Source of the DNA: Chitinophagaceae bacterium DXS
GTDB lineage: Bacteria; Bacteroidota; Bacteroidia; Chitinophagales; Chitinophagaceae
Reading direction: 5' to 3'
NCBI GenBank assembly: GCA_030345135.1
Contig: CP128386.1
Location: 3,187,677-3,251,676, forward strand
Length of the DNA stretch: 64,000 nt
In this document: one piece after another, positions 1 through 64,000 of the stretch
How positions within the stretch are numbered: the first letter of the stretch is position 1
Layout of the letters: every line of letters starts with the position of its first letter
Program-made: the position numbers and the translations under genes
The notes under the pieces: generated by a model
What the model was told of the DNA's origin: nothing
Databases searched by the model: none
What the model saw: only the letters and a program-made list of their open reading frames with translations

Positions 1-1
1 T

Positions 2-850
2 ATAGGCCGGATAACCAGCGGAGCTGCACATTCGTTGCTGGCGAAAGTGTATGTAACCCGCAGGCAATGGAGCAATGCTTTAACCGAGTTACAGGCGGTA
101 CTGAATGGGGGTTATAATTATGCGTTGATTCCAAACTTTAAAGATGTTTTTCAAAAAGCAACGAAGAATGGTGTTGAGCATATCTTCTCTGTTCAGTTTA
201 ATGGCAATGGCGGGGAAGCGAACAGCGTTCAATATCTCAGCTCAAGCTTTACTTCTTTCAATACGGGCACTTTTCCGATTGACATCATCTCAGACAGCAG
301 TGTTGTAAAAATATTTGCGGATGACGATACCCGTAAAGCCGTTACTTTCTATACAACACAATACAATCCTGCGAATGGCCAAACAGTTGTATTCAACAAC
401 CCTTACACACCCTACTTGAATAAATTTGTTGATTATAGTGTAACTCCGCTTAATTCTCAAAATTTAAGCAGCATTAATTTCCCTGTGATACGTTTTGCTG
501 AAATACTGTTATTGCAGGCTGAAGTCTTAAATGAGATCAACGGAGGCCCCACTGCTGAAGCTTACACCGCAATTAACCAGGTGCGCCACAGAGCCAATGT
601 ACCCGAACTTACTAAAGGTTTAAACCAGGCAGCCTTCAGGGATTCTGTATTTCTCGAAAGAAGAAAGGAATTTATACAGGAAGGTCAGCGCTGGTTTGAT
701 CTTGTAAGAAAGGGCGGAAATTCTCTTGTTGATGCGCTTCATAAGATAGCGGCCAAGTCTGCGGCAAGTCCAAAGGATACGTTGTTCCCAATTCCGCTTA
801 CAGAAATTCAGTTAAATCCATTGTTAAAACAAAATCCCGGATGGGAATAG
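2..850 (+). CDS. SusD/RagB family outer-membrane lipoprotein, C-terminal part
   Basis: The gene is open at the left window edge; 282 residues of the C-terminal part are visible. The frame stays open upstream of the first possible TTG start (35), so the lipobox and N-terminal TPR half lie outside. Family features seen: the helix motif FAEILLLQAEVLNEI, the block ERRKEFIQEGQRWFDL, and the typical end, LFPIPLTEI followed by NPGW at the stop. SusD proteins sit on the cell surface and cap a SusC channel, binding glycans for uptake. The partner SusC is presumably to the left. The next gene in the same direction is a sulfatase, which fits a locus for a sulfated glycan (inference). Confidence 0.93.
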   Translation: MGRITSGAAHSLLAKVYVTRRQWSNALTELQAVLNGGYNYALIPNFKDVFQKATKNGVEHIFSVQFNGNGGEANSVQYLSSSFTSFNTGTFPIDIISDSSVVKIFADDDTRKAVTFYTTQYNPANGQTVVFNNPYTPYLNKFVDYSVTPLNSQNLSSINFPVIRFAEILLLQAEVLNEINGGPTAEAYTAINQVRHRANVPELTKGLNQAAFRDSVFLERRKEFIQEGQRWFDLVRKGGNSLVDALHKIAAKSAASPKDTLFPIPLTEIQLNPLLKQNPGWE

Positions 851-854
851 CCGG

Positions 855-1274
855 GGCTGTCAGCTTTCAGCTATGAGCTATGAGCTAGTGATCACTAACA
901 CTGAAGTATTGACACAAAATGTTCACGGCTCACACCTGATACCTGACACCTGAAACCTCAATTAAATTTCACACAAATATGAAAAGGCTGTCAGCTATCA
1001 GCATTCAGCTATGAGCTATAGATTACGAACATTGAAGTATTGACACAAAATATCCACAGCTCACACCTGATACCTGACACCTGAAACCTCAATTAAATTT
1101 CACACAAATATGAAAAGGCTGTCAGCTATCAGCATTCAGCTATGAGCTATTGTCACTAACATTGAAGTATTTACACAAAATGTTCACAGCTCATACCTGA
1201 TACCTGACACCTGACACCTGACACCTGATACCTGACACCTGAAACCTCAATTAAATTCCACACAAATATGAAAA
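855..1274 (+). repeat. Three tandem copies of the sulfatase leader, including its start codon
   Basis: Units start at 855, 986 and 1117 with GGCTGTCAGC. The first two are 131 bp; the third is about 158 bp because its CACCTGA-type segment is expanded. Each unit has an AGCTATCAGC-type segment, a unique-looking middle (TGAAGTATTGACACAAAAT), a CACCTGATACC-type segment and an end reading TTAAATTYCACACAAAT followed by ATGAAAAG. The ATG of the last copy (1268) is the sulfatase start; the ATGs at 979 and 1110 are leftover start contexts. Confidence 0.9.
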
Positions 1275-3121
1275 GATCAATAGTCACCATTGCACTAACG
1301 GGGGGCAGCTTAATGCTGTCAACGGTACAAGCACAAACCAATGGTCAGCAAACCTACCAGGGTGTTGTTGGCAAAACACTCGCCGAATCAAAAGAATGGT
1401 GGCCCGAGCCGGTGAAAGCTCCGGCAAATGCGCCCAACGTTATCTGGATCTTGCTGGATGATGTTGGTTTTGGTGCGGCCAGCACTTTTGGCGGCGTGAT
1501 CAGCACACCTACATTTGATAGCCTTGCCAATAACGGCCTGCGTTATACCAACTTTCACACGGCAGGCATTTGTGCACCTACACGCGCATCACTGTTAACA
1601 GGCCGTAATCATCACTACGTGCATGAAGGTGGTTTCTCTCACGTATTTGCGTCCGCAGGATTTCCCGGCTGGGACGGCCGTATTCCTTCTGATAAAGGAA
1701 CAGTTGCTGAGATACTCAGGGACAGAGGTTATAATACTTTCGCCGTGGGTAAGTATGGCGTTACTCCTGATGAAGAAGCAACTGATGCTGGTCCGTTTGA
1801 CAGATGGCCCTCTGGCAAAGGATTTGAACACTTCTTCGGATTTCTTGGTTCTGAAACGGACCAGTACAAACCTGATCTTGTTGAAGATAATGCACATGTA
1901 ACACCTGATGGCAGACATTTCAGCGAACAGCTTACAGACAAAGCCATCGGCTATATCTCCAAACAAAAAAAAGCGGCGCCCAACAAACCTTTCTTCCTGT
2001 ACTATGCGCCTGCTGCTACGCATTCACCGCACCAGGTTGCCAAAGAATGGAGCGACAAATACAAGGGCCAATTTGATGATGGCTGGGATGTGTTCAGAGA
2101 AAAAGTATTCGCAAGACAAAAGCAACAGGGTATTATACCGGCCAATGCCGTTTTGCCTGAACGCAATCCGGAGATAAAAGCATGGAACACACTGGATGCT
2201 GAGCAAAAGAAATTGTATGCACGATTTATGGAAGTATACGCCGGCTACCTTACTTACACCGATTATGAAGTAGGTAGGTTGATCAATCATTTAAAGTCGA
2301 TCAATCAACTTGACAACACGCTCATCTTTGTCATCATCGGTGACAATGGCGCCAGTAAAGAAGGGACACTTCACGGCACCGTAAGAGGCAAAGGAACAGG
2401 CGGGCAAACCCAGGGCATCACGGAAAAAGAATTCCTGCAGCTGAACGAAAACGGTATTGAACAAATCGGAACACCAGCCTCATGGACAAACTATCCGCTT
2501 GGATGGGCACAGGCAGCGAATACGCCATTTAAATACTGGAAGCAGGATGCCAATGCTGAAGGGGGCACCAGAAATCCGCTGATCGTATTTTACCCCAAAG
2601 GCATACAGGACAAAGGAAGCATACGAACACAATACGGACACGTTAATGATATTCTGCCGACGACGCTTGAAGTAACGGGCATTAGTGCACCTGAATCTAT
2701 CAGGGGAATTAAACAGGATACATTGCAGGGAACTTCACTTGCTTATTCTTTTGCAGACGCAAAAGCTCCATCGAGACACAGAGAACAATACTACTACATC
2801 TTTGGCTCACGCGCTATTTACAAAGATGGCTGGAAGGCAGCAACACTGCACCATCCGGACTACATTGACGAAAATTCTTTTTCAGATGTCAGGAAGACGA
2901 TCAATTCGAATTACGACGATGACAAATGGGAACTTTACAATCTGAACGAAGATTTCAACGAAACAGTTGATCTGGCTAAAAAATATCCAGAGAAATTAGC
3001 TGAACTAAAAGGTGTGTTTGATGAAACTGCAAAGAAAAACAACATCTATCCGTTTATAGATTGGGATGATGTGTTTAAAAGAAGAATACATAATGCACCG
3101 AAGACGGTGAGCAGCAAGTGA
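1268..3121 (+). CDS. Secreted arylsulfatase (Cys-type, formylglycine-dependent)
   Basis: Hydrolyses a sulfate ester in the periplasm or outside the cell. A signal peptide covers about residues 1-22 (ending VQAQ). The metal-binding pair D64-D65 lies in WILLDDVGFGA. The sulfatase signature CAPTRASLLTG begins at C102, the cysteine that a maturase turns into formylglycine. A second metal-binding pair D359-N360 lies in IIGDNGAS. The 617-aa length and the start of the catalytic domain (APNVIWILLDD) resemble the large Pseudomonas-type arylsulfatases. No maturase gene is in the window. It follows a SusD gene, so removal of sulfate during glycan uptake is likely; the substrate is unknown. The ATG at 1268 is chosen because the signal peptide begins there. 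Confidence 0.95.
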   Translation: MKRSIVTIALTGGSLMLSTVQAQTNGQQTYQGVVGKTLAESKEWWPEPVKAPANAPNVIWILLDDVGFGAASTFGGVISTPTFDSLANNGLRYTNFHTAGICAPTRASLLTGRNHHYVHEGGFSHVFASAGFPGWDGRIPSDKGTVAEILRDRGYNTFAVGKYGVTPDEEATDAGPFDRWPSGKGFEHFFGFLGSETDQYKPDLVEDNAHVTPDGRHFSEQLTDKAIGYISKQKKAAPNKPFFLYYAPAATHSPHQVAKEWSDKYKGQFDDGWDVFREKVFARQKQQGIIPANAVLPERNPEIKAWNTLDAEQKKLYARFMEVYAGYLTYTDYEVGRLINHLKSINQLDNTLIFVIIGDNGASKEGTLHGTVRGKGTGGQTQGITEKEFLQLNENGIEQIGTPASWTNYPLGWAQAANTPFKYWKQDANAEGGTRNPLIVFYPKGIQDKGSIRTQYGHVNDILPTTLEVTGISAPESIRGIKQDTLQGTSLAYSFADAKAPSRHREQYYYIFGSRAIYKDGWKAATLHHPDYIDENSFSDVRKTINSNYDDDKWELYNLNEDFNETVDLAKKYPEKLAELKGVFDETAKKNNIYPFIDWDDVFKRRIHNAPKTVSSK

Positions 3122-3440
3122 TGTACGGTGTTAGATGTACGGTGTATGATGTACGATGTACGGTGTATGATGTACGATGTATGATGTATGATGTATGATG
3201 TATGATGTGCGATGTGTGATTTACGATGTATGAGAGCGCTGATGTAGGATTTGATGATGTCTGATTTTTTTATGTGCGATAACCTGATTTAATTGTGTCA
3301 GGGGATGCAAAGAGATCGCTGATGTAAGATTTTTTTGACGTCTGATTTCTTTATGTGCGATAACCTGATTTAATTGTGTCAGGGGATGTAAAGAGATTGC
3401 TGATGTAAGATTTTTTGACGTCTGATTTCTTTAAGTGCTA
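3122..3440. repeat. GATGTACGATGTATGATG microrepeats and about 80-bp tandem repeats
   Basis: From just after the sulfatase stop to about 3235 the DNA is a degenerate repeat of GATGTAYGATGT words. Two full 80-81-bp units follow (starting GCTGATGTA at 3238 and 3318), then a partial third (3399). They share the segment GTGCGATAACCTGATTTAAT. No open frame of coding quality is seen. Confidence 0.8.
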
Positions 3441-3488
3441 CAGCTGAATTAATCTGAAGAAGCACATTAGCCAGATAGCTTTTGTTAA

Positions 3489-3569
3489 GCCCTGAAAGGG
3501 CGGCTGGCAATAGCACAGGGCAACGCCCTGTGAGATAGATCGATTAACATACTCAAGCCCTGAAAGGGC
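3489..3569. repeat. REP-like palindromes (GCCCTGAAAGGGC / ACAGGGCAACGCCCTGT)
   Basis: Two copies of the palindrome GCCCTGAAAGGGC (3489-3501 and 3557-3569) flank a second palindrome, ACAGGGCAACGCCCTGT (3515-3531). Palindromes of this style are common as dispersed intergenic elements in Bacteroidota (general knowledge). The window has no transposase for them. Confidence 0.65.
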
Positions 3570-3596
3570 GCAAGCAAATCACTATCCGAACAGGCA

Positions 3597-3645
3597 AAAA
3601 AAAAATTCCGTTGATCTTTTGGTATCAACGGAACTTTTTTTTTGT
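3597..3645. terminator. Bidirectional intrinsic terminator
   Basis: A 10-bp stem TTCCGTTGAT / ATCAACGGAA (3606-3615 with 3624-3633) has an A-run on the left and a T-run on the right, so it can stop transcripts from both sides. It lies between the sulfatase (plus) and the 748-aa gene (minus), which converge here. Confidence 0.85.
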
Positions 3646-3700
3646 AGAATAATTATGTAGCAAGCCAACAACAGCTAATAGCTAACAGCCCACATCTCCC

Positions 3701-5947
3701 CTATCTCCTGCCACGGAATCCACCACCACCTCTAAATCCACCACCCTGCGAACGGAAATTCTGAAAACGTTGCGTGTTCATTTGTCCGCGTTGCCTTGCT
3801 TCGGCGGAGTGATTAAGCCCTTGCCAGGTGTGTTGTGTTTCACCACTCAGATTGTTATTTGGTCTTTGCACCTGGTTCCAGCTACCATTATTGTATTTGC
3901 TCCAACCACCACCTTCATTCTTGCGGTACACATTTCCATCGTGGCCCGCATAAGTTCCATTCGTAGTGTGCGCGACTGTTCCGTTTGCTCCATGTGTAAT
4001 TACACCTTGTTGGCCAGTAGAAGTTCTATACCCAAAGGCGGTACCGTTAGCAGTAGTCACATGACCAGTTTGCGCCCACTGGCCATTCCTTGTGGCAACC
4101 GAGCTTCCCCATTGCGAATAAGCGTTATGTCCCTGTGATGTTGCAGCATAGCCGCCTGTCCATGGATTATATGCGCTCGCGGCTGTTCTTCCTCCGTACC
4201 AGCCCTGTACGCTTGCAGAACGGCCATATCTGCCCGTCGCAGGATTGTACCATGCCGCAGATTGTGCGGCGCCATACGGTCCATATACACCACGTCCAAC
4301 AGCATATCCTCCTGTCCACGGATTATAAACAGCTCCCGCTCCATAAGTGCAGGGCCACGGGCGGTAAATTGGATATAGTGCACCCGGCCCCCAATAGAAG
4401 TAAGGCGGATAATAATAACCGGTTCCATAAGTAAGGATGGCTCCGGCTGTAAGCCCTAATACAAACATACCAAAGTAACCAGCGGAAGTACTGCTTTCCA
4501 CTGTTGTTTCGGTCGCATTGGTTTGTGTTACATACGTAACATTATACAAAGGTGAACTGGGTGGAATTGTGTAAATTTCTTTCGGCACTGCCTCTGCTGT
4601 TAACCACGGTCCGTTAGGCGTAGAGGACATAAACCAAACACCCTGAAAACACAGGTAATACAAGTCGCCATCTTTGATGATCTTCTCCTGTGTATTTGTT
4701 GCATACTGCAGATTAGTACTGTCAATCGGCTTAAACTCAGGGGCACCATCATAACTTACTTTCACTTTCTTTTCTGCTTCTTTTTTATTTACAACTACGG
4801 TAGTCGGAATCTGTGCAAGCATGATCGCATCTGAAGCTTCAATTGTTCCGGGGACCGATGCCAGTACATTAGCCTTTGGCGAACCAGAAGGAATTTTAGC
4901 GAATGATTCAGGAAGATCATTTCCAGCATAAGTCCAGCTGCCGTTAAGTGACTTTGAACGGAACCATCTGCCAGAAAACAACACATAAAAAGTTTCATCT
5001 GTGTTATCAAGAAAAACATCATTATCGGTATTTGTCACATACAACAACCGTGTATCCGGAATAGTAGCATATACAGGTGATCCTTTGATTAAAATGAGTT
5101 CCGCAGGATTACTACTGTAAAATACTTTGGGTGCTGCAGCGGATGTTGAAGGCGGTGGCACCGCTTTTTTGACATCATCAAAATTTTGACCCGATGGCAG
5201 TTTAGACATATCTTTTGGTAATGTCTTCGTTGCGGTCCATTGGCCCTTTAAGTCATCAGTTGTATACCAATATTTATCAGCCAACAGGTAATAATACTTT
5301 TTTGACTTGTCATAAAATACATCCCAGTTTGTATTCACAACAAATTGCAGATCCGTTTTCTCAACAGGAGCCAGTGCAGGTTCTCCCTGAATCATTAACA
5401 ATATCGCCGGCGTTGTACTGTAAAATATTTCGGGCGGATCATTTTTTACGGCGACAGGCACTGCCTTAACATTACTCTTATCTACATCAGCAATAAGGCG
5501 ATCTACAGCGATTGGTTCACCACTTTGCGGAAGCAATTCTTTCACCAGTGTTTCCATTGCGGGGATCGCAGATTGATCCAGCGAAGGAAAGCGGGTACTT
5601 TCAATAACTACATCATGAAAATATACGGTGCGACTGTCATTATCTACCGAAGTGCCGCACTTAAAAGAAGCAACACCAGGTGTTTCCTTCCCTCCTTTTG
5701 GAGTGAGCGCAAATGCAAATCTTCCCGATATTTCTTTGTAATCCTTCCATTCATCTATTTGAGGTTGGTAGTAGATCATTTTATTGCCATCCTTTGTTGC
5801 CTGCCTCGGCCAGCCAATATCTGTTGCAGGCGAACTTGTATCTCCCGACGGTTTGGTTTGCGCCGACAATGTATTAACTACAAAAAGAAAGATGGCAAAA
5901 GCAACTATAGCCCGATGTCTTAAAAGTTGAAAATACAAGTACCTCAT
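3701..5947 (-). CDS. Secreted or surface protein with three internal repeats and a Gly/Tyr/Asn-rich C-terminus
   Basis: A signal peptide covers about residues 1-29 (ending LSAQ). Three similar modules of about 75-85 residues begin near 171 (PPEIFYSTTP), 272 (APKVFYSSNP) and 395; each holds aromatic pairs such as KYYYLLADKYWY or RWFRSKSLNGSW and ends with a K-x-P-like turn. A hydrophobic Gly-rich stretch follows near 488-510, then a low-complexity region rich in G, Y, N, W and P (for example YNPWTGGYA, three times) and a C-terminus GGGFRGGGGFRGRR. Similar proteins are often labelled carbohydrate-binding family V/XII, but I see no direct proof of sugar binding. It is transcribed alone. Function unknown; an envelope-attached or adhesive protein is plausible. 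Confidence 0.85.
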   Translation of the reverse strand: MRYLYFQLLRHRAIVAFAIFLFVVNTLSAQTKPSGDTSSPATDIGWPRQATKDGNKMIYYQPQIDEWKDYKEISGRFAFALTPKGGKETPGVASFKCGTSVDNDSRTVYFHDVVIESTRFPSLDQSAIPAMETLVKELLPQSGEPIAVDRLIADVDKSNVKAVPVAVKNDPPEIFYSTTPAILLMIQGEPALAPVEKTDLQFVVNTNWDVFYDKSKKYYYLLADKYWYTTDDLKGQWTATKTLPKDMSKLPSGQNFDDVKKAVPPPSTSAAAPKVFYSSNPAELILIKGSPVYATIPDTRLLYVTNTDNDVFLDNTDETFYVLFSGRWFRSKSLNGSWTYAGNDLPESFAKIPSGSPKANVLASVPGTIEASDAIMLAQIPTTVVVNKKEAEKKVKVSYDGAPEFKPIDSTNLQYATNTQEKIIKDGDLYYLCFQGVWFMSSTPNGPWLTAEAVPKEIYTIPPSSPLYNVTYVTQTNATETTVESSTSAGYFGMFVLGLTAGAILTYGTGYYYPPYFYWGPGALYPIYRPWPCTYGAGAVYNPWTGGYAVGRGVYGPYGAAQSAAWYNPATGRYGRSASVQGWYGGRTAASAYNPWTGGYAATSQGHNAYSQWGSSVATRNGQWAQTGHVTTANGTAFGYRTSTGQQGVITHGANGTVAHTTNGTYAGHDGNVYRKNEGGGWSKYNNGSWNQVQRPNNNLSGETQHTWQGLNHSAEARQRGQMNTQRFQNFRSQGGGFRGGGGFRGRR

Positions 5948-6153
5948 CCTGATGGAAATTATCTGGTTATCAAATTATTTTATCAATTGTAACAACTAAG
6001 TATACGAATGGTTCAGATAGGTCTATTTTTGTGATAATGACGATGTTGTTCCTACAATATGCATCAGGTGTGTTAAGGCATTTTAACAGCCCCCTCTCCA
6101 TTCTGGCACCGTTGTTGAAAAAATGAGTAAGTAAATCATTAAAAAGGAATAGT

Positions 6154-6408
6154 ATGAAATTGAAAACAGACACATTTGAATTAACACACGACAACAAATT
6201 AGTCACTGTAAAGGCAACTGCGTTCCAGACAGCAACAAGTGAAACACGCTATAGAGTGAGCATAAACAATAGTCCTGTTCACATATTCGCATTAAACAAT
6301 TCAATTAACCGTTACCAGGATATTGATAGTGGCGCAGCAGCAAAAAACATTCCATTGGAAATCGAGGAAGCCATTGGTAAGAGACTATACAACAGCATAG
6401 CTGCATAA
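6154..6408 (+). CDS. Small hypothetical protein (84 aa)
   Basis: A soluble 84-residue protein with no signal peptide or membrane segment. A purine-rich stretch (AAAAAGGAATAGT) lies just before the ATG, and a good terminator follows at 6439. A -7-like box TATTTTTG lies at 6024-6031. The composition and clean boundaries suggest a real gene. I do not recognise the family. Confidence 0.7.
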   Translation: MKLKTDTFELTHDNKLVTVKATAFQTATSETRYRVSINNSPVHIFALNNSINRYQDIDSGAAAKNIPLEIEEAIGKRLYNSIAA

Positions 6409-6438
6409 ATAAAGTTTACTTTTCATTTTCCAGGAAAC

Positions 6439-6470
6439 GAGCCGGCATTCACCCGCCGGCTCTGTTGTTT
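6439..6470 (+). terminator. Intrinsic terminator after the 84-aa gene
   Basis: Stem GAGCCGGC / GCCGGCTC (6439-6446 with 6455-6462), followed by the T-rich TGTTGTTT. Confidence 0.7.
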
Positions 6471-6623
6471 CTGATCCGCTTCGATTCTCCGTCCTCTGCA
6501 ACTGCCGTTCATCAATTAGTAAACACTGAATATGTTTTCAGAAGTTGGCATTTGTATATTTATCGATCAAATGGGCCGGAAAGAAAATCACCGCCCGGTT
6601 TAATTAACATTAGTCATACAGTT

Positions 6624-7064
6624 ATGCATAAGCTTGAAATCATCGAGACAATTCAGAACATCTTTATTGGGGCTGACGAAAAGAACTGGAAGCAATCCAG
6701 GTCTGCTTTTGCTGATAAGGTGTACTTAGATTACACATCAATGGCAGGCGGAGATCCCCTGGTATTGAACGCAGATCAAATTATTGAATCATGGAGCTCA
6801 TTTCTTCCCAAATTCAAGGCAACACATCATCAACTGGGCAATTTCATGGTCAATGTGGAAGATGAAAAAGCCAACGCATTTTTTTACGGAACAGCAACGC
6901 ATTACTTTCCCAATACAAGTGGTAAAAACATCTGGACAGTAGTTGCAACATACAACGCTTCACTCGTGCATGAAAACGATTCATGGAAAGTTATATCGCT
7001 CAGGATGAATCTAAAATATCAGGACGGGAATCTTGATTTGCCGAAAATTGTTCAAAATCCATAG
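6624..7064 (+). CDS. SnoaL-like / NTF2-fold protein
   Basis: A 146-residue protein with the build of the SnoaL/NTF2-like superfamily: an N-terminal helix (LEIIETIQNIFIGADEKNW), then DKVYLDYTSMAGG, a central WSSFLPKFKATHHQLGNF and the closing strand pair TVVATYNASLVHENDSW. These domains form a cone-shaped pocket used by ketosteroid isomerase-like enzymes, often on unknown small molecules. The frame is open back to 6465, but the upstream part covers the preceding terminator, so the ATG at 6624 is the better start. Transcribed alone. Substrate unknown. Confidence 0.85.
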   Translation: MHKLEIIETIQNIFIGADEKNWKQSRSAFADKVYLDYTSMAGGDPLVLNADQIIESWSSFLPKFKATHHQLGNFMVNVEDEKANAFFYGTATHYFPNTSGKNIWTVVATYNASLVHENDSWKVISLRMNLKYQDGNLDLPKIVQNP

Positions 7065-7409
7065 TTGCGGAAAGTTGATATCGGTAGTAAAATTTTTATT
7101 GGCTGGAGAAGTGCATTTGAAGTAAAAAATGCCTGTCTTTCTTTATAAAGACAAGCATCGCAATCACCATTAACTTCCAATTTAATATCGTTTAGTTAAG
7201 CAACCATCGTCAACTTTGTGAGATATCTACTGTCGTCGACCATGATGATCCTGGCTTATCAGAAAAAGTGACCACAACAACACTAATAGCAAGTGCAATA
7301 ATTATGAGCAAGCCTGCAGCCGCATCGTTTCATGTCGACTGGGGAATTTGGTTAACCACAATCAAAAAGAAATGACATATCATTTATCAAGAGCTGATCG
7401 CCATCGATT

Positions 7410-7539
7410 CATTACCGTCTGCTTTAGCTGCCGGACAGCGGTTCGTCTTTAGAACCGGGCTTTAGCCCAAAATTGGATTGTGTGGCTAAAGCCATATTCA
7501 ATTACTTTCATTTTCCGTCAGCTAAAGCAGACGGCAATG
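7410..7539. repeat. Nested inverted repeat, REP-like (GCTTTAGC core)
   Basis: Outer arms at 7410-7430 (ending GCTTTAGCTG) and 7519-7539 (starting CAGCTAAAGC) are complementary over 21 bp with one mismatch. Two small palindromes lie between: GGGCTTTAGCCC (7457-7468) and TGGCTAAAGCCA (7483-7494). All four parts share the core GCTTTAGC or its complement, so the element looks built from one motif in alternating orientation. Similar REP-like elements in Bacteroidota are mobilised by REP-associated tyrosine transposases; none is in the window. Confidence 0.75.
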
Positions 7540-7645
7540 AAGAAAAACAGCCCTGATCTGTCATTGGTACCACAGGAGAGGTCTCCCGAATACAGGCTTG
7601 ATCGTGATATTTTGGCGTTTATCATGGACAACTCTTAACTAAAAG

Positions 7646-7689
7646 ACATTGAATTTCCATTTTCAATTTTCAATTTTCCATTTTCAATT
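7646..7689. repeat. TTTTCAATTTTC microrepeat
   Basis: Degenerate run of TTTTCAATTT words ending next to the stop codon of the dinB-like gene. The same family occurs at 16058-16090, 42648-42675, 42841-42870 and 44217-44242. Confidence 0.65.
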
Positions 7690-7692
7690 GAG

Positions 7693-8196
7693 TTATTCCA
7701 TTGGCTGCATATTAAACACTGCCCATTCTTCTTTAGAGGGGCCGTAAATACCCGGCACTTTTATATCCAGCACCCGCATTAACATTGTCATCTGTCCGCG
7801 ATGATGTGTCTGGTGCGCAATCAGCGCATTTATCACTTTACCTTTTGTCCATCTTTCGCCGTACATATTAACTTCATCGGTCAGCGCAGCATCAGTCAGG
7901 CTCTGTACTATTGCAGTTTTAAGATTACCACTGTATTTTTTGTATGCCGCAATTATCTCAGCAAATGTTGCAGGCAGTGGCTCCTGCGCTAAAGCATCCG
8001 AATCTATAAAGCCGGCACGGTGGGGCATTTCCGTGAAGGTCTGTGTAATGTGCCACGCAAGACGCTCTAATGAACGGGTGTTGTCATTAAACTGTATGGC
8101 TTTTTTTGTCTCATCAACTGCTGAAAATATTTTCAATGTCAGATCTGCTTCCTGTTGCAGATCGTTGATAAAATTGCAGGTCATTCTATTGTCCAT
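7693..8196 (-). CDS. DinB family protein (metal-dependent four-helix bundle)
   Basis: DinB/YfiT-like proteins are four-helix bundles with a three-His metal site; several members transfer bacillithiol or similar thiols. Seen here: the first metal His in RLAWHI and the HxxxH pair in HQTHHRGQM. The C-terminal GPSKEEWAVF is also typical. The frame extends to a GTG at 8229, but the ATG at 8196 (MDNRMTCNFINDLQQEA) matches the usual N-terminus better; MTCNF at 8184 is a second option. Substrate not predictable. Confidence 0.88.
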   Translation of the reverse strand: MDNRMTCNFINDLQQEADLTLKIFSAVDETKKAIQFNDNTRSLERLAWHITQTFTEMPHRAGFIDSDALAQEPLPATFAEIIAAYKKYSGNLKTAIVQSLTDAALTDEVNMYGERWTKGKVINALIAHQTHHRGQMTMLMRVLDIKVPGIYGPSKEEWAVFNMQPME

Positions 8197-8330
8197 AGTA
8201 TAGAATTGAGAGGGTTTTGTAAATCCCACAATAATAAAACAGGACTTTAACAGTAGACATGAGAATTATCAGCTATACTATTATTCAATCCGTATACAAC
8301 GTTCTGCAAAGAAAAAAGCAAGTGTATTCT

Positions 8331-8385
8331 ACAAAAAAAAGAACCTTAATGATTTCCTGCATTATAGGATATCATAAAGGTTCTT
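8331..8385 (-). terminator. Intrinsic terminator of the secreted hydrolase gene
   Basis: Stem AAGAACCTT...AAAGGTTCTT (8338-8353 with 8370-8384), preceded on the plus strand by eight A, which is a U-run on the minus transcript that ends here. Confidence 0.8.
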
Positions 8386-8440
8386 GCTTTTAATGAGTTA
8401 TTGCAGCAAATCAATTTCCGCTCTTTAGTGGCCCCTGTCT

Positions 8441-10933
8441 TTACCTGGAAACTGCATCATTATTAGTCAACTTCCATTCATTATCATAAAATCCTGCTAA
8501 CTGAATGCCTTTAGAACCGTCACGAAGCATGTCCAGCTTATAGATCATAAAATCAGGAAAACCACTTGCGCCAGCGAAATACTGGTTGGCGTTTGCAGCG
8601 TTCATACCTTTTATCCCGCTACCTGCAATTACTGCTACAGATGTTACAGGCGAGTTTTTTAACGGCCATACAAAACAGGCACTTAAATCATCTCCGCTCC
8701 ATGTGTTACCGCCTGCAGTAACTTTATTGCGCTGCACCTGGATAGGACAATCATTCAATAACTGTCCCCATGCACTATTTGTTGTAGCGTTTCCATAAAT
8801 TATTACACCTCTGCCCACATATTTATCCGCAGAAAAATCTTTATCAGCTACTATATCAATAGCCCCGTTACCACGATAGTACCATGTTTCTGCGTCATAT
8901 TTTGCTTTATTCAGACTCCAGGTATTTTCAGCTTCAGTGCCTTTTGTACTATAAACAAATACCATCCTGTAATTAAATGCATCTTTCAAAGTACCATAAC
9001 GGTGTGGGCCTTTTTGAAGCACGCCGGGGTTTGTACCAAACGCCCATTGATCATTTTGTCTCAACAGGTAAACCGTATCATTAGTGCCTTTCGCATTATA
9101 TGATAAAGTCTGTCCGTCCAGTTTAAGATCAACTGATGATCCTTGCTTGAAATCGGACATCGCAATTTGAAGCACCCGAACGTTTTCTGTAGTTCCCGAA
9201 ACAAGTCTTTTTGCTTTGTTCCTATCAAGCACAATCCTACTGTACTTCAATGGATGTTGTTGCTGTATAATTGCTACCCAGTGATATTTTGCCGAAATAC
9301 CAGGATTAGATGTAGTGAAGTCCACCTTTTCAACAGTACTGTCAGGCGGAAGGGCATGCCACCTAAAATAATCAAACATAGGTTTCCAGTCTACGCTCTG
9401 ATCACCAAACCAATGCTCACCTTTGGGGTATTCATAGTAACTGAAATCACTTTGGAATTCGCCTAATATTTTCCGCATTTGCCTTGCATACATTACAGGA
9501 ACAACTTTATCTGAGTCCCCATGCAAAATATAAACACCTAATGGCTTATAGTTAAAAGCAAGTTTAGGCACATCACTCTGATTGCTTGCACGCAATAATA
9601 CCTGCTCAATCGGATCATTGCTGCTATCGGGTATTACACCATCAGCCGAACCATAGGCTTTTAATGTGGGATAACCGGAACAGGCACCTATTGCGGCCCA
9701 TTTATCAGGATATGTTGCACCAAGAAACCATGTGCCGTGGCCTCCCATTGAATGGCCCGTTAAATAAATATGCTGCGGATCCGGATTAAATGTATTCGTA
9801 GCGTTTTGTAATACTTCCAGGGCATCCAGTCTTCCCCAATCTTCCCAGTTAAAACCACGCGGACGGCGGTTAGTAGCAGCAACCAATGTGCCCCAGCTTT
9901 TTGAACGATAAGCCTTTGCCTGGCCGATGGCTTCAACACCTGCACCATGAACGGAAAGGAACAATGCATTGTGCTCTTTAACCGAATCTTTAGTTTGGGG
10001 AGTTACGGCATAATATTGAAGACTGCCATCTATGTTGCTCGTAAACGTAACACTGTATTGCTCACCCGGGTTAACGGACTCTATCTTAATGTTTGCTTCA
10101 TCAATAGCACGACCGTTGTCCAGCAAAGTTATACGGCACTCATTCATTCCTTTAACTGTAACATCACTGCCATCAAAATCAAAACTTACCTTACGCGTAG
10201 ACATTGCAGGAACTGCAGGAACAGGAACAGTCTGCTGTTTACTGCCAACAATCGCCTTTAGCTGATAGTTATTTAGTACTTTGTTGCTTGTATTCACAAC
10301 AACCAAAGCGCCTTTTAGTTTGCTATTATCCTGACCGATAACGATGTGAGGCAACGTAGGATCCTCTGCTTTCAGCAGTACCGGCTTATCCGGAAAAATA
10401 AGATCCGCAGTAACATTACTTCCACGAACATATAATTCATTCAACCCTTTCTTTAACTGAACGGGAATGTATAACCAGCCAGAATAATAAGGGTCGCCGG
10501 TATGTGGCACGCCGTTAAAAAACAAACTGCTGTTGCCTTTTATATTAAGCAAAGCCGCCTGTTCCTTTGGCGAATTATAGGTAAGATATAAGTAACTGCC
10601 ACCTCTGTCCACGCGACCTGGATTACCAGGATTATTTACGCGGGGAATATTTCCCCAGTCAACGGTTCTGAAGCGATGAGCAGTATCTGCTTTTGCGGAC
10701 CTCCATCGTAATGTATCGCCTTTAGCTGTAACATCAAAGACTGCGTTAACCGCAGGCGTTTGCAAAGTGCCGTTATATAGCTTGTATGCAAGCAGGTCCG
10801 TATAGATCGCTTCGCGACCATAGCGGCTCCCCGCAGCCACTAATAAACCTTCAGAAAAATGGAATACCTGTTGTGCCAAAGCTGAAGTACTCACAACAAG
10901 AAATAAACATACAGAAGAAAGATATCTATGCAT
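8441..10933 (-). CDS. Secreted alpha/beta-hydrolase of the prolyl oligopeptidase/esterase type
   Basis: A signal peptide covers residues 1-20 (ending STSALAQ). An all-beta region follows up to about 300, then an alpha/beta-hydrolase domain with the nucleophile S395 in GHSMGG, the likely acid D475 in HGDSDKVVP and H507 in GEHWFG. A further region of about 250 residues is of unknown fold. Families with this layout include feruloyl/acetyl-xylan-type esterases and S9 peptidases; the motifs alone do not separate them. The gene has its own terminator. It probably acts in the periplasm or on the surface on polysaccharide esters or peptides. Confidence 0.88.
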   Translation of the reverse strand: MHRYLSSVCLFLVVSTSALAQQVFHFSEGLLVAAGSRYGREAIYTDLLAYKLYNGTLQTPAVNAVFDVTAKGDTLRWRSAKADTAHRFRTVDWGNIPRVNNPGNPGRVDRGGSYLYLTYNSPKEQAALLNIKGNSSLFFNGVPHTGDPYYSGWLYIPVQLKKGLNELYVRGSNVTADLIFPDKPVLLKAEDPTLPHIVIGQDNSKLKGALVVVNTSNKVLNNYQLKAIVGSKQQTVPVPAVPAMSTRKVSFDFDGSDVTVKGMNECRITLLDNGRAIDEANIKIESVNPGEQYSVTFTSNIDGSLQYYAVTPQTKDSVKEHNALFLSVHGAGVEAIGQAKAYRSKSWGTLVAATNRRPRGFNWEDWGRLDALEVLQNATNTFNPDPQHIYLTGHSMGGHGTWFLGATYPDKWAAIGACSGYPTLKAYGSADGVIPDSSNDPIEQVLLRASNQSDVPKLAFNYKPLGVYILHGDSDKVVPVMYARQMRKILGEFQSDFSYYEYPKGEHWFGDQSVDWKPMFDYFRWHALPPDSTVEKVDFTTSNPGISAKYHWVAIIQQQHPLKYSRIVLDRNKAKRLVSGTTENVRVLQIAMSDFKQGSSVDLKLDGQTLSYNAKGTNDTVYLLRQNDQWAFGTNPGVLQKGPHRYGTLKDAFNYRMVFVYSTKGTEAENTWSLNKAKYDAETWYYRGNGAIDIVADKDFSADKYVGRGVIIYGNATTNSAWGQLLNDCPIQVQRNKVTAGGNTWSGDDLSACFVWPLKNSPVTSVAVIAGSGIKGMNAANANQYFAGASGFPDFMIYKLDMLRDGSKGIQLAGFYDNEWKLTNNDAVSR

Positions 10934-11205
10934 ATCGACAGTTTAATAAAATCTGCATAATCAAACCGGGCACAACATGTACCTGTAAGTAGTTTACTGG
11001 TAACTGACACGATGTAGTGCACGGACAAACTAAGTTTTAAAGAACGCTGTTAAGCAGTTTCATCTATTCCTTGTAATTACCAGATGATAACTTATACTTA
11101 TCCTGAAAAAAAGTTTGGAGCAGCCAGCAAAACAACTAAACAAAAGCTGTTCAACCAGACAGAATCGGCAGAAGGGATAAGGCTTTCGGTTGACGGAATA
11201 CATAT

Positions 11206-12507
11206 CTATCGCAACAATCTTCCTGCAACATATTCGCCCAGCAACAAGCCTTCTTTCCTGCCATTTTCAATAGCTACGCGGTAATGAATGCCGCCGTATA
11301 AACGTGAAATAGCAGCCTCTTTGCATGCTTCTTCAAAGGAAGTAAAATGACGTACAGGCAGGCCAAACTCAACTTCCGTATCATCATCAAATGATACATC
11401 CTTACCAAACAATCCGGTTAAAACAATTGACGCTACGGTAGACGCTACGCTATGGCCACTTGTATACTCAGGAAAGGGCGGCGTTTGCAACAATGGACGC
11501 CATGATTCATCAATATAAGCGTTGATATAGGTCTCCGGGCGAATGACGTTGCTTCTGAATTTTTCATCCCAGCAACTGATAAACGCATCAAACAATGCAA
11601 TTGAAGTGTAGGTATAAGCTTTAGAGGTCTTCATGAGATCAGCCCCCGTGTTACGTGCCACGAGTCCTGCAATTGAGATCCAATGACCGCCGGGCGATAT
11701 TTTTTTTGTCGCATAATTCAGATGTCCCTCCACATTCAGAAAAAAAGGATTGCAATCCCAAAAGCTGGCAATATCATACTGGTGCTTAGTCAGATTTTTT
11801 CCGGCAACATACACTTCATAAGCCTGCTTGTAAAAAGCACTGGCGGTATCCTTGCTGAATGGCAATGGCTTTTCCGGCATAAACTGGTTGCAGGAATCAA
11901 GCACCATTGTCCTGATCTGGTTCCAGTAAGGTTCTACTGCTGCCATGTAACCGGGTGGCGTTGGTATCCACTTGCCTTCTTCTTTCAAATAGTTATAACG
12001 ACGGATCTTTCTTGTCTCTTTATATTTGTCAGTACCAGCCCAGTTCAAAATAACGGACGCGACTGTTTCTCCATAAGCCATTGAAGAATTGAATTCTTCA
12101 TCAGAAATTTTCATCGACTTATAATAAGCTAATATATTCTGCAGGGAATCATGCAATAACGGCTCAGAAAAAACCAGCTTTTCGCCGGTAAGCATAAAGG
12201 CACAAACAGCAGCTAAGGAGGGCAAAACTTCTTTTCCCGGATTTGGCACCTGGGGTAATGATTTTAGTTTTCCGTACAGCGATTCGCGCTGATCTGTCGC
12301 AGCAGCCAATGCCTCATGCGCCGCGATATTTGCGTATGCATAAATACGGCTGGCAACAGGCGGTGAAAAAATATCATGAATAATTACGTCTGTCAACGCC
12401 TTTTCGCAACGGTGCAAGGGATAAGCATCCGTATTCCTGTCCGGTGGCAGTGCGAAAGTGCTTTGGCACAACACGATTAACAATATCAATAAAAAATTTC
12501 TTTTCAT
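11206..12507 (-). CDS. Vanadium-dependent haloperoxidase / PAP2-like secreted protein
   Basis: A signal peptide covers about residues 1-19 (ending STFA). The vanadate/phosphate site of the superfamily is complete: K316-x6-R323-P324, the SGHS block with H352, and SRLYGGIHY with the axial H408. In characterised enzymes these residues bind vanadate (halide oxidation with peroxide) or phosphate (acid phosphatase); the sequence cannot decide which. Its start lies 38 bp after the stop of the FG-GAP/ASPIC gene on the same strand, so the two are likely co-transcribed. Confidence 0.9.
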   Translation of the reverse strand: MKRNFLLILLIVLCQSTFALPPDRNTDAYPLHRCEKALTDVIIHDIFSPPVASRIYAYANIAAHEALAAATDQRESLYGKLKSLPQVPNPGKEVLPSLAAVCAFMLTGEKLVFSEPLLHDSLQNILAYYKSMKISDEEFNSSMAYGETVASVILNWAGTDKYKETRKIRRYNYLKEEGKWIPTPPGYMAAVEPYWNQIRTMVLDSCNQFMPEKPLPFSKDTASAFYKQAYEVYVAGKNLTKHQYDIASFWDCNPFFLNVEGHLNYATKKISPGGHWISIAGLVARNTGADLMKTSKAYTYTSIALFDAFISCWDEKFRSNVIRPETYINAYIDESWRPLLQTPPFPEYTSGHSVASTVASIVLTGLFGKDVSFDDDTEVEFGLPVRHFTSFEEACKEAAISRLYGGIHYRVAIENGRKEGLLLGEYVAGRLLR

Positions 12508-12545
12508 CAGTTAGTTTTCATTTTTCATGAAAATTAAAAAAGAAG

Positions 12546-15500
12546 TTACATATTCAATTTCAGCACCTGCATGTTGTCGTCATTTTTCGCAGCGATGATT
12601 AGTGTTTCGCCCGAAGCGGTTTTCAAACTCACCATTTTCCGGCAATCTCCGTCCATGAACATACCTGCTTGCCCGGGTTCTACACTTTCAAATGTTTTGT
12701 TTCCTTTTCCTTTCAATAACACGCCATAGCCCGCATCATTTCTACCAGCTGTTGTGCGGTAAGGATAAAAGTTTCCACTTAGGAGTATGTCGTTGATACC
12801 GTCTTTATCAAAATCCTGAACAACGGCTGCAGATATTCGTGAGAACTGCGCGACCAAAGGAAGGGGCGAAAATGAAAATTTCATATTCCCATTGTTGTAC
12901 AGAATACCAGAAGCAAGTTCATCACAGTGATAATATCCTGCTTTTTTCACTTTATCTTTTGAGAATATGTCATTGACGGTGGCATCAGCATAATCCTTAT
13001 ACTTTATATATTTTCTTTTCAAGGGAACAATCTGATCAAGCAGCTCATCTCTTGAAGCAACAGGATAGCTGGTTCCCTGTATATAATAACACATGATGGG
13101 ATCTATTGTACCGTTATCGTCAAAATCAGCAGCATATAAGGTTACAGGCTGATCTTTGGATGCTTTGAACTGATTGTTGTATCCACAGTTACCCAAAATA
13201 AAATCAGTATCGCCATCACCATCAACATCAGCTGCATTGATGGAAGCCCACATACCATTAAGGTTTTGCACGCCTGATGCAGCGGAAATATTCGTCAACT
13301 TGCCAGCATTGTTCTTAAACAGCATTACATTCATCCAGTCTCCCGCAATCAATAACTCAGGAAAATGATCGTTATCAAGATCGGCCCAGGCAGCAGCGGT
13401 TACCATACCGGGTTTGCGCCATGCATCCTCAGTTACATCAGTGAAATGAACACTTCCATTTTTTGTATCATTGCGTAACAAATAACTTCTTGCGGCCATT
13501 GGAAAGGATCCGGGAACAACGCGACCACCAATAAAAAGATCAAGATCACCATCATTATCAAAATCACCCACAGCGACGGCCTGCTTATCACTTAACATTG
13601 CAGGCAACGCATTCGGTTCTTTAATAAAGTTTCCTTTACCGTCGTTAAGGTATAGTCTGTCGTTATATTCAGGAGAACCGTCAGCATATTCGTTGCCTCC
13701 ACTCACCACATAAAGATCCATGTCACCATCATTGTCCGCATCAAAAAAAACTGCATTCACATCTTCGCTCGCTGCATCAACGGTCCATGGTTGCGAGCCG
13801 GCCGCCATAAACGTTCCTTGCGATGTTTGAAGATATAATACACCTGATTGTCCTATAGCACCACCAACAAAAACGTCTTCCAATTTATCGCCGTTTACAT
13901 CGGCCTTTGCGAGCGCGGGACCTTCACGGGACAACTGGTAGGGCAGCAGTACTTCATCTTTAAAATCAATAAAATCATTTTCCGTGTGCCTGAACGTCAA
14001 GCCGGACTGCGCTGTAATATCTGTAAACAGCTTTGTGCTTGCCGTTTGCACAACCTCCTTCGGTCTCGCATCGGCTTGTGCTAGTTCGATTGTTTTGCCT
14101 GACGATATACTGGTAAGAACAGTTTGTTTTCCATTGGGCCATGTAAGTTCCAGCTTCGCAGGTTGTGAACCCGAAGGATATCCAAATATAATTTCAGGTG
14201 ATATGGAGGATTGGTAACCACGTACGGGATACAATTCCTGGTACTGCTGAAGACCATCGTCGGTTGTAAAAGTAATTTTGGTACCGAATGCGGCTGTATT
14301 CAATCCTTCACCCTTCAGTTTTAATTTGATAAATGCAGTTGGGCTTACTTCATTTTGATTATTACGGTACACAAAGGCCGGTTCGTTATTGTTACATACA
14401 ATCAGGTCCAGATCTCCATCATTATCCAGGTCAGCATAAGCTGCCGCATTTGAAACACCTGGTTTGTAAAGTCCCCAATCTTTTGTCTTGTTAGCGAATG
14501 TGAGGTCCCGTTTATTTTGAAAAATGTAGTTACTAAGTTTATTGGAAGCCATTTTCTTTACCAGGTCGTAGGTTTTGAAGTTTACAATTCCTTCTTTCAA
14601 TGAAGTCTTCTGTGCATCGGCTACGGTGTATTTTAGAAAATCCATGTCCGTGTAATCTCTCAGGTAGCCGTTGCTTACAAACAAATCCTTCCAGCCATCG
14701 TTGTCGAAATCTGCAAATAAGCCAGCCCAGCTCCAATCTGTATTAGATATACCGGCCAATTGCCCTATCTCACTAAAACGGACATTACCCTTTGCATCAG
14801 TACCACGATTTAATTGTAACATGTTGCGCATTTGCTGATGATAATATCCGCTATCGAGCAGGAGATGATATTGATCGTATTCGTCAGGACCTTTTAACAG
14901 CTTCTGACGATGATTATCTTCAGGCAGCATATCCAGCGTAAACACATCCGGCAGGCCGTCATTATTATAATCTGCAATATCTGCACCCATCGAAAATTTC
15001 GAGACATGTGCAAAAGATTTGCTTAAAGACTCTGTGAAAGTGCCATCATGATTGTTGACGTAAAAACAGTCCACTTCAGTGTAATCGCTGGTTGTATAAA
15101 TATCAGGCCACCCATCTTTATTTACATCACTCACTGTAACACTTAATCCAAAGTTGAGTGCATTATTGATGATACCTGCTTTTAATGTAACGTCGGTAAA
15201 ATGGATCTGTCCGTTTGCATCTTTATCATTACGGAACAGCCTGTTTCCAAAATGCATATCAGGCGTTGCTCTTACTTTCTTTGTATTCAGCAATGGATTG
15301 TAAGTGTGGTTAGAATGGTTGAGCAGGAACATGTCGAGATCACCATCATTATCATAATCAAAAAAAGCAGCTTGCGTAGATTGCGTTCCGGGCGCATCAA
15401 GACCATATTCTTTGGCCATTTCTTTAAAAACCGGGACACCATCTTTTACTCCCTGATTGATAAAAAGCTCATTGCTTAATTGCTCAGGATCTTTGAACTT

Positions 15501-15908
15501 GCCTGAATGACAAACGTAGATATCGGGCAAACCATCGCCGTTAATATCAGCAATACTTACGCCTGTGCTCCATGTGCCATTTCCTTTTACATTCGCCTTT
15601 CGGGTAATATCTTCAAAATGAAAACCACCTTTATTTAAAAACAATTTGTTAGCTGCAGTGTTACCAGAAAAGAAAACATCGGTTAAGCCATCATTATTAA
15701 AATCTGCAATACCAACCCCTGCCCCGTTATAGAGATATTCATAACTAAACACGTTCAGTGAATCATCTTCTGTAATAGTATTTAAGTACGAGATACCACT
15801 TTCCTTTTCCGGCACCAGCGTAAACTGGGTTGGCGCAGATGTAGTTTGTGCCTGCGCATTCATCACGCAGGCCAAACAAAAAATGAGGTATGGATAGATA
15901 CGGGTCAT
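12546..15908 (-). CDS. Large secreted FG-GAP (VCBS)/ASPIC-UnbV repeat protein, CRTAC1-like
   Basis: A 1120-residue protein with a signal peptide (about 1-20, ending MNAQA). It carries many FG-GAP repeats with Ca-binding DxNxDGxxD loops (DFNNDGLTD, DINGDGLPD, DYDNDGDLD, DADNDGDMD and others), which fold as beta-propeller blades. An ASPIC/UnbV domain sits near 535-625 (YPVRGYQSS), splitting the propeller repeats into two groups. Such proteins are extracellular; in Bacteroidota they often sit beside SusCD genes and haloperoxidases. Role unknown, probably glycan or surface binding. First gene of a pair with the haloperoxidase downstream. Confidence 0.93.
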   Translation of the reverse strand: MTRIYPYLIFCLACVMNAQAQTTSAPTQFTLVPEKESGISYLNTITEDDSLNVFSYEYLYNGAGVGIADFNNDGLTDVFFSGNTAANKLFLNKGGFHFEDITRKANVKGNGTWSTGVSIADINGDGLPDIYVCHSGKFKDPEQLSNELFINQGVKDGVPVFKEMAKEYGLDAPGTQSTQAAFFDYDNDGDLDMFLLNHSNHTYNPLLNTKKVRATPDMHFGNRLFRNDKDANGQIHFTDVTLKAGIINNALNFGLSVTVSDVNKDGWPDIYTTSDYTEVDCFYVNNHDGTFTESLSKSFAHVSKFSMGADIADYNNDGLPDVFTLDMLPEDNHRQKLLKGPDEYDQYHLLLDSGYYHQQMRNMLQLNRGTDAKGNVRFSEIGQLAGISNTDWSWAGLFADFDNDGWKDLFVSNGYLRDYTDMDFLKYTVADAQKTSLKEGIVNFKTYDLVKKMASNKLSNYIFQNKRDLTFANKTKDWGLYKPGVSNAAAYADLDNDGDLDLIVCNNNEPAFVYRNNQNEVSPTAFIKLKLKGEGLNTAAFGTKITFTTDDGLQQYQELYPVRGYQSSISPEIIFGYPSGSQPAKLELTWPNGKQTVLTSISSGKTIELAQADARPKEVVQTASTKLFTDITAQSGLTFRHTENDFIDFKDEVLLPYQLSREGPALAKADVNGDKLEDVFVGGAIGQSGVLYLQTSQGTFMAAGSQPWTVDAASEDVNAVFFDADNDGDMDLYVVSGGNEYADGSPEYNDRLYLNDGKGNFIKEPNALPAMLSDKQAVAVGDFDNDGDLDLFIGGRVVPGSFPMAARSYLLRNDTKNGSVHFTDVTEDAWRKPGMVTAAAWADLDNDHFPELLIAGDWMNVMLFKNNAGKLTNISAASGVQNLNGMWASINAADVDGDGDTDFILGNCGYNNQFKASKDQPVTLYAADFDDNGTIDPIMCYYIQGTSYPVASRDELLDQIVPLKRKYIKYKDYADATVNDIFSKDKVKKAGYYHCDELASGILYNNGNMKFSFSPLPLVAQFSRISAAVVQDFDKDGINDILLSGNFYPYRTTAGRNDAGYGVLLKGKGNKTFESVEPGQAGMFMDGDCRKMVSLKTASGETLIIAAKNDDNMQVLKLNM

Positions 15909-15919
15909 TGTTTAAGAGA

Positions 15920-16090
15920 GTCAATCGGTGAATAGTGAATGGTCAATAGTGAAAGGTGTAACAACCTGACATTATTTTCATCATTATCATTTGTATTTTT
16001 TAGTTCGCTTGTTTTTTGCATTCGCATTCGCACATTTTCATATCCGCACATTCGCACCTTTTCAATTGTCAATTATCAACTTTCAATTAA
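15920..16090. repeat. Mixed microrepeats (GTGAATAGTGAATGG, CGCACATTCGCAC, TTTCAATTGTCAATT)
   Basis: Three short-period families follow one another in the gap between the FG-GAP gene start and the end of the cytochrome-like gene. The last one abuts the stop of the cytochrome-like gene. No gene is seen here. The gap separates the redoxin/cytochrome pair from the FG-GAP/haloperoxidase pair. Confidence 0.7.
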
Positions 16091-16091
16091 T

Positions 16092-17405
16092 TCACTGCAA
16101 ACTAATTGCTTCGTCTCCCGGTTTATACGGAAGAAACACCATCATTAATGTAAGCATCTCGTCAGTCGACCTCATGTCGCCAAAAGAAAAAACAGTCTGC
16201 GGAGGATTGTGCGGATTGAATGGATTTTCTGCTGTATTATCATAGGTTCCTTCAATATGGATCACAGACCCTTTTGGCACGCGAACCAATTTTTTAAATT
16301 TATAGATTTCCTGCCAACGGAAATCCCAGTCAGGAATGTGCACCAATCTGGTGGTATCTCCAGCCGGTGTTAAAAGATATGCTTTAAAATCTTTACCAAT
16401 GTAGTGCATATGCGGCCACACATACATAATGGAAAAATCTTCACTCGGATTTTTTACATCCAGTGTAAATGTTTTCTTTTCATTTGCCTTTATATAAAAT
16501 GAAGGAGTGATACTCTTCTCTCCTATTCCACGGGAACCAAAACTGATTACTTTGATAGGTCTTTTTACCGGTATTTTCTTGAAGAACAGATTTACTCCAA
16601 CAATACTTTTTTCATCTTTAGTTGTTGGTGCATAGTGTACTGTAAAAAGCACAACGCCACGCTTTGGCAAGATCCATCCAAAATCTTTAGGATAGGCTTC
16701 ATAGCTTGCGCCAGGAATCCAACCGCCATAATAAGTAATGGTCTTGCGATACGGTTGGTACTGATCAAACTTTTTCCTGTCATCCTCTGTCAGGTTAATA
16801 TAGCTATCCGTATTACTCAAACTGACCAAAGTGTCAGCAACCGGATGGATAGCATAGTTTACGTGATGGATCAATTTTTTATTGTTGCTTACAAATTCAA
16901 TAGCCTCAATGTTAGCAGAATCTGCTAACTCAAACGGCACTTTAAATATGATAAATCTTTCACCACCATCGCCTTTAACTAAAAAACTATCCGTCGTTTT
17001 TAAAACGAGATCGGGCTTCCTGTTATATAATGTTCCTTCGTTCAAATCTTTTTTCACCGCCGGCGTTGCCAGTGTTTTACCTTCCGGGCTTTTATTGTCA
17101 ATCCATTTTACGATGAGATCAATTTCTTTTTTACTGAGTGACCGGTCATTGGCAAAATGAACATATTTGTTATCCGGTTTCCATGGTGGCATGTAGCCCT
17201 GTTGCACCACATCTTTTATGAAAGAAGTACGTTTTGCTACGTCCTCATAAGTGATCAGCGAAAATGGCGCGGTTTCGCCCGGTTTGTGACATGAAGCACA
17301 TTTCCGAATGATGAGGGGTTGTATATCTTTATAGAATGTTACTTCCTGGGAATGACCATATACAGCAGCGAAAAAAAGACAAAATGCCAATAAATAATGC
17401 TTCAT
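16092..17405 (-). CDS. Secreted c-type cytochrome fused to a copper type II monooxygenase-like domain
   Basis: A signal peptide covers about residues 1-19 (ending AVYGHSQ). The heme-binding CASCH motif follows (C36, C39, H40), in a domain of about 100 residues. The C-terminal two thirds resemble the peptidylglycine/dopamine monooxygenase fold: IHHVNYAIHP, the Cu-ligand pair in WPHMHYIG and a late Met-rich strand EMLTLMMVF. Such fusions suggest electron delivery by heme to a copper centre oxidising a C-H bond; the substrate is unknown. The ATG at 17405 is chosen because the signal peptide starts there; it lies 1 nt after the redoxin stop, so the genes are almost certainly translationally coupled. 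The frame is open to 17432. Confidence 0.87.
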   Translation of the reverse strand: MKHYLLAFCLFFAAVYGHSQEVTFYKDIQPLIIRKCASCHKPGETAPFSLITYEDVAKRTSFIKDVVQQGYMPPWKPDNKYVHFANDRSLSKKEIDLIVKWIDNKSPEGKTLATPAVKKDLNEGTLYNRKPDLVLKTTDSFLVKGDGGERFIIFKVPFELADSANIEAIEFVSNNKKLIHHVNYAIHPVADTLVSLSNTDSYINLTEDDRKKFDQYQPYRKTITYYGGWIPGASYEAYPKDFGWILPKRGVVLFTVHYAPTTKDEKSIVGVNLFFKKIPVKRPIKVISFGSRGIGEKSITPSFYIKANEKKTFTLDVKNPSEDFSIMYVWPHMHYIGKDFKAYLLTPAGDTTRLVHIPDWDFRWQEIYKFKKLVRVPKGSVIHIEGTYDNTAENPFNPHNPPQTVFSFGDMRSTDEMLTLMMVFLPYKPGDEAISLQ

Positions 17406-17406
17406 G

Positions 17407-17988
17407 TTAGTACTCATTAATTTTACAACCAACGGCTTTTATACTCTTTATAACCACCGTTTTGTTATTTAAAGATTGTTCGAGCGCATCCTGCAAATAA
17501 AATGCAGTTGCTTTTATTTTCCGTTTACCCAAACCTTCCAACAGATTATCAATAGCACCCTTATAAACCAATTCATTTTTGTCATTCAACAACACAGCTT
17601 CAGGCGTTACAGCAGCATTTAAATAGTGAGTCAATGACATGGCGGAATCAATATACAATGGAATATGAACACTGTATTCACTTGCAAAACTTTGGATATC
17701 TGAGGTGGAGTAAGCCTTACCAGGAAAAACGCCATAAATATTTACGTGTTCTTTGTACTGATTATAAATGCTATCGAACAATTTCATATAACCTTTACAA
17801 AGGGGGCATTCGGGAGATAAAAACACGAACAGCGAAGATCTGTTATCCATCTTGATCTGATCATCCTGCACCTTTTGCAGATTAAAGTCTGCAACCCTGA
17901 ATTTGAGAAATGACGAATCAACCTGGGACGATACAGATCTGGCAATAAAGAGAAATAATATAATAAGCAGTATTCTCACTAAAAACAT
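17407..17988 (-). CDS. Exported thioredoxin-like (redoxin) protein
   Basis: An N-terminal signal or anchor (about 1-21) precedes a thioredoxin fold with the redox motif CPLC (C61, C64) in FLSPECPLC and the cis-Pro in VTPEAV. The spacing matches SCO/TlpA-like redoxins used in metal delivery or cytochrome maturation. It is coupled to the heme/copper protein downstream, so a role in loading its copper or keeping its cysteines reduced is likely (inference). Confidence 0.87.
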   Translation of the reverse strand: MFLVRILLIILFLFIARSVSSQVDSSFLKFRVADFNLQKVQDDQIKMDNRSSLFVFLSPECPLCKGYMKLFDSIYNQYKEHVNIYGVFPGKAYSTSDIQSFASEYSVHIPLYIDSAMSLTHYLNAAVTPEAVLLNDKNELVYKGAIDNLLEGLGKRKIKATAFYLQDALEQSLNNKTVVIKSIKAVGCKINEY

Positions 17989-18084
17989 GCATTGTATTCA
18001 ACAATCAATTTACACCTTTCACTTAAATCTCTGCACATTAAACACAAACTGTTTTATAAAACCGGAAAACAATAGTACGGAATG

Positions 18085-18123
18085 GAAAAAAGCAATAGAG
18101 TAATTCGCATTACTCTATTGCTT
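18085..18123 (-). terminator. Intrinsic terminator after susD (first pair)
   Basis: Perfect 15-bp stem, 18090-18104 with 18109-18123 (arm starts AAGCAATAGAG), loop TCGC. A run of A on the plus side just left of it gives the U-tract on the minus transcript. It closes the ROK1-SusC1-SusD1 unit. Confidence 0.92.
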
Positions 18124-18132
18124 AGGTAAGAA

Positions 18133-19794
18133 CTATTTTTTATCCCACCAGATTCTTCCAAACATATCAGAAGGTCCCTGTCCGAAGTCAGGATCTTTTG
18201 ACATTTCGGCTATTGCTGCTGTTTTTGTTTCGTAGTTCGCATCTGTAGAAACCGGAACTGAAATAGCTGCACGGCGAGGAATGTCTTTTGCAACACCGTC
18301 GATCATGATATCTTCATTTGCCAGAGCAGTGTTTTTATTTGGCATACCTGTGCGTTTGAATACGGCCCAGGCTTCGTTTGGCTGCTTGTAATCGTTCAGA
18401 TAAGCTTGAATTGAAATCTGCTCCAGTGCTTTTGCTGCATTGAACTTAATGTCAGGCATATTCAAATAGTCGCTTATTTCATTCGCGCCTAACGCGGCGT
18501 AATCAGGAAGTTTTGCTTTATTGCCAGCATCATCGTAGAAAGTGATTGATGCGGTTACCCCATTGTTGTACCAGGTTCCTGCGTCACCTGCAGCTAATCC
18601 ACGGGCAATCAATTCAGCTCTCATAAAACAGTAGTCAGCATACGTGATCACTGTGAACACATTCAATCCTGTACCATTGTTGTTGGCTGGCTGCCACATG
18701 CGCCATTGCAGGTAAGAAACTGTATCCAGAGAAAGATCATCACTAACCTTCTTGGCAGTAAACCATGACTTATATTTTCCCTGAGATGAATCCGGACTGA
18801 TGTGTGCACCTACATACTGACGAGGATTCCAGGTAGTACCGGCAGGGTAAACCCCTGCAGCAATAGCAGCATTCAGATTATCCTGTGTATAGTTATTCTT
18901 CTGATAGAAAATTCTGATCCTTGGATCGCTATTCTTCCACATGAAGTCAACTGTAGGTTTTGGCGCCCGGAATTCTGTTGGGTTCCAGTTACCACCAGCG
19001 GTAAAGTCCTGGTTAGCCCACATTACCCAGCCATCTGCATTGCTTGCCATCTGCGAAGCATCGGCCAGAACATCATCTGCTATGGCTTTTGCGGCTGCAG
19101 CATCTCTTTTTACCAAGCGTAAAGCAATACGTAAACGGAGCGCATTAGCGGCCTTGATCCACTTCGTTACATCACCGCCAAAATACAGGTCATTTTTTCC
19201 GAGAGAAGTCTGCGCAACAGGCTGAGCTGTTTTTAGTGTAGTAACAATCTCTTTAAGGCGAGTATTAAACACAGTAAATAACTCCTGTTGAGAATCATAC
19301 TTCGGCGTAAATGTTCCACCGTAACGCGCCTGGAATGCTTCGGTATAAGGAATACTTCCGTTTACATCCGATACATAAAATGCATAGCTGATTTTCGGTA
19401 TATCTGCAATTGCTGACATATACACGTACTTCGGTTTGTCTGCATCAGATTTTTTATTGATCAAATTCTGTAAATCTGCAACCTGACTGCCCATTGTTGG
19501 AAAAAATACGCCATAACGCTGATTAAAATTTCCTATATCATTGAGGAAGTTTTTTGGATTACCAGCATTTGCTGTATTCATTTGCATCCAGGGCATCATC
19601 CTGCGATAGATATCGTAATACGCTTCAAAGTCACTGCTATGCGCCTGAATACATACATTTAAAAATTCTTCTTCAGGCTCAATTGAATAAATAACAGTGG
19701 GATCTGTATTTGTTTTTACAAATTGCTCCTTTTTGCAGCCTGTGCCGGCTACAACAAGGGCTAGTATATAAGGTAAATATTTTGTTTTTTTCAT
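18133..19794 (-). CDS. SusD/RagB-like surface lipoprotein (first pair)
   Basis: Lipobox with C20 in VAGTGCKK; 553 residues. The long form resembles the SusD-like_2 group: an N-terminal helical part with YYDIYRRMMPW, a central LRLRIALRLVKRDAAAAK helix pair and the ending FGRIWWDKK. Surface glycan-binding partner of the SusC encoded 25 bp upstream. A strong terminator follows. The ligand cannot be read from the sequence. Confidence 0.94.
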   Translation of the reverse strand: MKKTKYLPYILALVVAGTGCKKEQFVKTNTDPTVIYSIEPEEEFLNVCIQAHSSDFEAYYDIYRRMMPWMQMNTANAGNPKNFLNDIGNFNQRYGVFFPTMGSQVADLQNLINKKSDADKPKYVYMSAIADIPKISYAFYVSDVNGSIPYTEAFQARYGGTFTPKYDSQQELFTVFNTRLKEIVTTLKTAQPVAQTSLGKNDLYFGGDVTKWIKAANALRLRIALRLVKRDAAAAKAIADDVLADASQMASNADGWVMWANQDFTAGGNWNPTEFRAPKPTVDFMWKNSDPRIRIFYQKNNYTQDNLNAAIAAGVYPAGTTWNPRQYVGAHISPDSSQGKYKSWFTAKKVSDDLSLDTVSYLQWRMWQPANNNGTGLNVFTVITYADYCFMRAELIARGLAAGDAGTWYNNGVTASITFYDDAGNKAKLPDYAALGANEISDYLNMPDIKFNAAKALEQISIQAYLNDYKQPNEAWAVFKRTGMPNKNTALANEDIMIDGVAKDIPRRAAISVPVSTDANYETKTAAIAEMSKDPDFGQGPSDMFGRIWWDKK

Positions 19795-19819
19795 AATAAG
19801 TAGCTATTACGGTTTAAAA

Positions 19820-22800
19820 TTAAAATCCTGCACTTACGGTAAAACCAAAGCTTCTGATAAATGGAAGGCCACCATATTCTGCAAATGCACCAGCTCTGCT
19901 GCTGAAAATGCTTTCAGGATTTATATTATCCTTAGCTGTGTTGTACAGATAGAACAGATTGCGACCAACAGCACTCACTCTTAAGTTGTTCATCTTAATT
20001 TTTGAAGCAACTTTTTTAGGCAGGTTGTATCCAAGAGAAACTTCTCTTACAGCTACCCATGAGTTTTCAAATACGGAATATTCACGAATACCTGTACCCC
20101 AGCTTGCCAACCCTTCGTAGTAGTTAAGAGCAGTCATTGGCTGAGCTAATCCTTTGGCTACCGCATCAGCGTATGTTGTACCGCTAACATCAACTCCATT
20201 TATGATTGTACCGGAAGCAAAAACGCCATCAGGATTAATACCATCATTACGCTCTTTGCCGGTAGTAGGATCTGTGAATTTAATACCGCCATGAGCAGCA
20301 TCGCGGCCAGGTAAGGTGCTTTTAAAGCTACCGAACTCAGAACCATATTGGTGTGTGGCAGAAGCCATCTTTCCACCGAACTTAGAATCAAGCTGGAAGC
20401 CCAGGTTGAAGTTCTTATAAGTAAATTCATTCACGTTGCTCAACAGGAAGTTCTCCATCATTGTACCAAGTTCTTTTGTGCCTTGTCCAGCATCGCCAGA
20501 ACGCCAGAAAGTTCCGTCTTGTTTCAACAGTTTCTTGCCATAGCCAGGAGCGCTTTTATCATTCTGATAAGCATATGCATAGCTGGTTACGATAGTTCCG
20601 TATGGTTTACCAACAGCAGCTACCGATTTCACGTCAGCACCAAAAGCCAGATCAAGATCAACAGATGTAACACCATGCGCAGCATCTACATCAATAACTG
20701 TATTTCTGTTTCTTGTAAAGTTGAATGTAGTTGTCCATTGAAAGTCTCTGCTACGAACTGGCTGTGCAGTAAGCATAACTTCGATACCCTGGTTTTGAAC
20801 GTTACCAGCGTTGATCACACGGCTGCTTGCACCGCTTTCTGATGGAACACCTAAATTAATAACCTGGTTGAATGTGTTCTTTTTATACCATGCAACGTCC
20901 AGTCCAATCCTGTTTTTTAAGAATTTCAACTCAGTACCAAATTCAATTTCCCTGGTGCTTTGAGGTTTCAAATCAGGATTTCCCAAAGAATTACCCAATG
21001 TATATCTGGGAATCAGGTTGCCATTAATGTCAGTATAGTTACCATTCAGCGTATAGCCTAAACCGGTGCTGGTAGTGTAAACTGCAGGACCGCCACCAGT
21101 ATAGCCAAGACTTGCTCTTAATTTACCAAAGGACAAGAAATCGAAATGAGAATTAGATTTCAGCATCTCTGTAAAAATCCATGACAAACCTACTGACGGG
21201 TAGAAATAGCTATAATCTCCGTGACCGTCAGGATAAGTCAAGGTTGAGTTCCAGTCATTTCTTGCACTAACGTTCAATGTCAGCATGTTTTTGTAAGTCA
21301 GGTCACCGTAAGCATAAAGGGCATCCAATCTGCCAAACGGATAAGTTGAACCGTTACCAGAAATTGCATTAACAGAATTTGACAGTGAATACATGTCCGC
21401 AACCTTCAAACCACCATTAGTATTAAGGTTTGTTCTGTAACCTTTGATTCCCCGGTTTGTTTCTCCTCCAATTGACACGCTTCCTTCCAAATCCTGGTTG
21501 AATTGTCTGTTAGCAGTTAGCAAAGCCTGGATACGGCCATAGATATTACTGCTCTGTGCCAGGCTGTAATAACCATTCGGGCCTAAGAAGCCCGGGCCAT
21601 CTCCTCTGTTCTTAGTCTCATCTGTAGTACCAAGGCTATTGATGTTACCTCTAACCAACAGGTTCAACCATGGAGTGATAGTAGCATTGATATCCAGGTT
21701 AGCGCGAAGGTTATCTTCTCTTCTGGAAACATTGTTCTGGTAATAGTTCCAGAATACAGACGTCATAGAACCACGTGTATATGGATTGCTGTTGGGGTTT
21801 CCACTAGCACCAATTCTTCCACCTCTTACAGTGTCGATATAGTGATTGGTGTAATAGTCTATATCGTAATGACGTGAGTTAGAATAAGCAAGCCTGAACA
21901 GCGGGTTGGAGTTACCACCTTGCAAAATCGGGTTCAAAGTAGTTGAACTTGCGTAAGTAACCATCGCATCCATGTTGATAAAGCTTCCCACTTTTTGTGT
22001 TGCTCTTAATGTAAACACATCTCTTTTGAATGAGTTGTTAGGCATTACACTGTTGTTCTTTGTATTGGTATAAGAAAAACGTACAGTTGTTCTGTCACCA
22101 CCGCCCTCTACGGCGACATTTGTATTGATGAATCTTCCGGTTTGGAAAAGATCAAGCAAATTGTTTGCCTTCCAGGGAATCAATCTTCCATCAGCATCGC
22201 GAACAATGTGGTTATCGAATTTTGGACCGAAACTATAATAAGGGCCATTGGCTGGATCTACTTCATCCTTACCATCTGCACCCTGATTAAACCAGGGATC
22301 AGCGCCACCACCGAATTCATTTTGGAAATCCGGCAACTTATAAGCCTTTTCCCAGGTTTCAGTGTGTGATACGCTAACACCAAGTCCTTTTTGACTTTTA
22401 CCTTTCTTTGTGGTAATAAGTACTACACCGTATTGCGCTTCAGAACCATATAAAGCGGTTGCCGCAGAACCTTTCAATACAGTTAAGCTCTCATAATCAT
22501 CCGGATTCAGGTTCTTAAGCTGATTACCAAAGTCCCTGTTATCACCCCATGAATCCGCACCCGAAACATCAGGTCTGATCAGTACACCATCAATCACGAA
22601 CAAAGGCTGTGTGTTGTTTGATGTGATTGAGGCATTACCTCTGATTCTGATTCTTGAACTGGATGAAGGTCCGCCTGCGCCCTGGTTAATCATTACACCG
22701 GCAACCTTTCCTTGCAGCGCATTTACAATGTTGGGGGTATTTGCTCTTGAAAGCTCGTCACCCTTTACTTCTGTTACCGCATAGCTTAACTTTTTTGTAC

Positions 22801-23152
22801 TTTTCCTGGTACCGAAACCGGTAACCACAACTTCATTCAGTTCACCACTTGCACTTAATAAAGTCACAGGGAAAAACGTTTCAGAACCAACAGTAAGTTC
22901 TGTTTCTTTAAAACCAATACTTGAGATCACTAAAACATCGTTAGGCCCACTAACAGGGATCCTGAAATTTCCCTGCGCATCCGTGGCGCCTCTTGTTTTG
23001 GTTCCTTTAATAGAGACCGTTACTCCGGGGATAGCAATTCCAGCGCTGTCTTTCACTACGCCAGACACCGTTCTTTTTTCTTGCCCAAAGGCAAAAACAC
23101 TTCCTATGCAGAATAGCATAAAAAGCAACAGACGTGTTGTTTTTTTCTTCAT
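19820..23152 (-). CDS. SusC/RagA TonB-dependent outer-membrane transporter (first pair)
   Basis: A signal peptide (about 1-23) is followed by a carboxypeptidase-regulatory-like beta-sandwich (VSGVVKDSAGIAIPGVTVSI), then the plug domain (VNALQGKVAGV, IRIRGNASI, QPLFVIDGVLIRP, LKGSAATALYGS) and a 22-strand barrel ending in aromatic F (FTVSAGF). The 1110-aa length is normal for SusC. It imports oligosaccharides with energy from TonB/ExbBD, capped by the SusD that follows. Only 80 bp separate it from ROK1 upstream, with no terminator seen between, so co-transcription with the repressor is likely. Confidence 0.96.
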   Translation of the reverse strand: MKKKTTRLLLFMLFCIGSVFAFGQEKRTVSGVVKDSAGIAIPGVTVSIKGTKTRGATDAQGNFRIPVSGPNDVLVISSIGFKETELTVGSETFFPVTLLSASGELNEVVVTGFGTRKSTKKLSYAVTEVKGDELSRANTPNIVNALQGKVAGVMINQGAGGPSSSSRIRIRGNASITSNNTQPLFVIDGVLIRPDVSGADSWGDNRDFGNQLKNLNPDDYESLTVLKGSAATALYGSEAQYGVVLITTKKGKSQKGLGVSVSHTETWEKAYKLPDFQNEFGGGADPWFNQGADGKDEVDPANGPYYSFGPKFDNHIVRDADGRLIPWKANNLLDLFQTGRFINTNVAVEGGGDRTTVRFSYTNTKNNSVMPNNSFKRDVFTLRATQKVGSFINMDAMVTYASSTTLNPILQGGNSNPLFRLAYSNSRHYDIDYYTNHYIDTVRGGRIGASGNPNSNPYTRGSMTSVFWNYYQNNVSRREDNLRANLDINATITPWLNLLVRGNINSLGTTDETKNRGDGPGFLGPNGYYSLAQSSNIYGRIQALLTANRQFNQDLEGSVSIGGETNRGIKGYRTNLNTNGGLKVADMYSLSNSVNAISGNGSTYPFGRLDALYAYGDLTYKNMLTLNVSARNDWNSTLTYPDGHGDYSYFYPSVGLSWIFTEMLKSNSHFDFLSFGKLRASLGYTGGGPAVYTTSTGLGYTLNGNYTDINGNLIPRYTLGNSLGNPDLKPQSTREIEFGTELKFLKNRIGLDVAWYKKNTFNQVINLGVPSESGASSRVINAGNVQNQGIEVMLTAQPVRSRDFQWTTTFNFTRNRNTVIDVDAAHGVTSVDLDLAFGADVKSVAAVGKPYGTIVTSYAYAYQNDKSAPGYGKKLLKQDGTFWRSGDAGQGTKELGTMMENFLLSNVNEFTYKNFNLGFQLDSKFGGKMASATHQYGSEFGSFKSTLPGRDAAHGGIKFTDPTTGKERNDGINPDGVFASGTIINGVDVSGTTYADAVAKGLAQPMTALNYYEGLASWGTGIREYSVFENSWVAVREVSLGYNLPKKVASKIKMNNLRVSAVGRNLFYLYNTAKDNINPESIFSSRAGAFAEYGGLPFIRSFGFTVSAGF

Positions 23153-23232
23153 AGCAGTTTTTAATTTAATTGAATAGTACAGATTTAAAATTCTTTATGA
23201 AAGGAAGACATCTATTCATACTGTTTCTCAGT

Positions 23233-24420
23233 CTATTTCAGTTTGGTTTCTGTTTTCTCATAATTTTCCATCACTAATGCTGCTGCACCTATCAGTTCTG
23301 CCTGGTGTCCTAATGATGATATTTCGATAAATGTTTTATCCGCTAACCGGGGAATACAGTGCTCATTGATTGCCTGTTGGACCGGCGCCTGCCATACTTT
23401 GCCCGCTGAAGACCCCCTGCCGCTAAGAATAATTACTTCGGGATTGAGGATGTGAATCAGAATGGCTGCACCGCGACCAATGTTGTAGCCTGCTTCAGAT
23501 AAAAGTTCGATTGAAAACTTATCACCTCTCGTTGCTGCGTTGATTATAGCATCACTTGCCTGTTCGTAGTTTTCAGGAATTTTTTTCAGGATGGAGATCT
23601 TGCCTGTATTAAGTCCTGCCTCTGCTTTTTCTGCTACCACAGCAAGTGAAGCTTCTGTTTCCAGGCAACCGGTTTTACCACAGCTACAGATCTTGCCGTT
23701 TGAAAAAAGTGGTATGTGACTAAATTCACCCGCAAAGCCGTTGTTTCCTCTAAAGAGCCCTGCATTTAAAATCAATCCCAACCCTATTCCCCAGCCAATG
23801 TTTATCACCATCGCGTTTCTCTTGTTCCGCGCCGCACCAAAGCGCAATTCTGCAAGGGCTATAAGACTGCTGTCATTGTCTATGAAAACAGCCATATCCA
23901 CTCTTTCCTCTATATATTCAGTTATGCTTTTTTGCTTTGTCTCAAAGAACGAGTAATTAACGCCTTTCTGAATATCGATAAAGCCAGGCATTCCGATGCC
24001 AACACCACTGATACTGTTCTTATCGATCCCTGATTCTTCAACCAGTTCATTTATTTTTCCCGAAAGCTGATCCAATGCGTCATGTGTATTCGCCAAAGGC
24101 AGGTCAAACTTCACTACAGGCGTAACCAATCTGTTATGCATATCCAAAATGGCGATCCGGCTTACAAACTGATCCATTGCCACAGATACTACATAACTGA
24201 TATCTGGCTTAATAGCATACATTAAAGGTCTTCTGCCACCAGTCGACGGCGCAAGGCCTGTCTCAAGCACGGCTCCTTCACTAATAAGCTCATTCAACAT
24301 CCTGGTTGTTAAAGGGATACTTTTTTCGATTCTCTCACTTATGTCCGAGCACGATAGTACATTCTCAAAATATAGCTGACGTATTATTTTTCTACGGTAA
24401 TGGAGGCTTTTGCCAGACAT
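23233..24420 (-). CDS. ROK family transcriptional repressor (ROK1)
   Basis: An N-terminal winged HTH (about 1-60, SIPLTTRMLNELISEGAV) and a ROK sugar-kinase-like domain. The ROK zinc site is intact: H235 and C245, C247, C252 in CSCGKTGCLE. The sugar-pocket blocks GIGMPGF, DNDSS and GNNGFAGEFSH are also kept. NagC/Mlc-type relatives bind a sugar or sugar phosphate and release DNA. It precedes SusC1-SusD1 and probably controls them and itself. Very similar along its whole length (same 395-aa length) to the second ROK gene at 30151-31338, so the two arose by duplication. Confidence 0.93.
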   Translation of the reverse strand: MSGKSLHYRRKIIRQLYFENVLSCSDISERIEKSIPLTTRMLNELISEGAVLETGLAPSTGGRRPLMYAIKPDISYVVSVAMDQFVSRIAILDMHNRLVTPVVKFDLPLANTHDALDQLSGKINELVEESGIDKNSISGVGIGMPGFIDIQKGVNYSFFETKQKSITEYIEERVDMAVFIDNDSSLIALAELRFGAARNKRNAMVINIGWGIGLGLILNAGLFRGNNGFAGEFSHIPLFSNGKICSCGKTGCLETEASLAVVAEKAEAGLNTGKISILKKIPENYEQASDAIINAATRGDKFSIELLSEAGYNIGRGAAILIHILNPEVIILSGRGSSAGKVWQAPVQQAINEHCIPRLADKTFIEISSLGHQAELIGAAALVMENYEKTETKLK

Positions 24421-24458
24421 AAGGCTACGTTAGTTGGTGTTTTCTGTTAAATTTAAAC

Positions 24459-24480
24459 TAAGATATAGTGACTTTTTAAA
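24459..24480 (-). promoter_or_regulatory. Shared ROK/SusC element, copy 1 (upstream of ROK1)
   Basis: On the plus strand it reads TAAGATA, five variable bases, then ACTTTTTAAA. The same architecture recurs at 29920-29941 and 31369-31390, and in opposite orientation at 36548-36569. On the minus strand it ends in TATCTTAG, close to the Bacteroidota -7 consensus TAnnTTTG, about 35 nt before the ROK1 start. It could be a promoter with an overlapping operator. Confidence 0.5.
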
Positions 24481-24684
24481 AAATATAAAAAGCTAGGCTT
24501 AAAAAAACATTAACCTTAACTTAATACGGAAAACATTTGTGGAAGTATAAATTCATTTTTGCTAAAAATTTTTTTTAGGGCCTGTTTGGACCGAAGATTT
24601 CGAAAAAGTAAATAGGCTGGTTTTGCGGCTATATAAGAGATTGAAGAAATGCAGTTGCTTTTTCTCAGAAGTGTTAAAGGGCAA

Positions 24685-24716
24685 TAAAAAAGCCGGCCCC
24701 ATCAACAGAGCCGGCT
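24685..24716 (-). terminator. Intrinsic terminator after susD (second pair)
   Basis: Stem AGCCGGC / GCCGGCT (24691-24697 with 24710-24716), with an A-run on the plus side that is the U-tract of the minus transcript. Confidence 0.85.
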
Positions 24717-24741
24717 CACTTTGCTATTTATAAATCCTGCC

Positions 24742-26331
24742 TTATCTCACATCCCAGAAGATCTTTGTATATGGCTGATCTTGCTTTTCTACAGCGGAAT
24801 AATTATCCGTGTTATATAATTTCTCCCTTGAAGGATATAGCAACCTGAAGGCTGGCACTTTCAAAGTGCTTGCACTTGGCTCGGGCGCAAAATACAGGGA
24901 AGGATATTTGGTTCTGCGCATTTCGGCCCATGCCTGGTCTGCACGGATGATACCAAAATCAACCCATTTCTGGATCGCTATCTTTTTCAACCTATCATCT
25001 TTTGTTCCTCCGTCGTAAGAAACCAAAGGACTCGCGAGCAAGCCTGCAATTTCAGTAGCTGTTGCCGGAGTTGCAGGTGATCCAAACTCAGTATTAAGTG
25101 CATTTATATTATAATAGTATTGTACTGACTGACGGATACCATTTTCGTATGATTGTTTGGCATCTCCTCCACCCCATCTTTCAAAAGCTTCGGCTTTGCA
25201 GAAACTAACTTCCGAAGCAGTAAGAATGATACCGGGGAAATAGTTGTTCATCACGAATGTTACGGAGTCAATATAAGAGAAATAATATTTCCCTATAGAG
25301 TCATTCTGACGGCCTCCATCCCAGTTCACAGGCATTCCGTGAAAGTCGTTATCACGTTTGTTCTTTGTAAAATAAACACGGAGACGAGGATCGCCTGAAG
25401 GCTTCATCAAACTATCCAGCATATAACCCGGAGCCGGATTATTACCCAAACCATCACGGATGTCATTCATCGCATTCAGGTTTGGTTTAGCTGCCGTGAT
25501 CTGAACGTTCTCGGTTACATTGTCAATCAGCGGATACTTTGCAGGATTGCCCAGCATCTCTGTTACAATCGCTTTTGCTTTTGCCTCATTTACATAAGAA
25601 ATGCGCATGGCCAAACGAAGTCTTAATGAGTTGGCATATTTTCTCCATGCACTAAAGCTTCCGTGCAAAGCAATATCCGCCTGCGTAAACTGGTTGGTAT
25701 AGAAGCTGCTCACATTTGCTGTATCAAAGTAATTGTTGATCCTTTGGAGCTCTGTCAGTACTGAATCATACAAACCACTTGCATCATCAAATTTAGGTTT
25801 AACTGCATCTCCGGTTGCATTGATCATGCCTGCCTGGGAGAAAGGTATATCACCAAAAAAGTCAACCATTTGTATTGCCTGATCATACAAAAAGATACGT
25901 GAAGCCTCTACAAACGGCCTGTAACCTGCCTTATCTCCTGCTGTTGAATAAGTATTATATGCTTTTTCGATTTCCCTGTACTGGGAAACCGGTCCTGAAT
26001 ACTGATCATTTGCTGTTGAACCCGAACTAATATAAAATGCATCCCAACGATCTGAAATATAGTTCAGCGGCTGATCGTACATTCTCTGGCCATTTACATA
26101 ACCTACAGTTTGTGTGTTCTTGCCGAGGTAAGGAACTACAAATGTGTACAGGTTCCAGTAACGGGGCAATACAGTTCTGTTGCGGTACAAACCCGAAAAC
26201 AAGCTGGAAATATTAGCACCTGTTGATTTATCGGGATTATAATATTTACTATCGAAATCAGACTTCTTACAGCTGATAAAGCTACCTGCTGCTAAAGCGA
26301 TTGTTGTTATTGAAAGAAGTATTTTTTTCAT
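24742..26331 (-). CDS. SusD-like surface lipoprotein (second pair)
   Basis: Lipobox C21 in AGSFISCKK; 529 residues. Family features: the aromatic-rich N-terminal part PRYWNLYTFVVPY, the helix pair LRLRLAMRISYVNEAKAKAI, the late helix QKWVDFGIIRADQAWAEMRR and an ending KIFWDVR. Partner of the SusC encoded 27 bp upstream. The same layout as the third pair (TQxVGYxN block, DRWDAFYxS), so pairs two and three are closer to each other than to the first. Confidence 0.94.
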   Translation of the reverse strand: MKKILLSITTIALAAGSFISCKKSDFDSKYYNPDKSTGANISSLFSGLYRNRTVLPRYWNLYTFVVPYLGKNTQTVGYVNGQRMYDQPLNYISDRWDAFYISSGSTANDQYSGPVSQYREIEKAYNTYSTAGDKAGYRPFVEASRIFLYDQAIQMVDFFGDIPFSQAGMINATGDAVKPKFDDASGLYDSVLTELQRINNYFDTANVSSFYTNQFTQADIALHGSFSAWRKYANSLRLRLAMRISYVNEAKAKAIVTEMLGNPAKYPLIDNVTENVQITAAKPNLNAMNDIRDGLGNNPAPGYMLDSLMKPSGDPRLRVYFTKNKRDNDFHGMPVNWDGGRQNDSIGKYYFSYIDSVTFVMNNYFPGIILTASEVSFCKAEAFERWGGGDAKQSYENGIRQSVQYYYNINALNTEFGSPATPATATEIAGLLASPLVSYDGGTKDDRLKKIAIQKWVDFGIIRADQAWAEMRRTKYPSLYFAPEPSASTLKVPAFRLLYPSREKLYNTDNYSAVEKQDQPYTKIFWDVR

Positions 26332-26358
26332 TACTGTTTTTTTTACTGATCAATGTGA

Positions 26359-29300
26359 TTAGAAGCTTAATCTCAGGTTAACACCGTAAGAACGTGAAGC
26401 TGCAGTGGAACCTGCGTCAATTGCCTGTTTTACGTAGTTGGTACTGATACCTGCTTCAGGATCCAGGTTAGGAATTGATTTGTAGAAGTAGAACAGGTTT
26501 CTGCCATACAGCCCTAATGAAAGATTCTGTGCTTTTACAGCGTTTTTCAATTTTACCGGGAACGTATAGCTTAGTGTTATTTCTCTCAACTTAATGTAGT
26601 TATTATCATACACTGCACTTTCATAAGAAGTACTTGTACCACTACCAGGATAACCACCCCAGCTATAACTGTTCAGGTAATAGTTAGCAGCTTCAAGAAC
26701 CTGCTCGTTCGCCTTTCCGTCAGCAGTTACGCCTTTCAGAATGATACCATCGTGGTAAACTGTTGCTCCGTTGGGTGCAGCGCTGGTATGTGAAGGCAGC
26801 AATACATTCTTTCCGTTCGCGTCCACATAATAAGGCAAACCACCATGCGCTTCATCTCTTCCTGCCAAAGTGCTTTTGTACATACCGGCACCTGTTCCGT
26901 AAAGATTTGTTGTAGACAACATCTGGCCACCCCAGCGAAAATCAACCAGGAAGTCCATTGTCCAGTTTTTGTAGTTAAACGTATTACCAAGACCGCCAAC
27001 AAGGAACGGTTGAATGTTACCTACTTTCTGGTATTTATCATAATCAATCTGGTAATATCCATCAGAAGTAATGATATAGTTACCATTTGCATCAGTAGCA
27101 CGTTTGTACGTCATGATATCGCCGCTTGCACTTCCAGGTCTTGCAACGACCAATGCAGAACCGTTGTCAACGTTTGCCAGTACCAATTGATCAACGCCAT
27201 CAACCAGCCTGATCACTTTATTTTTATTGTAGGCAGCATTTGCTCTAACGCGCCATTCAAAGTTTCTGCCCTGTACAGGTATACCGTTCAATGATACTTC
27301 CACACCCTGGTTCCTCATGTCGCCAACGTTCACAATGCGTTTGCTTGCTCCGGTGCTTGATGCAATATCCAATTGAGTGATCTGGTTGTTGATGGTTGCA
27401 TTGTAGTAACCGACATCAAATCCAAAACGGCCTTTGAACATTCTCATTTCCAAACCAAACTCATATTCATGTTTGCGCTCATTCTGCAATCCTTCATTAC
27501 CAAAAGAAGCATTAGGATATGCACTTGGCGTTCCGTTAATGGAACCGCCCATGTAAACAACGTTTGACAAATATGCTGCAGGCGGATTACCTGTAACACC
27601 AAATGAAGAACGGAACTTGCTATAGTCAATAAATGAAGGCAGGTTAAGTAATTTGTTCAATTCAACTGAAGCACTTACTGAAGGATACACGAAAGTATTA
27701 TTACCCGGAGCAAGTGTTGAAGTACGCTCGTATCTTAAAGATCCTTCAACAAACAGGAAGTTTTTGAACTCAGCACCAACAATACCAAACAGACCATCTT
27801 TAGTTAAGTATTGGCTTGTTGCATTGACCGCCAGTGTAGGATTTTTTGATGCAGCTATACTGAACCAGTTTTCCTGGATCAAGCCATCAACAGTTCCAAT
27901 ACTGTTATAGCGATATCTTTCGTTACGGGCCTGGTAACCTGCAGTTGCATTCAGTACGATGTCTTTGCTTACGCTCTTGTTGTAGGTCAACAAAAGGTCA
28001 CCGTAAAAAATGTTGGACAAATTAGAATTTACCTTGTAGCTGCCGCTTGTACCGAAGGCTAGCGGATAAGTTGCATACTCTTGTGTTGATGCATCATATC
28101 CTGTATAGTCATTACCAAATCTTCCGCGGAATTTCAGGCCTTTCGCAATTTCATAGTTCAAAGTAAAGCTGCTCATTAAACGATTACTCTTCTCATCGAA
28201 ATTGTTTTTTAATTGCGTCCACAGAAAATCCATGTAGTTATAAGCTCTTATCGGGAACTGGATCTTTTCTGCATCATCATAACTCTCATTGTATTTTACA
28301 TACTTGTAACCATGAGATGTCTGGAATTTATTCATATACACATCCATGTAATCAGCAGGGCTAAAGAATCCATCGTAGCTTCCCATCACCTGGCCTAATT
28401 GCATCGGCCTGTTGTGTACCAATTCATTTACATAGTTAATCACGATGTCTGTGCTTAACTTGTTATTGATCTTGTAAGAAGTATTCAGGTTGAATGTATT
28501 CTTTTGTTGTTTACCTCCTACCTGGATACCCTTATAATCATTTCTTGTATAAGAGAAACGGTATTTAAACTTATCGGTGGAGTTATACATTGCTAAACTC
28601 GCCACGTCGTTAGAACCTGTGCGGTAAACACTTTTCCAGTTATTGGAGTGTGGCACATAGTTTCTGAACTGACCATCCCACCAATAAACTTCACGACCAT
28701 CGAGTTTAGGACCAAACTGTCCGTAGGCACGGAAATAAGGTCTTACGTCTTGTGTACCATCACCGTTAAAATCGCCATGAAACCAGCCGGTTTCATCAGC
28801 ACCATTGGCAATATTGGTAGCTCTGTCGTAACCCGGGCCGTATTCAGTCTGAACATCCGGAACAACACCTACTGATTCCAGGCCATAAGTAAGATTCAGA
28901 TCTACACCAATACCTTTAGCTTTTGAGCCGCTTTTGGTGGTGATCACTACTACGCCATTTGTCGCGTCAGAACCATATAAGGAAGATGCGGCAGAACCTT
29001 TCAAAATGCTGATATCGGCAATGTTCTCAGGATTGATATCCAGTAAACCGTTACCATTGATACGTGGGTTGGTCCAATAGTCTTCGGTGTTGGCATCTCC
29101 GTTCCTGATAGGCACACCATCCACTACAATTAGCGGCTGGCTGCTACCAAAAAGAGAATTGATCCCCCTGATCTGGATAGAAACCGCACTGGTACCGCCG
29201 CCAGGAGCAGACTGGATTTTTACACCGGCAGCCTTACCGTACAATGCAGAAGCAAAGTTGGTGGGTGCAGACTTTACGATATCTGAGCCGGATACAGAAG

Positions 29301-29679
29301 ATACTGCATAACCCAGTTTACGTTTGTCTTTTTTGATACCCATCGCAGTAACTACTACTTCTCCGCCTGCTTCCTGAACGCTGGCTTCAAGTGTTACCTG
29401 CATAGAAGAAGCGGCTTCAGCTTCTTTGCCAGCAAAACCAATAGCTGAAAAAACAAGAACGGAACCTTGAGGTACGTTCTTAAAAGCAAAGTTGCCATCT
29501 GCGTCGGCAGCAACGGCCTTACTTGTATTTTTTATGGAAATTGAAACTCCTGGCAGAGGATGGCCAAGATTGTCCTTCACCTGGCCTGAGACATTTATTG
29601 CCTCCTGTGCAAAGGTGAATGCGCTGAACATGCAGAGCAAAAAGCTCATGACAATGCGTGTAGCTGTCTTTCTCATCAT
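26359..29679 (-). CDS. SusC/RagA TonB-dependent outer-membrane transporter (second pair)
   Basis: 1106 residues with a signal peptide (about 1-25), a CarboxypepD_reg-like sandwich (VSGQVKDNLGHPLPGVSISI), a plug (FASALYGKAAGVKIQ, VSIQIRGINSL, QPLIVVDGVPIRNG, LKGSAASSLYGS) and a barrel ending SYGVNLRLSF. The phrase TAMGIKKDKRKLGYAVSSV is nearly the same as in the third SusC. A long leader (about 240 nt) and a terminator at 30081-30120 separate it from ROK2, so it probably has its own promoter near 29920. Confidence 0.96.
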   Translation of the reverse strand: MMRKTATRIVMSFLLCMFSAFTFAQEAINVSGQVKDNLGHPLPGVSISIKNTSKAVAADADGNFAFKNVPQGSVLVFSAIGFAGKEAEAASSMQVTLEASVQEAGGEVVVTAMGIKKDKRKLGYAVSSVSGSDIVKSAPTNFASALYGKAAGVKIQSAPGGGTSAVSIQIRGINSLFGSSQPLIVVDGVPIRNGDANTEDYWTNPRINGNGLLDINPENIADISILKGSAASSLYGSDATNGVVVITTKSGSKAKGIGVDLNLTYGLESVGVVPDVQTEYGPGYDRATNIANGADETGWFHGDFNGDGTQDVRPYFRAYGQFGPKLDGREVYWWDGQFRNYVPHSNNWKSVYRTGSNDVASLAMYNSTDKFKYRFSYTRNDYKGIQVGGKQQKNTFNLNTSYKINNKLSTDIVINYVNELVHNRPMQLGQVMGSYDGFFSPADYMDVYMNKFQTSHGYKYVKYNESYDDAEKIQFPIRAYNYMDFLWTQLKNNFDEKSNRLMSSFTLNYEIAKGLKFRGRFGNDYTGYDASTQEYATYPLAFGTSGSYKVNSNLSNIFYGDLLLTYNKSVSKDIVLNATAGYQARNERYRYNSIGTVDGLIQENWFSIAASKNPTLAVNATSQYLTKDGLFGIVGAEFKNFLFVEGSLRYERTSTLAPGNNTFVYPSVSASVELNKLLNLPSFIDYSKFRSSFGVTGNPPAAYLSNVVYMGGSINGTPSAYPNASFGNEGLQNERKHEYEFGLEMRMFKGRFGFDVGYYNATINNQITQLDIASSTGASKRIVNVGDMRNQGVEVSLNGIPVQGRNFEWRVRANAAYNKNKVIRLVDGVDQLVLANVDNGSALVVARPGSASGDIMTYKRATDANGNYIITSDGYYQIDYDKYQKVGNIQPFLVGGLGNTFNYKNWTMDFLVDFRWGGQMLSTTNLYGTGAGMYKSTLAGRDEAHGGLPYYVDANGKNVLLPSHTSAAPNGATVYHDGIILKGVTADGKANEQVLEAANYYLNSYSWGGYPGSGTSTSYESAVYDNNYIKLREITLSYTFPVKLKNAVKAQNLSLGLYGRNLFYFYKSIPNLDPEAGISTNYVKQAIDAGSTAASRSYGVNLRLSF

Positions 29680-29919
29680 AGTGTGTTTAGTTCACAAAAA
29701 GTTCCCGTATCGTAGAAATACTTTTTTTAGTCATCAATCCCCATCAGCTTTGCACAAACAAATGGGTTAATAATGCCGTTTAAGGCAATTTTTTCCTGGT
29801 TGATGTTAAATGAAAAAACATACCGGTTAGCTTCGAAACATATTTTCAGCAATCATTTTCATAAGCCCGGTTGTAAATAATAACTTAAACAAACATTAAT
29901 TTTGTATTAAATCGGGAGC

Positions 29920-29941
29920 TAAAGTAGGTAAACTTTTTAAA
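29920..29941 (-). promoter_or_regulatory. Shared ROK/SusC element, copy 2 (upstream of the second susC)
   Basis: Plus strand: TAAAGTA, five variable bases, ACTTTTTAAA, the same spacing as the copies at 24459 and 31369. On the minus strand the right part is TACTTTAG, two bases off TAnnTTTG. It lies about 240 nt before the second susC start, downstream of the ROK2 terminator. Confidence 0.45.
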
Positions 29942-30080
29942 TATTTTATGAACGAAAGTTATTTTTTATAGGAATTCTACGACTAATTAAATTATTAGAT
30001 AAAGGTGTGCAACCTTCAATCAGAAAAAGGCTTCATGGTGCACGTTAAAGAATGGCACGGGTTAAGGCAAATTCCCGGGA

Positions 30081-30120
30081 ATAAAAAAGGCCTGGCGACT
30101 ATTCACCAGGCCTTTTTTAT
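30081..30120. terminator. Bidirectional intrinsic terminator after ROK2
   Basis: Perfect 15-bp stem (30081-30095 with 30106-30120; core AAGGCCTGG / CCAGGCCTT), with A and T tracts on the two sides. It lies between the ROK2 stop (30151) and the second susC. Confidence 0.93.
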
Positions 30121-30150
30121 TTTATAAAATGTGCATCAAAACGACCGGAC

Positions 30151-31338
30151 TCAGTTCATACTTATCTTGTGTTTTGAATAATTATCCATTACAAGTGCTG
30201 CTGCACCTATCAGCTCTGCCTGATGGCCGAGCTCAGAGATTTCAATTACCGTATTATCCGCCAAACGCGGTATACAATGCTCGTTGATGGCTTGTTGAAT
30301 GGGTGCCTGCCAGATTTTTCCGGCAGCCGATCCACGTCCGCTTAAAATGATCACTTCCGGGTTTAAAATATGAATTAAAATTGCCGCACCACGACCTATA
30401 TTATATCCAGCTTCCGACAATAGTTCAATTGAAAACTTATCACCACGTTTTGCAGCCTGTATAATAGCATCCGTGGCCTGCTCGTAGTTGGAAGAGATCT
30501 CCTGAAGTGAAGAAACTTTACCCTCTTTTAAAGCAGCCTTGGCTTTCTCCGCAACCATTGCCAGTGATGATTCAGTTTCGAGACAACCTGACTTTCCGCA
30601 GCTACAAATTTTTCCGTTTGAAAAAAGTGGGATGTGGCTAAACTCACCCGCAAATCCATTATTTCCTCTGAATAATTCCGAATCCAGTACCAGGCCCAAT
30701 CCAATTCCCCAACCGATATTGATCACCATCGCATTACGACGGTTGCGTGCCGCACCAAACCGCAGTTCTGCGAGTGCTATCAGGCGACTGTCATTATCTA
30801 TCCAAACAGGTATACCGATCACATTTTCTATGTACTCGGAAATATTTTTTTGCCCGCTTTCGAGAAAAGAATAATTAAGGCCTTTCTGCATATCAACAAA
30901 ACCCGGCATACCAATGCCAACTCCAGCAATCTTTTTTGCATCAACACCCGATTCTTTTATGGCTGTTTTGATAGCTTCTGAGAGTATTTGAAGTGCTGCC
31001 GGATTGTTAGCCAATGGAAGATCAATCGTTTGCACCGACGAGATGAATGTATTCTGCATATCCATAATGGCTATGCGCGTAACAAACTGATCCATTGCCA
31101 CTGATACGATGTATAAAATATCTGGCTTTATACTATACATCAATGGTCGTCTGCCGCCGGTAGAAGGCGCCAGACCCGTTTCAACTACCGACCCTTCACT
31201 AATTAGTTCGTTCAGCATTTTAGTTGTTAAGGGTATACTTTTTTCGATCCGTTCACTCAGATCCGAACAAGAAAGAACGTTTTCAAAGTATAGTTGTCGC
31301 AGGATTTTTTTTCTGTAAAAATGTTTTTTTCCCGACAT
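30151..31338 (-). CDS. ROK family transcriptional repressor (ROK2)
   Basis: 395 residues, the same length as ROK1 and clearly its paralogue (LRQLYFENVLSCSDLSERI, LAPSTGGRRPLMY and the Cys-rich zinc block CSCGKSGCLE are shared). Winged HTH at about 1-60, then the ROK domain with GIGMPGF, IDNDSRLIALAE and the conserved His in GEFSHIPLF. Unlike ROK1 it is cut off from the following susC by a strong terminator, so it is probably made as a single-gene transcript. Its ligand is likely a sugar released from the imported glycan (inference from the family). Confidence 0.93.
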   Translation of the reverse strand: MSGKKHFYRKKILRQLYFENVLSCSDLSERIEKSIPLTTKMLNELISEGSVVETGLAPSTGGRRPLMYSIKPDILYIVSVAMDQFVTRIAIMDMQNTFISSVQTIDLPLANNPAALQILSEAIKTAIKESGVDAKKIAGVGIGMPGFVDMQKGLNYSFLESGQKNISEYIENVIGIPVWIDNDSRLIALAELRFGAARNRRNAMVINIGWGIGLGLVLDSELFRGNNGFAGEFSHIPLFSNGKICSCGKSGCLETESSLAMVAEKAKAALKEGKVSSLQEISSNYEQATDAIIQAAKRGDKFSIELLSEAGYNIGRGAAILIHILNPEVIILSGRGSAAGKIWQAPIQQAINEHCIPRLADNTVIEISELGHQAELIGAAALVMDNYSKHKISMN

Positions 31339-31368
31339 GCAATCCGCTTTAATGTGAAAATAATTATG

Positions 31369-31390
31369 TAAGATAGCATAACTTTTTAAA
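31369..31390 (-). promoter_or_regulatory. Shared ROK/SusC element, copy 3 (upstream of ROK2)
   Basis: Plus strand: TAAGATA, five variable bases, ACTTTTTAAA. On the minus strand it ends TATCTTAC, about 31 nt before the ROK2 start. Its A/T end overlaps the U-tract of the terminator of the third susD, so part of the match could come from that. Confidence 0.5.
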
Positions 31391-31444
31391 AAAATAGAAA
31401 GGTCCGGCCAACCGGATATTTAGTTCGCCGGATTTCTATTTTTT
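31389..31444 (-). terminator. Intrinsic terminator after susD (third pair)
   Basis: A two-part stem: AAAAAATAGAAA with TTTCTATTTTTT (31389-31400 with 31433-31444) outside and TCCGGC / GCCGGA (31403-31408 with 31427-31432) inside. The U-tract on the minus strand runs into the ROK2 promoter region. Confidence 0.85.
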
Positions 31445-31467
31445 ATAACCGCTGAATTGTACCACGA

Positions 31468-33045
31468 CTAATCTTCATCCCACCACACTTTGTTAGTATA
31501 TAAATCCTTCGCTTTAATATCATCCGACATACCTATCGTGTTATTAATTGTCTCGGCACTTGGATATTTGATCCGTTTCGGCACATTCGGCACAGCTCCG
31601 TTATCCGGCACGAAAGAAAAATGAGGATGATCGAATCGCCTGATATCAGCCCATGCTTCGTACATTTGAAGATGTCCAAAGTGAATCCAGCGCTGAATTC
31701 CAATTGCTTCAGCTGCTCCAACATCTAAATTGTTAAAATAATTGTCTACATAATATTGTATGGTATTAGTAACTTCCTGAGAGCTTGGCGGATCAAGATG
31801 CCCAACTACTGTTGATTCAATTTTCTCGTTTAAGTTTCTAATGTAGTAATACCATTCAATTGACAGTTTAATTCCCTTTCTAAAAGCGTCTTCGGCCCGG
31901 CTACCGGAACGCAACTCTGCTTTCAAAAAATGCACCTCCGACGCAGTAAATAAAACTGCCGGTAAAAAGTCATTATATCTGTAAGTAGCTGAGTCAACAT
32001 AAGAATAAAGGTGATCTCTCAAGGAGTCAGCTATACTACTGGTACTTGGAATTAACGGATCAATACCTGCATACTCTCCGTTGGAATTTTTTGAAAATAT
32101 TGTTTGAAGTCGTGGATCTTGAAAACTACCATGTTTTAAAATATCAAGCATTTTTTTACCTGCAGGCACTTCTGCAAACCCTCCTTTTGGGCCACCTTCA
32201 TGTTGATTTGTTATAGCCAACAAATTGGGAGCTTTTGATGAAAAGATAGCATTGTCATCATTTGATTCAATCAGCGGGTATTTCGCAGGATTATTTAGTA
32301 TCTCGTTAATTTGCTCAATAGCCTGGGAGCTCAGTTCAGTATTTTTAACCCGAACCAACCATCGTAGTCTTAGCGAGTTTATGAACTTCTGCCACTTAAG
32401 CAAATCACCCTTGTTCACAAAATCATAAGTTGTGAGAAACTTCGTTTCCGTGGCTGTCGCCGCTGTGGAAACAGCCAGCGTGTCTGCAAAATCCTTTAAA
32501 TCACTCAGCATTCGAGTGTAAATCGATTTCTGACTTTCATATTTCGGGTAAATTATTTGATTGTCGGAAGACCTGATTAAGCCTCCTTCGCTATAAGGCA
32601 CATCGCCCCACAAATCGGTAACCTTCGACATTTCATTGGCCATGACAGCCTCTCCAATTCCCATTATGTATTTATAATCTTTCTTCTCGCTATCAGGGAG
32701 TTGCTTATAAATGGCCTCCATTTGCCTGTAAAGAGGAAGGATATCGGTATAAAATTTATTCCAACGGTCATTAACATATGAGTCGGACGGTTGGTACCGG
32801 CCGGGGTCATTCGTATATCCAACCATCTGGGTGTACCTCGCCAGGGTAGTTCCGGTAAACGTGTAAAGGTCCCAATATTGCATATGATATCTTGTCATTA
32901 TAAGCATGTTCGCAAATAATGATTCAATTTTACCATTTGAATTTTTATCTGGGTCAGGGTATAACTCAGCAAATTCTGACTTTTTACAGCCCCAGATAAC
33001 AGACAATACAAGCACTAACGATATATATCTATATAGGATTTTCAT
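31468..33045 (-). CDS. SusD-like surface lipoprotein (third pair)
   Basis: Lipobox C20 in SVIWGCKK when the ATG at 33045 is used; a TTG three codons earlier is less likely. 525 residues. Shares with the second pair the blocks QYWDLYTF, TQMVGYTN and DRWNKFY, the LRLRWLVRV helix and the late QRWIHFGHLQMYEAW. Partner of the SusC encoded 24 bp upstream. Confidence 0.94.
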   Translation of the reverse strand: MKILYRYISLVLVLSVIWGCKKSEFAELYPDPDKNSNGKIESLFANMLIMTRYHMQYWDLYTFTGTTLARYTQMVGYTNDPGRYQPSDSYVNDRWNKFYTDILPLYRQMEAIYKQLPDSEKKDYKYIMGIGEAVMANEMSKVTDLWGDVPYSEGGLIRSSDNQIIYPKYESQKSIYTRMLSDLKDFADTLAVSTAATATETKFLTTYDFVNKGDLLKWQKFINSLRLRWLVRVKNTELSSQAIEQINEILNNPAKYPLIESNDDNAIFSSKAPNLLAITNQHEGGPKGGFAEVPAGKKMLDILKHGSFQDPRLQTIFSKNSNGEYAGIDPLIPSTSSIADSLRDHLYSYVDSATYRYNDFLPAVLFTASEVHFLKAELRSGSRAEDAFRKGIKLSIEWYYYIRNLNEKIESTVVGHLDPPSSQEVTNTIQYYVDNYFNNLDVGAAEAIGIQRWIHFGHLQMYEAWADIRRFDHPHFSFVPDNGAVPNVPKRIKYPSAETINNTIGMSDDIKAKDLYTNKVWWDED

Positions 33046-33069
33046 AAATAACAAATTGAGATGATTAAA

Positions 33070-36000
33070 TTAAAGCCCAACCTTAAGAGCAATGCCATAC
33101 GATCTTGTGGATGGAATGCCATATCGGTCAAGCCCCATCTCCTTCGCAGTTGTACCAACAGCAGATTCCGGATCGCTATTAGGCAAGTTTTTAAAAATAT
33201 AAAAGAGATTGCGGCCAATAAGCGATAGCATTACGGACTGCATTCCTGTTTTCTTCAAAAATACCTGGGGTATAGAATAGTTTATTGTAAGCTCTCTAAA
33301 CTTTAAATAAGAGTTATCGTAGATCGCGTTATCATAAATTCCGTAATACCAATAATTATTATTCATGTAATATTCCGCAGCACTGATTATTAAACTATTG
33401 GGCTTGCCATCATTCGTATATCCCGGAGTAATAATACCATCCTCAAAAATCTTCCCATTGTATTTTGCGTCAGCAGGCACCATGGCTCCGTCATAGGCCA
33501 CTCTGTCGCCTTTTGCTGAAACGTAGTATTTCAATCCGCCTCTGCTTGCATCTCTATACTTTAACGTTGACTTTAGCTTGCCGGCTGCTGTATTCTGATA
33601 ATTTGCCAAAGAGAACATATCACCACCAATGCGATAATCAAACATTGCATCCAATGAAAACGTACCAGCTTTTGTATTCCATAAGAGAGAACTTGCAAAC
33701 CCACCAATACCTTTTGGCGTGGTATTGCCGTGCACAGATGGCTTATCATCCTTAATGTATGTCCCCTCATCATCAACCAACCGATGTCCATTTGCATCTA
33801 ATTTATAAGAATAGGTCATGATATCACCAAATGGTCTACCTGCTTCGGCAACTATCATCAACGCATTATTATCGATATCAGCCAGCTTCAAATAGTTAAC
33901 ACCTTTTGGTAACTCTTTAATCGAATTGCGATTATATGCAAAGTTAAAGCGGACATCCCACCTCCATTTCCGTGACTGTACAGGCGTTCCGTTTAACGCA
34001 ACTTCAATCCCTGAGTTACCGATTTTTCCTAAATTAGAAAGTATTGTTTTTGCACCTGAGCTAGACGGCACGTCAAGATTAATTATCTGATCGATGATTG
34101 TATTTGAGTAATAGGTTATGTCGACACCAAATCTATTCTTGAACATTTTGGTTTCTAGTCCAAATTCAACTTCACGCTTCTTTTCCGGCCTTATCTGGTC
34201 ATTTCCATAATTTGAGGGAATACCATTAATTGCAACTCCATTAACTGTTGATTGCGAATATGCGTTATTTGCGGCGTAAATAGCTGGCTCGTTTCCCACT
34301 ACACCAAATGATCCTCTCAACTTACCATAGTTCAACCAGGATGGCAGGGTGTTTTTAAATGATTCAGTAAAAAGCCAACTAAGACTGGCTGAAGGGTAAG
34401 TAAAATTGTTGTTTTGCGGGGGAAGCGTCGACGCTTTTTCCATGCGTACCGAAACTTCGACAAACAACATATTTCTAAATGAACCGTTGACAATGCCGAA
34501 AAAACCATTTTTTAGTTTCTTTTGCCTTGTCATGCTATTTATGAGTGGATTGATAGAGTTTTTTAAACTAAACCAACCTTCCTGTACCAGTCCACCATCT
34601 GTATTGGTAGCATTCGTAGTGTATTCTTCCTGCTTCGCCAGGTAACCTGCTGTTGCTCCTAAATCAAAGTCATTTACCTTTTTTGTAAAGATGGCCATAA
34701 TGTCTCCGTAACTTATCCTTTGCCTGTTGTCTACTACCCCATAATACCCACCATTTGTAAACACTGAAGGCTGTTGATTATAATTTTTAGTTTCCGTGAA
34801 CCCGCTACTGAAGTCATTACCAATTCTGCCACGTATATTGAGAAAACTAGCAATTTTATAATTTATCGTGGCACTAGCAATCATCCTGTTGATTTTTTCT
34901 TCGTCGTTATTCACCAATTGGGTCCATAAAATATTATTCATATAATTGGTAGACGGTGTATAAAGAATGTATTCATCCGGATTTATCTTTTTATCGCTCG
35001 TATACAAATAGCCCTGCGATGTCCGGAACTTTTGTTGCATGACATCTGTTTTCTCGGCACGACTAAAACCATAAGCGTTGATGTTATTTATAAGATAGGG
35101 TCTGTTTGTCGTTATGTTATTAATATAATTAACAACTAAATTAAGCGACAGTCTATCAGAAGCCTTCAGATTGCCGTTAAAGCTAAAGTTGTTTTTCACC
35201 TGCTTACCGCCAGGCATCATACTTTTGTAGTCATTCCTATTATAGGAAAACCTAAAAGATCCTAAAGCGCCACTATTTGAAATCGAAATGTTATAATTAC
35301 TATTTCGACCGGTCCCGTAAATATCCTTTACGTTATTCGGCTGGGCATCATACTTTCTCATAATACCATCCCACCACATAACATCCCGACCGTCAAACTT
35401 GGGTCCGAAATTCCCCCAGTTACTCAAGGAAGGGCGAATATATTCCAATCCGTCACGACCGGTTATCTTCATAAAACCATCCATATCTGATCCCCTGGTC
35501 AACAGGCCGTTAACGCCCGTAAAACCATATCCTGGTCCAAACTCATTTTGAAAATCAGGTAATGCACCGACTTTTTCTATTATTTGGTTTACACCAAAAT
35601 CAACTCCCAAGCCTTTCTTCCTGTTTTTTCCCGATTTTGTTGTGATTACGACAACGCCGTTGATTGCTTCGGAACCATAAAGCGCCGAAGCCGCAGCTCC
35701 CCTTAAAATTGAAAGACTTTCAATATCATCTGGATTTAAATCAAGCAAACCATTTCCCTGAATCCTTGACTCTGACCACATATCCTTCGTATTGGCTTCG
35801 CCATTTCGAATCGGTACCCCATCCAATATATATAAGGGCTGGGTATTAAAATTCAAGGAATTTACCCCTCGAACGGTCATGCTAACCGCCCCTGTTTGCC
35901 CACCGGGTGATGATTGCACTTTCACGCCAACTGCTTTACCATACAAAGCAGATGCGATATTGGGAGTGGCAACCTGAATATCCTTTGCAGTAACTGTACT

Positions 36001-36378
36001 TACGGCATAACCCAGGGCCTTTTGTTCTTTTTTGATACCCATGGCCGTTACAACCACTTCGTCACCCGCAGTTTTTATGTCTGGCTGCAAAACGACATTT
36101 AATACAACTGAAGGTTTTCCCTCAAACGGCAGGTGACCCACCGCAGAGAAGACAAGCGTAGCATTTTTGGGCACATTTTCAATCTTGAAATTTCCGTCTG
36201 CATCTGAAGATACCCCCCTGGAAGTGCCCTTTATCACAATTGATACTCCAGGTATGGGATTACTTGAACTGTCTTTTACCGTACCGGCGACGGTAATCTT
36301 GTCCTGAGCAGCTACAAACAGACTTGTAAGGCTGAGTAGCAAGACGCATATGGAAATGCGTATCGTTGTTTTTCTCAT
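33070..36378 (-). CDS. SusC/RagA TonB-dependent outer-membrane transporter (third pair)
   Basis: 1102 residues with a signal peptide (about 1-24, ending FVAAQ), CarboxypepD_reg-like domain (VAGTVKDSSSNPIPGVSIVI), plug (ASALYGKAVGVKVQ, MTVRGVNSL, QPLYILDGVPIRNG, LRGAAASALYGS) and a barrel ending IALKVGL. The TAMGIKKEQKALGYAVSTV segment shows close kinship with the second SusC. No ROK gene precedes it; instead it is divergent from an AraC regulator (36690), with 311 bp between them. Confidence 0.96.
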   Translation of the reverse strand: MRKTTIRISICVLLLSLTSLFVAAQDKITVAGTVKDSSSNPIPGVSIVIKGTSRGVSSDADGNFKIENVPKNATLVFSAVGHLPFEGKPSVVLNVVLQPDIKTAGDEVVVTAMGIKKEQKALGYAVSTVTAKDIQVATPNIASALYGKAVGVKVQSSPGGQTGAVSMTVRGVNSLNFNTQPLYILDGVPIRNGEANTKDMWSESRIQGNGLLDLNPDDIESLSILRGAAASALYGSEAINGVVVITTKSGKNRKKGLGVDFGVNQIIEKVGALPDFQNEFGPGYGFTGVNGLLTRGSDMDGFMKITGRDGLEYIRPSLSNWGNFGPKFDGRDVMWWDGIMRKYDAQPNNVKDIYGTGRNSNYNISISNSGALGSFRFSYNRNDYKSMMPGGKQVKNNFSFNGNLKASDRLSLNLVVNYINNITTNRPYLINNINAYGFSRAEKTDVMQQKFRTSQGYLYTSDKKINPDEYILYTPSTNYMNNILWTQLVNNDEEKINRMIASATINYKIASFLNIRGRIGNDFSSGFTETKNYNQQPSVFTNGGYYGVVDNRQRISYGDIMAIFTKKVNDFDLGATAGYLAKQEEYTTNATNTDGGLVQEGWFSLKNSINPLINSMTRQKKLKNGFFGIVNGSFRNMLFVEVSVRMEKASTLPPQNNNFTYPSASLSWLFTESFKNTLPSWLNYGKLRGSFGVVGNEPAIYAANNAYSQSTVNGVAINGIPSNYGNDQIRPEKKREVEFGLETKMFKNRFGVDITYYSNTIIDQIINLDVPSSSGAKTILSNLGKIGNSGIEVALNGTPVQSRKWRWDVRFNFAYNRNSIKELPKGVNYLKLADIDNNALMIVAEAGRPFGDIMTYSYKLDANGHRLVDDEGTYIKDDKPSVHGNTTPKGIGGFASSLLWNTKAGTFSLDAMFDYRIGGDMFSLANYQNTAAGKLKSTLKYRDASRGGLKYYVSAKGDRVAYDGAMVPADAKYNGKIFEDGIITPGYTNDGKPNSLIISAAEYYMNNNYWYYGIYDNAIYDNSYLKFRELTINYSIPQVFLKKTGMQSVMLSLIGRNLFYIFKNLPNSDPESAVGTTAKEMGLDRYGIPSTRSYGIALKVGL

Positions 36379-36547
36379 TTTTTCAATGGTTTAGTTTAAA
36401 AAAAGCGGATTGATTTCATTTGATTATCTTTGGGTTAGGTCACTTGTATATATCTCAAACAGAGGACAAGGGTTCCCCTGGGATCGTTTTTTGAAGGCGG
36501 CTAAAGTAGAAGTAGCTGTTACCAAAGCCTATGATTTATGTCATTTA

Positions 36548-36569
36548 TTTAAAAAGTCATCTCATCTTA
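36548..36569 (+). promoter_or_regulatory. Shared ROK/SusC element, copy 4 (susC/araC divergent region)
   Basis: Reads TTTAAAAAGT, five variable bases, CATC, TTA on the plus strand. This is the minus-strand form of the other three copies with one change (C for T in the TA step). It lies about 170 bp before the third susC, which has no ROK gene, and about 120 bp before the araC-type gene. Confidence 0.45.
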
Positions 36570-36619
36570 TTAAAATTTCGCTTTAAAAATCCCTTAAGTT
36601 TTCACATTAAAGCTTAATA

Positions 36620-36650
36620 TTGTTATTTTAACCTTAGAAGTTTATATTTT
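36620..36650 (+). promoter_or_regulatory. Putative promoter of the araC-type gene
   Basis: TTG at 36620-36622, a 20-nt spacer, then TATATTTT at 36643-36650, one base off the Bacteroidota -7 consensus TAnnTTTG. It would give a leader of about 33 nt. Confidence 0.4.
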
Positions 36651-36689
36651 TCATCAAAGTTTTGATCATTAGACATTCTAATCGCCAGT

Positions 36690-37553
36690 ATGAAAATTCT
36701 ACAGACTGAAATAACTCCCAGGCAGAACAGTTACATATCTGTATCGGAAAGAAATGAGGCCTATTTTGAATCTCCCTTTCACTTTCATCCGGAAATTGAG
36801 CTGGTTTATATTAAAGAAAGCTTTGGTAAAAGAATTATCGGCGATAAAATAGAATCTTTTGAGGCAGGAGATCTTGTGTTGATAGGTCCTAATCTACCGC
36901 ATGTGTGGCTGAATGATGAATGCTTCTACAAAGGCGAAACAGACCACCGCGCTCAATCCATCGTTATCTACTTTAATAAAGATATTTTCGGTAAGGGCTT
37001 TTATGATCTCCGTGAAGCAGAAAAGATCAATGCATTATTTGACAGGGCGAGAAGAGGTATAAAAATAAACGGCACCACTTTTACCGAAGTGTCTACCCGG
37101 ATGGAAAAGCTGCTCACCATTACCGGCTTTGAAAGAATTATTATTCTGCTTGAGATCATGCACCTGATTTCTACATCGCAGGAAACAGAGTATATTAATA
37201 AGGAAGAGTATTCCGGCGTAATGTATAAGGCTGATGGAGACCGTTTGTCTGAAGTATTCAAATACATTACAACTAACTACAAAAATGATATATCGCTGAA
37301 AGATGTGGCAACCATGGCGAACCTTACACCGCAATCTTTCTGCAGGCTCTTTAAAAAGAGAATGAATAAAAACTTTGTTGATTACCTGCATGAAGTGCGC
37401 ATATCACATGCATGTCGCTACCTGATGGATACAGACTGGACAATCTCTGAAATAGCCTATTCGACCGGCTTTAAAACTGTTTCCAATTTCAACAAATTAT
37501 TTAAAGAAAGTACCGGCCTCTGCCCTACTGACTATAGAATGAAAATAGCGTAA
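36690..37553 (+). CDS. AraC family transcriptional regulator
   Basis: 287 residues. The N-terminal cupin sensor (about 20-110) holds FHFHPEIELVYI and GDLVLIGPNLPHVW. The C-terminal double HTH (about 195-285) holds SLKDVATMANLTPQSFCRLF and, in the second helix-turn-helix, ISEIAYSTGFKTVSNFNKLF with the family end STGLCPTDYRM. It is divergent from the third susC and upstream of the hexosaminidase, so it probably activates one or both in response to a sugar. Confidence 0.94.
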   Translation: MKILQTEITPRQNSYISVSERNEAYFESPFHFHPEIELVYIKESFGKRIIGDKIESFEAGDLVLIGPNLPHVWLNDECFYKGETDHRAQSIVIYFNKDIFGKGFYDLREAEKINALFDRARRGIKINGTTFTEVSTRMEKLLTITGFERIIILLEIMHLISTSQETEYINKEEYSGVMYKADGDRLSEVFKYITTNYKNDISLKDVATMANLTPQSFCRLFKKRMNKNFVDYLHEVRISHACRYLMDTDWTISEIAYSTGFKTVSNFNKLFKESTGLCPTDYRMKIA

Positions 37554-37625
37554 AGCTGTGAGCTATTAGCTTTGAGCTATCAGCTTTAGGAGCACTGTCA
37601 GACTTACATTTTTTTGTCGATAAAG

Positions 37626-37653
37626 AAAGCACTCTACCGTGAGTGCTTTTTTA
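37626..37653 (+). terminator. Intrinsic terminator after the araC-type gene
   Basis: Stem AAAGCACTC / GAGTGCTTT (37626-37634 with 37641-37649), followed by a T-run. Confidence 0.88.
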
Positions 37654-37794
37654 TTTGAAATTCTGAATGTTTACGAGGATAGCAGGAAATGAAGCCGACC
37701 ATCCTTTCGAGATTTGAAATGCAGTTATACGGAGGTGCACCGAGAAGTACGGAGATTCACAGAGAATTGCAAAGGCTGGTGGCATTAAATGTCA

Positions 37795-37841
37795 GAGCCC
37801 TATCTGTCCTACACTTTGAAAGTGTAGGACAGATAGGGCTC
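37795..37841. repeat. Perfect 47-bp inverted repeat (23-bp arms, one central base)
   Basis: Arms 37795-37817 and 37819-37841 are exact complements around a single G at 37818 (centre ACACTTT G AAAGTGT). It has no T-run, so it is not a classic terminator. It lies between the AraC terminator and a microrepeat block, in a stretch with no gene. Confidence 0.9.
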
Positions 37842-37891
37842 AAACAATATACTCCTCTAACAAAATTTTCGGGTTTAATAGCAATTTTACC

Positions 37892-37970
37892 GCTGCACCT
37901 TTCACTATTCACCTTTCACTATTCACCTTTCACTATTCACCTTTATTCACTATTCACCATTCACTGCCCC
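37892..37970. repeat. CACCTTTCACTATT microrepeat
   Basis: About five iterations of CACCTTTCACTATT with drift, ending next to the stop codon of the hexosaminidase. It is the reverse complement of the GTGAATAGTGAA family seen at 15927-15955 and 44258-44435. Confidence 0.75.
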
Positions 37971-37971
37971 C

Positions 37972-40284
37972 CTACTCAATCACCACCTCATCCACAAACA
38001 ACCACGAAGCATCTCCCGCGCCAACATTTCCCGGGGCAATTTTGCCATGCGGCTCAGCAGTTACGCGGAAATATCTTGCATTAACCTGATCAAAAGTTAG
38101 CTCAACGGGAATAGCGCCTTCATTAGCCGGAACCTGCAACTCTTTCTTTGCAATAGTTCTAAAATTTGTTCCGTCATCAGACACTTCAATAATTATAGAC
38201 TTTGGCATCCAAATCCAGCTACTCGGTTTATGGAAAAATCTTGTTTTAACGGAATTGAATTTTACCGCCTTGCCAAAATCCAGGGTTCCTTCAAAAACTT
38301 CGTCGTTCCAACCCAACCACTCATCATTGCTGAATTGTTCGTCGCTTCCCTTGCTGCCATTGTGCCATGCATCGTTACCACCTCTGTTGTAGTTTTTGTT
38401 GGGAGCGTTCTTTAACGTGGCTCTTTTGCCAACTCCTTTGTGAATCGCAAACGCTTTTTGCAATCTGTCGGTCACAATACCATCGTTCAGCAACGCTGCG
38501 GTAATTACACAATCATGCTTCACAAGAACGCGCTGCTTGTATACAGGTGATTTTTCAGAAGGAGTAGTTCCATCCAGCGTATAATAAATGTTTTTGCCGT
38601 TTGCAACTCCGCCTAATTGCATAAACACATTGCCCTTCCCATCAACAGAATTAACCAACTTCAGATCGTACATGTGTTTTGAGTAATTAACGCCGTGCAA
38701 ATCGAGACGCTTCAAATAGCTTGATGAAAGCCTGCGTGCAAAATCCTCATAATTTTTTTGTTGAGGCTGAGACCATCCAACTTCGGCCAGTGCTATCGCA
38801 CGTGGAAAAATCATGTACTCCGCCTTCTTTGCATAGGGAATATGCTCTGTCCATAAATTGCCCTGAACACCATTTATAAACGCGCCCTGAGCTGCATTCA
38901 ATTCCGCGGGAACAGGCTCATAACTATAAGCTTTTGACAAAGTAGTTAATCCTCCAAATGCAACAGGTTCACCAGGTGCATCAGACTGGTAATGATCCAG
39001 GTAGCAATATCCGCCCGGCGTCATTACAACATTGTGTTCCTGCTTCGCAGCCTTAATACCATTCTCCACGCCAGTCCAGCTCATCACTGCTGCTCCGGGA
39101 GCCAAACCACCCTGCATAATTTCATCCCAGCCAATCACCTTTCTTCCTTTACTGTTTACAAACTGTGCAATACGTTTTATAAAATAACTTTGAAGCTCTT
39201 CTACATCTTTCAGATTTTCGTCTTTCATACGTTGCTGGTCAAATTTGCACTTCTTCCAATTGGCTTTACCAGCTTCGTCCCCGGCGATATGAATATATTC
39301 AGAAGGAAAAATATCCATCACTTCTTCCAATATTCCGTCAAGAAAAGTAAAAGTTTCATCTTTTGTGCAATACTCATCCTGGATATCAGACGGATACGCA
39401 AATGCATGTCCGTTACTATCAAGACAAGCCAGTTCAGGATAAGCTGCCAATGCAGACTTTGAGTGCGCAGGCATTTCTATTTCAGGCACAACCGTTATGA
39501 ACCTGTCAGCAGCATATTTTACAATTTCCCGCATTTGATCCTCTGTATAGAAGCCACCGTATAGCGTGTCATTAGGTCTGCTGTTATAATCATAAGTGGT
39601 GTTGAGAGGCGTACCCTTTCTAAAAGCTCCGATCTTTGTAAGCTTAGGGAACTTCTTGCTTTCAAAGCGCCAGCCCTGGCTGTCCGTTAAATGCCAGTGA
39701 AAACGATTCATTTTTTGCATGGCGATCAGATCGATGATCCTTTTAACAGAATCTAATGCCATATAGTGACGTGCAACATCCAGCATTACACCCCTGTAAG
39801 CAAATCGTGGCGCATCTTCAACTTCAACGCAAGAAATTTTCCATTGTTCATTTTTAACCGGAACAGGAGATTCGATATTAACAGGAAGCAGCTGCAGCAA
39901 GGTTTGCACTGCATAAAAAACGCCCGAAGGTTGTTGTGCCTTAATGTCAATCACGGAAGGTTTTACTACAATCTGGTATCCTTCCGGGCTCTTGATCGTG
40001 TTATCCAATGCGATCCGGACAACGTTGCCTGTCTTGCATTTTTTTGCAGACAACAGGTCTATGCCCGCTGCTATTCTTAGCTTTGAAACCAATGGCCTTA
40101 CAGCTTTCAAAAGATCCTCGTTCTTTTCATCCACACGAATAGCGGAACAATTTGAAAAAACGAAACTGCCCTGGCTATACACCACCTTCTGCGGTGCCGG
40201 AACAATATTATTCTTTTGGGAAAAACAGGTAATTGCAAACAGGGAACAGAAAAATAAAGCGATGGTTCTTTTCATGATAAACAT
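37972..40284 (-). CDS. Secreted beta-N-acetylhexosaminidase (GH20)
   Basis: Removes terminal beta-GlcNAc or GalNAc in the periplasm by substrate-assisted catalysis. Signal peptide at about 1-25 (ending ITCFSQ). A GH20 N-terminal domain is followed by the catalytic barrel: FAYRGVMLDVARHY, NRFHWHLTDSQGWR, and the catalytic pair D336-E337 in HIAGDEAG. A C-terminal carbohydrate-binding-like sandwich spans about 620-770 (VKTRFFHKPSSWIW, YFRVTAEPHG). Two ATGs are possible, 40284 (MFIMKR) and 40275 (MKRTIALFF); the second gives the more usual signal peptide. Divergent from the next glycosidase, which suggests shared control. Confidence 0.95.
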   Translation of the reverse strand: MFIMKRTIALFFCSLFAITCFSQKNNIVPAPQKVVYSQGSFVFSNCSAIRVDEKNEDLLKAVRPLVSKLRIAAGIDLLSAKKCKTGNVVRIALDNTIKSPEGYQIVVKPSVIDIKAQQPSGVFYAVQTLLQLLPVNIESPVPVKNEQWKISCVEVEDAPRFAYRGVMLDVARHYMALDSVKRIIDLIAMQKMNRFHWHLTDSQGWRFESKKFPKLTKIGAFRKGTPLNTTYDYNSRPNDTLYGGFYTEDQMREIVKYAADRFITVVPEIEMPAHSKSALAAYPELACLDSNGHAFAYPSDIQDEYCTKDETFTFLDGILEEVMDIFPSEYIHIAGDEAGKANWKKCKFDQQRMKDENLKDVEELQSYFIKRIAQFVNSKGRKVIGWDEIMQGGLAPGAAVMSWTGVENGIKAAKQEHNVVMTPGGYCYLDHYQSDAPGEPVAFGGLTTLSKAYSYEPVPAELNAAQGAFINGVQGNLWTEHIPYAKKAEYMIFPRAIALAEVGWSQPQQKNYEDFARRLSSSYLKRLDLHGVNYSKHMYDLKLVNSVDGKGNVFMQLGGVANGKNIYYTLDGTTPSEKSPVYKQRVLVKHDCVITAALLNDGIVTDRLQKAFAIHKGVGKRATLKNAPNKNYNRGGNDAWHNGSKGSDEQFSNDEWLGWNDEVFEGTLDFGKAVKFNSVKTRFFHKPSSWIWMPKSIIIEVSDDGTNFRTIAKKELQVPANEGAIPVELTFDQVNARYFRVTAEPHGKIAPGNVGAGDASWLFVDEVVIE

Positions 40285-40310
40285 TTTGTAAGGCCGGCTA
40301 AAACAGCCGT

Positions 40311-40318
40311 CAAATTTA
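40311..40318 (-). promoter_or_regulatory. -7-like box of the GH20 gene
   Basis: TAAATTTG on the minus strand fits TAnnTTTG exactly and would start transcripts about 20-25 nt before the ATG. No clear TTG is seen at -33. Confidence 0.35.
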
Positions 40319-40445
40319 TTGATTAATCGTCTGCACCTGCATGACTAGGTTTTACCCGATGTTTCAGATATATTAACCTACGCTTTATGCCTGATTTTTT
40401 TAGCTGTTTAACACTTAAAATTGTAATTCATAAACCTTTATTACG

Positions 40446-42647
40446 ATGCTTAAACGACACTTGCTTTCAGCCATCCTTTTCTCTGTACCCTTTTATATGC
40501 AGGCACAGACAACCTTGTCATCCTTGCCTGAATGGAAGAACACCGGGAACAAATTGCAACAGGACTGGCTGATACATCCATCTGCCGAAAAAGCGAATGT
40601 ATTCCGCAGTAGCGATAATAAGGCCATAATACTGTCTAACGGGCTTACCAAAAGAGTCTTTAGATTAACTCCTAACGTTGCCTGCACTGATTACTCCAAC
40701 CCGGTTACCGGCGAACAACTATTGCGCGCTGTTAAGCCGGAAGCAGTTGTTACGTTAAATGATGTTAGCTACAATGTGGGCGGATTGTACGGACAAAAAG
40801 AAAAAGCCTACATTCAACCTCAATGGGTAGATGGCTTTACTGCACATGACAGCGATTTTGTGTTTTCGCACTTTAAAGTGAAAGAGCTTCAGCCTTACAT
40901 AAACTGGAAAAGGAATACCTGGGCCTACAACCAAAAACAGCCTGCCGGAAAAACACTGTCGTTTTATTTCACCTCAAAACTTGCAGCATTAAAAGGCGTT
41001 ACTGTTGCTGTTCATTATGATATCTACGATGGAATTCCGCTTATCTGCAAATCGCTGAGCATTGAAAACAATGGCGCAGTCAAAATCAAAATAAATAAGG
41101 TTGTAAATGAAGTATTGGCAGTTGTTGAAGAAGAAAGTGCTGTTGTGGGTTCTCCGGCTCAAATGAAGAAACCACACGGACTTTATATAGAAAGCAATTA
41201 TGCATTCAATAACTCCATGCGTGCGGATATCTCAGACCAGACAACACACTGGCTGCCAGATCCGTCGTACACATCCCAGGTGAACTACGATTATCTTACT
41301 CCATGCCTGCTGGAAATTTATCCGGCAGTGGGTCCCGGTGTTGAACTTGGAAACGGAGATGCATTCAATTCCATCAGGACTTTTGAACTTTTGCAGGATA
41401 GCTATGACAGAGAAAGGAATGGTCTGGCAAGAAAAAAAATGTATATCACGATAGCACCGTGGACCACGCAGAACCCGATTTTTATGCACCTGGTAAGCAA
41501 GAATGATGAACAGGTACGCACTGCAATTGACCAGTGTGCAGCAACGGGCTATGAGGCTTTGATCTTAAGCTTTGGCAGCCATTGCAATATTGAAGATACA
41601 TCAGCTAAAAACGTAGAACACTGGAAGGAACTGGCTGACTATGCACATAGTAAAGGCATCCAGATAGGCGGCTATTCTTTATTCAGCAGCAGGCGCATCA
41701 GTGATGAAGATGATGTGATAGATCCGAAAACCGGCAAACCGGATGCGGCGGCATTCTTCGGTCACGCGCCCTGCCTTGGAAGTAAATGGGGACTGGCTTA
41801 CATCAACAAGTTAAAATACTTTTTTGCCAATACGGGCTTTAACATTTTTGAAAACGATGGGCCTTATCCGGGTGACGTCTGTGCGTCAACTACGCATCCG
41901 GGGCATATGGGCTTAGATGATTCACAATGGAAGCAAATGGAGTTGCAAAAAGAATTGTATCACTGGTGCAATGAAAGAGGCATCTACATCAATGCGCCGG
42001 ACTGGTATTTCCTGGACGGAACCAATAAAATTGCATTGGGATACAGGGAAGTGAATTTCTCCTTACCGAGAGAACAGCAAATGATCCTGAACCGTCAGAA
42101 TATTTATGACGGTACATGGGATAAAACACCTTCCATGGGCTGGGGATTTGTACCACTGACAAAATACCAGGGCGGTGGCCCAGAAGCGGTGCTTGAACCG
42201 CTTTCTGACCATTTAGCTGATTATGAAAAACTGATGGTTCAGTATTACGGATCGGGTGTGCAGGCTTGCTACAGAGGGCCCAGGTTGTACGATACAGACA
42301 AAACAAAAGCATTGGTTCAAAATACAGTCAACTGGTACAAAAAATACCGTGACATTATGAACAGCGACATGGTTCATTTAAGGCGTGCAGATGGCCGCGA
42401 TTGGGATGGCATGATGCATGTAAATCCCCAACTTAAACAAAAAGCTTTTGTGCTTGTTTATAATCCATTAAAACAGACCATAACAAGAACAGTCAAACTG
42501 CCGCTGTATTATGCGGGGCTTACCAAATCTGCTGTTGTAAAAGAAAAAGATGGCAATCCTAAAATATTTCAGTTAAAAAGAGATTTCTCCATCGATGTGC
42601 CGGTAACTATAGGACCGGAAAGCTACAACTGGCTGGTCATTGAGTAA
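40446..42647 (+). CDS. Secreted glycoside hydrolase, alpha-galactosidase-like (clan GH-D type)
   Basis: 733 residues with a signal peptide (about 1-21, ending YMQAQ). A beta-sandwich N-terminal part (to about 300) is followed by a TIM-barrel-like region: YEALILSFGSHCN, GIQIGGYSLFSS, then NIFENDGPYPGD with D471 as the likely nucleophile at the end of strand 4, and GIYINAPDWYFLDG. A beta domain closes it. The order is that of melibiase-like enzymes, but I cannot assign a GH family number with certainty. It starts 161 bp from the divergent GH20 gene, so both may act on the same glycan. Confidence 0.75.
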   Translation: MLKRHLLSAILFSVPFYMQAQTTLSSLPEWKNTGNKLQQDWLIHPSAEKANVFRSSDNKAIILSNGLTKRVFRLTPNVACTDYSNPVTGEQLLRAVKPEAVVTLNDVSYNVGGLYGQKEKAYIQPQWVDGFTAHDSDFVFSHFKVKELQPYINWKRNTWAYNQKQPAGKTLSFYFTSKLAALKGVTVAVHYDIYDGIPLICKSLSIENNGAVKIKINKVVNEVLAVVEEESAVVGSPAQMKKPHGLYIESNYAFNNSMRADISDQTTHWLPDPSYTSQVNYDYLTPCLLEIYPAVGPGVELGNGDAFNSIRTFELLQDSYDRERNGLARKKMYITIAPWTTQNPIFMHLVSKNDEQVRTAIDQCAATGYEALILSFGSHCNIEDTSAKNVEHWKELADYAHSKGIQIGGYSLFSSRRISDEDDVIDPKTGKPDAAAFFGHAPCLGSKWGLAYINKLKYFFANTGFNIFENDGPYPGDVCASTTHPGHMGLDDSQWKQMELQKELYHWCNERGIYINAPDWYFLDGTNKIALGYREVNFSLPREQQMILNRQNIYDGTWDKTPSMGWGFVPLTKYQGGGPEAVLEPLSDHLADYEKLMVQYYGSGVQACYRGPRLYDTDKTKALVQNTVNWYKKYRDIMNSDMVHLRRADGRDWDGMMHVNPQLKQKAFVLVYNPLKQTITRTVKLPLYYAGLTKSAVVKEKDGNPKIFQLKRDFSIDVPVTIGPESYNWLVIE

Positions 42648-43015
42648 TTGAGAATTGAAAGTTGACAATTGAAAATGAATTGGAGCGAAATAAAATTGTG
42701 AACCTCCATGGTTCTTCTAAGATCTATGTGTTTTGTTACACAGAGAAAAAGCCTGAGTCTATATGTAAAAGGTTTCGGCGGGCAGCAGTCCAAATGAATG
42801 GCTGCAAGGAAGGCACGGAGGGCCACAGAGATGACGCACGAATTTTCAATTGTCAATTTTCCCTTTTCAATTAATGGCTTGTTATTGAATAATTGACAGG
42901 GGAGAATATGCAAATGTGCGGATGTGCGAATATGCAAATGGGGGGCGCTACCTGATCTTTTTCGAAAAATCCCCCACATTTACACATTTGCATATTTACA
43001 CATTTGCATATTTTC
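42648..43015. repeat. TTGAAAATTGACAATTG and CACATTTGCATATT microrepeats around a 150-bp filler
   Basis: TTGA-type words run from the stop codon to 42675 and again at 42841-42870. CAAATGTGCGAATATG words occur at 42906-42945 and, as their complement, at 42972-43012 ending five bases before the folB ATG; the two form a long imperfect inverted repeat. Between them lies filler with CACGGAGGGCCACAGAGA, a sequence type dispersed in many genomes. No gene is seen. Confidence 0.7.
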
Positions 43016-43019
43016 GTTC

Positions 43020-43397
43020 ATGCTTAGTATTGAATTAAAAAATCTCCGCTTTCACGCATATCACGGCCTTTATAAAGAGGAAAAAGTAATTGGCGCCGAG
43101 TTTGAGCTTGACGTAACGGTGCTGCACTACCCAAATACGGTTCCGGTATTACACATAAAGGACACCATTGACTACACCATCATTTACGAAATTGTAAAAA
43201 AGCACATGGAGCAGCCGGCGGAACTGCTCGAAACGCTCGCTACCCGCATTGCCCACGAAATATTCGCCGAATTTTCTCACGTCGAAGAAATCAATATTTA
43301 CATCCGGAAGGTCAGCCCGCCCATCATCTCTTTCAGGGGTAGTATTGGTGTTAGATATACTTTGACCAAAGAAAATTATATTGCAACCAATAAATAA
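43020..43397 (+). CDS. folB: Dihydroneopterin aldolase
   Basis: Folate biosynthesis: cleaves 7,8-dihydroneopterin to 6-hydroxymethyl-dihydropterin and glycolaldehyde. 125 residues, normal for the family. Motifs: FHAYHGLYKEEK near the start, the substrate-binding E71 in LLETLATRIA and the catalytic K97 in YIRKVSPPI. The frame extends upstream to 42924 but that part is only microrepeat, so the ATG at 43020 is chosen. The repeat ends right before the start codon, leaving little room for a normal leader. Confidence 0.94.
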   Translation: MLSIELKNLRFHAYHGLYKEEKVIGAEFELDVTVLHYPNTVPVLHIKDTIDYTIIYEIVKKHMEQPAELLETLATRIAHEIFAEFSHVEEINIYIRKVSPPIISFRGSIGVRYTLTKENYIATNK

Positions 43398-43446
43398 AGT
43401 TGTACGTTATACGTTGTAAGTTTTACGTAAGCTTATCCCTAAAATC

Positions 43447-44214
43447 ATGACCATGAAATGGAAAAAATATAGCCTGCTCTGTTGCACTTTCTTTTTTGCG
43501 GCACTGATGAATGCACAAGACATAAACGCCGTTTTAAAAGATGCGGACAATCTTGAAAAACAGCTCAAGGAAGCTGCCGCACTGGACAAATACAAGCAAG
43601 CCGCTTTGATGGATCCCAACAACATCAACGCATTGATCAAATGCGCAGAACTCAATGCCAGCATCGGCGGAAGATTAGCTGACAAAAACAGCAAAAATTA
43701 TTCTTACCTCGCGTGCCGCGACTACGCGCAAAAAGCATACGCGCTTGATAGCAACAATGCCTCGGCTAATTATGTAATGTCTCTCGCTTCCTCTAAAATG
43801 CAGGAAGTTGAAACAGACAAAAAGAAAATTACCGAGTTTACAAGACAAACCAAATGGTACGCAGACAAAGCACTTGCTTTAAATCCTAACCTTGCCAAGG
43901 CCAATTATGCGGAAGGCAAATGGCACATGGACATGCTGAATGTTTCCTGGCTGAAAAAGACGCAGATAAAAACATTTTATGGAGGTGTTCAATCAGCTAA
44001 CATTGACTCCGCTATCTATTACCTGGATAAGGCCAAAACGCTTGATATGTACTCTGCCACAACCTATATGGAACTGGCAAAAGCCTATCAGATGAACAAT
44101 AAGCCAGCCCAGGCTATAGAAGTCCTGAATAAACTTGTAAAACTTCCTACCCGCACAGAAAACGATGCCGCAATTAAAGCTGAGGGACAGAAGATGCTTT
44201 CAGCAGTACAGTAG
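43447..44214 (+). CDS. Exported TPR-repeat protein
   Basis: 255 residues with a signal peptide (about 1-24, ending LMNAQ). Helical repeats of the TPR type follow: KYKQAALMDPNNINAL, CRDYAQKAYALDSNNASA, KWYADKALALNPNLAKANY and AIYYLDKAKTLD. The KWHMDMLNVSWLKKT region between repeats resembles the RMDN-like arrangement. Role unknown, probably a protein-interaction scaffold in the periplasm. It begins 49 bp after folB. An alternative start is the ATG at 43453. Confidence 0.82.
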   Translation: MTMKWKKYSLLCCTFFFAALMNAQDINAVLKDADNLEKQLKEAAALDKYKQAALMDPNNINALIKCAELNASIGGRLADKNSKNYSYLACRDYAQKAYALDSNNASANYVMSLASSKMQEVETDKKKITEFTRQTKWYADKALALNPNLAKANYAEGKWHMDMLNVSWLKKTQIKTFYGGVQSANIDSAIYYLDKAKTLDMYSATTYMELAKAYQMNNKPAQAIEVLNKLVKLPTRTENDAAIKAEGQKMLSAVQ

Positions 44215-44216
44215 TT

Positions 44217-44450
44217 AATTGAAAAGGGAGAATTGAAAATTGACAACGAAGACAAGTCAATAGTGAATGGTGAATAGTGAAATGTGTAGCAGTACAAGTT
44301 ATGGTGAGAAGTGAATGGTGAATAGTGAATAGTGAATGGTGTAGCAGTACAAGTTATGGTGAGAAGTGAATGGTGAATAGTGAATAGTGAATGGTGTAGC
44401 AGTACAAGTTATGGTGAGAAGTGAAAGGTGAATAGTAAAATGTGCGGCAG
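44217..44450. repeat. GTGAATAGTGAATGG microrepeat with three 55-bp tandem units
   Basis: A short TTGAAAATTGACAA segment leads into GTGAATAGTGAATGG words. From 44286 three units of exactly 55 bp follow (GTAGCAG starts at 44286, 44341 and 44396), each with the segment AGTACAAGTTATGGTGAGAA. The third is partly changed at its end. No coding potential is seen. Confidence 0.8.
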
Positions 44451-44520
44451 TAAAAGTTTCTTAAATAGCACACCAATGTTCTATTTAAGTGCTATTAACA
44501 CCTGGTTACTTTTAAACATC

Positions 44521-44672
44521 GCTGACAGCTGATTGCTGACAGCTGATAGCTACCTCAAAAAGGCAAACGAGTAAATGTTTAATATTACTGTTTGCCTTTT
44601 ATATTTAAGTGCGATCAACACTTAGCTAGTTTTGAACATTGCTAAAAGCTGATTGCTGACAGCTGATAGCTA
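44521..44672. repeat. AGCTGACAGCTGATAGCT repeats in two related copies, reaching the tpiA stop codon
   Basis: Two similar segments (about 44480-44556 and 44600-44676) each hold TTTAAGTG, AACA, a CTGATTGCTGACAGCTG run and GATAGCTA. In the right copy the last word supplies the TAG stop of tpiA (minus strand, 44670-44672). Confidence 0.7.
44557..44600 (-). terminator. Intrinsic terminator of tpiA
   Basis: Stem AAAAGGCAAAC / GTTTGCCTTTT (44557-44567 with 44590-44600), loop of about 22 nt, with U-rich ends for both strands. It lies between the two AGCTGA repeat copies. Confidence 0.75.
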
Positions 44673-45431
44673 TTTCAGCGCGTTGATGATCGCCACGAAT
44701 TCGTCAACAATCAACGAAGCGCCGCCCACAAGACCTCCGTCAACATCCGGTTGAGAGAAGATCTCTTTAGCGTTTGCCGCTTTAACGCTTCCACCGTAAA
44801 GAATAGAAATATTGTCAGCTACTTCCTGGCCATATTTGGTTGCCAGTTGAGCGCGGAGAGCAGCATGCATTTCCTGAGCCTGTGCGCTGGTAGCAGTTTT
44901 TCCTGTACCTATTGCCCAGATTGGTTCATAGGCAATCACTATTTTCTGGATTTGTTCTGCGGATAAATGGTACAATGACTCTTCTAACTGTTTTGCAACA
45001 AATTCATTCTGTGTATTTGCTTCGCGGATGCTCAAGGGCTCACCGCAACAAAAAATAGGTGTGATGTTGTACTCAAGACAGATGTTCACTTTATCAGCCA
45101 GTAACTGGTTGCTTTCGTTAAAGTATTCCCTTCTTTCAGAGTGACCCAACACTACGTATTGAATACCCAAAGATTGTAGCATTTCAACAGAAACTTCTCC
45201 TGTATATGCACCGGATTTTTTGCTGTAGCAATTCTGCGCTGCTACAAACACATTCTTTTTGCCTTCAATTTTTTGCTGAGCCATCGCCAGGTAGGGAAAC
45301 GGCACTGCAAAAACTGCTAGCTGATCTTCTTTTAAATCATGCGGTTTTGCAATAATATCATCCAGTAACTGTGCACCCTGTTGCAGGGTTAAATTCATTT
45401 TCCAATTGGCGGCTGCTATTTGCTTTCTCAT
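44670..45431 (-). CDS. tpiA: Triose-phosphate isomerase
   Basis: Interconverts dihydroxyacetone phosphate and glyceraldehyde 3-phosphate in glycolysis. 253 residues, normal length. All catalytic residues are seen: K11 in AANWKMN, H97 in VLGHSERREYF and E169 in IAYEPIWAIGTG; the phosphate-binding end LYGGSVKAAN and GGLVGGASL is also present. The gene follows the GlmU-like gene on the same strand with a 97-bp gap, so co-transcription is possible. Confidence 0.98.
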   Translation of the reverse strand: MRKQIAAANWKMNLTLQQGAQLLDDIIAKPHDLKEDQLAVFAVPFPYLAMAQQKIEGKKNVFVAAQNCYSKKSGAYTGEVSVEMLQSLGIQYVVLGHSERREYFNESNQLLADKVNICLEYNITPIFCCGEPLSIREANTQNEFVAKQLEESLYHLSAEQIQKIVIAYEPIWAIGTGKTATSAQAQEMHAALRAQLATKYGQEVADNISILYGGSVKAANAKEIFSQPDVDGGLVGGASLIVDEFVAIINALK

Positions 45432-45528
45432 ATGTTGAATTTTGTTTAATATGCCGGCGTTGCTGCCAGGTTATCGCTTAATGTTTATCTTTTTTAATGA
45501 TCAGGGGTTTAAGCTGAACGTTGGCTGC

Positions 45529-46683
45529 TTATAAAAAGTTGTCAAAGATATATTTCAAAACATCAGCTTCCGCATTTGACAAAGATTGCTGCTTAAATTT
45601 TTTCCAGTTTTCAATGTCGGCCAATGCTCTGTCAAATTGATAAACCTTTTCTCCATCCATCCCCCAGCAGAAAGAGGGAATGAAATGAGGTGTCAGTCCG
45701 GCGCCAAAAACATTACAGCTCACGCCTGTTAAAGTACCGGTATTGATAGATGTATTGATTGCTGTGCGCGTATAATCACCCATGATTACACCGCATTTTA
45801 GCCCGGCGTTCAAAAAACTATCATTCGTTTGGCTGGGCATTTTTATCGCAGATGCATTATTTTTTACGTTACTATTGCTTGTTCCGGCTCCCATGTTGCA
45901 CCAGGCGCCAATAACAGAGTCACCAAGATAACCGTCGTGCGCCTTGTTGCTGTACGAATGCATAACAGCATTTTTAATCTCCCCTCCTGCCACACAATGC
46001 GGCCCAACTGTTGAAGCGCCATAAATTTTCGATCCCATTTTAAGCACCGCGTTTTCTCCCAGCGCAAATGGACCGCGGATCAGCGAGCCTTCCATTACAA
46101 GCGCATCTTTCCCGATATAAATAGGCCCTTCTGAGGCGTTCAACACCGAGCATTCAACGACGGCGCCTTCTTCTATAAAGATATTTTCGGCTTTTATCAG
46201 ATGATTTGTCGGAGAAACGGTCGCACTTTTCCTGCCTTTTGTCAACAAGGCAAAATCAAATGCAATCATTTCGCCATTCCATTGGAATATGTTCCAGGGA
46301 TGCTCTATCCGTTTTATTGCCAGGCTTTGTATTGCATGTCCATCAGGCTTCACAGCGTTTATGCTGGTTCCGTAATGCTTTATCGCTATGATCTGGCCGG
46401 ACTGGTCAGAGAGATAATTTCCGGTATTCAACGATAAAGCCAATTCTACAAAAGCGGCGTCAGGCAAAACAGCAGCGTCAATAAACAAATTGTTCCTGTC
46501 AGGTACAGCCTCATACAAAGCAGAAAGATATCCTTCTGTCTGCACATATATTTTTTCTCCTGTGATCCGCTCCCACCGTTCCTGCATGGTAAATGCCCCC
46601 ATACGGATCCCTGCTACACTGCGGGTATAAGTAAGTGGTAACAAACCTTTGTGTGCATTTCCGTCGAAGAGAACTATCGGCAT
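45529..46683 (-). CDS. GlmU-like protein: nucleotidyltransferase-like domain plus left-handed beta-helix
   Basis: 384 residues. The N-terminal part (about 1-170, MPIVLFDGNAHKGLLPLTYT) matches the Bacteroidota sugar-nucleotidyltransferase-like family rather than classical GlmU, since the usual LAAGxGxRM loop is absent. The C-terminal part has hexapeptide repeats of a left-handed beta-helix (IFIEEGAVVECSVLNA, PIYIGKDALVMEGSLI) and GAGTSNSNVKNN. A role in making an activated sugar is likely; the exact reaction is not clear. Confidence 0.85.
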   Translation of the reverse strand: MPIVLFDGNAHKGLLPLTYTRSVAGIRMGAFTMQERWERITGEKIYVQTEGYLSALYEAVPDRNNLFIDAAVLPDAAFVELALSLNTGNYLSDQSGQIIAIKHYGTSINAVKPDGHAIQSLAIKRIEHPWNIFQWNGEMIAFDFALLTKGRKSATVSPTNHLIKAENIFIEEGAVVECSVLNASEGPIYIGKDALVMEGSLIRGPFALGENAVLKMGSKIYGASTVGPHCVAGGEIKNAVMHSYSNKAHDGYLGDSVIGAWCNMGAGTSNSNVKNNASAIKMPSQTNDSFLNAGLKCGVIMGDYTRTAINTSINTGTLTGVSCNVFGAGLTPHFIPSFCWGMDGEKVYQFDRALADIENWKKFKQQSLSNAEADVLKYIFDNFL

Positions 46684-46816
46684 ATTCTTATTGAATTTGA
46701 TTTTTGGGTCGGGAAATCAAGTATAAAATCATTGCAAAACACATTATCAATATCAGATATATTTCAACAATGCGTTAATAATGTAAATGTATAGGTAAAT
46801 CTTTTCACAATATGTC

Positions 46817-46845
46817 TTGTTAATATAAATCCGCCCTTATTTTTG
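46817..46845 (+). promoter_or_regulatory. Putative promoter of the serine hydrolase gene
   Basis: TTG at 46817-46819, an 18-nt spacer, then TATTTTTG at 46838-46845, an exact match to TAnnTTTG. The start would be about 15 nt before the ATG at 46866. Confidence 0.6.
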
Positions 46846-46865
46846 CCGACTTTCCTGTAAAAAAT

Positions 46866-48026
46866 ATGAAACACCTCAACATCTATATATCATTGTTTCT
46901 TGCGCTAACCTTCTCCAATTGCACGTCGGGAGCCAAGAACAAAAAGAAAGAAATTGTGAAGAAGGGTATTGCAGCGGACTCTCTTAAATCAAACATGTCC
47001 CCTGCAGTAGTCAAGGCTTACCATGATGCCATAGAAGCATACTATCAAAAGAATCTTGCTTCCAGGGGTTTTAATGGAAGCATACTGGTCGCTAAGGACG
47101 GTGTTATTCTTTTTGAGGCATACCGCGGTTTTGTAAACGTTCCCGCTAAAAAAGATTCGATTACGCAATACACCCCCTTCCATCTCGCTTCCATCTCAAA
47201 GACATTTACAGGAACTACAGTACTGAAGCTTTGGGAACAAGGAAGGATTTCGTTGTATGATTCTGTTCAAAAATTTTTTCCGCAGTTTCCTTACCATGGC
47301 ATTACTGTAAAAACATTGCTGGATCACAGGAGTGGCCTGCCCAATTATCTCCATTTTCTTGATAAAGGCTGGGACAGAAAGAAAAAAGCAACCAACCAGG
47401 ATGTGTTGGATTACATGATTGCGAATAAGCCCCCTGTTTCCAATTTGCCCAACAGGCATTTTCAATATTGCAACACGAATTACGTACTACTTGCATTAAT
47501 TATTGAAAAAGTAACGGGGACACCTTATCCGCAGTACATGAGAGATAGTGTATTTACGCCGCTTGGCATGACCAGCACGTTTGTGTTCTCTGCGCCTGAT
47601 ACGGCTAAGTATGTACCGACTTATAGCGCGGGCAACAGGCCATTCCCTATGGACCACTGCGATATTACCTACGGCGATAAAAATATCTATAGCACGGTGC
47701 GTGACATGCTTTTGTGGGATAAAGCATTATATGAGCATCGTTTCGTTTCCCAGAGCACACTGGATTCTGCTTTTACGGCAACAAGCAACGAACGAAAATC
47801 CATGCACAACTACGGTATGGGCTGGCGTTTATTTTATGATAAAGGCGATACCATTGTTTATCACAACGGCAAATGGCATGGAAGCAATACAGCTTTTACC
47901 AGGCTTGTTCAGCAGAAAGCCACGATCATTGCGCTCGGCAACAAGATCAATGGCAATATTTACCAGGTGAAGAATATGTCATATATTTTTAGCGGCGTGG
48001 TAAATGAAAGCGCCCTTGAGGAGTAG
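46866..48026 (+). CDS. Serine beta-lactamase-like (class C / esterase) lipoprotein
   Basis: Lipobox C19 in ALTFSNC, so anchored to a membrane. Penicillin-binding-protein/class C beta-lactamase fold with the nucleophile S109 and K112 in SISK and the second motif Y201-C-N203 (YxN). The third motif is probably HNGKWHG near 340 in place of KTG, as in many esterases of this family. Likely an esterase or peptidase acting outside the cytoplasm, not an antibiotic-resistance enzyme. 386 residues. Confidence 0.92.
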   Translation: MKHLNIYISLFLALTFSNCTSGAKNKKKEIVKKGIAADSLKSNMSPAVVKAYHDAIEAYYQKNLASRGFNGSILVAKDGVILFEAYRGFVNVPAKKDSITQYTPFHLASISKTFTGTTVLKLWEQGRISLYDSVQKFFPQFPYHGITVKTLLDHRSGLPNYLHFLDKGWDRKKKATNQDVLDYMIANKPPVSNLPNRHFQYCNTNYVLLALIIEKVTGTPYPQYMRDSVFTPLGMTSTFVFSAPDTAKYVPTYSAGNRPFPMDHCDITYGDKNIYSTVRDMLLWDKALYEHRFVSQSTLDSAFTATSNERKSMHNYGMGWRLFYDKGDTIVYHNGKWHGSNTAFTRLVQQKATIIALGNKINGNIYQVKNMSYIFSGVVNESALEE

Positions 48027-48215
48027 ACCGTAAGACGTGTAAGACATGTAAGACCGTAAGACGTGTAAGAGAGTAAGACAGTAAGAGGAGCGCTGTATGC
48101 GACTTTTTACTGTCTTATTTTTTTTATTATCTTACAAGGATTTATATTTTAAACGATCTTACGATCTTACGATCTTACGATCTTACGATCTTACGATCTT
48201 ACTGTCTTACGCGTC
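48027..48215. repeat. GTAAGAC microrepeat in both orientations
   Basis: GTAAGACGTGTAAGAC words run 48028-48085; after a 60-bp spacer their complement, ATCTTACGATCTTACG, runs 48145-48210 with six iterations of ACGATCTT. The block starts directly after the stop of the hydrolase and ends just before the nnr start. Confidence 0.85.
48073..48127 (+). terminator. Terminator formed by the GTAAGAC repeat
   Basis: GTAAGACAGTAA at 48073 pairs with TTACTGTCTTA at 48108-48117 (variable loop between), followed by 10 T. The repeat word itself builds the stem. Confidence 0.6.
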
Positions 48216-48220
48216 TTATT

Positions 48221-49702
48221 ATGAAATTGCTTTCTGCTCAACAGATCCATCAGTGGGATGCATTCACCATAATGCATGAACCGGTCGCTTCGATTGACCT
48301 TATGGAGCGCGCGGCGCAAAGTTGTACGGACTGGATAATTGAGAACAATCTTCATTCAAAAACAATCAGGATCTTTTGTGGTAAAGGCAACAATGGCGGA
48401 GACGGGCTGGCAATAGCAAGACAGTTGATTGAAAGAGGCGTCAATCCATCTGTATTTATATTAGAATTTGGTGCAAAGGGTACAGATGATTTTCAGACAA
48501 ATCTTAACCGGCTTCATCCACTCACAACGGAGATCTACTTTCTTCAATCAGAAGATTTTTTTCCTGAAATACAAAAAGAGGACCTGACGATAGATGCCTT
48601 ATTCGGTTCGGGCCTGAACAGACCACTTACAGGTTTAAGTGCATCTTTGGTTGACCATATTAATAATTCAGGAGCTGAGGTTATAGCGATTGATGTACCG
48701 AGCGGAATGTTTATTGATAAAAGCTCGTTGGGTAATCGCCTTATTAAGGCGACTTACACGCTTACCTTTCAATCCCTAAAACTCAATTTCCTTCTTGCAG
48801 AAAATGCAGTGTGGTTTGGATATGTGGAAGTGTTGGATATTAGATTGCACCATGCATTTTTGCAGGAAATTGATGCAGATTTTAATTTGCTTGACAAACA
48901 TTTTATATCCCGGCACCTTATCGATCGAAAACCTTTTTCGCACAAAGGCACTTTTGGACATGCGCTGCTAGTTGCTGGCAATAAAGGTAAAATGGGAGCT
49001 GCTGTATTAGCAGCAAGATCCTGTTTACGCACGGGCGTTGGCTTGTTGACTACTTTTATTCCAGAGGAAGCCTTGTCAATTATGCAGACGGCTGTTCCCG
49101 AAGCGATGGTATTGGTAAGAGGTGAAAATCCGGACCTGGATAAATACAACACATTAGGTATTGGCCCGGGATTAGGTACTGCTGACGATGCAGTGTCGCT
49201 TCTTAAAACAATGCTTGAAAAATATAGCCAGCCGGTCGTACTTGACGCTGATGCACTGAATATTATTTCAGGTAACAAGCAGCTGCTAAAGCAAGTTCCC
49301 CAAGGTTCCGTCTTAACACCGCACCCAAAAGAATTTGACCGTCTTTTTGGTGAAAGTCCAAATGATTTTGAGCGCCTTCAAAAAGCCATTGATGCGAGCA
49401 AAGAATATCCGTTGATCATCATTTTAAAAGGCCATTATTCTCTTGTTGCTCACAATGGCAAAGGTTGGTTCAATACCACAGGAAATGCAGGCATGGCCAC
49501 AGGAGGAACAGGTGATGTGTTAACAGGAATTATAACTTCTCTCCTTGCTCAAAAATATACCCCGTTTATTGCCGCATGCATTGGCGTGTATGTGCATGGA
49601 ATGGCGGGAGATCTTGCACTGGCGTATCAATCCGAAGAAAGCCTGTTGCCTTCTGACATTATTGAGGCATTGGGAACCGCATTTAATCAACTCCGTTCCT
49701 GA
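48221..49702 (+). CDS. nnr: Bifunctional NAD(P)H-hydrate epimerase / ADP-dependent NAD(P)H-hydrate dehydratase
   Basis: Repairs hydrated NADH and NADPH. The N-terminal epimerase (about 1-210) has GKGNNGGDGLAIARQL and DALFGSGLNRPLTG. The C-terminal ribokinase-like dehydratase (about 220-493) has GIGPGLG, VLDADALN, LTPHPKEFDRLFG and the active-site block GNAGMATGGTGDVLTG. The 493-aa length matches the fused type common in bacteria. It starts with ATGAAATTG next to the ACGATCTT repeat. Confidence 0.95.
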   Translation: MKLLSAQQIHQWDAFTIMHEPVASIDLMERAAQSCTDWIIENNLHSKTIRIFCGKGNNGGDGLAIARQLIERGVNPSVFILEFGAKGTDDFQTNLNRLHPLTTEIYFLQSEDFFPEIQKEDLTIDALFGSGLNRPLTGLSASLVDHINNSGAEVIAIDVPSGMFIDKSSLGNRLIKATYTLTFQSLKLNFLLAENAVWFGYVEVLDIRLHHAFLQEIDADFNLLDKHFISRHLIDRKPFSHKGTFGHALLVAGNKGKMGAAVLAARSCLRTGVGLLTTFIPEEALSIMQTAVPEAMVLVRGENPDLDKYNTLGIGPGLGTADDAVSLLKTMLEKYSQPVVLDADALNIISGNKQLLKQVPQGSVLTPHPKEFDRLFGESPNDFERLQKAIDASKEYPLIIILKGHYSLVAHNGKGWFNTTGNAGMATGGTGDVLTGIITSLLAQKYTPFIAACIGVYVHGMAGDLALAYQSEESLLPSDIIEALGTAFNQLRS

Positions 49703-49754
49703 TCAGGCATTAAGGAATCAATGCCGGTTCCTTAAAAAGAATTAAAATTTATCA

Positions 49755-49785
49755 AGTACGATTTACGAAGTACGAAGTACCTCAT
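49755..49785. repeat. CGAAGTACGAAGTAC microrepeat
   Basis: A short run of ACGAAGTACGAAGTAC between nnr and the FMN reductase gene; another member of the degenerate-word type seen elsewhere in the window. Confidence 0.55.
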
Positions 49786-49870
49786 TCCAGGTTGCTTTGT
49801 TTATCGTAACCTCTTAAGGAAACGACATTGATTAAGGAATAGTATTTGCAGCTCCAGACATAAACTTTGT

Positions 49871-50440
49871 ATGGCTGATATATTAATTGCAGGTATTTCA
49901 GGAAGTCTTAGAAAAGATTCTTACAACACTTTATTGCTGCACGCGGTGCAAAAATTATTACCGGACAATGTTGAAATGGAAATTTTGTCGGTGGCAGATC
50001 TTCCGCTCTACAATGCAGATCTGGATGTTCCCTCGGCGAAAGAAAGACCCGCTGCCGCAGCCGCATTCAGAGACGGCCTGACAAGAGCTAATGGTATTTT
50101 GTTTGTTTCACCTGAATACAATTATTCTATACCCGGCGGGCTAAAAAATGCAATCGACTGGGCCTCACGTGGGGAAGATTCTCCCATGATACGCAAGCCG
50201 GTGTCCGTTATGGGTGCAACGCCCGGCATGTGGGGCACGGTAAGAATGCAGCTTGCATTTCATGCTGTTTTTCAATATCTGAATATGATCCCTGTATATA
50301 AGCCGGAAATACTGGTTGCGCAGGCAAATAAAAAGTTTACAGATAAAGGTGAATTTACCGATGAAGTAGCGAAAGAGCTTATTAAAAAGAATCTTGAAAA
50401 TCTAAAAGCACTCATTCTGAAGTCGGCACAAACGCTGTAA
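49871..50440 (+). CDS. NAD(P)H-dependent FMN reductase (flavodoxin-like)
   Basis: 189 residues. The flavin phosphate loop GSLRKDSYN near residue 11 and the block SPEYNYSIPGGLKNAIDW near 80-95 are typical of the NADPH-dependent FMN reductase/chromate-reductase family, which reduces quinones or flavin. Cytoplasmic. It is 44 nt upstream of the amine oxidase start, so both may share a transcript. Confidence 0.93.
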   Translation: MADILIAGISGSLRKDSYNTLLLHAVQKLLPDNVEMEILSVADLPLYNADLDVPSAKERPAAAAAFRDGLTRANGILFVSPEYNYSIPGGLKNAIDWASRGEDSPMIRKPVSVMGATPGMWGTVRMQLAFHAVFQYLNMIPVYKPEILVAQANKKFTDKGEFTDEVAKELIKKNLENLKALILKSAQTL

Positions 50441-50484
50441 TTTACACTGCTAACCAATCGGCACTTTAGTCTTTGGTTCTTTGT

Positions 50485-51780
50485 ATGAAGGAAGAAACGA
50501 TCATAATAATCGGCGCGGGAGCTGCAGGGCTTCTCGCCGCTAAGGAATTGTCCTCATCCGGTTTTAAAGTGATTATACTTGAGGCTGCGGGATATGTTGG
50601 TGGAAGGATAAAAACTACAACCGATGTTTCATTTGAACACCTGCTTGAAGAGGGAGCCGAATTTGTTCATGGCAAACTGCCGTTGACACTGCAGTTGTTG
50701 AAAGAAGCAAAAATTTCATTTCACCGTACTAAAGGGAAAATGCTCCGCAACACTAATGGAAGATGGCACGAACAGCATGAAATAATTGAAGGATCGGACC
50801 GGCTAATGGCAAAGATGCACGAATACAAACATGATGTAACACTTTCCACATTTCTTGAAGAAAACTTCAGGGATGCGAAGTACGAGCCGCTAAGAAGATC
50901 AGTTCAAAAATTTGCTGAAGGGTTTGATCTTGCCGACATACAACAGGTCAGCATGTTTGCCTTAAGAGATGAATGGGAAAAGGAAGAAGGTGATCAATAC
51001 AGAATTGAAAACGGCTACGCTCAATTAACAGATTTCCTGGCAAAACAGTGTATAGCTAATGGGGCGACTATCCACATATCATCTGTAGCAAACAAAATTT
51101 CATGGAAGAAAGATGAAGTGCTGATCACTACCACTACCGGTGAATATTTTACAGCGTCAAAAGTAATTGTAACTGTTTCCCTGGGTGTATTGTCTGCCAC
51201 CGGAGAAAAACATAACGTACTGGCATTTATGCCGGCAATCGATAACTACCTTAAAGCTGCACAGGAAATAGGTTTCGGTTCAGTCACAAAAATATTTCTG
51301 CGGTTTAGCGAGCCGTTCTGGAACAAAGACACCGGCTTTATACTAAGTGAGGAAGCTGTTCCAACCTGGTGGACGCAATTGCCCCGCACAGATGCTTTGC
51401 TTACCGGCTGGCTACCTTCAACATCTGCAGTTGCTTTAAATAAATTAACAGAGCCGGAGTTGATCGAGTTGTCCATGCAGTCTTTAGCGAATATTTTTTC
51501 GCTTGAAGTTTCTTTTTTAAAACAGCGGCTGATAAGTCATAAAGTAAGCCGCTGGCAGACTTTCCCATTTACCAAAGGAGCTTATAGCTATGCTAAAGTG
51601 CAAAGTATTCAGGCAAGACAATTATTGAATACACCTTTGGAGAACACTGTCTTCTTTGCAGGTGAAGGTGTGTATGACGGCGAGTATCCCGGTACTGTAG
51701 AAGCGGCCCTTGTAAGCGGACAAAATGTTGCTGACAAAATAAGAGCCCTTAAGCTTTCAGCTTTGGGCTTTCAGCTTTGA
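50485..51780 (+). CDS. FAD-dependent amine oxidase
   Basis: A Rossmann FAD-binding start G10-A-G12-A-A-G15 (IIGAGAAGLLAA), then LEAAGYVGGRI, the ATG-type motif VTVSLGVLSATG and the FAD-binding end FFAGEGVYDGEYPGTVEAAL of flavin monoamine oxidases. The ATG at 50485 is preferred over a TTG at 50473. The last nine codons (K423-L431) are written by an AGCTTTCAGCTTTGGG repeat (51751-51786) that carries on past the TGA, so the protein end may be a later addition. Substrate unknown. 431 residues. Confidence 0.92.
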   Translation: MKEETIIIIGAGAAGLLAAKELSSSGFKVIILEAAGYVGGRIKTTTDVSFEHLLEEGAEFVHGKLPLTLQLLKEAKISFHRTKGKMLRNTNGRWHEQHEIIEGSDRLMAKMHEYKHDVTLSTFLEENFRDAKYEPLRRSVQKFAEGFDLADIQQVSMFALRDEWEKEEGDQYRIENGYAQLTDFLAKQCIANGATIHISSVANKISWKKDEVLITTTTGEYFTASKVIVTVSLGVLSATGEKHNVLAFMPAIDNYLKAAQEIGFGSVTKIFLRFSEPFWNKDTGFILSEEAVPTWWTQLPRTDALLTGWLPSTSAVALNKLTEPELIELSMQSLANIFSLEVSFLKQRLISHKVSRWQTFPFTKGAYSYAKVQSIQARQLLNTPLENTVFFAGEGVYDGEYPGTVEAALVSGQNVADKIRALKLSALGFQL

Positions 51781-51822
51781 GCTTTTCCCTAACTTCACGT
51801 CATTCATTTACCTGGTCTTAAT

Positions 51823-52410
51823 ATGAAAAAAATATTTGCATTCATCATCGTCATTCAATGCATCATCTCCTGTTCTTCACCCAAACACAAATATCCCCTC
51901 ATAGTTATTCAAACAAATGCAGGAGATATTGAGGCTGAACTTTACCAGGATAAGGCACCTCAAAGTGTGAATGCTTTTCTTTCGTATGTTGACAAACAAT
52001 ATTATAAAGCAAGTTCTTTTTACAGGATACTGAATGATGACAATCAACCCTCCAATGCGCCTAAATCGGAACTAATACAGGGAGGTCTCTGGCAATCAAA
52101 TTATACAAAAGCCAGAAGCCTTCCAGGCATTCCTCATGAAACCACAAAACAAACCGGCCTTTTGCACAAAGATGGGACCCTGTCGCTTGCCCGCAGAGAA
52201 CCCGGCACAGCTACCACCGAATTTTTTATTTGTGTAGGTGATCAACCCGGCTTCGATTTTGGCGGTGAAAATAATCCTGACGGCCAGGGATATGCTGCGT
52301 TTGGCAAAGTGATCAAAGGAATGGATGTTGTAAAAAAAATCTATAACCGCCCCGAAAATGACCAGATCTTTACGCCACCGGTTACGATTTTCAATATCGT
52401 CAGAAAATAA
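51823..52410 (+). CDS. Cyclophilin-type peptidyl-prolyl isomerase lipoprotein
   Basis: Lipobox C17 in QCIISCSS; 195 residues. Cyclophilin blocks: GDIEAELYQDKAPQSVNAF, FYRILND, LIQGG, GTLSLARREPGTATTEFFIC and GYAAFGKVIKGMDVVKKI. It probably assists folding outside the cytoplasm. The catalytic Arg in FYRIL and the GTATTEFFI motif are kept. Confidence 0.94.
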   Translation: MKKIFAFIIVIQCIISCSSPKHKYPLIVIQTNAGDIEAELYQDKAPQSVNAFLSYVDKQYYKASSFYRILNDDNQPSNAPKSELIQGGLWQSNYTKARSLPGIPHETTKQTGLLHKDGTLSLARREPGTATTEFFICVGDQPGFDFGGENNPDGQGYAAFGKVIKGMDVVKKIYNRPENDQIFTPPVTIFNIVRK

Positions 52411-53245
52411 ATTCAGATCGCTGATTTGATGATCGCTGATGGCTGATTTAAGATCGCTGATCTGAGGATGTCAGATGGCTGATCTAATGAAGTCTGCCTG
52501 TGCTTTCATGATCAGAAGTGAGCGTCTCGTAACTGGTAGTCTCTTCCTTACTGATAGCTAATAGCTAATAGCTGATGGCTGATATTTAATAGATAAAGCC
52601 TGTCTGTGCATTCATGATGGGGGAGTAATTATTTCTTATTTAGCAGTTTTTTTTCTTGCTGATAGCTCATAGCTGACAGCTGACGGCTGCTTTAAGAATG
52701 GCTGATATTTAATTGATAAAGCCTGTCTGTGCATTCATGATGGGGAAGTAATTATTTCTTATTTAGCAGTTTTTTTTCTTGCTGATAGCTCATAGCTGAC
52801 AGCTGACGGCTGCTTTAAGAATGGCTGATATTTAATAGATAAAGCCCGTCTGTGCATTCATGATGGGGAAGTAATTATTTCTTATTTAACAGTTTTTTTC
52901 TTGCTGATAGCTCATAGCTGACAGCTGATGGCTGCTTTAAGAATGGCTGATGTTTAATAGATAAAGCCTGTCTGTGCATTCATAATGGGGAAGTAATTAT
53001 TTCTTATTTAGCAGTTTTTTTTCTTGCTGATAGCTCATAGCTGACAGCTCATAGCTACTCGCTGATGTCTGATTTGACGAAGCCTGTTTATGATTTCCTA
53101 ATAGAAAGTGAGATTTGAATTTCGAAGATACCTTACACCTTACACCTGATACCTTACACCTTACACCTTACACCTGATACCTTACACCTTACACCTGATA
53201 CCTGATACCTTATGCCTGAGCGCTGATAGCTCACAGCTGACAGCT
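52411..53245. repeat. AGCTGATAGCTGA microrepeats, four 122-123-bp tandem units and CACCTTACACC words
   Basis: No gene in 835 bp. After degenerate GATCGCTGAT words, four units of 122-123 bp follow (TGTCTG or CGTCTG anchors at 52601, 52724, 52847 and 52969); each has AAGTAATTATTTCTTATTTA, a T-run and an AGCTCATAGCTGACAGC run. Then CACCTTACACCTGATACC words (53129-53213) and a final AGCTGACAGCT. Almost identical copies indicate recent expansion. Confidence 0.88.
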
Positions 53246-53405
53246 AAAAAAAAAGAGGCTCAAGAATAAGCCTCTCTGTAACCCTTCATAAACAATCCAT
53301 ACCCCTATGGATAGTACTTTTAGTAACTTTGATGATTTAAAATTAAAAAACAATTAAAAGCAAAACGCATTTTATTTGGTCTTTAAGCATTTAAAATCGG
53401 TAGAC
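53246..53405 (-). ncRNA. Candidate small RNA on the minus strand
   Basis: A strong intrinsic terminator for the minus strand lies at 53246-53275: stem AGAGGCT / AGCCTCT (53269-53275 with 53254-53260) and nine A on the plus strand as U-tract. No minus-strand gene precedes it. Promoter-like boxes sit at 53432-53434 (TTG) and 53406-53413 (AATCTTTG, one base off TAnnTTTG) with an 18-nt spacer, so a transcript of about 155 nt from near 53400 is expected. The region has no good reading frame. It lies just before hppA on the opposite strand. Confidence 0.4.
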
Positions 53406-53551
53406 CAAAGATTATCATCGCTTAGTGATACCAAACAACTCGGCCAGTACAATTTATATACCCCTGAAAGCACTTATCAAGACTTTATTCCCAAAAAAAT
53501 TGGTCATACATCAAAATAATATCATTTTTAACATTTATTGGTTTTCCCCCT

Positions 53552-53559
53552 TATTTTTG
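53552..53559 (+). promoter_or_regulatory. -7-like box of hppA
   Basis: TATTTTTG followed by TCGAC, an exact TAnnTTTG match 29 nt before the ATG at 53589. The promoter of the hydrolase at 46866 has nearly the same box and flank (TATTTTTGCCGAC). No TTG at the -33 position is seen. Confidence 0.5.
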
Positions 53560-53588
53560 TCGACCTTATAATTTTTTTTAAAACTCTT

Positions 53589-55814
53589 ATGTACTTGCTT
53601 ATGAACAATTTGTTTTACGCTGTACCGGCAATGGGTGTCATCGGACTTATCTATACCCTCGCCAAATATAAATGGGTATCAAAACAGGATGCCGGAAACG
53701 ACCGTATGAAAGAAATCAGCAAATACATAGCTGAAGGAGCCATGGCCTTTTTGAGGGCTGAGTGGAAAATTCTGTCTTACTTCGTAATCATCGTCGCAAT
53801 ATTATTAGGCGTAATGGCCAGCAGCAATCCTTCTTCTCACTGGATGATCGCAGTTGCCTTTGTACTCGGCGCCGTTTTAAGTGCTACCGCGGGCTATATC
53901 GGGATGAGTGTAGCAACAAAAGCCAATGTTCGCACCGCACATGCAGCGCGCACCAGTCTTTCCAACGCTTTAAAAGTTTCTTTTACTGGCGGATCAGTAA
54001 TGGGATTAGGCGTTGCCGGTCTTGCAGTATTAGGATTGGGCGGTTTATTCATCGTTCTTAAACAAATCTTTGCTCCTGAATCTGCTGCTAATTCGGAAGA
54101 TATGATCAGAACCATCGAGGTGCTTACCGGCTTTTCTTTAGGAGCTGAATCAATCGCTTTGTTTGCGCGTGTGGGTGGTGGTATATATACCAAAGCTGCG
54201 GACGTTGGAGCTGACCTTGTTGGTAAAGTTGAAGCTGGTATTCCGGAAGATGATCCGCGTAACCCGGCAACTATTGCTGACAACGTGGGAGATAACGTAG
54301 GTGACGTTGCGGGTATGGGCGCCGACTTGTTTGGCTCTTATGTAGCAACAGTTCTGGCCACAATGGTATTAGGCCAGGAAACACAATCTACTGATAGCTT
54401 CGGAGGTTTTGCTCCTATCCTTCTTCCAATGTTAATCGCTGGTGTTGGTATCATATTTTCAATTATCGGGACCTTGTTTGTAAAAATCAGCGAATCTGCA
54501 GGTATCCATACTGGTGTTGTTCAAAAAGCATTGAACATGGGTAACTGGGGATCGATTATTCTTACTGCACTTGCATGTATTGGCCTGGTTAACTACGTTC
54601 TTCCGGAAACGATGACCCTGCGTGGCGTTGAGTTTACTAAATGGGGTGTTCTGGGTGCAATTGCGGTGGGTTTGGCAGTAGGTACCTTAATGAGCATTAT
54701 TACAGAATTCTATACAGCAATGGGCAAACGCCCCGTACTTTCAATCATTCGTCAGTCCGGCACCGGTCATGCAACAAACGTAATCGGAGGTCTTGCGGTT
54801 GGTATGGAATCTACATTCCTGCCAATTCTTGTATTAGCTGCGGGTATCTGGGGTTCTTACGAGTGTGCAGGTTTATACGGTGTATCTATAGCAGCAGCAG
54901 GTATGATGGCCACAACGGCAATGCAGCTTGCAATTGATGCGTTCGGTCCTATTGCTGATAACGCAGGTGGTATTGCAGAAATGAGTGAGCTTCCAAAAGA
55001 AGTTCGTGAAAAAACTGACGTACTTGATGCGGTAGGAAACACTACGGCTGCTACAGGTAAAGGTTTTGCAATTGCCTCTGCAGCATTAACTGCGCTGGCT
55101 TTGTTCGCTGCATTTGTTGGTGTTGCAGGTATCCAGGGCATTGATATTTACAAGGCAAAAGTATTGGCCAGCTTATTTGTTGGTGGTATGATTCCTTTTA
55201 TATTTTCTTCTCTTGCTATTCGCGCCGTAGGACAGGCTGCCATGGCAATGGTTGAAGAAGTTCGCCGCCAGTTCCGCACAATTCCGGGTATTATGGAAGG
55301 CACCGGAAAACCAGAATATGATAAATGCGTTGCCATCTCTACAGATGCTTCCATCAAAAAAATGATGTTGCCAGGCGCTATTGCAATCATTTCCCCATTA
55401 TTGGTTGGCTTCTTATTAGGTCCTGAAGCACTGGGCGGTTTCCTTGCCGGTGCAACCGTGTCTGGTGTATTGATGGGCATTTTCCAGAACAACGCTGGTG
55501 GTGCATGGGATAATGCGAAAAAATCATTTGAAAAGGGCGTTGACATCAACGGCGTGATGCACTACAAAAAATCAGATCCGCACAAAGCTTCTGTAACAGG
55601 TGATACTGTTGGTGATCCGTTTAAAGATACATCCGGCCCATCAATGAATATCCTGATCAAATTAATGTCAATTGTTTCACTGGTTATCGCTCCTACCCTG
55701 GCTCAGATCCATCATACAAAAGAAGGAATGGCAGGAAAGCAATCAGAAACAAAGTCGCACAACACATCTGCCACACAAAAGAAAGCGGCGGATAATACAG
55801 TTGTATTCAAATAG
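53589..55814 (+). CDS. hppA: Membrane-bound proton/sodium-translocating pyrophosphatase
   Basis: Hydrolyses cytoplasmic pyrophosphate and pumps H+ or Na+ across the inner membrane. About 16 membrane segments. Catalytic block [20 protein letters not shown] and [17 protein letters not shown] are intact. The [10 protein letters not shown] motif has Ala at position 487 where K+-independent enzymes have Lys, so it belongs to the K+-dependent group. The frame is open to a TTG at 53538, but that start would place the promoter box in the coding region; ATG 53589 (or 53601) is better. The C-terminus has a polar tail of about 30 residues ([14 protein letters not shown]) beyond the last membrane helix. 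Confidence 0.97.
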
Positions 55815-55831
55815 ACTCGAACATATCAATG

Positions 55832-55860
55832 AAAAAAAGCTGCTATAAGCAGCTTTTTTT
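55832..55860. terminator. Bidirectional terminator after hppA
   Basis: Stem AAAAAAAGCTGCT / AGCAGCTTTTTTT (55832-55844 with 55848-55860), loop ATA. It serves hppA on the plus strand and the 65-aa gene on the minus strand. Confidence 0.93.
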
Positions 55861-55886
55861 ATGCATGTTGCCTGTTCATCAATAGT

Positions 55887-56084
55887 TTACAGAACAAACT
55901 TCTTTCTCGAAATCCTTGGTCTTCTTAACCGGTGTACTTGCCATAGATCTGCTGGTCCGAAGATCTTCATTGTTTTCACTACATCGTCTAATGCGATTGT
56001 TTCTTCTACCATTGGCCTTGAAGCCAGTTCTTTCAGGGTTTCATTTTCCATGAATAACACGGAAAGGTTAGCGTTGCTTTTCAT
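55887..56084 (-). CDS. Small hypothetical protein (65 aa)
   Basis: Encoded opposite to its neighbours, between the bidirectional terminator and the DUF4197 gene. The start ATGAAAAGC follows an A-rich stretch (CTTTAAAAA) of the kind seen at other starts, and the downstream terminator fits. An acidic N-terminal half (ENETLKELASRPMVEETIALDDVV) and a basic end (RLRRPRISRKKF) are seen. Family not recognised. An overlapping plus-strand frame exists but has a poorer start context. Confidence 0.5.
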   Translation of the reverse strand: MKSNANLSVLFMENETLKELASRPMVEETIALDDVVKTMKIFGPADLWQVHRLRRPRISRKKFVL

Positions 56085-56340
56085 TTTTTAAAGTGTTTAG
56101 ATTGAAAAATAATACGGCGATCCCGGCAAATTCACAGGGTTTGTTTGTGTTTTCTCCCGCACATTTTACGATGTTTCACATCAACCTCAAATCCTGATTC
56201 CGTATTTCGAGCGCAAAGATAATGTCCTGTTTTTTTTCCACTCAAACCCTTTGGTACAAACGGTTTTAAAAAAGTACGACCGGATTATACAGATGATATT
56301 ACTTTGCGGCAAATTTTTTGATATGCACCATAAAATGGCT

Positions 56341-57054
56341 ATGATGAAAAATACGCTGATTCTTTTAGTATTATTTGCGTTTTCAGGTTGCGATACTGTT
56401 CAGCAGGTAATCAACGCTTCTCAAACCACATCACCCGGATTGTCCAACCAGGATATCATTAATGGTTTAAAACAAGCACTTACAATAGGTACACAAAATA
56501 CTACCAGCAAATTGTCTGCTGTCGACGGGTTCTTCGCAAATGCAGCGGTAAAAATATTAATGCCTCCGGAAGCTCAGAAAGTGGAAAGCACATTGCGCAG
56601 CCTGGGGTTAGGTAGCGTAGTAGACAAAGCTGTTCTTTCTATGAACCGCGCTGCGGAAGACGCAGCAAAATCGGCTACACCCATTTTTGTTGACGCGATT
56701 AAACAGATGACAATACCAGATGCATTGGGAATACTGAAAGGCAGCAATACTGCGGCTACAGATTACTTCAAAAACAAAACCACACAGGCACTTACCAACG
56801 CTTTCAAACCTCATATTGACGCTGCCCTGGCCAAAGTAAATGCTACAAAGTACTGGAGTGACGTCTTTACACTTTACAATAAGTTCAGCAACAAACCGGT
56901 GAACACAGATCTCAGCGCTTATGTAACCGGAAAGGCTATTGACGGCATTTTTTACCAGGTAGCACAGGAAGAAACCGCCATCCGTAAAGATCCCGCAGCG
57001 CGGGTAACAGATCTGCTGAAAAAGGTATTCGGCAGCACTTCTGCCCAAAAATAA
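56341..57054 (+). CDS. DUF4197 family lipoprotein
   Basis: A lipobox in LVLFAFSGCDT when translation starts at the ATG pair 56341/56344. The rest is the alpha-helical DUF4197 domain: DIINGLKQALTIGTQN, ILMPPEAQKVESTLRSLG, AVLSMNRAAEDAAKSATPIF and the ending VTDLLKKVFGS. Function of the family is unknown. The frame opens 90 nt earlier (56251), but that part would bury the signal peptide. It stands alone upstream of groES. Confidence 0.88.
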   Translation: MMKNTLILLVLFAFSGCDTVQQVINASQTTSPGLSNQDIINGLKQALTIGTQNTTSKLSAVDGFFANAAVKILMPPEAQKVESTLRSLGLGSVVDKAVLSMNRAAEDAAKSATPIFVDAIKQMTIPDALGILKGSNTAATDYFKNKTTQALTNAFKPHIDAALAKVNATKYWSDVFTLYNKFSNKPVNTDLSAYVTGKAIDGIFYQVAQEETAIRKDPAARVTDLLKKVFGSTSAQK

Positions 57055-57401
57055 CCGGCAGCAGGATCAGAATTTAAAAAATATTCTATTATAGCAAATA
57101 CCGACAGGGTAGCGTTTCGAAACTCTTTATTCGCGGATTACACTTGTAAATATTGTTATATAACTTTAAAAGAGTCTGCTCATTCTGTCAGTTCTTTTAA
57201 AGTTGACAAATGTAATTTTGTCACGGAATGCAAAAGTACTTTATTTGCAACTCGATTTGTTATGCCAAGTCTTCCATTTAGGTCTCTGTAACGATTCAAT
57301 AAAGTGAAATTTTGACCTTTCTGTGTGCAATGGCATAATAATCGTTAAGAAAAGTGTTCTGAATTTTCAATCATTAGTTAACTAAAAAAAACAATACAGC
57401 T
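57055..57401. other. Leader and promoter region of groES-groEL
   Basis: 347 bp without a gene. It holds the promoter candidate at 57218-57247 and a leader of about 150 nt. I do not see a CIRCE element. Confidence 0.65.
57218..57247 (+). promoter_or_regulatory. Putative promoter of groES-groEL
   Basis: TTG at 57218-57220, a 19-nt spacer, then TTTATTTG at 57240-57247 (one base off TAnnTTTG). Confidence 0.45.
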
Positions 57402-57683
57402 ATGGCAAAAAAACTCAATGTTACCCCTCTTCATGACAGGGTGATAGTAAAACCGGCTGCTGCGGAAGAGAAAACTGCAGGTGGAATTATTATCCCTGAC
57501 ACAGCCAAAGAAAAACCTCAACGCGGAACAATTGTGGCTGCAGGTCCTGGTAAAAAAGAAGAACCGGTTACAGTTAAAGTGGGTGATACAGTTTTATACG
57601 GAAAATACGCCGGAACAGAGATTCAGATTGACGGCGGTGACTACCTGATCATGAGAGAAAGCGATATTCTCGCAATAGTTTAA
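57402..57683 (+). CDS. groES: Co-chaperonin GroES
   Basis: 93 residues, the usual length. Family blocks: [20 protein letters not shown] (start and mobile loop), [24 protein letters not shown] and the ending [14 protein letters not shown]. Caps the GroEL ring encoded 95 bp downstream; the pair forms the classical operon. Confidence 0.98.
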
Positions 57684-57778
57684 TTCAAAATTCTAAAACG
57701 CAGATCATACATTAATGATCGGCCTTATTAGAAATTGTTTTAACCATTTCAAATCAAAAATTTCAAATTATTAATATT

Positions 57779-59416
57779 ATGGCTAAGCAACTCTTCTTCG
57801 ATATTGAAGCAAGAAACAGAATGAAAAAAGGCGTTGATACACTGGCTAACGCTGTTAAAGTAACATTAGGTCCTAAAGGCCGTAACGTTGTTATCGAGAA
57901 AAAATTCGGTGCACCTGCAATCACAAAAGATGGTGTTACTGTTGCTAAAGAAATTGAACTGGAAGATTCTATCGAGAACATGGGTGCTCAGATGGTTAAA
58001 GAAGTAGCTTCTAAAACTGCAGACATTGCAGGTGACGGTACTACTACAGCAACTGTATTGGCTCAGGCTATCATAGCTGAAGGTTTGAAAATGGTTGCTG
58101 CCGGTGCAAATCCAATGGATTTGAAACGCGGTATCGACAAAGCGGTTGCGCTTGTAGTTGAGAACCTGAAAACACAAAGCCAGACTGTAGGCAGCGACGC
58201 TAAAAAAATTCAGCAGGTTGCTACTATCTCTGCTAACAACGACGAAACAGTTGGTAAACTGATCGCTGAAGCTTTCACTAAAGTTGGTAAAGAAGGCGTT
58301 ATCACTGTTGAAGAAGCTAAAGGAACTGAAACTTACAACGATGTAGTTGAAGGTATGCAGTTTGACCGTGGTTACATCTCTCCATATTTCGTTACAAACA
58401 GCGAAAAAATGGAAGCTGAATTACAGAATCCTTACATCCTGATCTATGATAAAAAGATCAGCAACATGAAGGATATCCTGCACATTCTTGAGAAAGTTGC
58501 TCAGAGTGGCCGTCCTCTGTTGATCATTTCAGAAGATCTGGAAGGTGAAGCACTGGCTACACTGGTAGTAAACAAATTACGTGGTACATTGAAAGTTGCA
58601 GCTGTTAAAGCTCCAGGTTTCGGTGACCGTCGTAAAGAAATGCTTACTGACATCGCTATCCTGACTGCAGGTACTGTTGTTAGCGAAGAACAAGGCTTTA
58701 AATTAGAGAATGCAGACCTTTCTTACTTAGGTCAGGCTGCCTCTGTATCTATTGATAAAGACAATACCGTTATCGTTGGTGGTAAAGGTAAAAAAGCAGA
58801 TATCACTGCTCGCGTTAGTCAGATCAAAGCTCAGATCGAGACTACAACTTCTGACTACGATAAAGAAAAATTACAGGAGCGCCTTGCTAAATTAGCTGGT
58901 GGTGTTGCTGTGCTTTACGTAGGTGCTACTACTGAAGTTGAAATGAAAGAGAAGAAAGACCGCGTAGACGATGCTTTACATGCAACACGCGCTGCGGTTG
59001 AAGAAGGTATCGTACCTGGTGGTGGTGTTGCTTACATCCGCGCTATTGAAAGCCTGGAAGCTAAAGTAAAAGGCCAGATCGCTGATGAGCAAACTGGTAT
59101 GGCAATCGTTCGCCGTGCTTTGGAAGAGCCTCTGCGCACTTTAACTGCTAACGCTGGTATCGACGGTTCTATCGTTGTTCAGAAAATCAAAGAAGGTAAA
59201 GGTGACTTTGGCTTCAATGCAAGAACTGAAGTTTACGAAAACCTGTTCAAAGCTGGTGTTATCGATCCTACTAAAGTAACTCGTATTGCTTTGGAAAATG
59301 CAGCTTCAATCGCTGGTATGTTATTAACTACTGAGTGTGTTGTTGCTGACAAACCAGAACCTAAAGCTGCTGCGGCTCCAATGCCTCACGGTGGTGGAAT
59401 GGGTATGGATTACTAA
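57779..59416 (+). CDS. groEL: Chaperonin GroEL
   Basis: 545 residues; folds proteins in the cytoplasm. The ATP-binding blocks [29 protein letters not shown] and [15 protein letters not shown] are present, and the C-terminus has the short Gly/Met tail GGGMGMDY. Codon use is strongly biased (many GCT, GTT and AAA), as expected for a highly expressed gene and unlike its neighbours. Confidence 0.99.
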
Positions 59417-59439
59417 GAGAACAAGTTATCTCAATAAAA

Positions 59440-59478
59440 AAAGTCCCGGCTTGCGAATGCGAGACCGGGATTTTTTTT
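59440..59478 (+). terminator. Intrinsic terminator after groEL
   Basis: Stem TCCCGG...CCGGGA (59444-59449 with 59465-59470), extended inside by CTTGC / GCGAG, followed by eight T. Confidence 0.93.
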
Positions 59479-59897
59479 AAAGCTTAAAGCCTGGAGCATA
59501 AAGCCTAAAACTTATTATGGAGAAGGGATTGATGCTGGCTATCTGAATCGCCCCACGCCTCTGGAAGTTAATCTCCAATGTTTACGCAGCTATGTAATCA
59601 ATCGGGTCAACTATTTTCATTAAGACATTTTTTTGTTGTCTTCTGAGTCTTCAGAATTATTATCGATCGAATAAAATTTGTTAAAATGCATCCTCCCCAG
59701 ATCCGATATTTGGGTCAAAATCCATTAGCATTCATCGACAACAATTTGTCATCCTGAATTTTACCGATAATTTTTTAGCCCCCAATAGTGTAATTGTTTT
59801 ATAAAAGTTGCGTTTTTACAAAACAGATCTGAGATTACTTTTACATCCGATCAGGAAGATTACTGCATGCAAAAGAAATGACAAAACAAAAGGCTAA

Positions 59898-60053
59898 TTA
59901 GTTCTTCTGTCCTTTGAAAAACTGCACTTCTTTTTCATGCTGCTTTGCAGCATCCAATGTATCGAAGGTTCCCAGGTTCCTGCGCTTATTTGTCCTGGGA
60001 TCTATTTTTCGGGAATAAAGTCTGTATTTCCCTGATTTTAATTTTCGTATCAT
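59898..60053 (-). CDS. Small basic conserved-looking protein (51 aa)
   Basis: The ATG at 60053 opens a 51-codon frame ending in TAA. The protein is basic and compact: MIRKLKSGKYRLYSRK, then DPRTNKRRNLGTFDTLDAA and KQHEKEVQFFKGQKN. The pattern (SGKYRLYSRK, a NLGTF turn, an AAKxHExxVQxF helix) resembles small uncharacterised proteins known from many bacteria, some annotated only as hypothetical. It could bind nucleic acid (Lys/Arg-rich strands followed by a helix), but that is inference. Confidence 0.75.
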   Translation of the reverse strand: MIRKLKSGKYRLYSRKIDPRTNKRRNLGTFDTLDAAKQHEKEVQFFKGQKN

Positions 60054-60301
60054 TTTAGAATAAAGATTTTAGTGCTAAACAGATATATTATACTCACTGT
60101 CCGAAAATATCACGCCAAAAACACCCTTATCATTTTACATTATAAAACCGATTTACTGAAGCGGCTTTCGAGCGCAGATTACGCATGGCATTGTAGAAAA
60201 AAATCCCTCTTATAATGGATAGCAGAACAATAAAATCCATTTAATACATAATAAGATGCGCAAGGGCTTAAAATGGCACGTTATTTAATGTAGTAATAAC
60301 G

Positions 60302-60391
60302 GATGTTTCCGGAAGGAGGTGGTTTGCACGGCAGATCTGAGATTAAACTCCCATTACTTGATCTGGACAATGCCAGCGTAAGGAAAATGGA
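60302..60391 (+). promoter_or_regulatory. TPP riboswitch (THI element), with no gene downstream
   Basis: The 3' conserved part CTTGATCTGGACAATGCCAG plus CGTAAGGAAA (60358-60387) matches the thi-box consensus with about three differences. The 5' part has GGAGGTG (60314-60320), a P3 stem GGTTTGC / GCAGATC (60320-60326 with 60330-60336; loop ACG) and the conserved TGAGA just after it. P2 can form between GGAG and CTCC (60347-60350), and P1 between TTTCC (60306-60310) and GGAAA. It binds thiamine pyrophosphate in the nascent RNA. A terminator follows within 10-40 nt. No plus-strand gene lies after it. Confidence 0.9.
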
Positions 60392-60400
60392 AATAACAGG

Positions 60401-60428
60401 GGCTCCGGTATCACCGGAGCCTTTTTTT
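60401..60428 (+). terminator. Terminator behind the TPP riboswitch (expression platform)
   Basis: Stem GGCTCCGGT / ACCGGAGCC (60401-60409 with 60413-60421), loop ATC, followed by seven T. It directs plus-strand termination. As the only plus-strand element upstream is the riboswitch, it is likely the ligand-controlled terminator of that switch. Confidence 0.92.
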
Positions 60429-60535
60429 GGTTTCTGTTGATGCTAAGCCACTTAAAATAATGCATCTGTAATGCATACTGCCAGGTTTAATTAATTACTG
60501 AATTTCATTTTTGCAACCTTTACAATTTTATCGCA

Positions 60536-62533
60536 TCAATGCACTGCCTGGCCTGATGCTTTTATTTGCATAACCGCGCCGCCGCTACCGGCAACATGTA
60601 TGTTGATAACATCTTTTGCTGTAACGCTTTCTATCCTTTTTTGAAGATGATTGGGTTCGGCATCACTATCTGCGGCATCTTCATAAACTGTCATTTCATA
60701 ATTTCCATTACCTAAAAATGACAACGGAATTGATACATCACGAGCCTTTGTATTGTTAAGTGTTCCTACATACCATTCGTTATTTTTCCTTCTTGCAATG
60801 GTAATATATTCACCAACTTCAGCGTGTAACGTTACTGTAGAATCCCAGGTTACAGGAACTTCCTGCAGGAACTCAAACCCCGGGGCATCCCTGTATGCTT
60901 CAGGTGCATCAGCAACCATTTGCAAAGCACTTTCCATCACTACATACATTGCCAGCATGTGGGCTCTCGTACCTGTTACATAGGGATTGGTAAAATGAAT
61001 GATGTGTTTACCCTGCGGCAAAGAGCGAAATCCCCCGAGATGATAGTCGGTTGCACCTGCAATTAATCGCGTGAATGCGACATCCAAATCGTGATTAGCA
61101 TTCATTACATCGCTGCTCCATTTATAGTTTTCATAATTGAGTGTTCCTTCCCGGGTAAATTCGTTGGGATAAGTACGTGATAAGCCAGTGGGCTTACATA
61201 CCCCGTGAAATTGGATAAAAAGATGATGTTTTGCAGCGGTCTTCAATATTTCTTCCTGCATTTGTATCATTTGCTGGTCATCCCTGTCAATAAAATCTAC
61301 CATCATACCTGAAACACCCCATTGTTCATACAGCGCAAAAATTGAATCAACAGGATGCTGCTTGTACAGCACTTTCCAATTCACCCAAAGATGGATACCC
61401 ACACCTTTGCTGTGAGCATAATCACAAATATGTTTCATATCCAGCGATGCAACAGGTTTGGTAGCATCAGCTTCACTGCCGGGTTGGCCAAAGTCGGAGC
61501 CGTCGTCAAAATACCAGGGTTGCTGGCCATATCCGTAAATGTCATGATATTGAATGTGATTAGCCGCGGCAAAATCAATATAATATTTATGTGTTTCGAA
61601 ATTGCTGCCGGGACAAAAGTTAGTATCCGGTACTATATTCCCATTCCACCATGGAAAAGTGGTTTTTCCCGGCCTGATCCAGGAGATATCTTTCAACACG
61701 CACGGTTCATTCAGATTTGTAATCATATTGGACGTAAATAAATCGCCCATACGGTCGCTAATTAAAAATACACGCCAGGGAGAATGATGTGGTAGTGTAG
61801 CCTCAACCTTTATATCGGGATCGTCAATATGTGGAGAGAGGGCTGTTCGTAAAATGCCTTTTTCTTTTATCAGATACATGCCTGCATAATTGCGCAGTGC
61901 AGCTTCCGTAATTGCCATATGCACCCCATTATCAAACTGGAATAATGCAGGCACGTCCATCAGTGTGTCGTTTTTTATATCAGCATAACGCAAGTGCGTG
62001 TATAATGGCTCATGCGAAGTTTGAAAGTTCTCCAAAAGTCCGGTAATCACTTTGGGATTTCCTGCAATATTCATTTCCGTATGTTCATCAGTAAGCTTAA
62101 GGGTTTTCCAATTTGTTTGCGTTGGGAACTCATATCTGAACGCAATTCCCTCATCATAAGCACGGACGATAAAATTTATACTGTGAAAAGGGGCTTGTGT
62201 TTGAGATAACCCAATTACCATCTGCCGGCAATGGTCATGAGCGATCTTCGATTTTCCGACTACAAGTGTATAGGAGGTATCAATAACAGAAAATACAGGT
62301 TTGTTCATTTTCAGATGCGATGCAAATGCATCATCCGGAAATATTAATCTTATCGCAGAATTGTCTACTATTTTATTCTTTCTGTAAGTAACCGTATAAG
62401 TTATTTGTTCTGATGTGCACTGCAATGAAAAATGCAGATTACCATCAGGAGATGTAACGCTGTATGTTTTATCCCCGGCATACAACGATAAGGTTACTAA
62501 CAGGGTGATGATAAAAAGAACAGGCTTCTGCAT
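60536..62533 (-). CDS. Secreted glycoside hydrolase family 97 (alpha-glucosidase/galactosidase type)
   Basis: 665 residues, a signal peptide (about 1-19, ending SLYAG), an N-terminal beta-sandwich (YSVTSPDGNLHFSL), then the GH97 barrel: HDIYGYGQQPWYFDDGS, GVGIHLWVNWK and GVSGMMVDFIDRDDQ. D413 in VDFIDRD sits where retaining members have their Asp nucleophile, so an alpha-galactosidase-type retaining mechanism is more likely than the inverting SusB type (inference). E462 in FTREG is a candidate acid/base. A C-terminal beta domain follows. It has no partner gene nearby; its 3' end faces the orphan riboswitch. Confidence 0.9.
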   Translation of the reverse strand: MQKPVLFIITLLVTLSLYAGDKTYSVTSPDGNLHFSLQCTSEQITYTVTYRKNKIVDNSAIRLIFPDDAFASHLKMNKPVFSVIDTSYTLVVGKSKIAHDHCRQMVIGLSQTQAPFHSINFIVRAYDEGIAFRYEFPTQTNWKTLKLTDEHTEMNIAGNPKVITGLLENFQTSHEPLYTHLRYADIKNDTLMDVPALFQFDNGVHMAITEAALRNYAGMYLIKEKGILRTALSPHIDDPDIKVEATLPHHSPWRVFLISDRMGDLFTSNMITNLNEPCVLKDISWIRPGKTTFPWWNGNIVPDTNFCPGSNFETHKYYIDFAAANHIQYHDIYGYGQQPWYFDDGSDFGQPGSEADATKPVASLDMKHICDYAHSKGVGIHLWVNWKVLYKQHPVDSIFALYEQWGVSGMMVDFIDRDDQQMIQMQEEILKTAAKHHLFIQFHGVCKPTGLSRTYPNEFTREGTLNYENYKWSSDVMNANHDLDVAFTRLIAGATDYHLGGFRSLPQGKHIIHFTNPYVTGTRAHMLAMYVVMESALQMVADAPEAYRDAPGFEFLQEVPVTWDSTVTLHAEVGEYITIARRKNNEWYVGTLNNTKARDVSIPLSFLGNGNYEMTVYEDAADSDAEPNHLQKRIESVTAKDVINIHVAGSGGAVMQIKASGQAVH

Positions 62534-62852
62534 CTTCGTTATTTTTTATTGGTATTGTGTACAGATATTTTTTATTACTTATGAAAAACAACACACAACC
62601 TTTAGCACTCTTATCAAGCGGACAACACCACTCAATGTGCTACTTTCACTAACCCTGATAAGTCATCTGACTTAGGTCCGGTTCCACTTAATGGCAAGGT
62701 TTTTAGGATTATATGTCGTTGGTTACATAATCTTTTACACAAAAAAAGACGCATTAGCGTCTTAAACATTTTTAGTCTCTGCGCCGCGGCTTCTTCGCGT
62801 CCGCCGCGTGAAACCCTTCGCTTAGATCAGTTTTAAGCTTTAAGCTTTAGGC
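62534..62852. other. Gap between the GH97 gene and the SPOR-domain gene
   Basis: 319 bp without a gene. It holds the GH97 leader, the terminator at 62741 and, at 62770-62852, a GC-rich GCCGCGGCTTC stretch followed by TTTAAGCTTTAAGCTTTAGG words next to the stop codon. Confidence 0.65.
62741..62763 (-). terminator. Intrinsic terminator of the SPOR-domain gene
   Basis: Stem AAGACGC / GCGTCTT (62746-62752 with 62757-62763), loop ATTA, with seven A on the plus strand as the U-tract of the minus transcript. It lies about 90 bp after the stop codon. Confidence 0.85.
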
Positions 62853-63770
62853 TTACTGAAACCTTCTCATATAAACGGTTCTTCCGAAATATTTTGTAAG
62901 CGAATCAATGGCACGCAGGGTATCCGCCTGTAATACTGTAGCATCAATGTACAATCTGTATCGCATTGCTGTATCAGTTTTAAGACTGTCAAAGCCGGCG
63001 TGATCGCCATATTCACGCAATTTAGCAGTCCGGGCAACTGCACGGTCACGGCTGCCTGTTACTTCAAAAATAAATTTAAACCTTGCGCTGTCAGTTGCAG
63101 GCGGTGCAATTGTGGTAACTGTGGCGGTAGTGTCAACAGTCGCTGGTTTTCTTACAATTGCAGTATCTACCGGAGTAGCTGGCTTTTCTGCGCCTTCTGT
63201 TGCATTGTTGCCTGAAGACATTTCTGTCGATTTGCTTGCTTCATGTGAATTTATGTAATTATAGATGCCATAACCGATGCCAGCGACTATTAAAAGCACA
63301 ATTATGATGGCAAGGGCAAATACTCCTGTTCTTCTTGACTGCCTGTTTTCTATGGTGCCGGCTTCGGCTGCATAACCTCTTTTTCTTTTGAACTCTTCTT
63401 CCCTCGCGGACAGGTGGGCCATCTGCCTGAATTGCAGGTTAGCCGAATTATCCATGATTATTTCGCCTATACCTTCAAAAGAATAAGATTTTCCTATATT
63501 GATCCATTGCTTGGCTTCAATAAGGTAAGATTCAACGCCACTGCCCGCAATGCTTCTGTTTTTACCAAGTTTGGTTGCTATATATTCAATTAGTTCCGGA
63601 GAGGTTTCTGCATACTTGTTAAAGGTGAACTCTATCTTAGGCTGACTGGTGGTGGTACCGCTTTCTGTAACAAAAGGTTCGCCGGTGATAACAAATTCGC
63701 CTAATTTTTCTAAGGACACATGTTTGTTTTCCAATAAAAACTCATGTATAAGTGCATCATATTTAGTCAC
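62853..63770 (-). CDS. HU-CCDC81 and SPOR domain inner-membrane protein
   Basis: The N-terminal HU-CCDC81-like part (about 1-115: HEFLLENKHVSLEKLGEF, FNKYAETSPELIEYIATKLG, SYLIEAKQWINIGKSYSFEG) is followed by a basic linker, one membrane helix (ALAIIIVLLIVAGIGYGIYN) and a Thr/Pro-rich linker. The C-terminal SPOR domain (FIFEVTGSRDRAVARTAKL, RYRLYIDATV) binds denuded peptidoglycan, so the protein probably works at the division site. The HU-like fold is built like DNA-binding HU but its role here is unknown. 305 residues. Confidence 0.92.
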   Translation of the reverse strand: MTKYDALIHEFLLENKHVSLEKLGEFVITGEPFVTESGTTTSQPKIEFTFNKYAETSPELIEYIATKLGKNRSIAGSGVESYLIEAKQWINIGKSYSFEGIGEIIMDNSANLQFRQMAHLSAREEEFKRKRGYAAEAGTIENRQSRRTGVFALAIIIVLLIVAGIGYGIYNYINSHEASKSTEMSSGNNATEGAEKPATPVDTAIVRKPATVDTTATVTTIAPPATDSARFKFIFEVTGSRDRAVARTAKLREYGDHAGFDSLKTDTAMRYRLYIDATVLQADTLRAIDSLTKYFGRTVYMRRFQ

Positions 63771-63850
63771 AGAAATTGAATTTTAAGGCAAAATAAGAAA
63801 TTAAACTTTTAACTGGAAACATTTTAAAATTAAGCAAAGTATTTTTGCGG

Positions 63851-64000
63851 ATGCTTACGAAGGAAGAAGAGAGTTTTCTCAAATATTGGGAGGGTTACCG
63901 CCAGAATAAGCGGCGCATATTTCGTCAATTTGTTATCGGACTTTCGATGGGACTTACAATTGGCGTTTGCATTATCGTATCAGTAGGAACCGGCTGGTAT
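63851..64000 (+). CDS. Small membrane protein, N-terminal part
   Basis: The ATG at 63851 opens a frame that runs off the window after 50 codons. A charged start (MLTKEEESFLKYWEGYRQNK, then RRIFRQF) is followed by a membrane helix (VIGLSMGLTIGVCIIVSVG). It is divergent from the SPOR-domain gene with an 80-bp gap. A TATTTTTG box ends 3 nt before the ATG (63840-63847), so the transcript would have almost no leader. Family not recognised. Confidence 0.75.
   Translation, partial: MLTKEEESFLKYWEGYRQNKRRIFRQFVIGLSMGLTIGVCIIVSVGTGWY

Follow-up and report, generated by a model that had tools for sequence, protein, structure and literature searches.

A conserved family of self-terminated TPP aptamer RNAs with a sigma54-type promoter motif in Bacteroidota

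Introduction

Bacterial riboswitch aptamers are nearly always gene leaders. The locus described here raises the question of which role a TPP aptamer can have that is closed by its own terminator and followed by no thiamine (thi) gene. It is located on the plus strand of a 64,000-nucleotide stretch of the genome of Chitinophagaceae bacterium DXS (the window), whose numbering is used throughout. A first-pass annotation had offered three explanations: loss of a thi gene, a ligand-dependent short RNA, or a read-through RNA antisense to a neighbouring GH97 gene. These explanations are examined below by comparison of the element with its relatives.

Aptamer, terminator and surroundings

The Rfam TPP model RF00059, which had been proposed as a check of the locus, matches the plus strand at 60305-60401 from end to end (model positions 1-105) with 48.8 bits, which corresponds to an E-value of 7.8e-9 in a search of 301 bases and of 4.5e-8 in a search of the whole genome. 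This check had a divided outcome: the match is of full length and its core is unbroken, the broken pairs being found mainly in P1, but the score lies below the gathering cut-off of 54.3 bits. A default Rfam scan therefore reports nothing at this position. The arms of P1 were read off the sequence; the 5' arm (TGTTTCC, 60304-60310) pairs with the 3' arm (GGAAATA, 60389-60395), and the helix is retained in relatives. An intrinsic terminator (60399-60428) begins 3-5 nt past P1. It consists of a stem of 9-11 bp (about 60399-60423) with the loop ATC and of seven T (60422-60428), and is supported by the sequence, the fold and the covariation of its pairs. The annotation as a TPP riboswitch with its own terminator is thus confirmed. 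All further Rfam matches on the 301-base stretch had E-values of 0.11 or worse and were rejected. Likewise rejected was a 17-codon ORF; its ATG (60387-60389) extends into the beginning of the P1 3' arm and is missing from most relatives.

Upstream of the element, and not part of the RNA gene, a groEL ORF (57779-59416, plus strand; name recognised from its sequence) ends about 890 bases before the RNA. Downstream, the convergent GH97 glycoside hydrolase gene (60536-62533, minus strand), likewise a separate gene, ends 108 bases beyond the terminator; its earlier assignment was corroborated by the Pfam families PF10566, PF14508 and PF14509. The gap of 1.1 kb between groEL and GH97 contains the RNA and one minus-strand ORF of 51 aa (59898-60053, MIRKLKSGKYRLYSRKIDPRTNKRRNLG...), which has no Pfam match. 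The plus strand had been described as free of genes for 2.1 kb. In the ORF list, no convincing plus-strand gene follows 60428 before 63845 (about 3.4 kb). The seven plus-strand ORFs in between (59-128 aa) all overlap minus-strand genes, five of them GH97 and two the gene at 62853-63770, and none is therefore gene-like. A thi gene was not seen after 60428, so that the RNA does not qualify as a thiamine-gene leader. A thi gene hidden by an assembly error just past 60428 had been named as a refuting condition; the genome is a single contig of 7.29 Mb. Three ordinary TPP riboswitches with 70-77 bits are encoded elsewhere in it. Among plasmid records, none covers 80% of the element. As a separate observation, an Acido-Lenti-1 RNA was matched at 3488-3532 of the minus strand (38.5 bits, cut-off 37), in an apparent Bacteroidota genome.

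Relatives of the RNA

A blastn search with 60100-60536 against 59 genomes, including that of the host, detected a second, decayed copy in the host genome (L007, 79% identity over 62 bases). In one relative, 24 bases agree with the terminator stem (L006), which was read as chance. For a second search against 394 genomes of the host's family, the query was reduced to the aptamer alone (60300-60402), excluding box and terminator. Matches were obtained in 31 of the 394 genomes, 23 places having E-values up to 7.5e-4. On reading, 18 of these 23 places (the window included; 17 of the 22 others) displayed the full anatomy: TPP core, P1, a terminator and, some 26-39 nt upstream of P1, a GGCA box. The other five are two ordinary riboswitches (L052, L055), two decayed copies (L007, L057) and one copy without its 5' part (L045). 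Of 13 weaker places nine were read, and comprised five unrelated sequences and four ordinary TPP riboswitches.

From 16 members found by blastn, a model of aptamer plus terminator (R1) was built and run on the same 394 genomes. After curation by eye, for which only some matches below 70 bits were examined, 61 RNAs that share TPP core, P1 and terminator were assigned to the class; they come from 27 genera and 56 genomes. All 60 matches of at least 70 bits were read and 58 retained; the ordinary L128 and G082:C17 (L011) were removed. Between 67.7 and 69.9 bits eight matches were examined, of which L072, L134 and L139 were retained and L135, L137, L138, L140 and L141 removed by eye; L135 has a terminator-like hairpin and lacks the box. 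The window copy is the fifth-ranked match of R1, and the RF00059 cut-off is passed by nine of the 20 best members, among which the window copy is counted. When 345 genomes of the class were searched, an E-value of 1e-11 was reached at 25 places. Twelve of these were read; L142, L143 and L144, from three other families of the class, scored 78-91 bits and possess both box and terminator, and L146 has a terminator without a clear box.

Several copies deviate from the common form. The decayed copy in the host genome (L007:1469-1589; C1 about 5,396,300, minus strand) scores 50.8 bits with R1 and 17.1 bits with RF00059. Its terminator is absent, its box is broken (TAGCATAG), and it overlaps the start of a Methyltransf_28 gene. 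The G235 genome contains two full copies 5 kb apart (L067/L078 and L108, at C1:3994964 and 3989809) and a third, decayed copy (L057; R1 58.9 bits), whose box is intact and whose terminator is absent. L007 and L057 indicate that copies of the RNA can be lost. In genus g93 (L098-L100, L102, L105, L106, L109-L111) an insert in the P3 stem extends the matched RNA to 154-166 nt; P3 inserts also occur in L122, L123, L129 and L133, which belong to other genera. Three RNAs of genus g7 (L103, L130, L131) lack the box and are located 4-23 bases downstream of a same-strand ORF, which is a DUF4142 gene in L103 and a blastp relative of it in the other two. These RNAs may originate from the 3' end of the mRNA of the preceding ORF.

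The promoter motif

A sigma54-type box is found at 60273-60289 of the plus strand (TGGCAC; GG at 60275-60276, TT of the -12 element at 60285-60286). The first-pass annotation does not mention it. Among all positions of the window, both strands included, the site (60274-60286) gives the best match to the motif deduced from 57 members, with a score of 16.1 compared to 13.8 for the next; the site itself is one of the 57 sources of the motif. The predicted transcription start is 60301. This base is a purine, preceded by a pyrimidine, and lies at +26 relative to the first G of the box. A loose box, GG(C/T)A 21-39 nt upstream of the start of the model match, is present in 57 of the 61 members and missing from four. 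This count is partly circular, because absence of the box was weighed in the choice of members; the 17 of 22 places from the aptamer-only blastn search are free of this circularity. The aligned motif reads TGGCA(C/T)(G/A), followed by T at +10 (54/57) and +11 (50/57), A at +14 (36/57), a pyrimidine at +25 (47/57) and a purine at +26 (53/57). The TGGCAC-type -24 element is thus placed at a fixed distance from the TT of the -12 element and from the start. The usual GC of the -12 element is weak in the family (G 12/57, C 20/57) and missing from the window copy. Compared to the sigma54 consensus TGGCAC-N5-7-TTGCT given in PMC12316311, the family box, as judged from its sequence, has sigma54 spacing apart from the weak GC in the -12 half.

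A strict version of the box precedes 44 of the 61 members; in 200 shuffles the count averaged 0.19 and never exceeded three. It was found for one of 31 ordinary TPP riboswitches, and a bare GGCA within -45 to +8 for five of the 31; this reference set, which is not random, consists of the three from the host genome and the best-scoring matches. Outside the RNAs, the motif in its proper orientation is found upstream of ORFs 2.74 times per 10 kb (9 sites, 33 kb), compared to 0.6 times in the remaining intergenic DNA (5 sites, 84 kb) and 0.23 times within ORFs (8 sites, 341 kb), which makes it twelve times denser before ORFs than inside them. The rpoN gene is present in the host genome (E 2.2e-53) and in 239 of 244 genomes of its family; being near universal, its presence does not separate genomes that carry the RNA from others. 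The genes grpE and groES are reported to be sigma54-dependent in Bacteroidota, groES in Bacteroides thetaiotaomicron (PMC12316311). A weak copy of the motif (TGGCATAATAATCG, score 10.1) occurs at 57332 of the plus strand, 70 bases upstream of a groES-like ORF at 57402.

Neighbouring genes

The next ORF of at least 100 aa lies on the same strand for 35 of the 61 members and on the opposite strand for 25; for one, none was found. When the majority within each genus is counted, the same strand prevails in 14 genera and the opposite strand in 13. For comparison, the next gene of the 31 ordinary TPP riboswitches is on the same strand in 30 cases, and none was found in one. This comparison shows that the strand of the RNA is independent of that of the next gene. 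About 120 neighbouring proteins were available, and in the 40 scanned with Pfam there was neither a thi gene nor a second GH97. Fourteen of the 40 were assigned to stress-type functions in a classification of our own: two Usp, two PEP-synthase/PPDK, erythromycin esterase, two short-chain dehydrogenases, KGG, DUF892, DUF4142, Ku, endonuclease V, DUF763 and MscS. This is a raw count, in which some of the neighbours share a genus (both Usp are from g7, both dehydrogenases from g5). Five of the 40 have no Pfam match, and one is a transketolase, a TPP enzyme. In four other genera the full RNA adjoins a Methyltransf_28 gene, in varying orientation; such a gene also adjoins L007, whose site may thus be the old home of the RNA.

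Conserved helices and the search for a switch

An aptamer followed by a terminator is the classic layout of an attenuator. The RNA could accordingly be a cis-acting element in which TPP-dependent read-through controls the gene beyond, either as its leader or as antisense RNA, and the same-strand next gene of 35 members, located within 300 bases in 25 of them, agrees with this. The balance of orientations between genera and the absence of a convincing plus-strand gene before 63845 in the window argue against it, as do the helices that evolution has kept. To assess the latter, the best helix between two stretches of one RNA was compared to that obtained when the stretches were swapped between genera. 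This test covered 54 of the 61 members; L079, L081 (the window copy), L083, L093, L104 and L124 could not be parsed and L072 is incomplete. For the two arms of P1, the score was 18.1 for true and 12.1 for swapped pairs, and the arms covary in 22 of 22 genera. For an antiterminator, formed by the aptamer and the 5' arm of the terminator, the corresponding values were 12.6 and 13.2; true pairs were better in only six of 22 genera, and in four of 17 when the analysis was confined to members with a same-strand next gene. The antiterminator score of true pairs is thus even slightly lower than that of swapped ones (p 0.03), in a test that lacked a usable positive control.

Two scans for such controls, made with exact patterns on viral contigs, found no TPP element. 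A record of Acetoanaerobium noterae (Firmicutes) contains a single one, which is too few for a comparison between genera. Its candidate antiterminator, identified by reading, is not stronger than the background helix scores observed here. The raw helix score can therefore not discriminate, and the lack of an antiterminator is deduced from the comparison between genera. Shuffling of the P1 arms within one sequence had little power owing to their composition, and the swap between genera was used instead. The arms of the terminator gave 26.5 compared to 11.9 and covaried in 22 of 22 genera; this is true by construction, since the best hairpin was chosen for each RNA, and the evidence for terminator covariation is consequently taken from two alignments. 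In the first, which comprises 60 of the 61 members and L142-L144 and is biased towards the model to which it was fitted, 96.2% of the pair cells are standard, double changes occur in 342 cells compared to 96 in shuffles, and all ten modelled stem pairs of the terminator show double changes. The second, a free alignment of 16 sequences, gave the same picture, terminator pairs included. Taken together, P1 and the terminator have been kept by evolution, and there is no sign that an antiterminator has been kept. We therefore consider an attenuator function of the window copy unlikely, although some members with a same-strand next gene could be attenuators.

The first-pass annotation had taken sequence conservation as a hint that the element is still under selection, and the family of 61 members, its covariation and its conserved core bear this out. 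All 26 columns that are conserved to at least 95% in the 63-sequence alignment are located inside the aptamer (60318-60384), which indicates that sequence selection acts on the TPP core. The window copy, which is one of the 63 sequences, matches 26 of 26; together with the full-length match and the covariation of the helices in relatives, this identifies it as a carrier of the TPP core nucleotides and of helices P2-P5. These columns, which by eye read like the Rfam consensus, and the passing of the TPP cut-off by almost half of the 20 best members speak against a co-option of the fold for a different ligand, or for a role that is purely structural or consists in protein binding. The missing thi neighbours and the variable P3, with its long inserts in some genera, would be in line with such a co-option, which we nevertheless regard as distinctly improbable.

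The element is no relic. A decaying leader of a lost thi gene would explain the score below the Rfam cut-off, and the clearly decayed L007 illustrates what such decay looks like; however, the window copy retains its box, P1, terminator and complete core, ranks among the best R1 matches, and belongs to a family whose covariation is a mark of selection, which makes this explanation very improbable. Moreover, neighbours differ between genera and include no thi gene among those scanned. The proposed comparison of the groEL-GH97 interval with related genomes was followed up in 11 relatives (48-53% identity) found by a GH97 search of named genomes: within the stretch examined, neither groEL nor the RNA is present near GH97 in any of them, the best RNA match having 15.2 bits (E 0.18). 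In 10 of these 11 genomes, R1 detected four places in three genomes; on reading, the promoter box is absent from all four, one of which (L173) has a terminator-like hairpin. An antisense control of GH97 by read-through RNA, which the convergent arrangement and the short distance from the terminator to the end of GH97 would permit, is hardly credible: the terminator is strong and its T run intact, the next gene is not opposed in about half of the genera, so that this cannot be a general function, no further GH97 was found among the scanned neighbours, and the 11 GH97 relatives are devoid of the RNA within the stretch examined.

Proposed function

Among the three explanations offered initially, a short RNA accounts best for these findings. 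The helix comparison across genera speaks, within the limits of its controls, against the ligand dependence of its termination, which was part of that explanation. On balance, we favour the reading that 60301-60428 encodes a TPP-binding small RNA of some 128 nt that is transcribed with sigma54 and always terminated, would act in trans and is no gene's leader at this locus; by our comparison of related sequences this is the probable solution. Anatomy, promoter motif and covariation are established by that comparison; from these we infer the use of RpoN, the binding of TPP, constitutive termination and action in trans.

According to this proposal, synthesis of the RNA would be driven by RpoN and an activator, and the neighbours in relatives suggest that it may be tied to stress or starvation. 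The transcript would comprise the TPP aptamer closed by P1 and end at the terminator (60428). Binding of TPP would lock P1 and the core, and thereby alter the lifetime of the RNA or its pairing or binding partners, through which it would act in trans and not as a leader. Since the bases of the TPP core are the only strongly conserved ones, TPP binding is probably the property under selection. A pairing small RNA is expected to show a conserved unpaired seed. Across genera, no conserved unpaired stretch that might serve as a seed was seen outside the core; lineage-specific pairing targets are possible. A decoy that lowers free TPP would fit the conservation best, but may fail on molecule numbers. 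As a tentative generalisation, to which we give somewhat less than even credence, these RNAs might form a widespread class of non-switch aptamers: sigma54-driven, self-terminated TPP-binding RNAs of a Bacteroidota stress programme, whose action in trans would be that of ligand-gated small RNAs or else of decoys that lower free TPP and thereby release ordinary TPP riboswitches.

If this is true, a conserved family that extends from promoter to terminator, with no fixed gene and no evident switching platform, would amount to a small RNA dedicated to the binding of a metabolite. In Bacteroidota, vitamin B1 status would then be coupled to a sigma54 programme, and a TPP aptamer that lacks a thi gene could be a gene in itself. 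The family would furthermore offer a clear and rapidly testable case for deciding if an aptamer RNA on its own is able to act in trans.

Comparison with known systems

The RNA resembles the TPP riboswitches of RF00059 in its core sequence and in P1-P5, and for nine of the 20 best members also in score. It differs from them in that no adjoining thi gene was found, in having its own sigma54-type motif shortly before P1, and in a terminator that directly follows P1 with no conserved alternative helix found. In the open-licence literature, as judged by titles and the beginnings of abstracts, no report of free-standing TPP RNA genes was found. The authors of PMC2258182 mention "a handful" of orphan high-scoring aptamers and suggest that these are trans-acting RNAs or recent orphans; unlike the present case, the section devoted to them gives no family, promoter or covariation. 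In Agrobacterium, a TPP riboswitch transcript of about 110 nt from thiC accumulates in stationary phase (PMC3738593). It is likewise a short terminated TPP aptamer RNA; in contrast to the RNA described here, it leads the thiCOGG operon and shuts it off with thiamine.

According to PMC8079631, the Listeria SAM riboswitch SreA has an additional trans effect on prfA; like the RNA described here, it is a terminated aptamer, and it functions as a small RNA. However, SreA still leads an operon and has a terminator/antiterminator pair, whereas the RNA at 60301-60428 leads no gene. AspocR and Rli55 are non-coding RNAs of Listeria under the control of B12 riboswitches (PMC8079631), in which an aptamer likewise governs an RNA and not a protein gene. 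Their ligand chooses between a short RNA and a long one whose extra part is functional, whereas only the short form is evident here. As far as these systems are described in PMC8079631, SreA, AspocR and Rli55 are the nearest precedents found for the RNA family.
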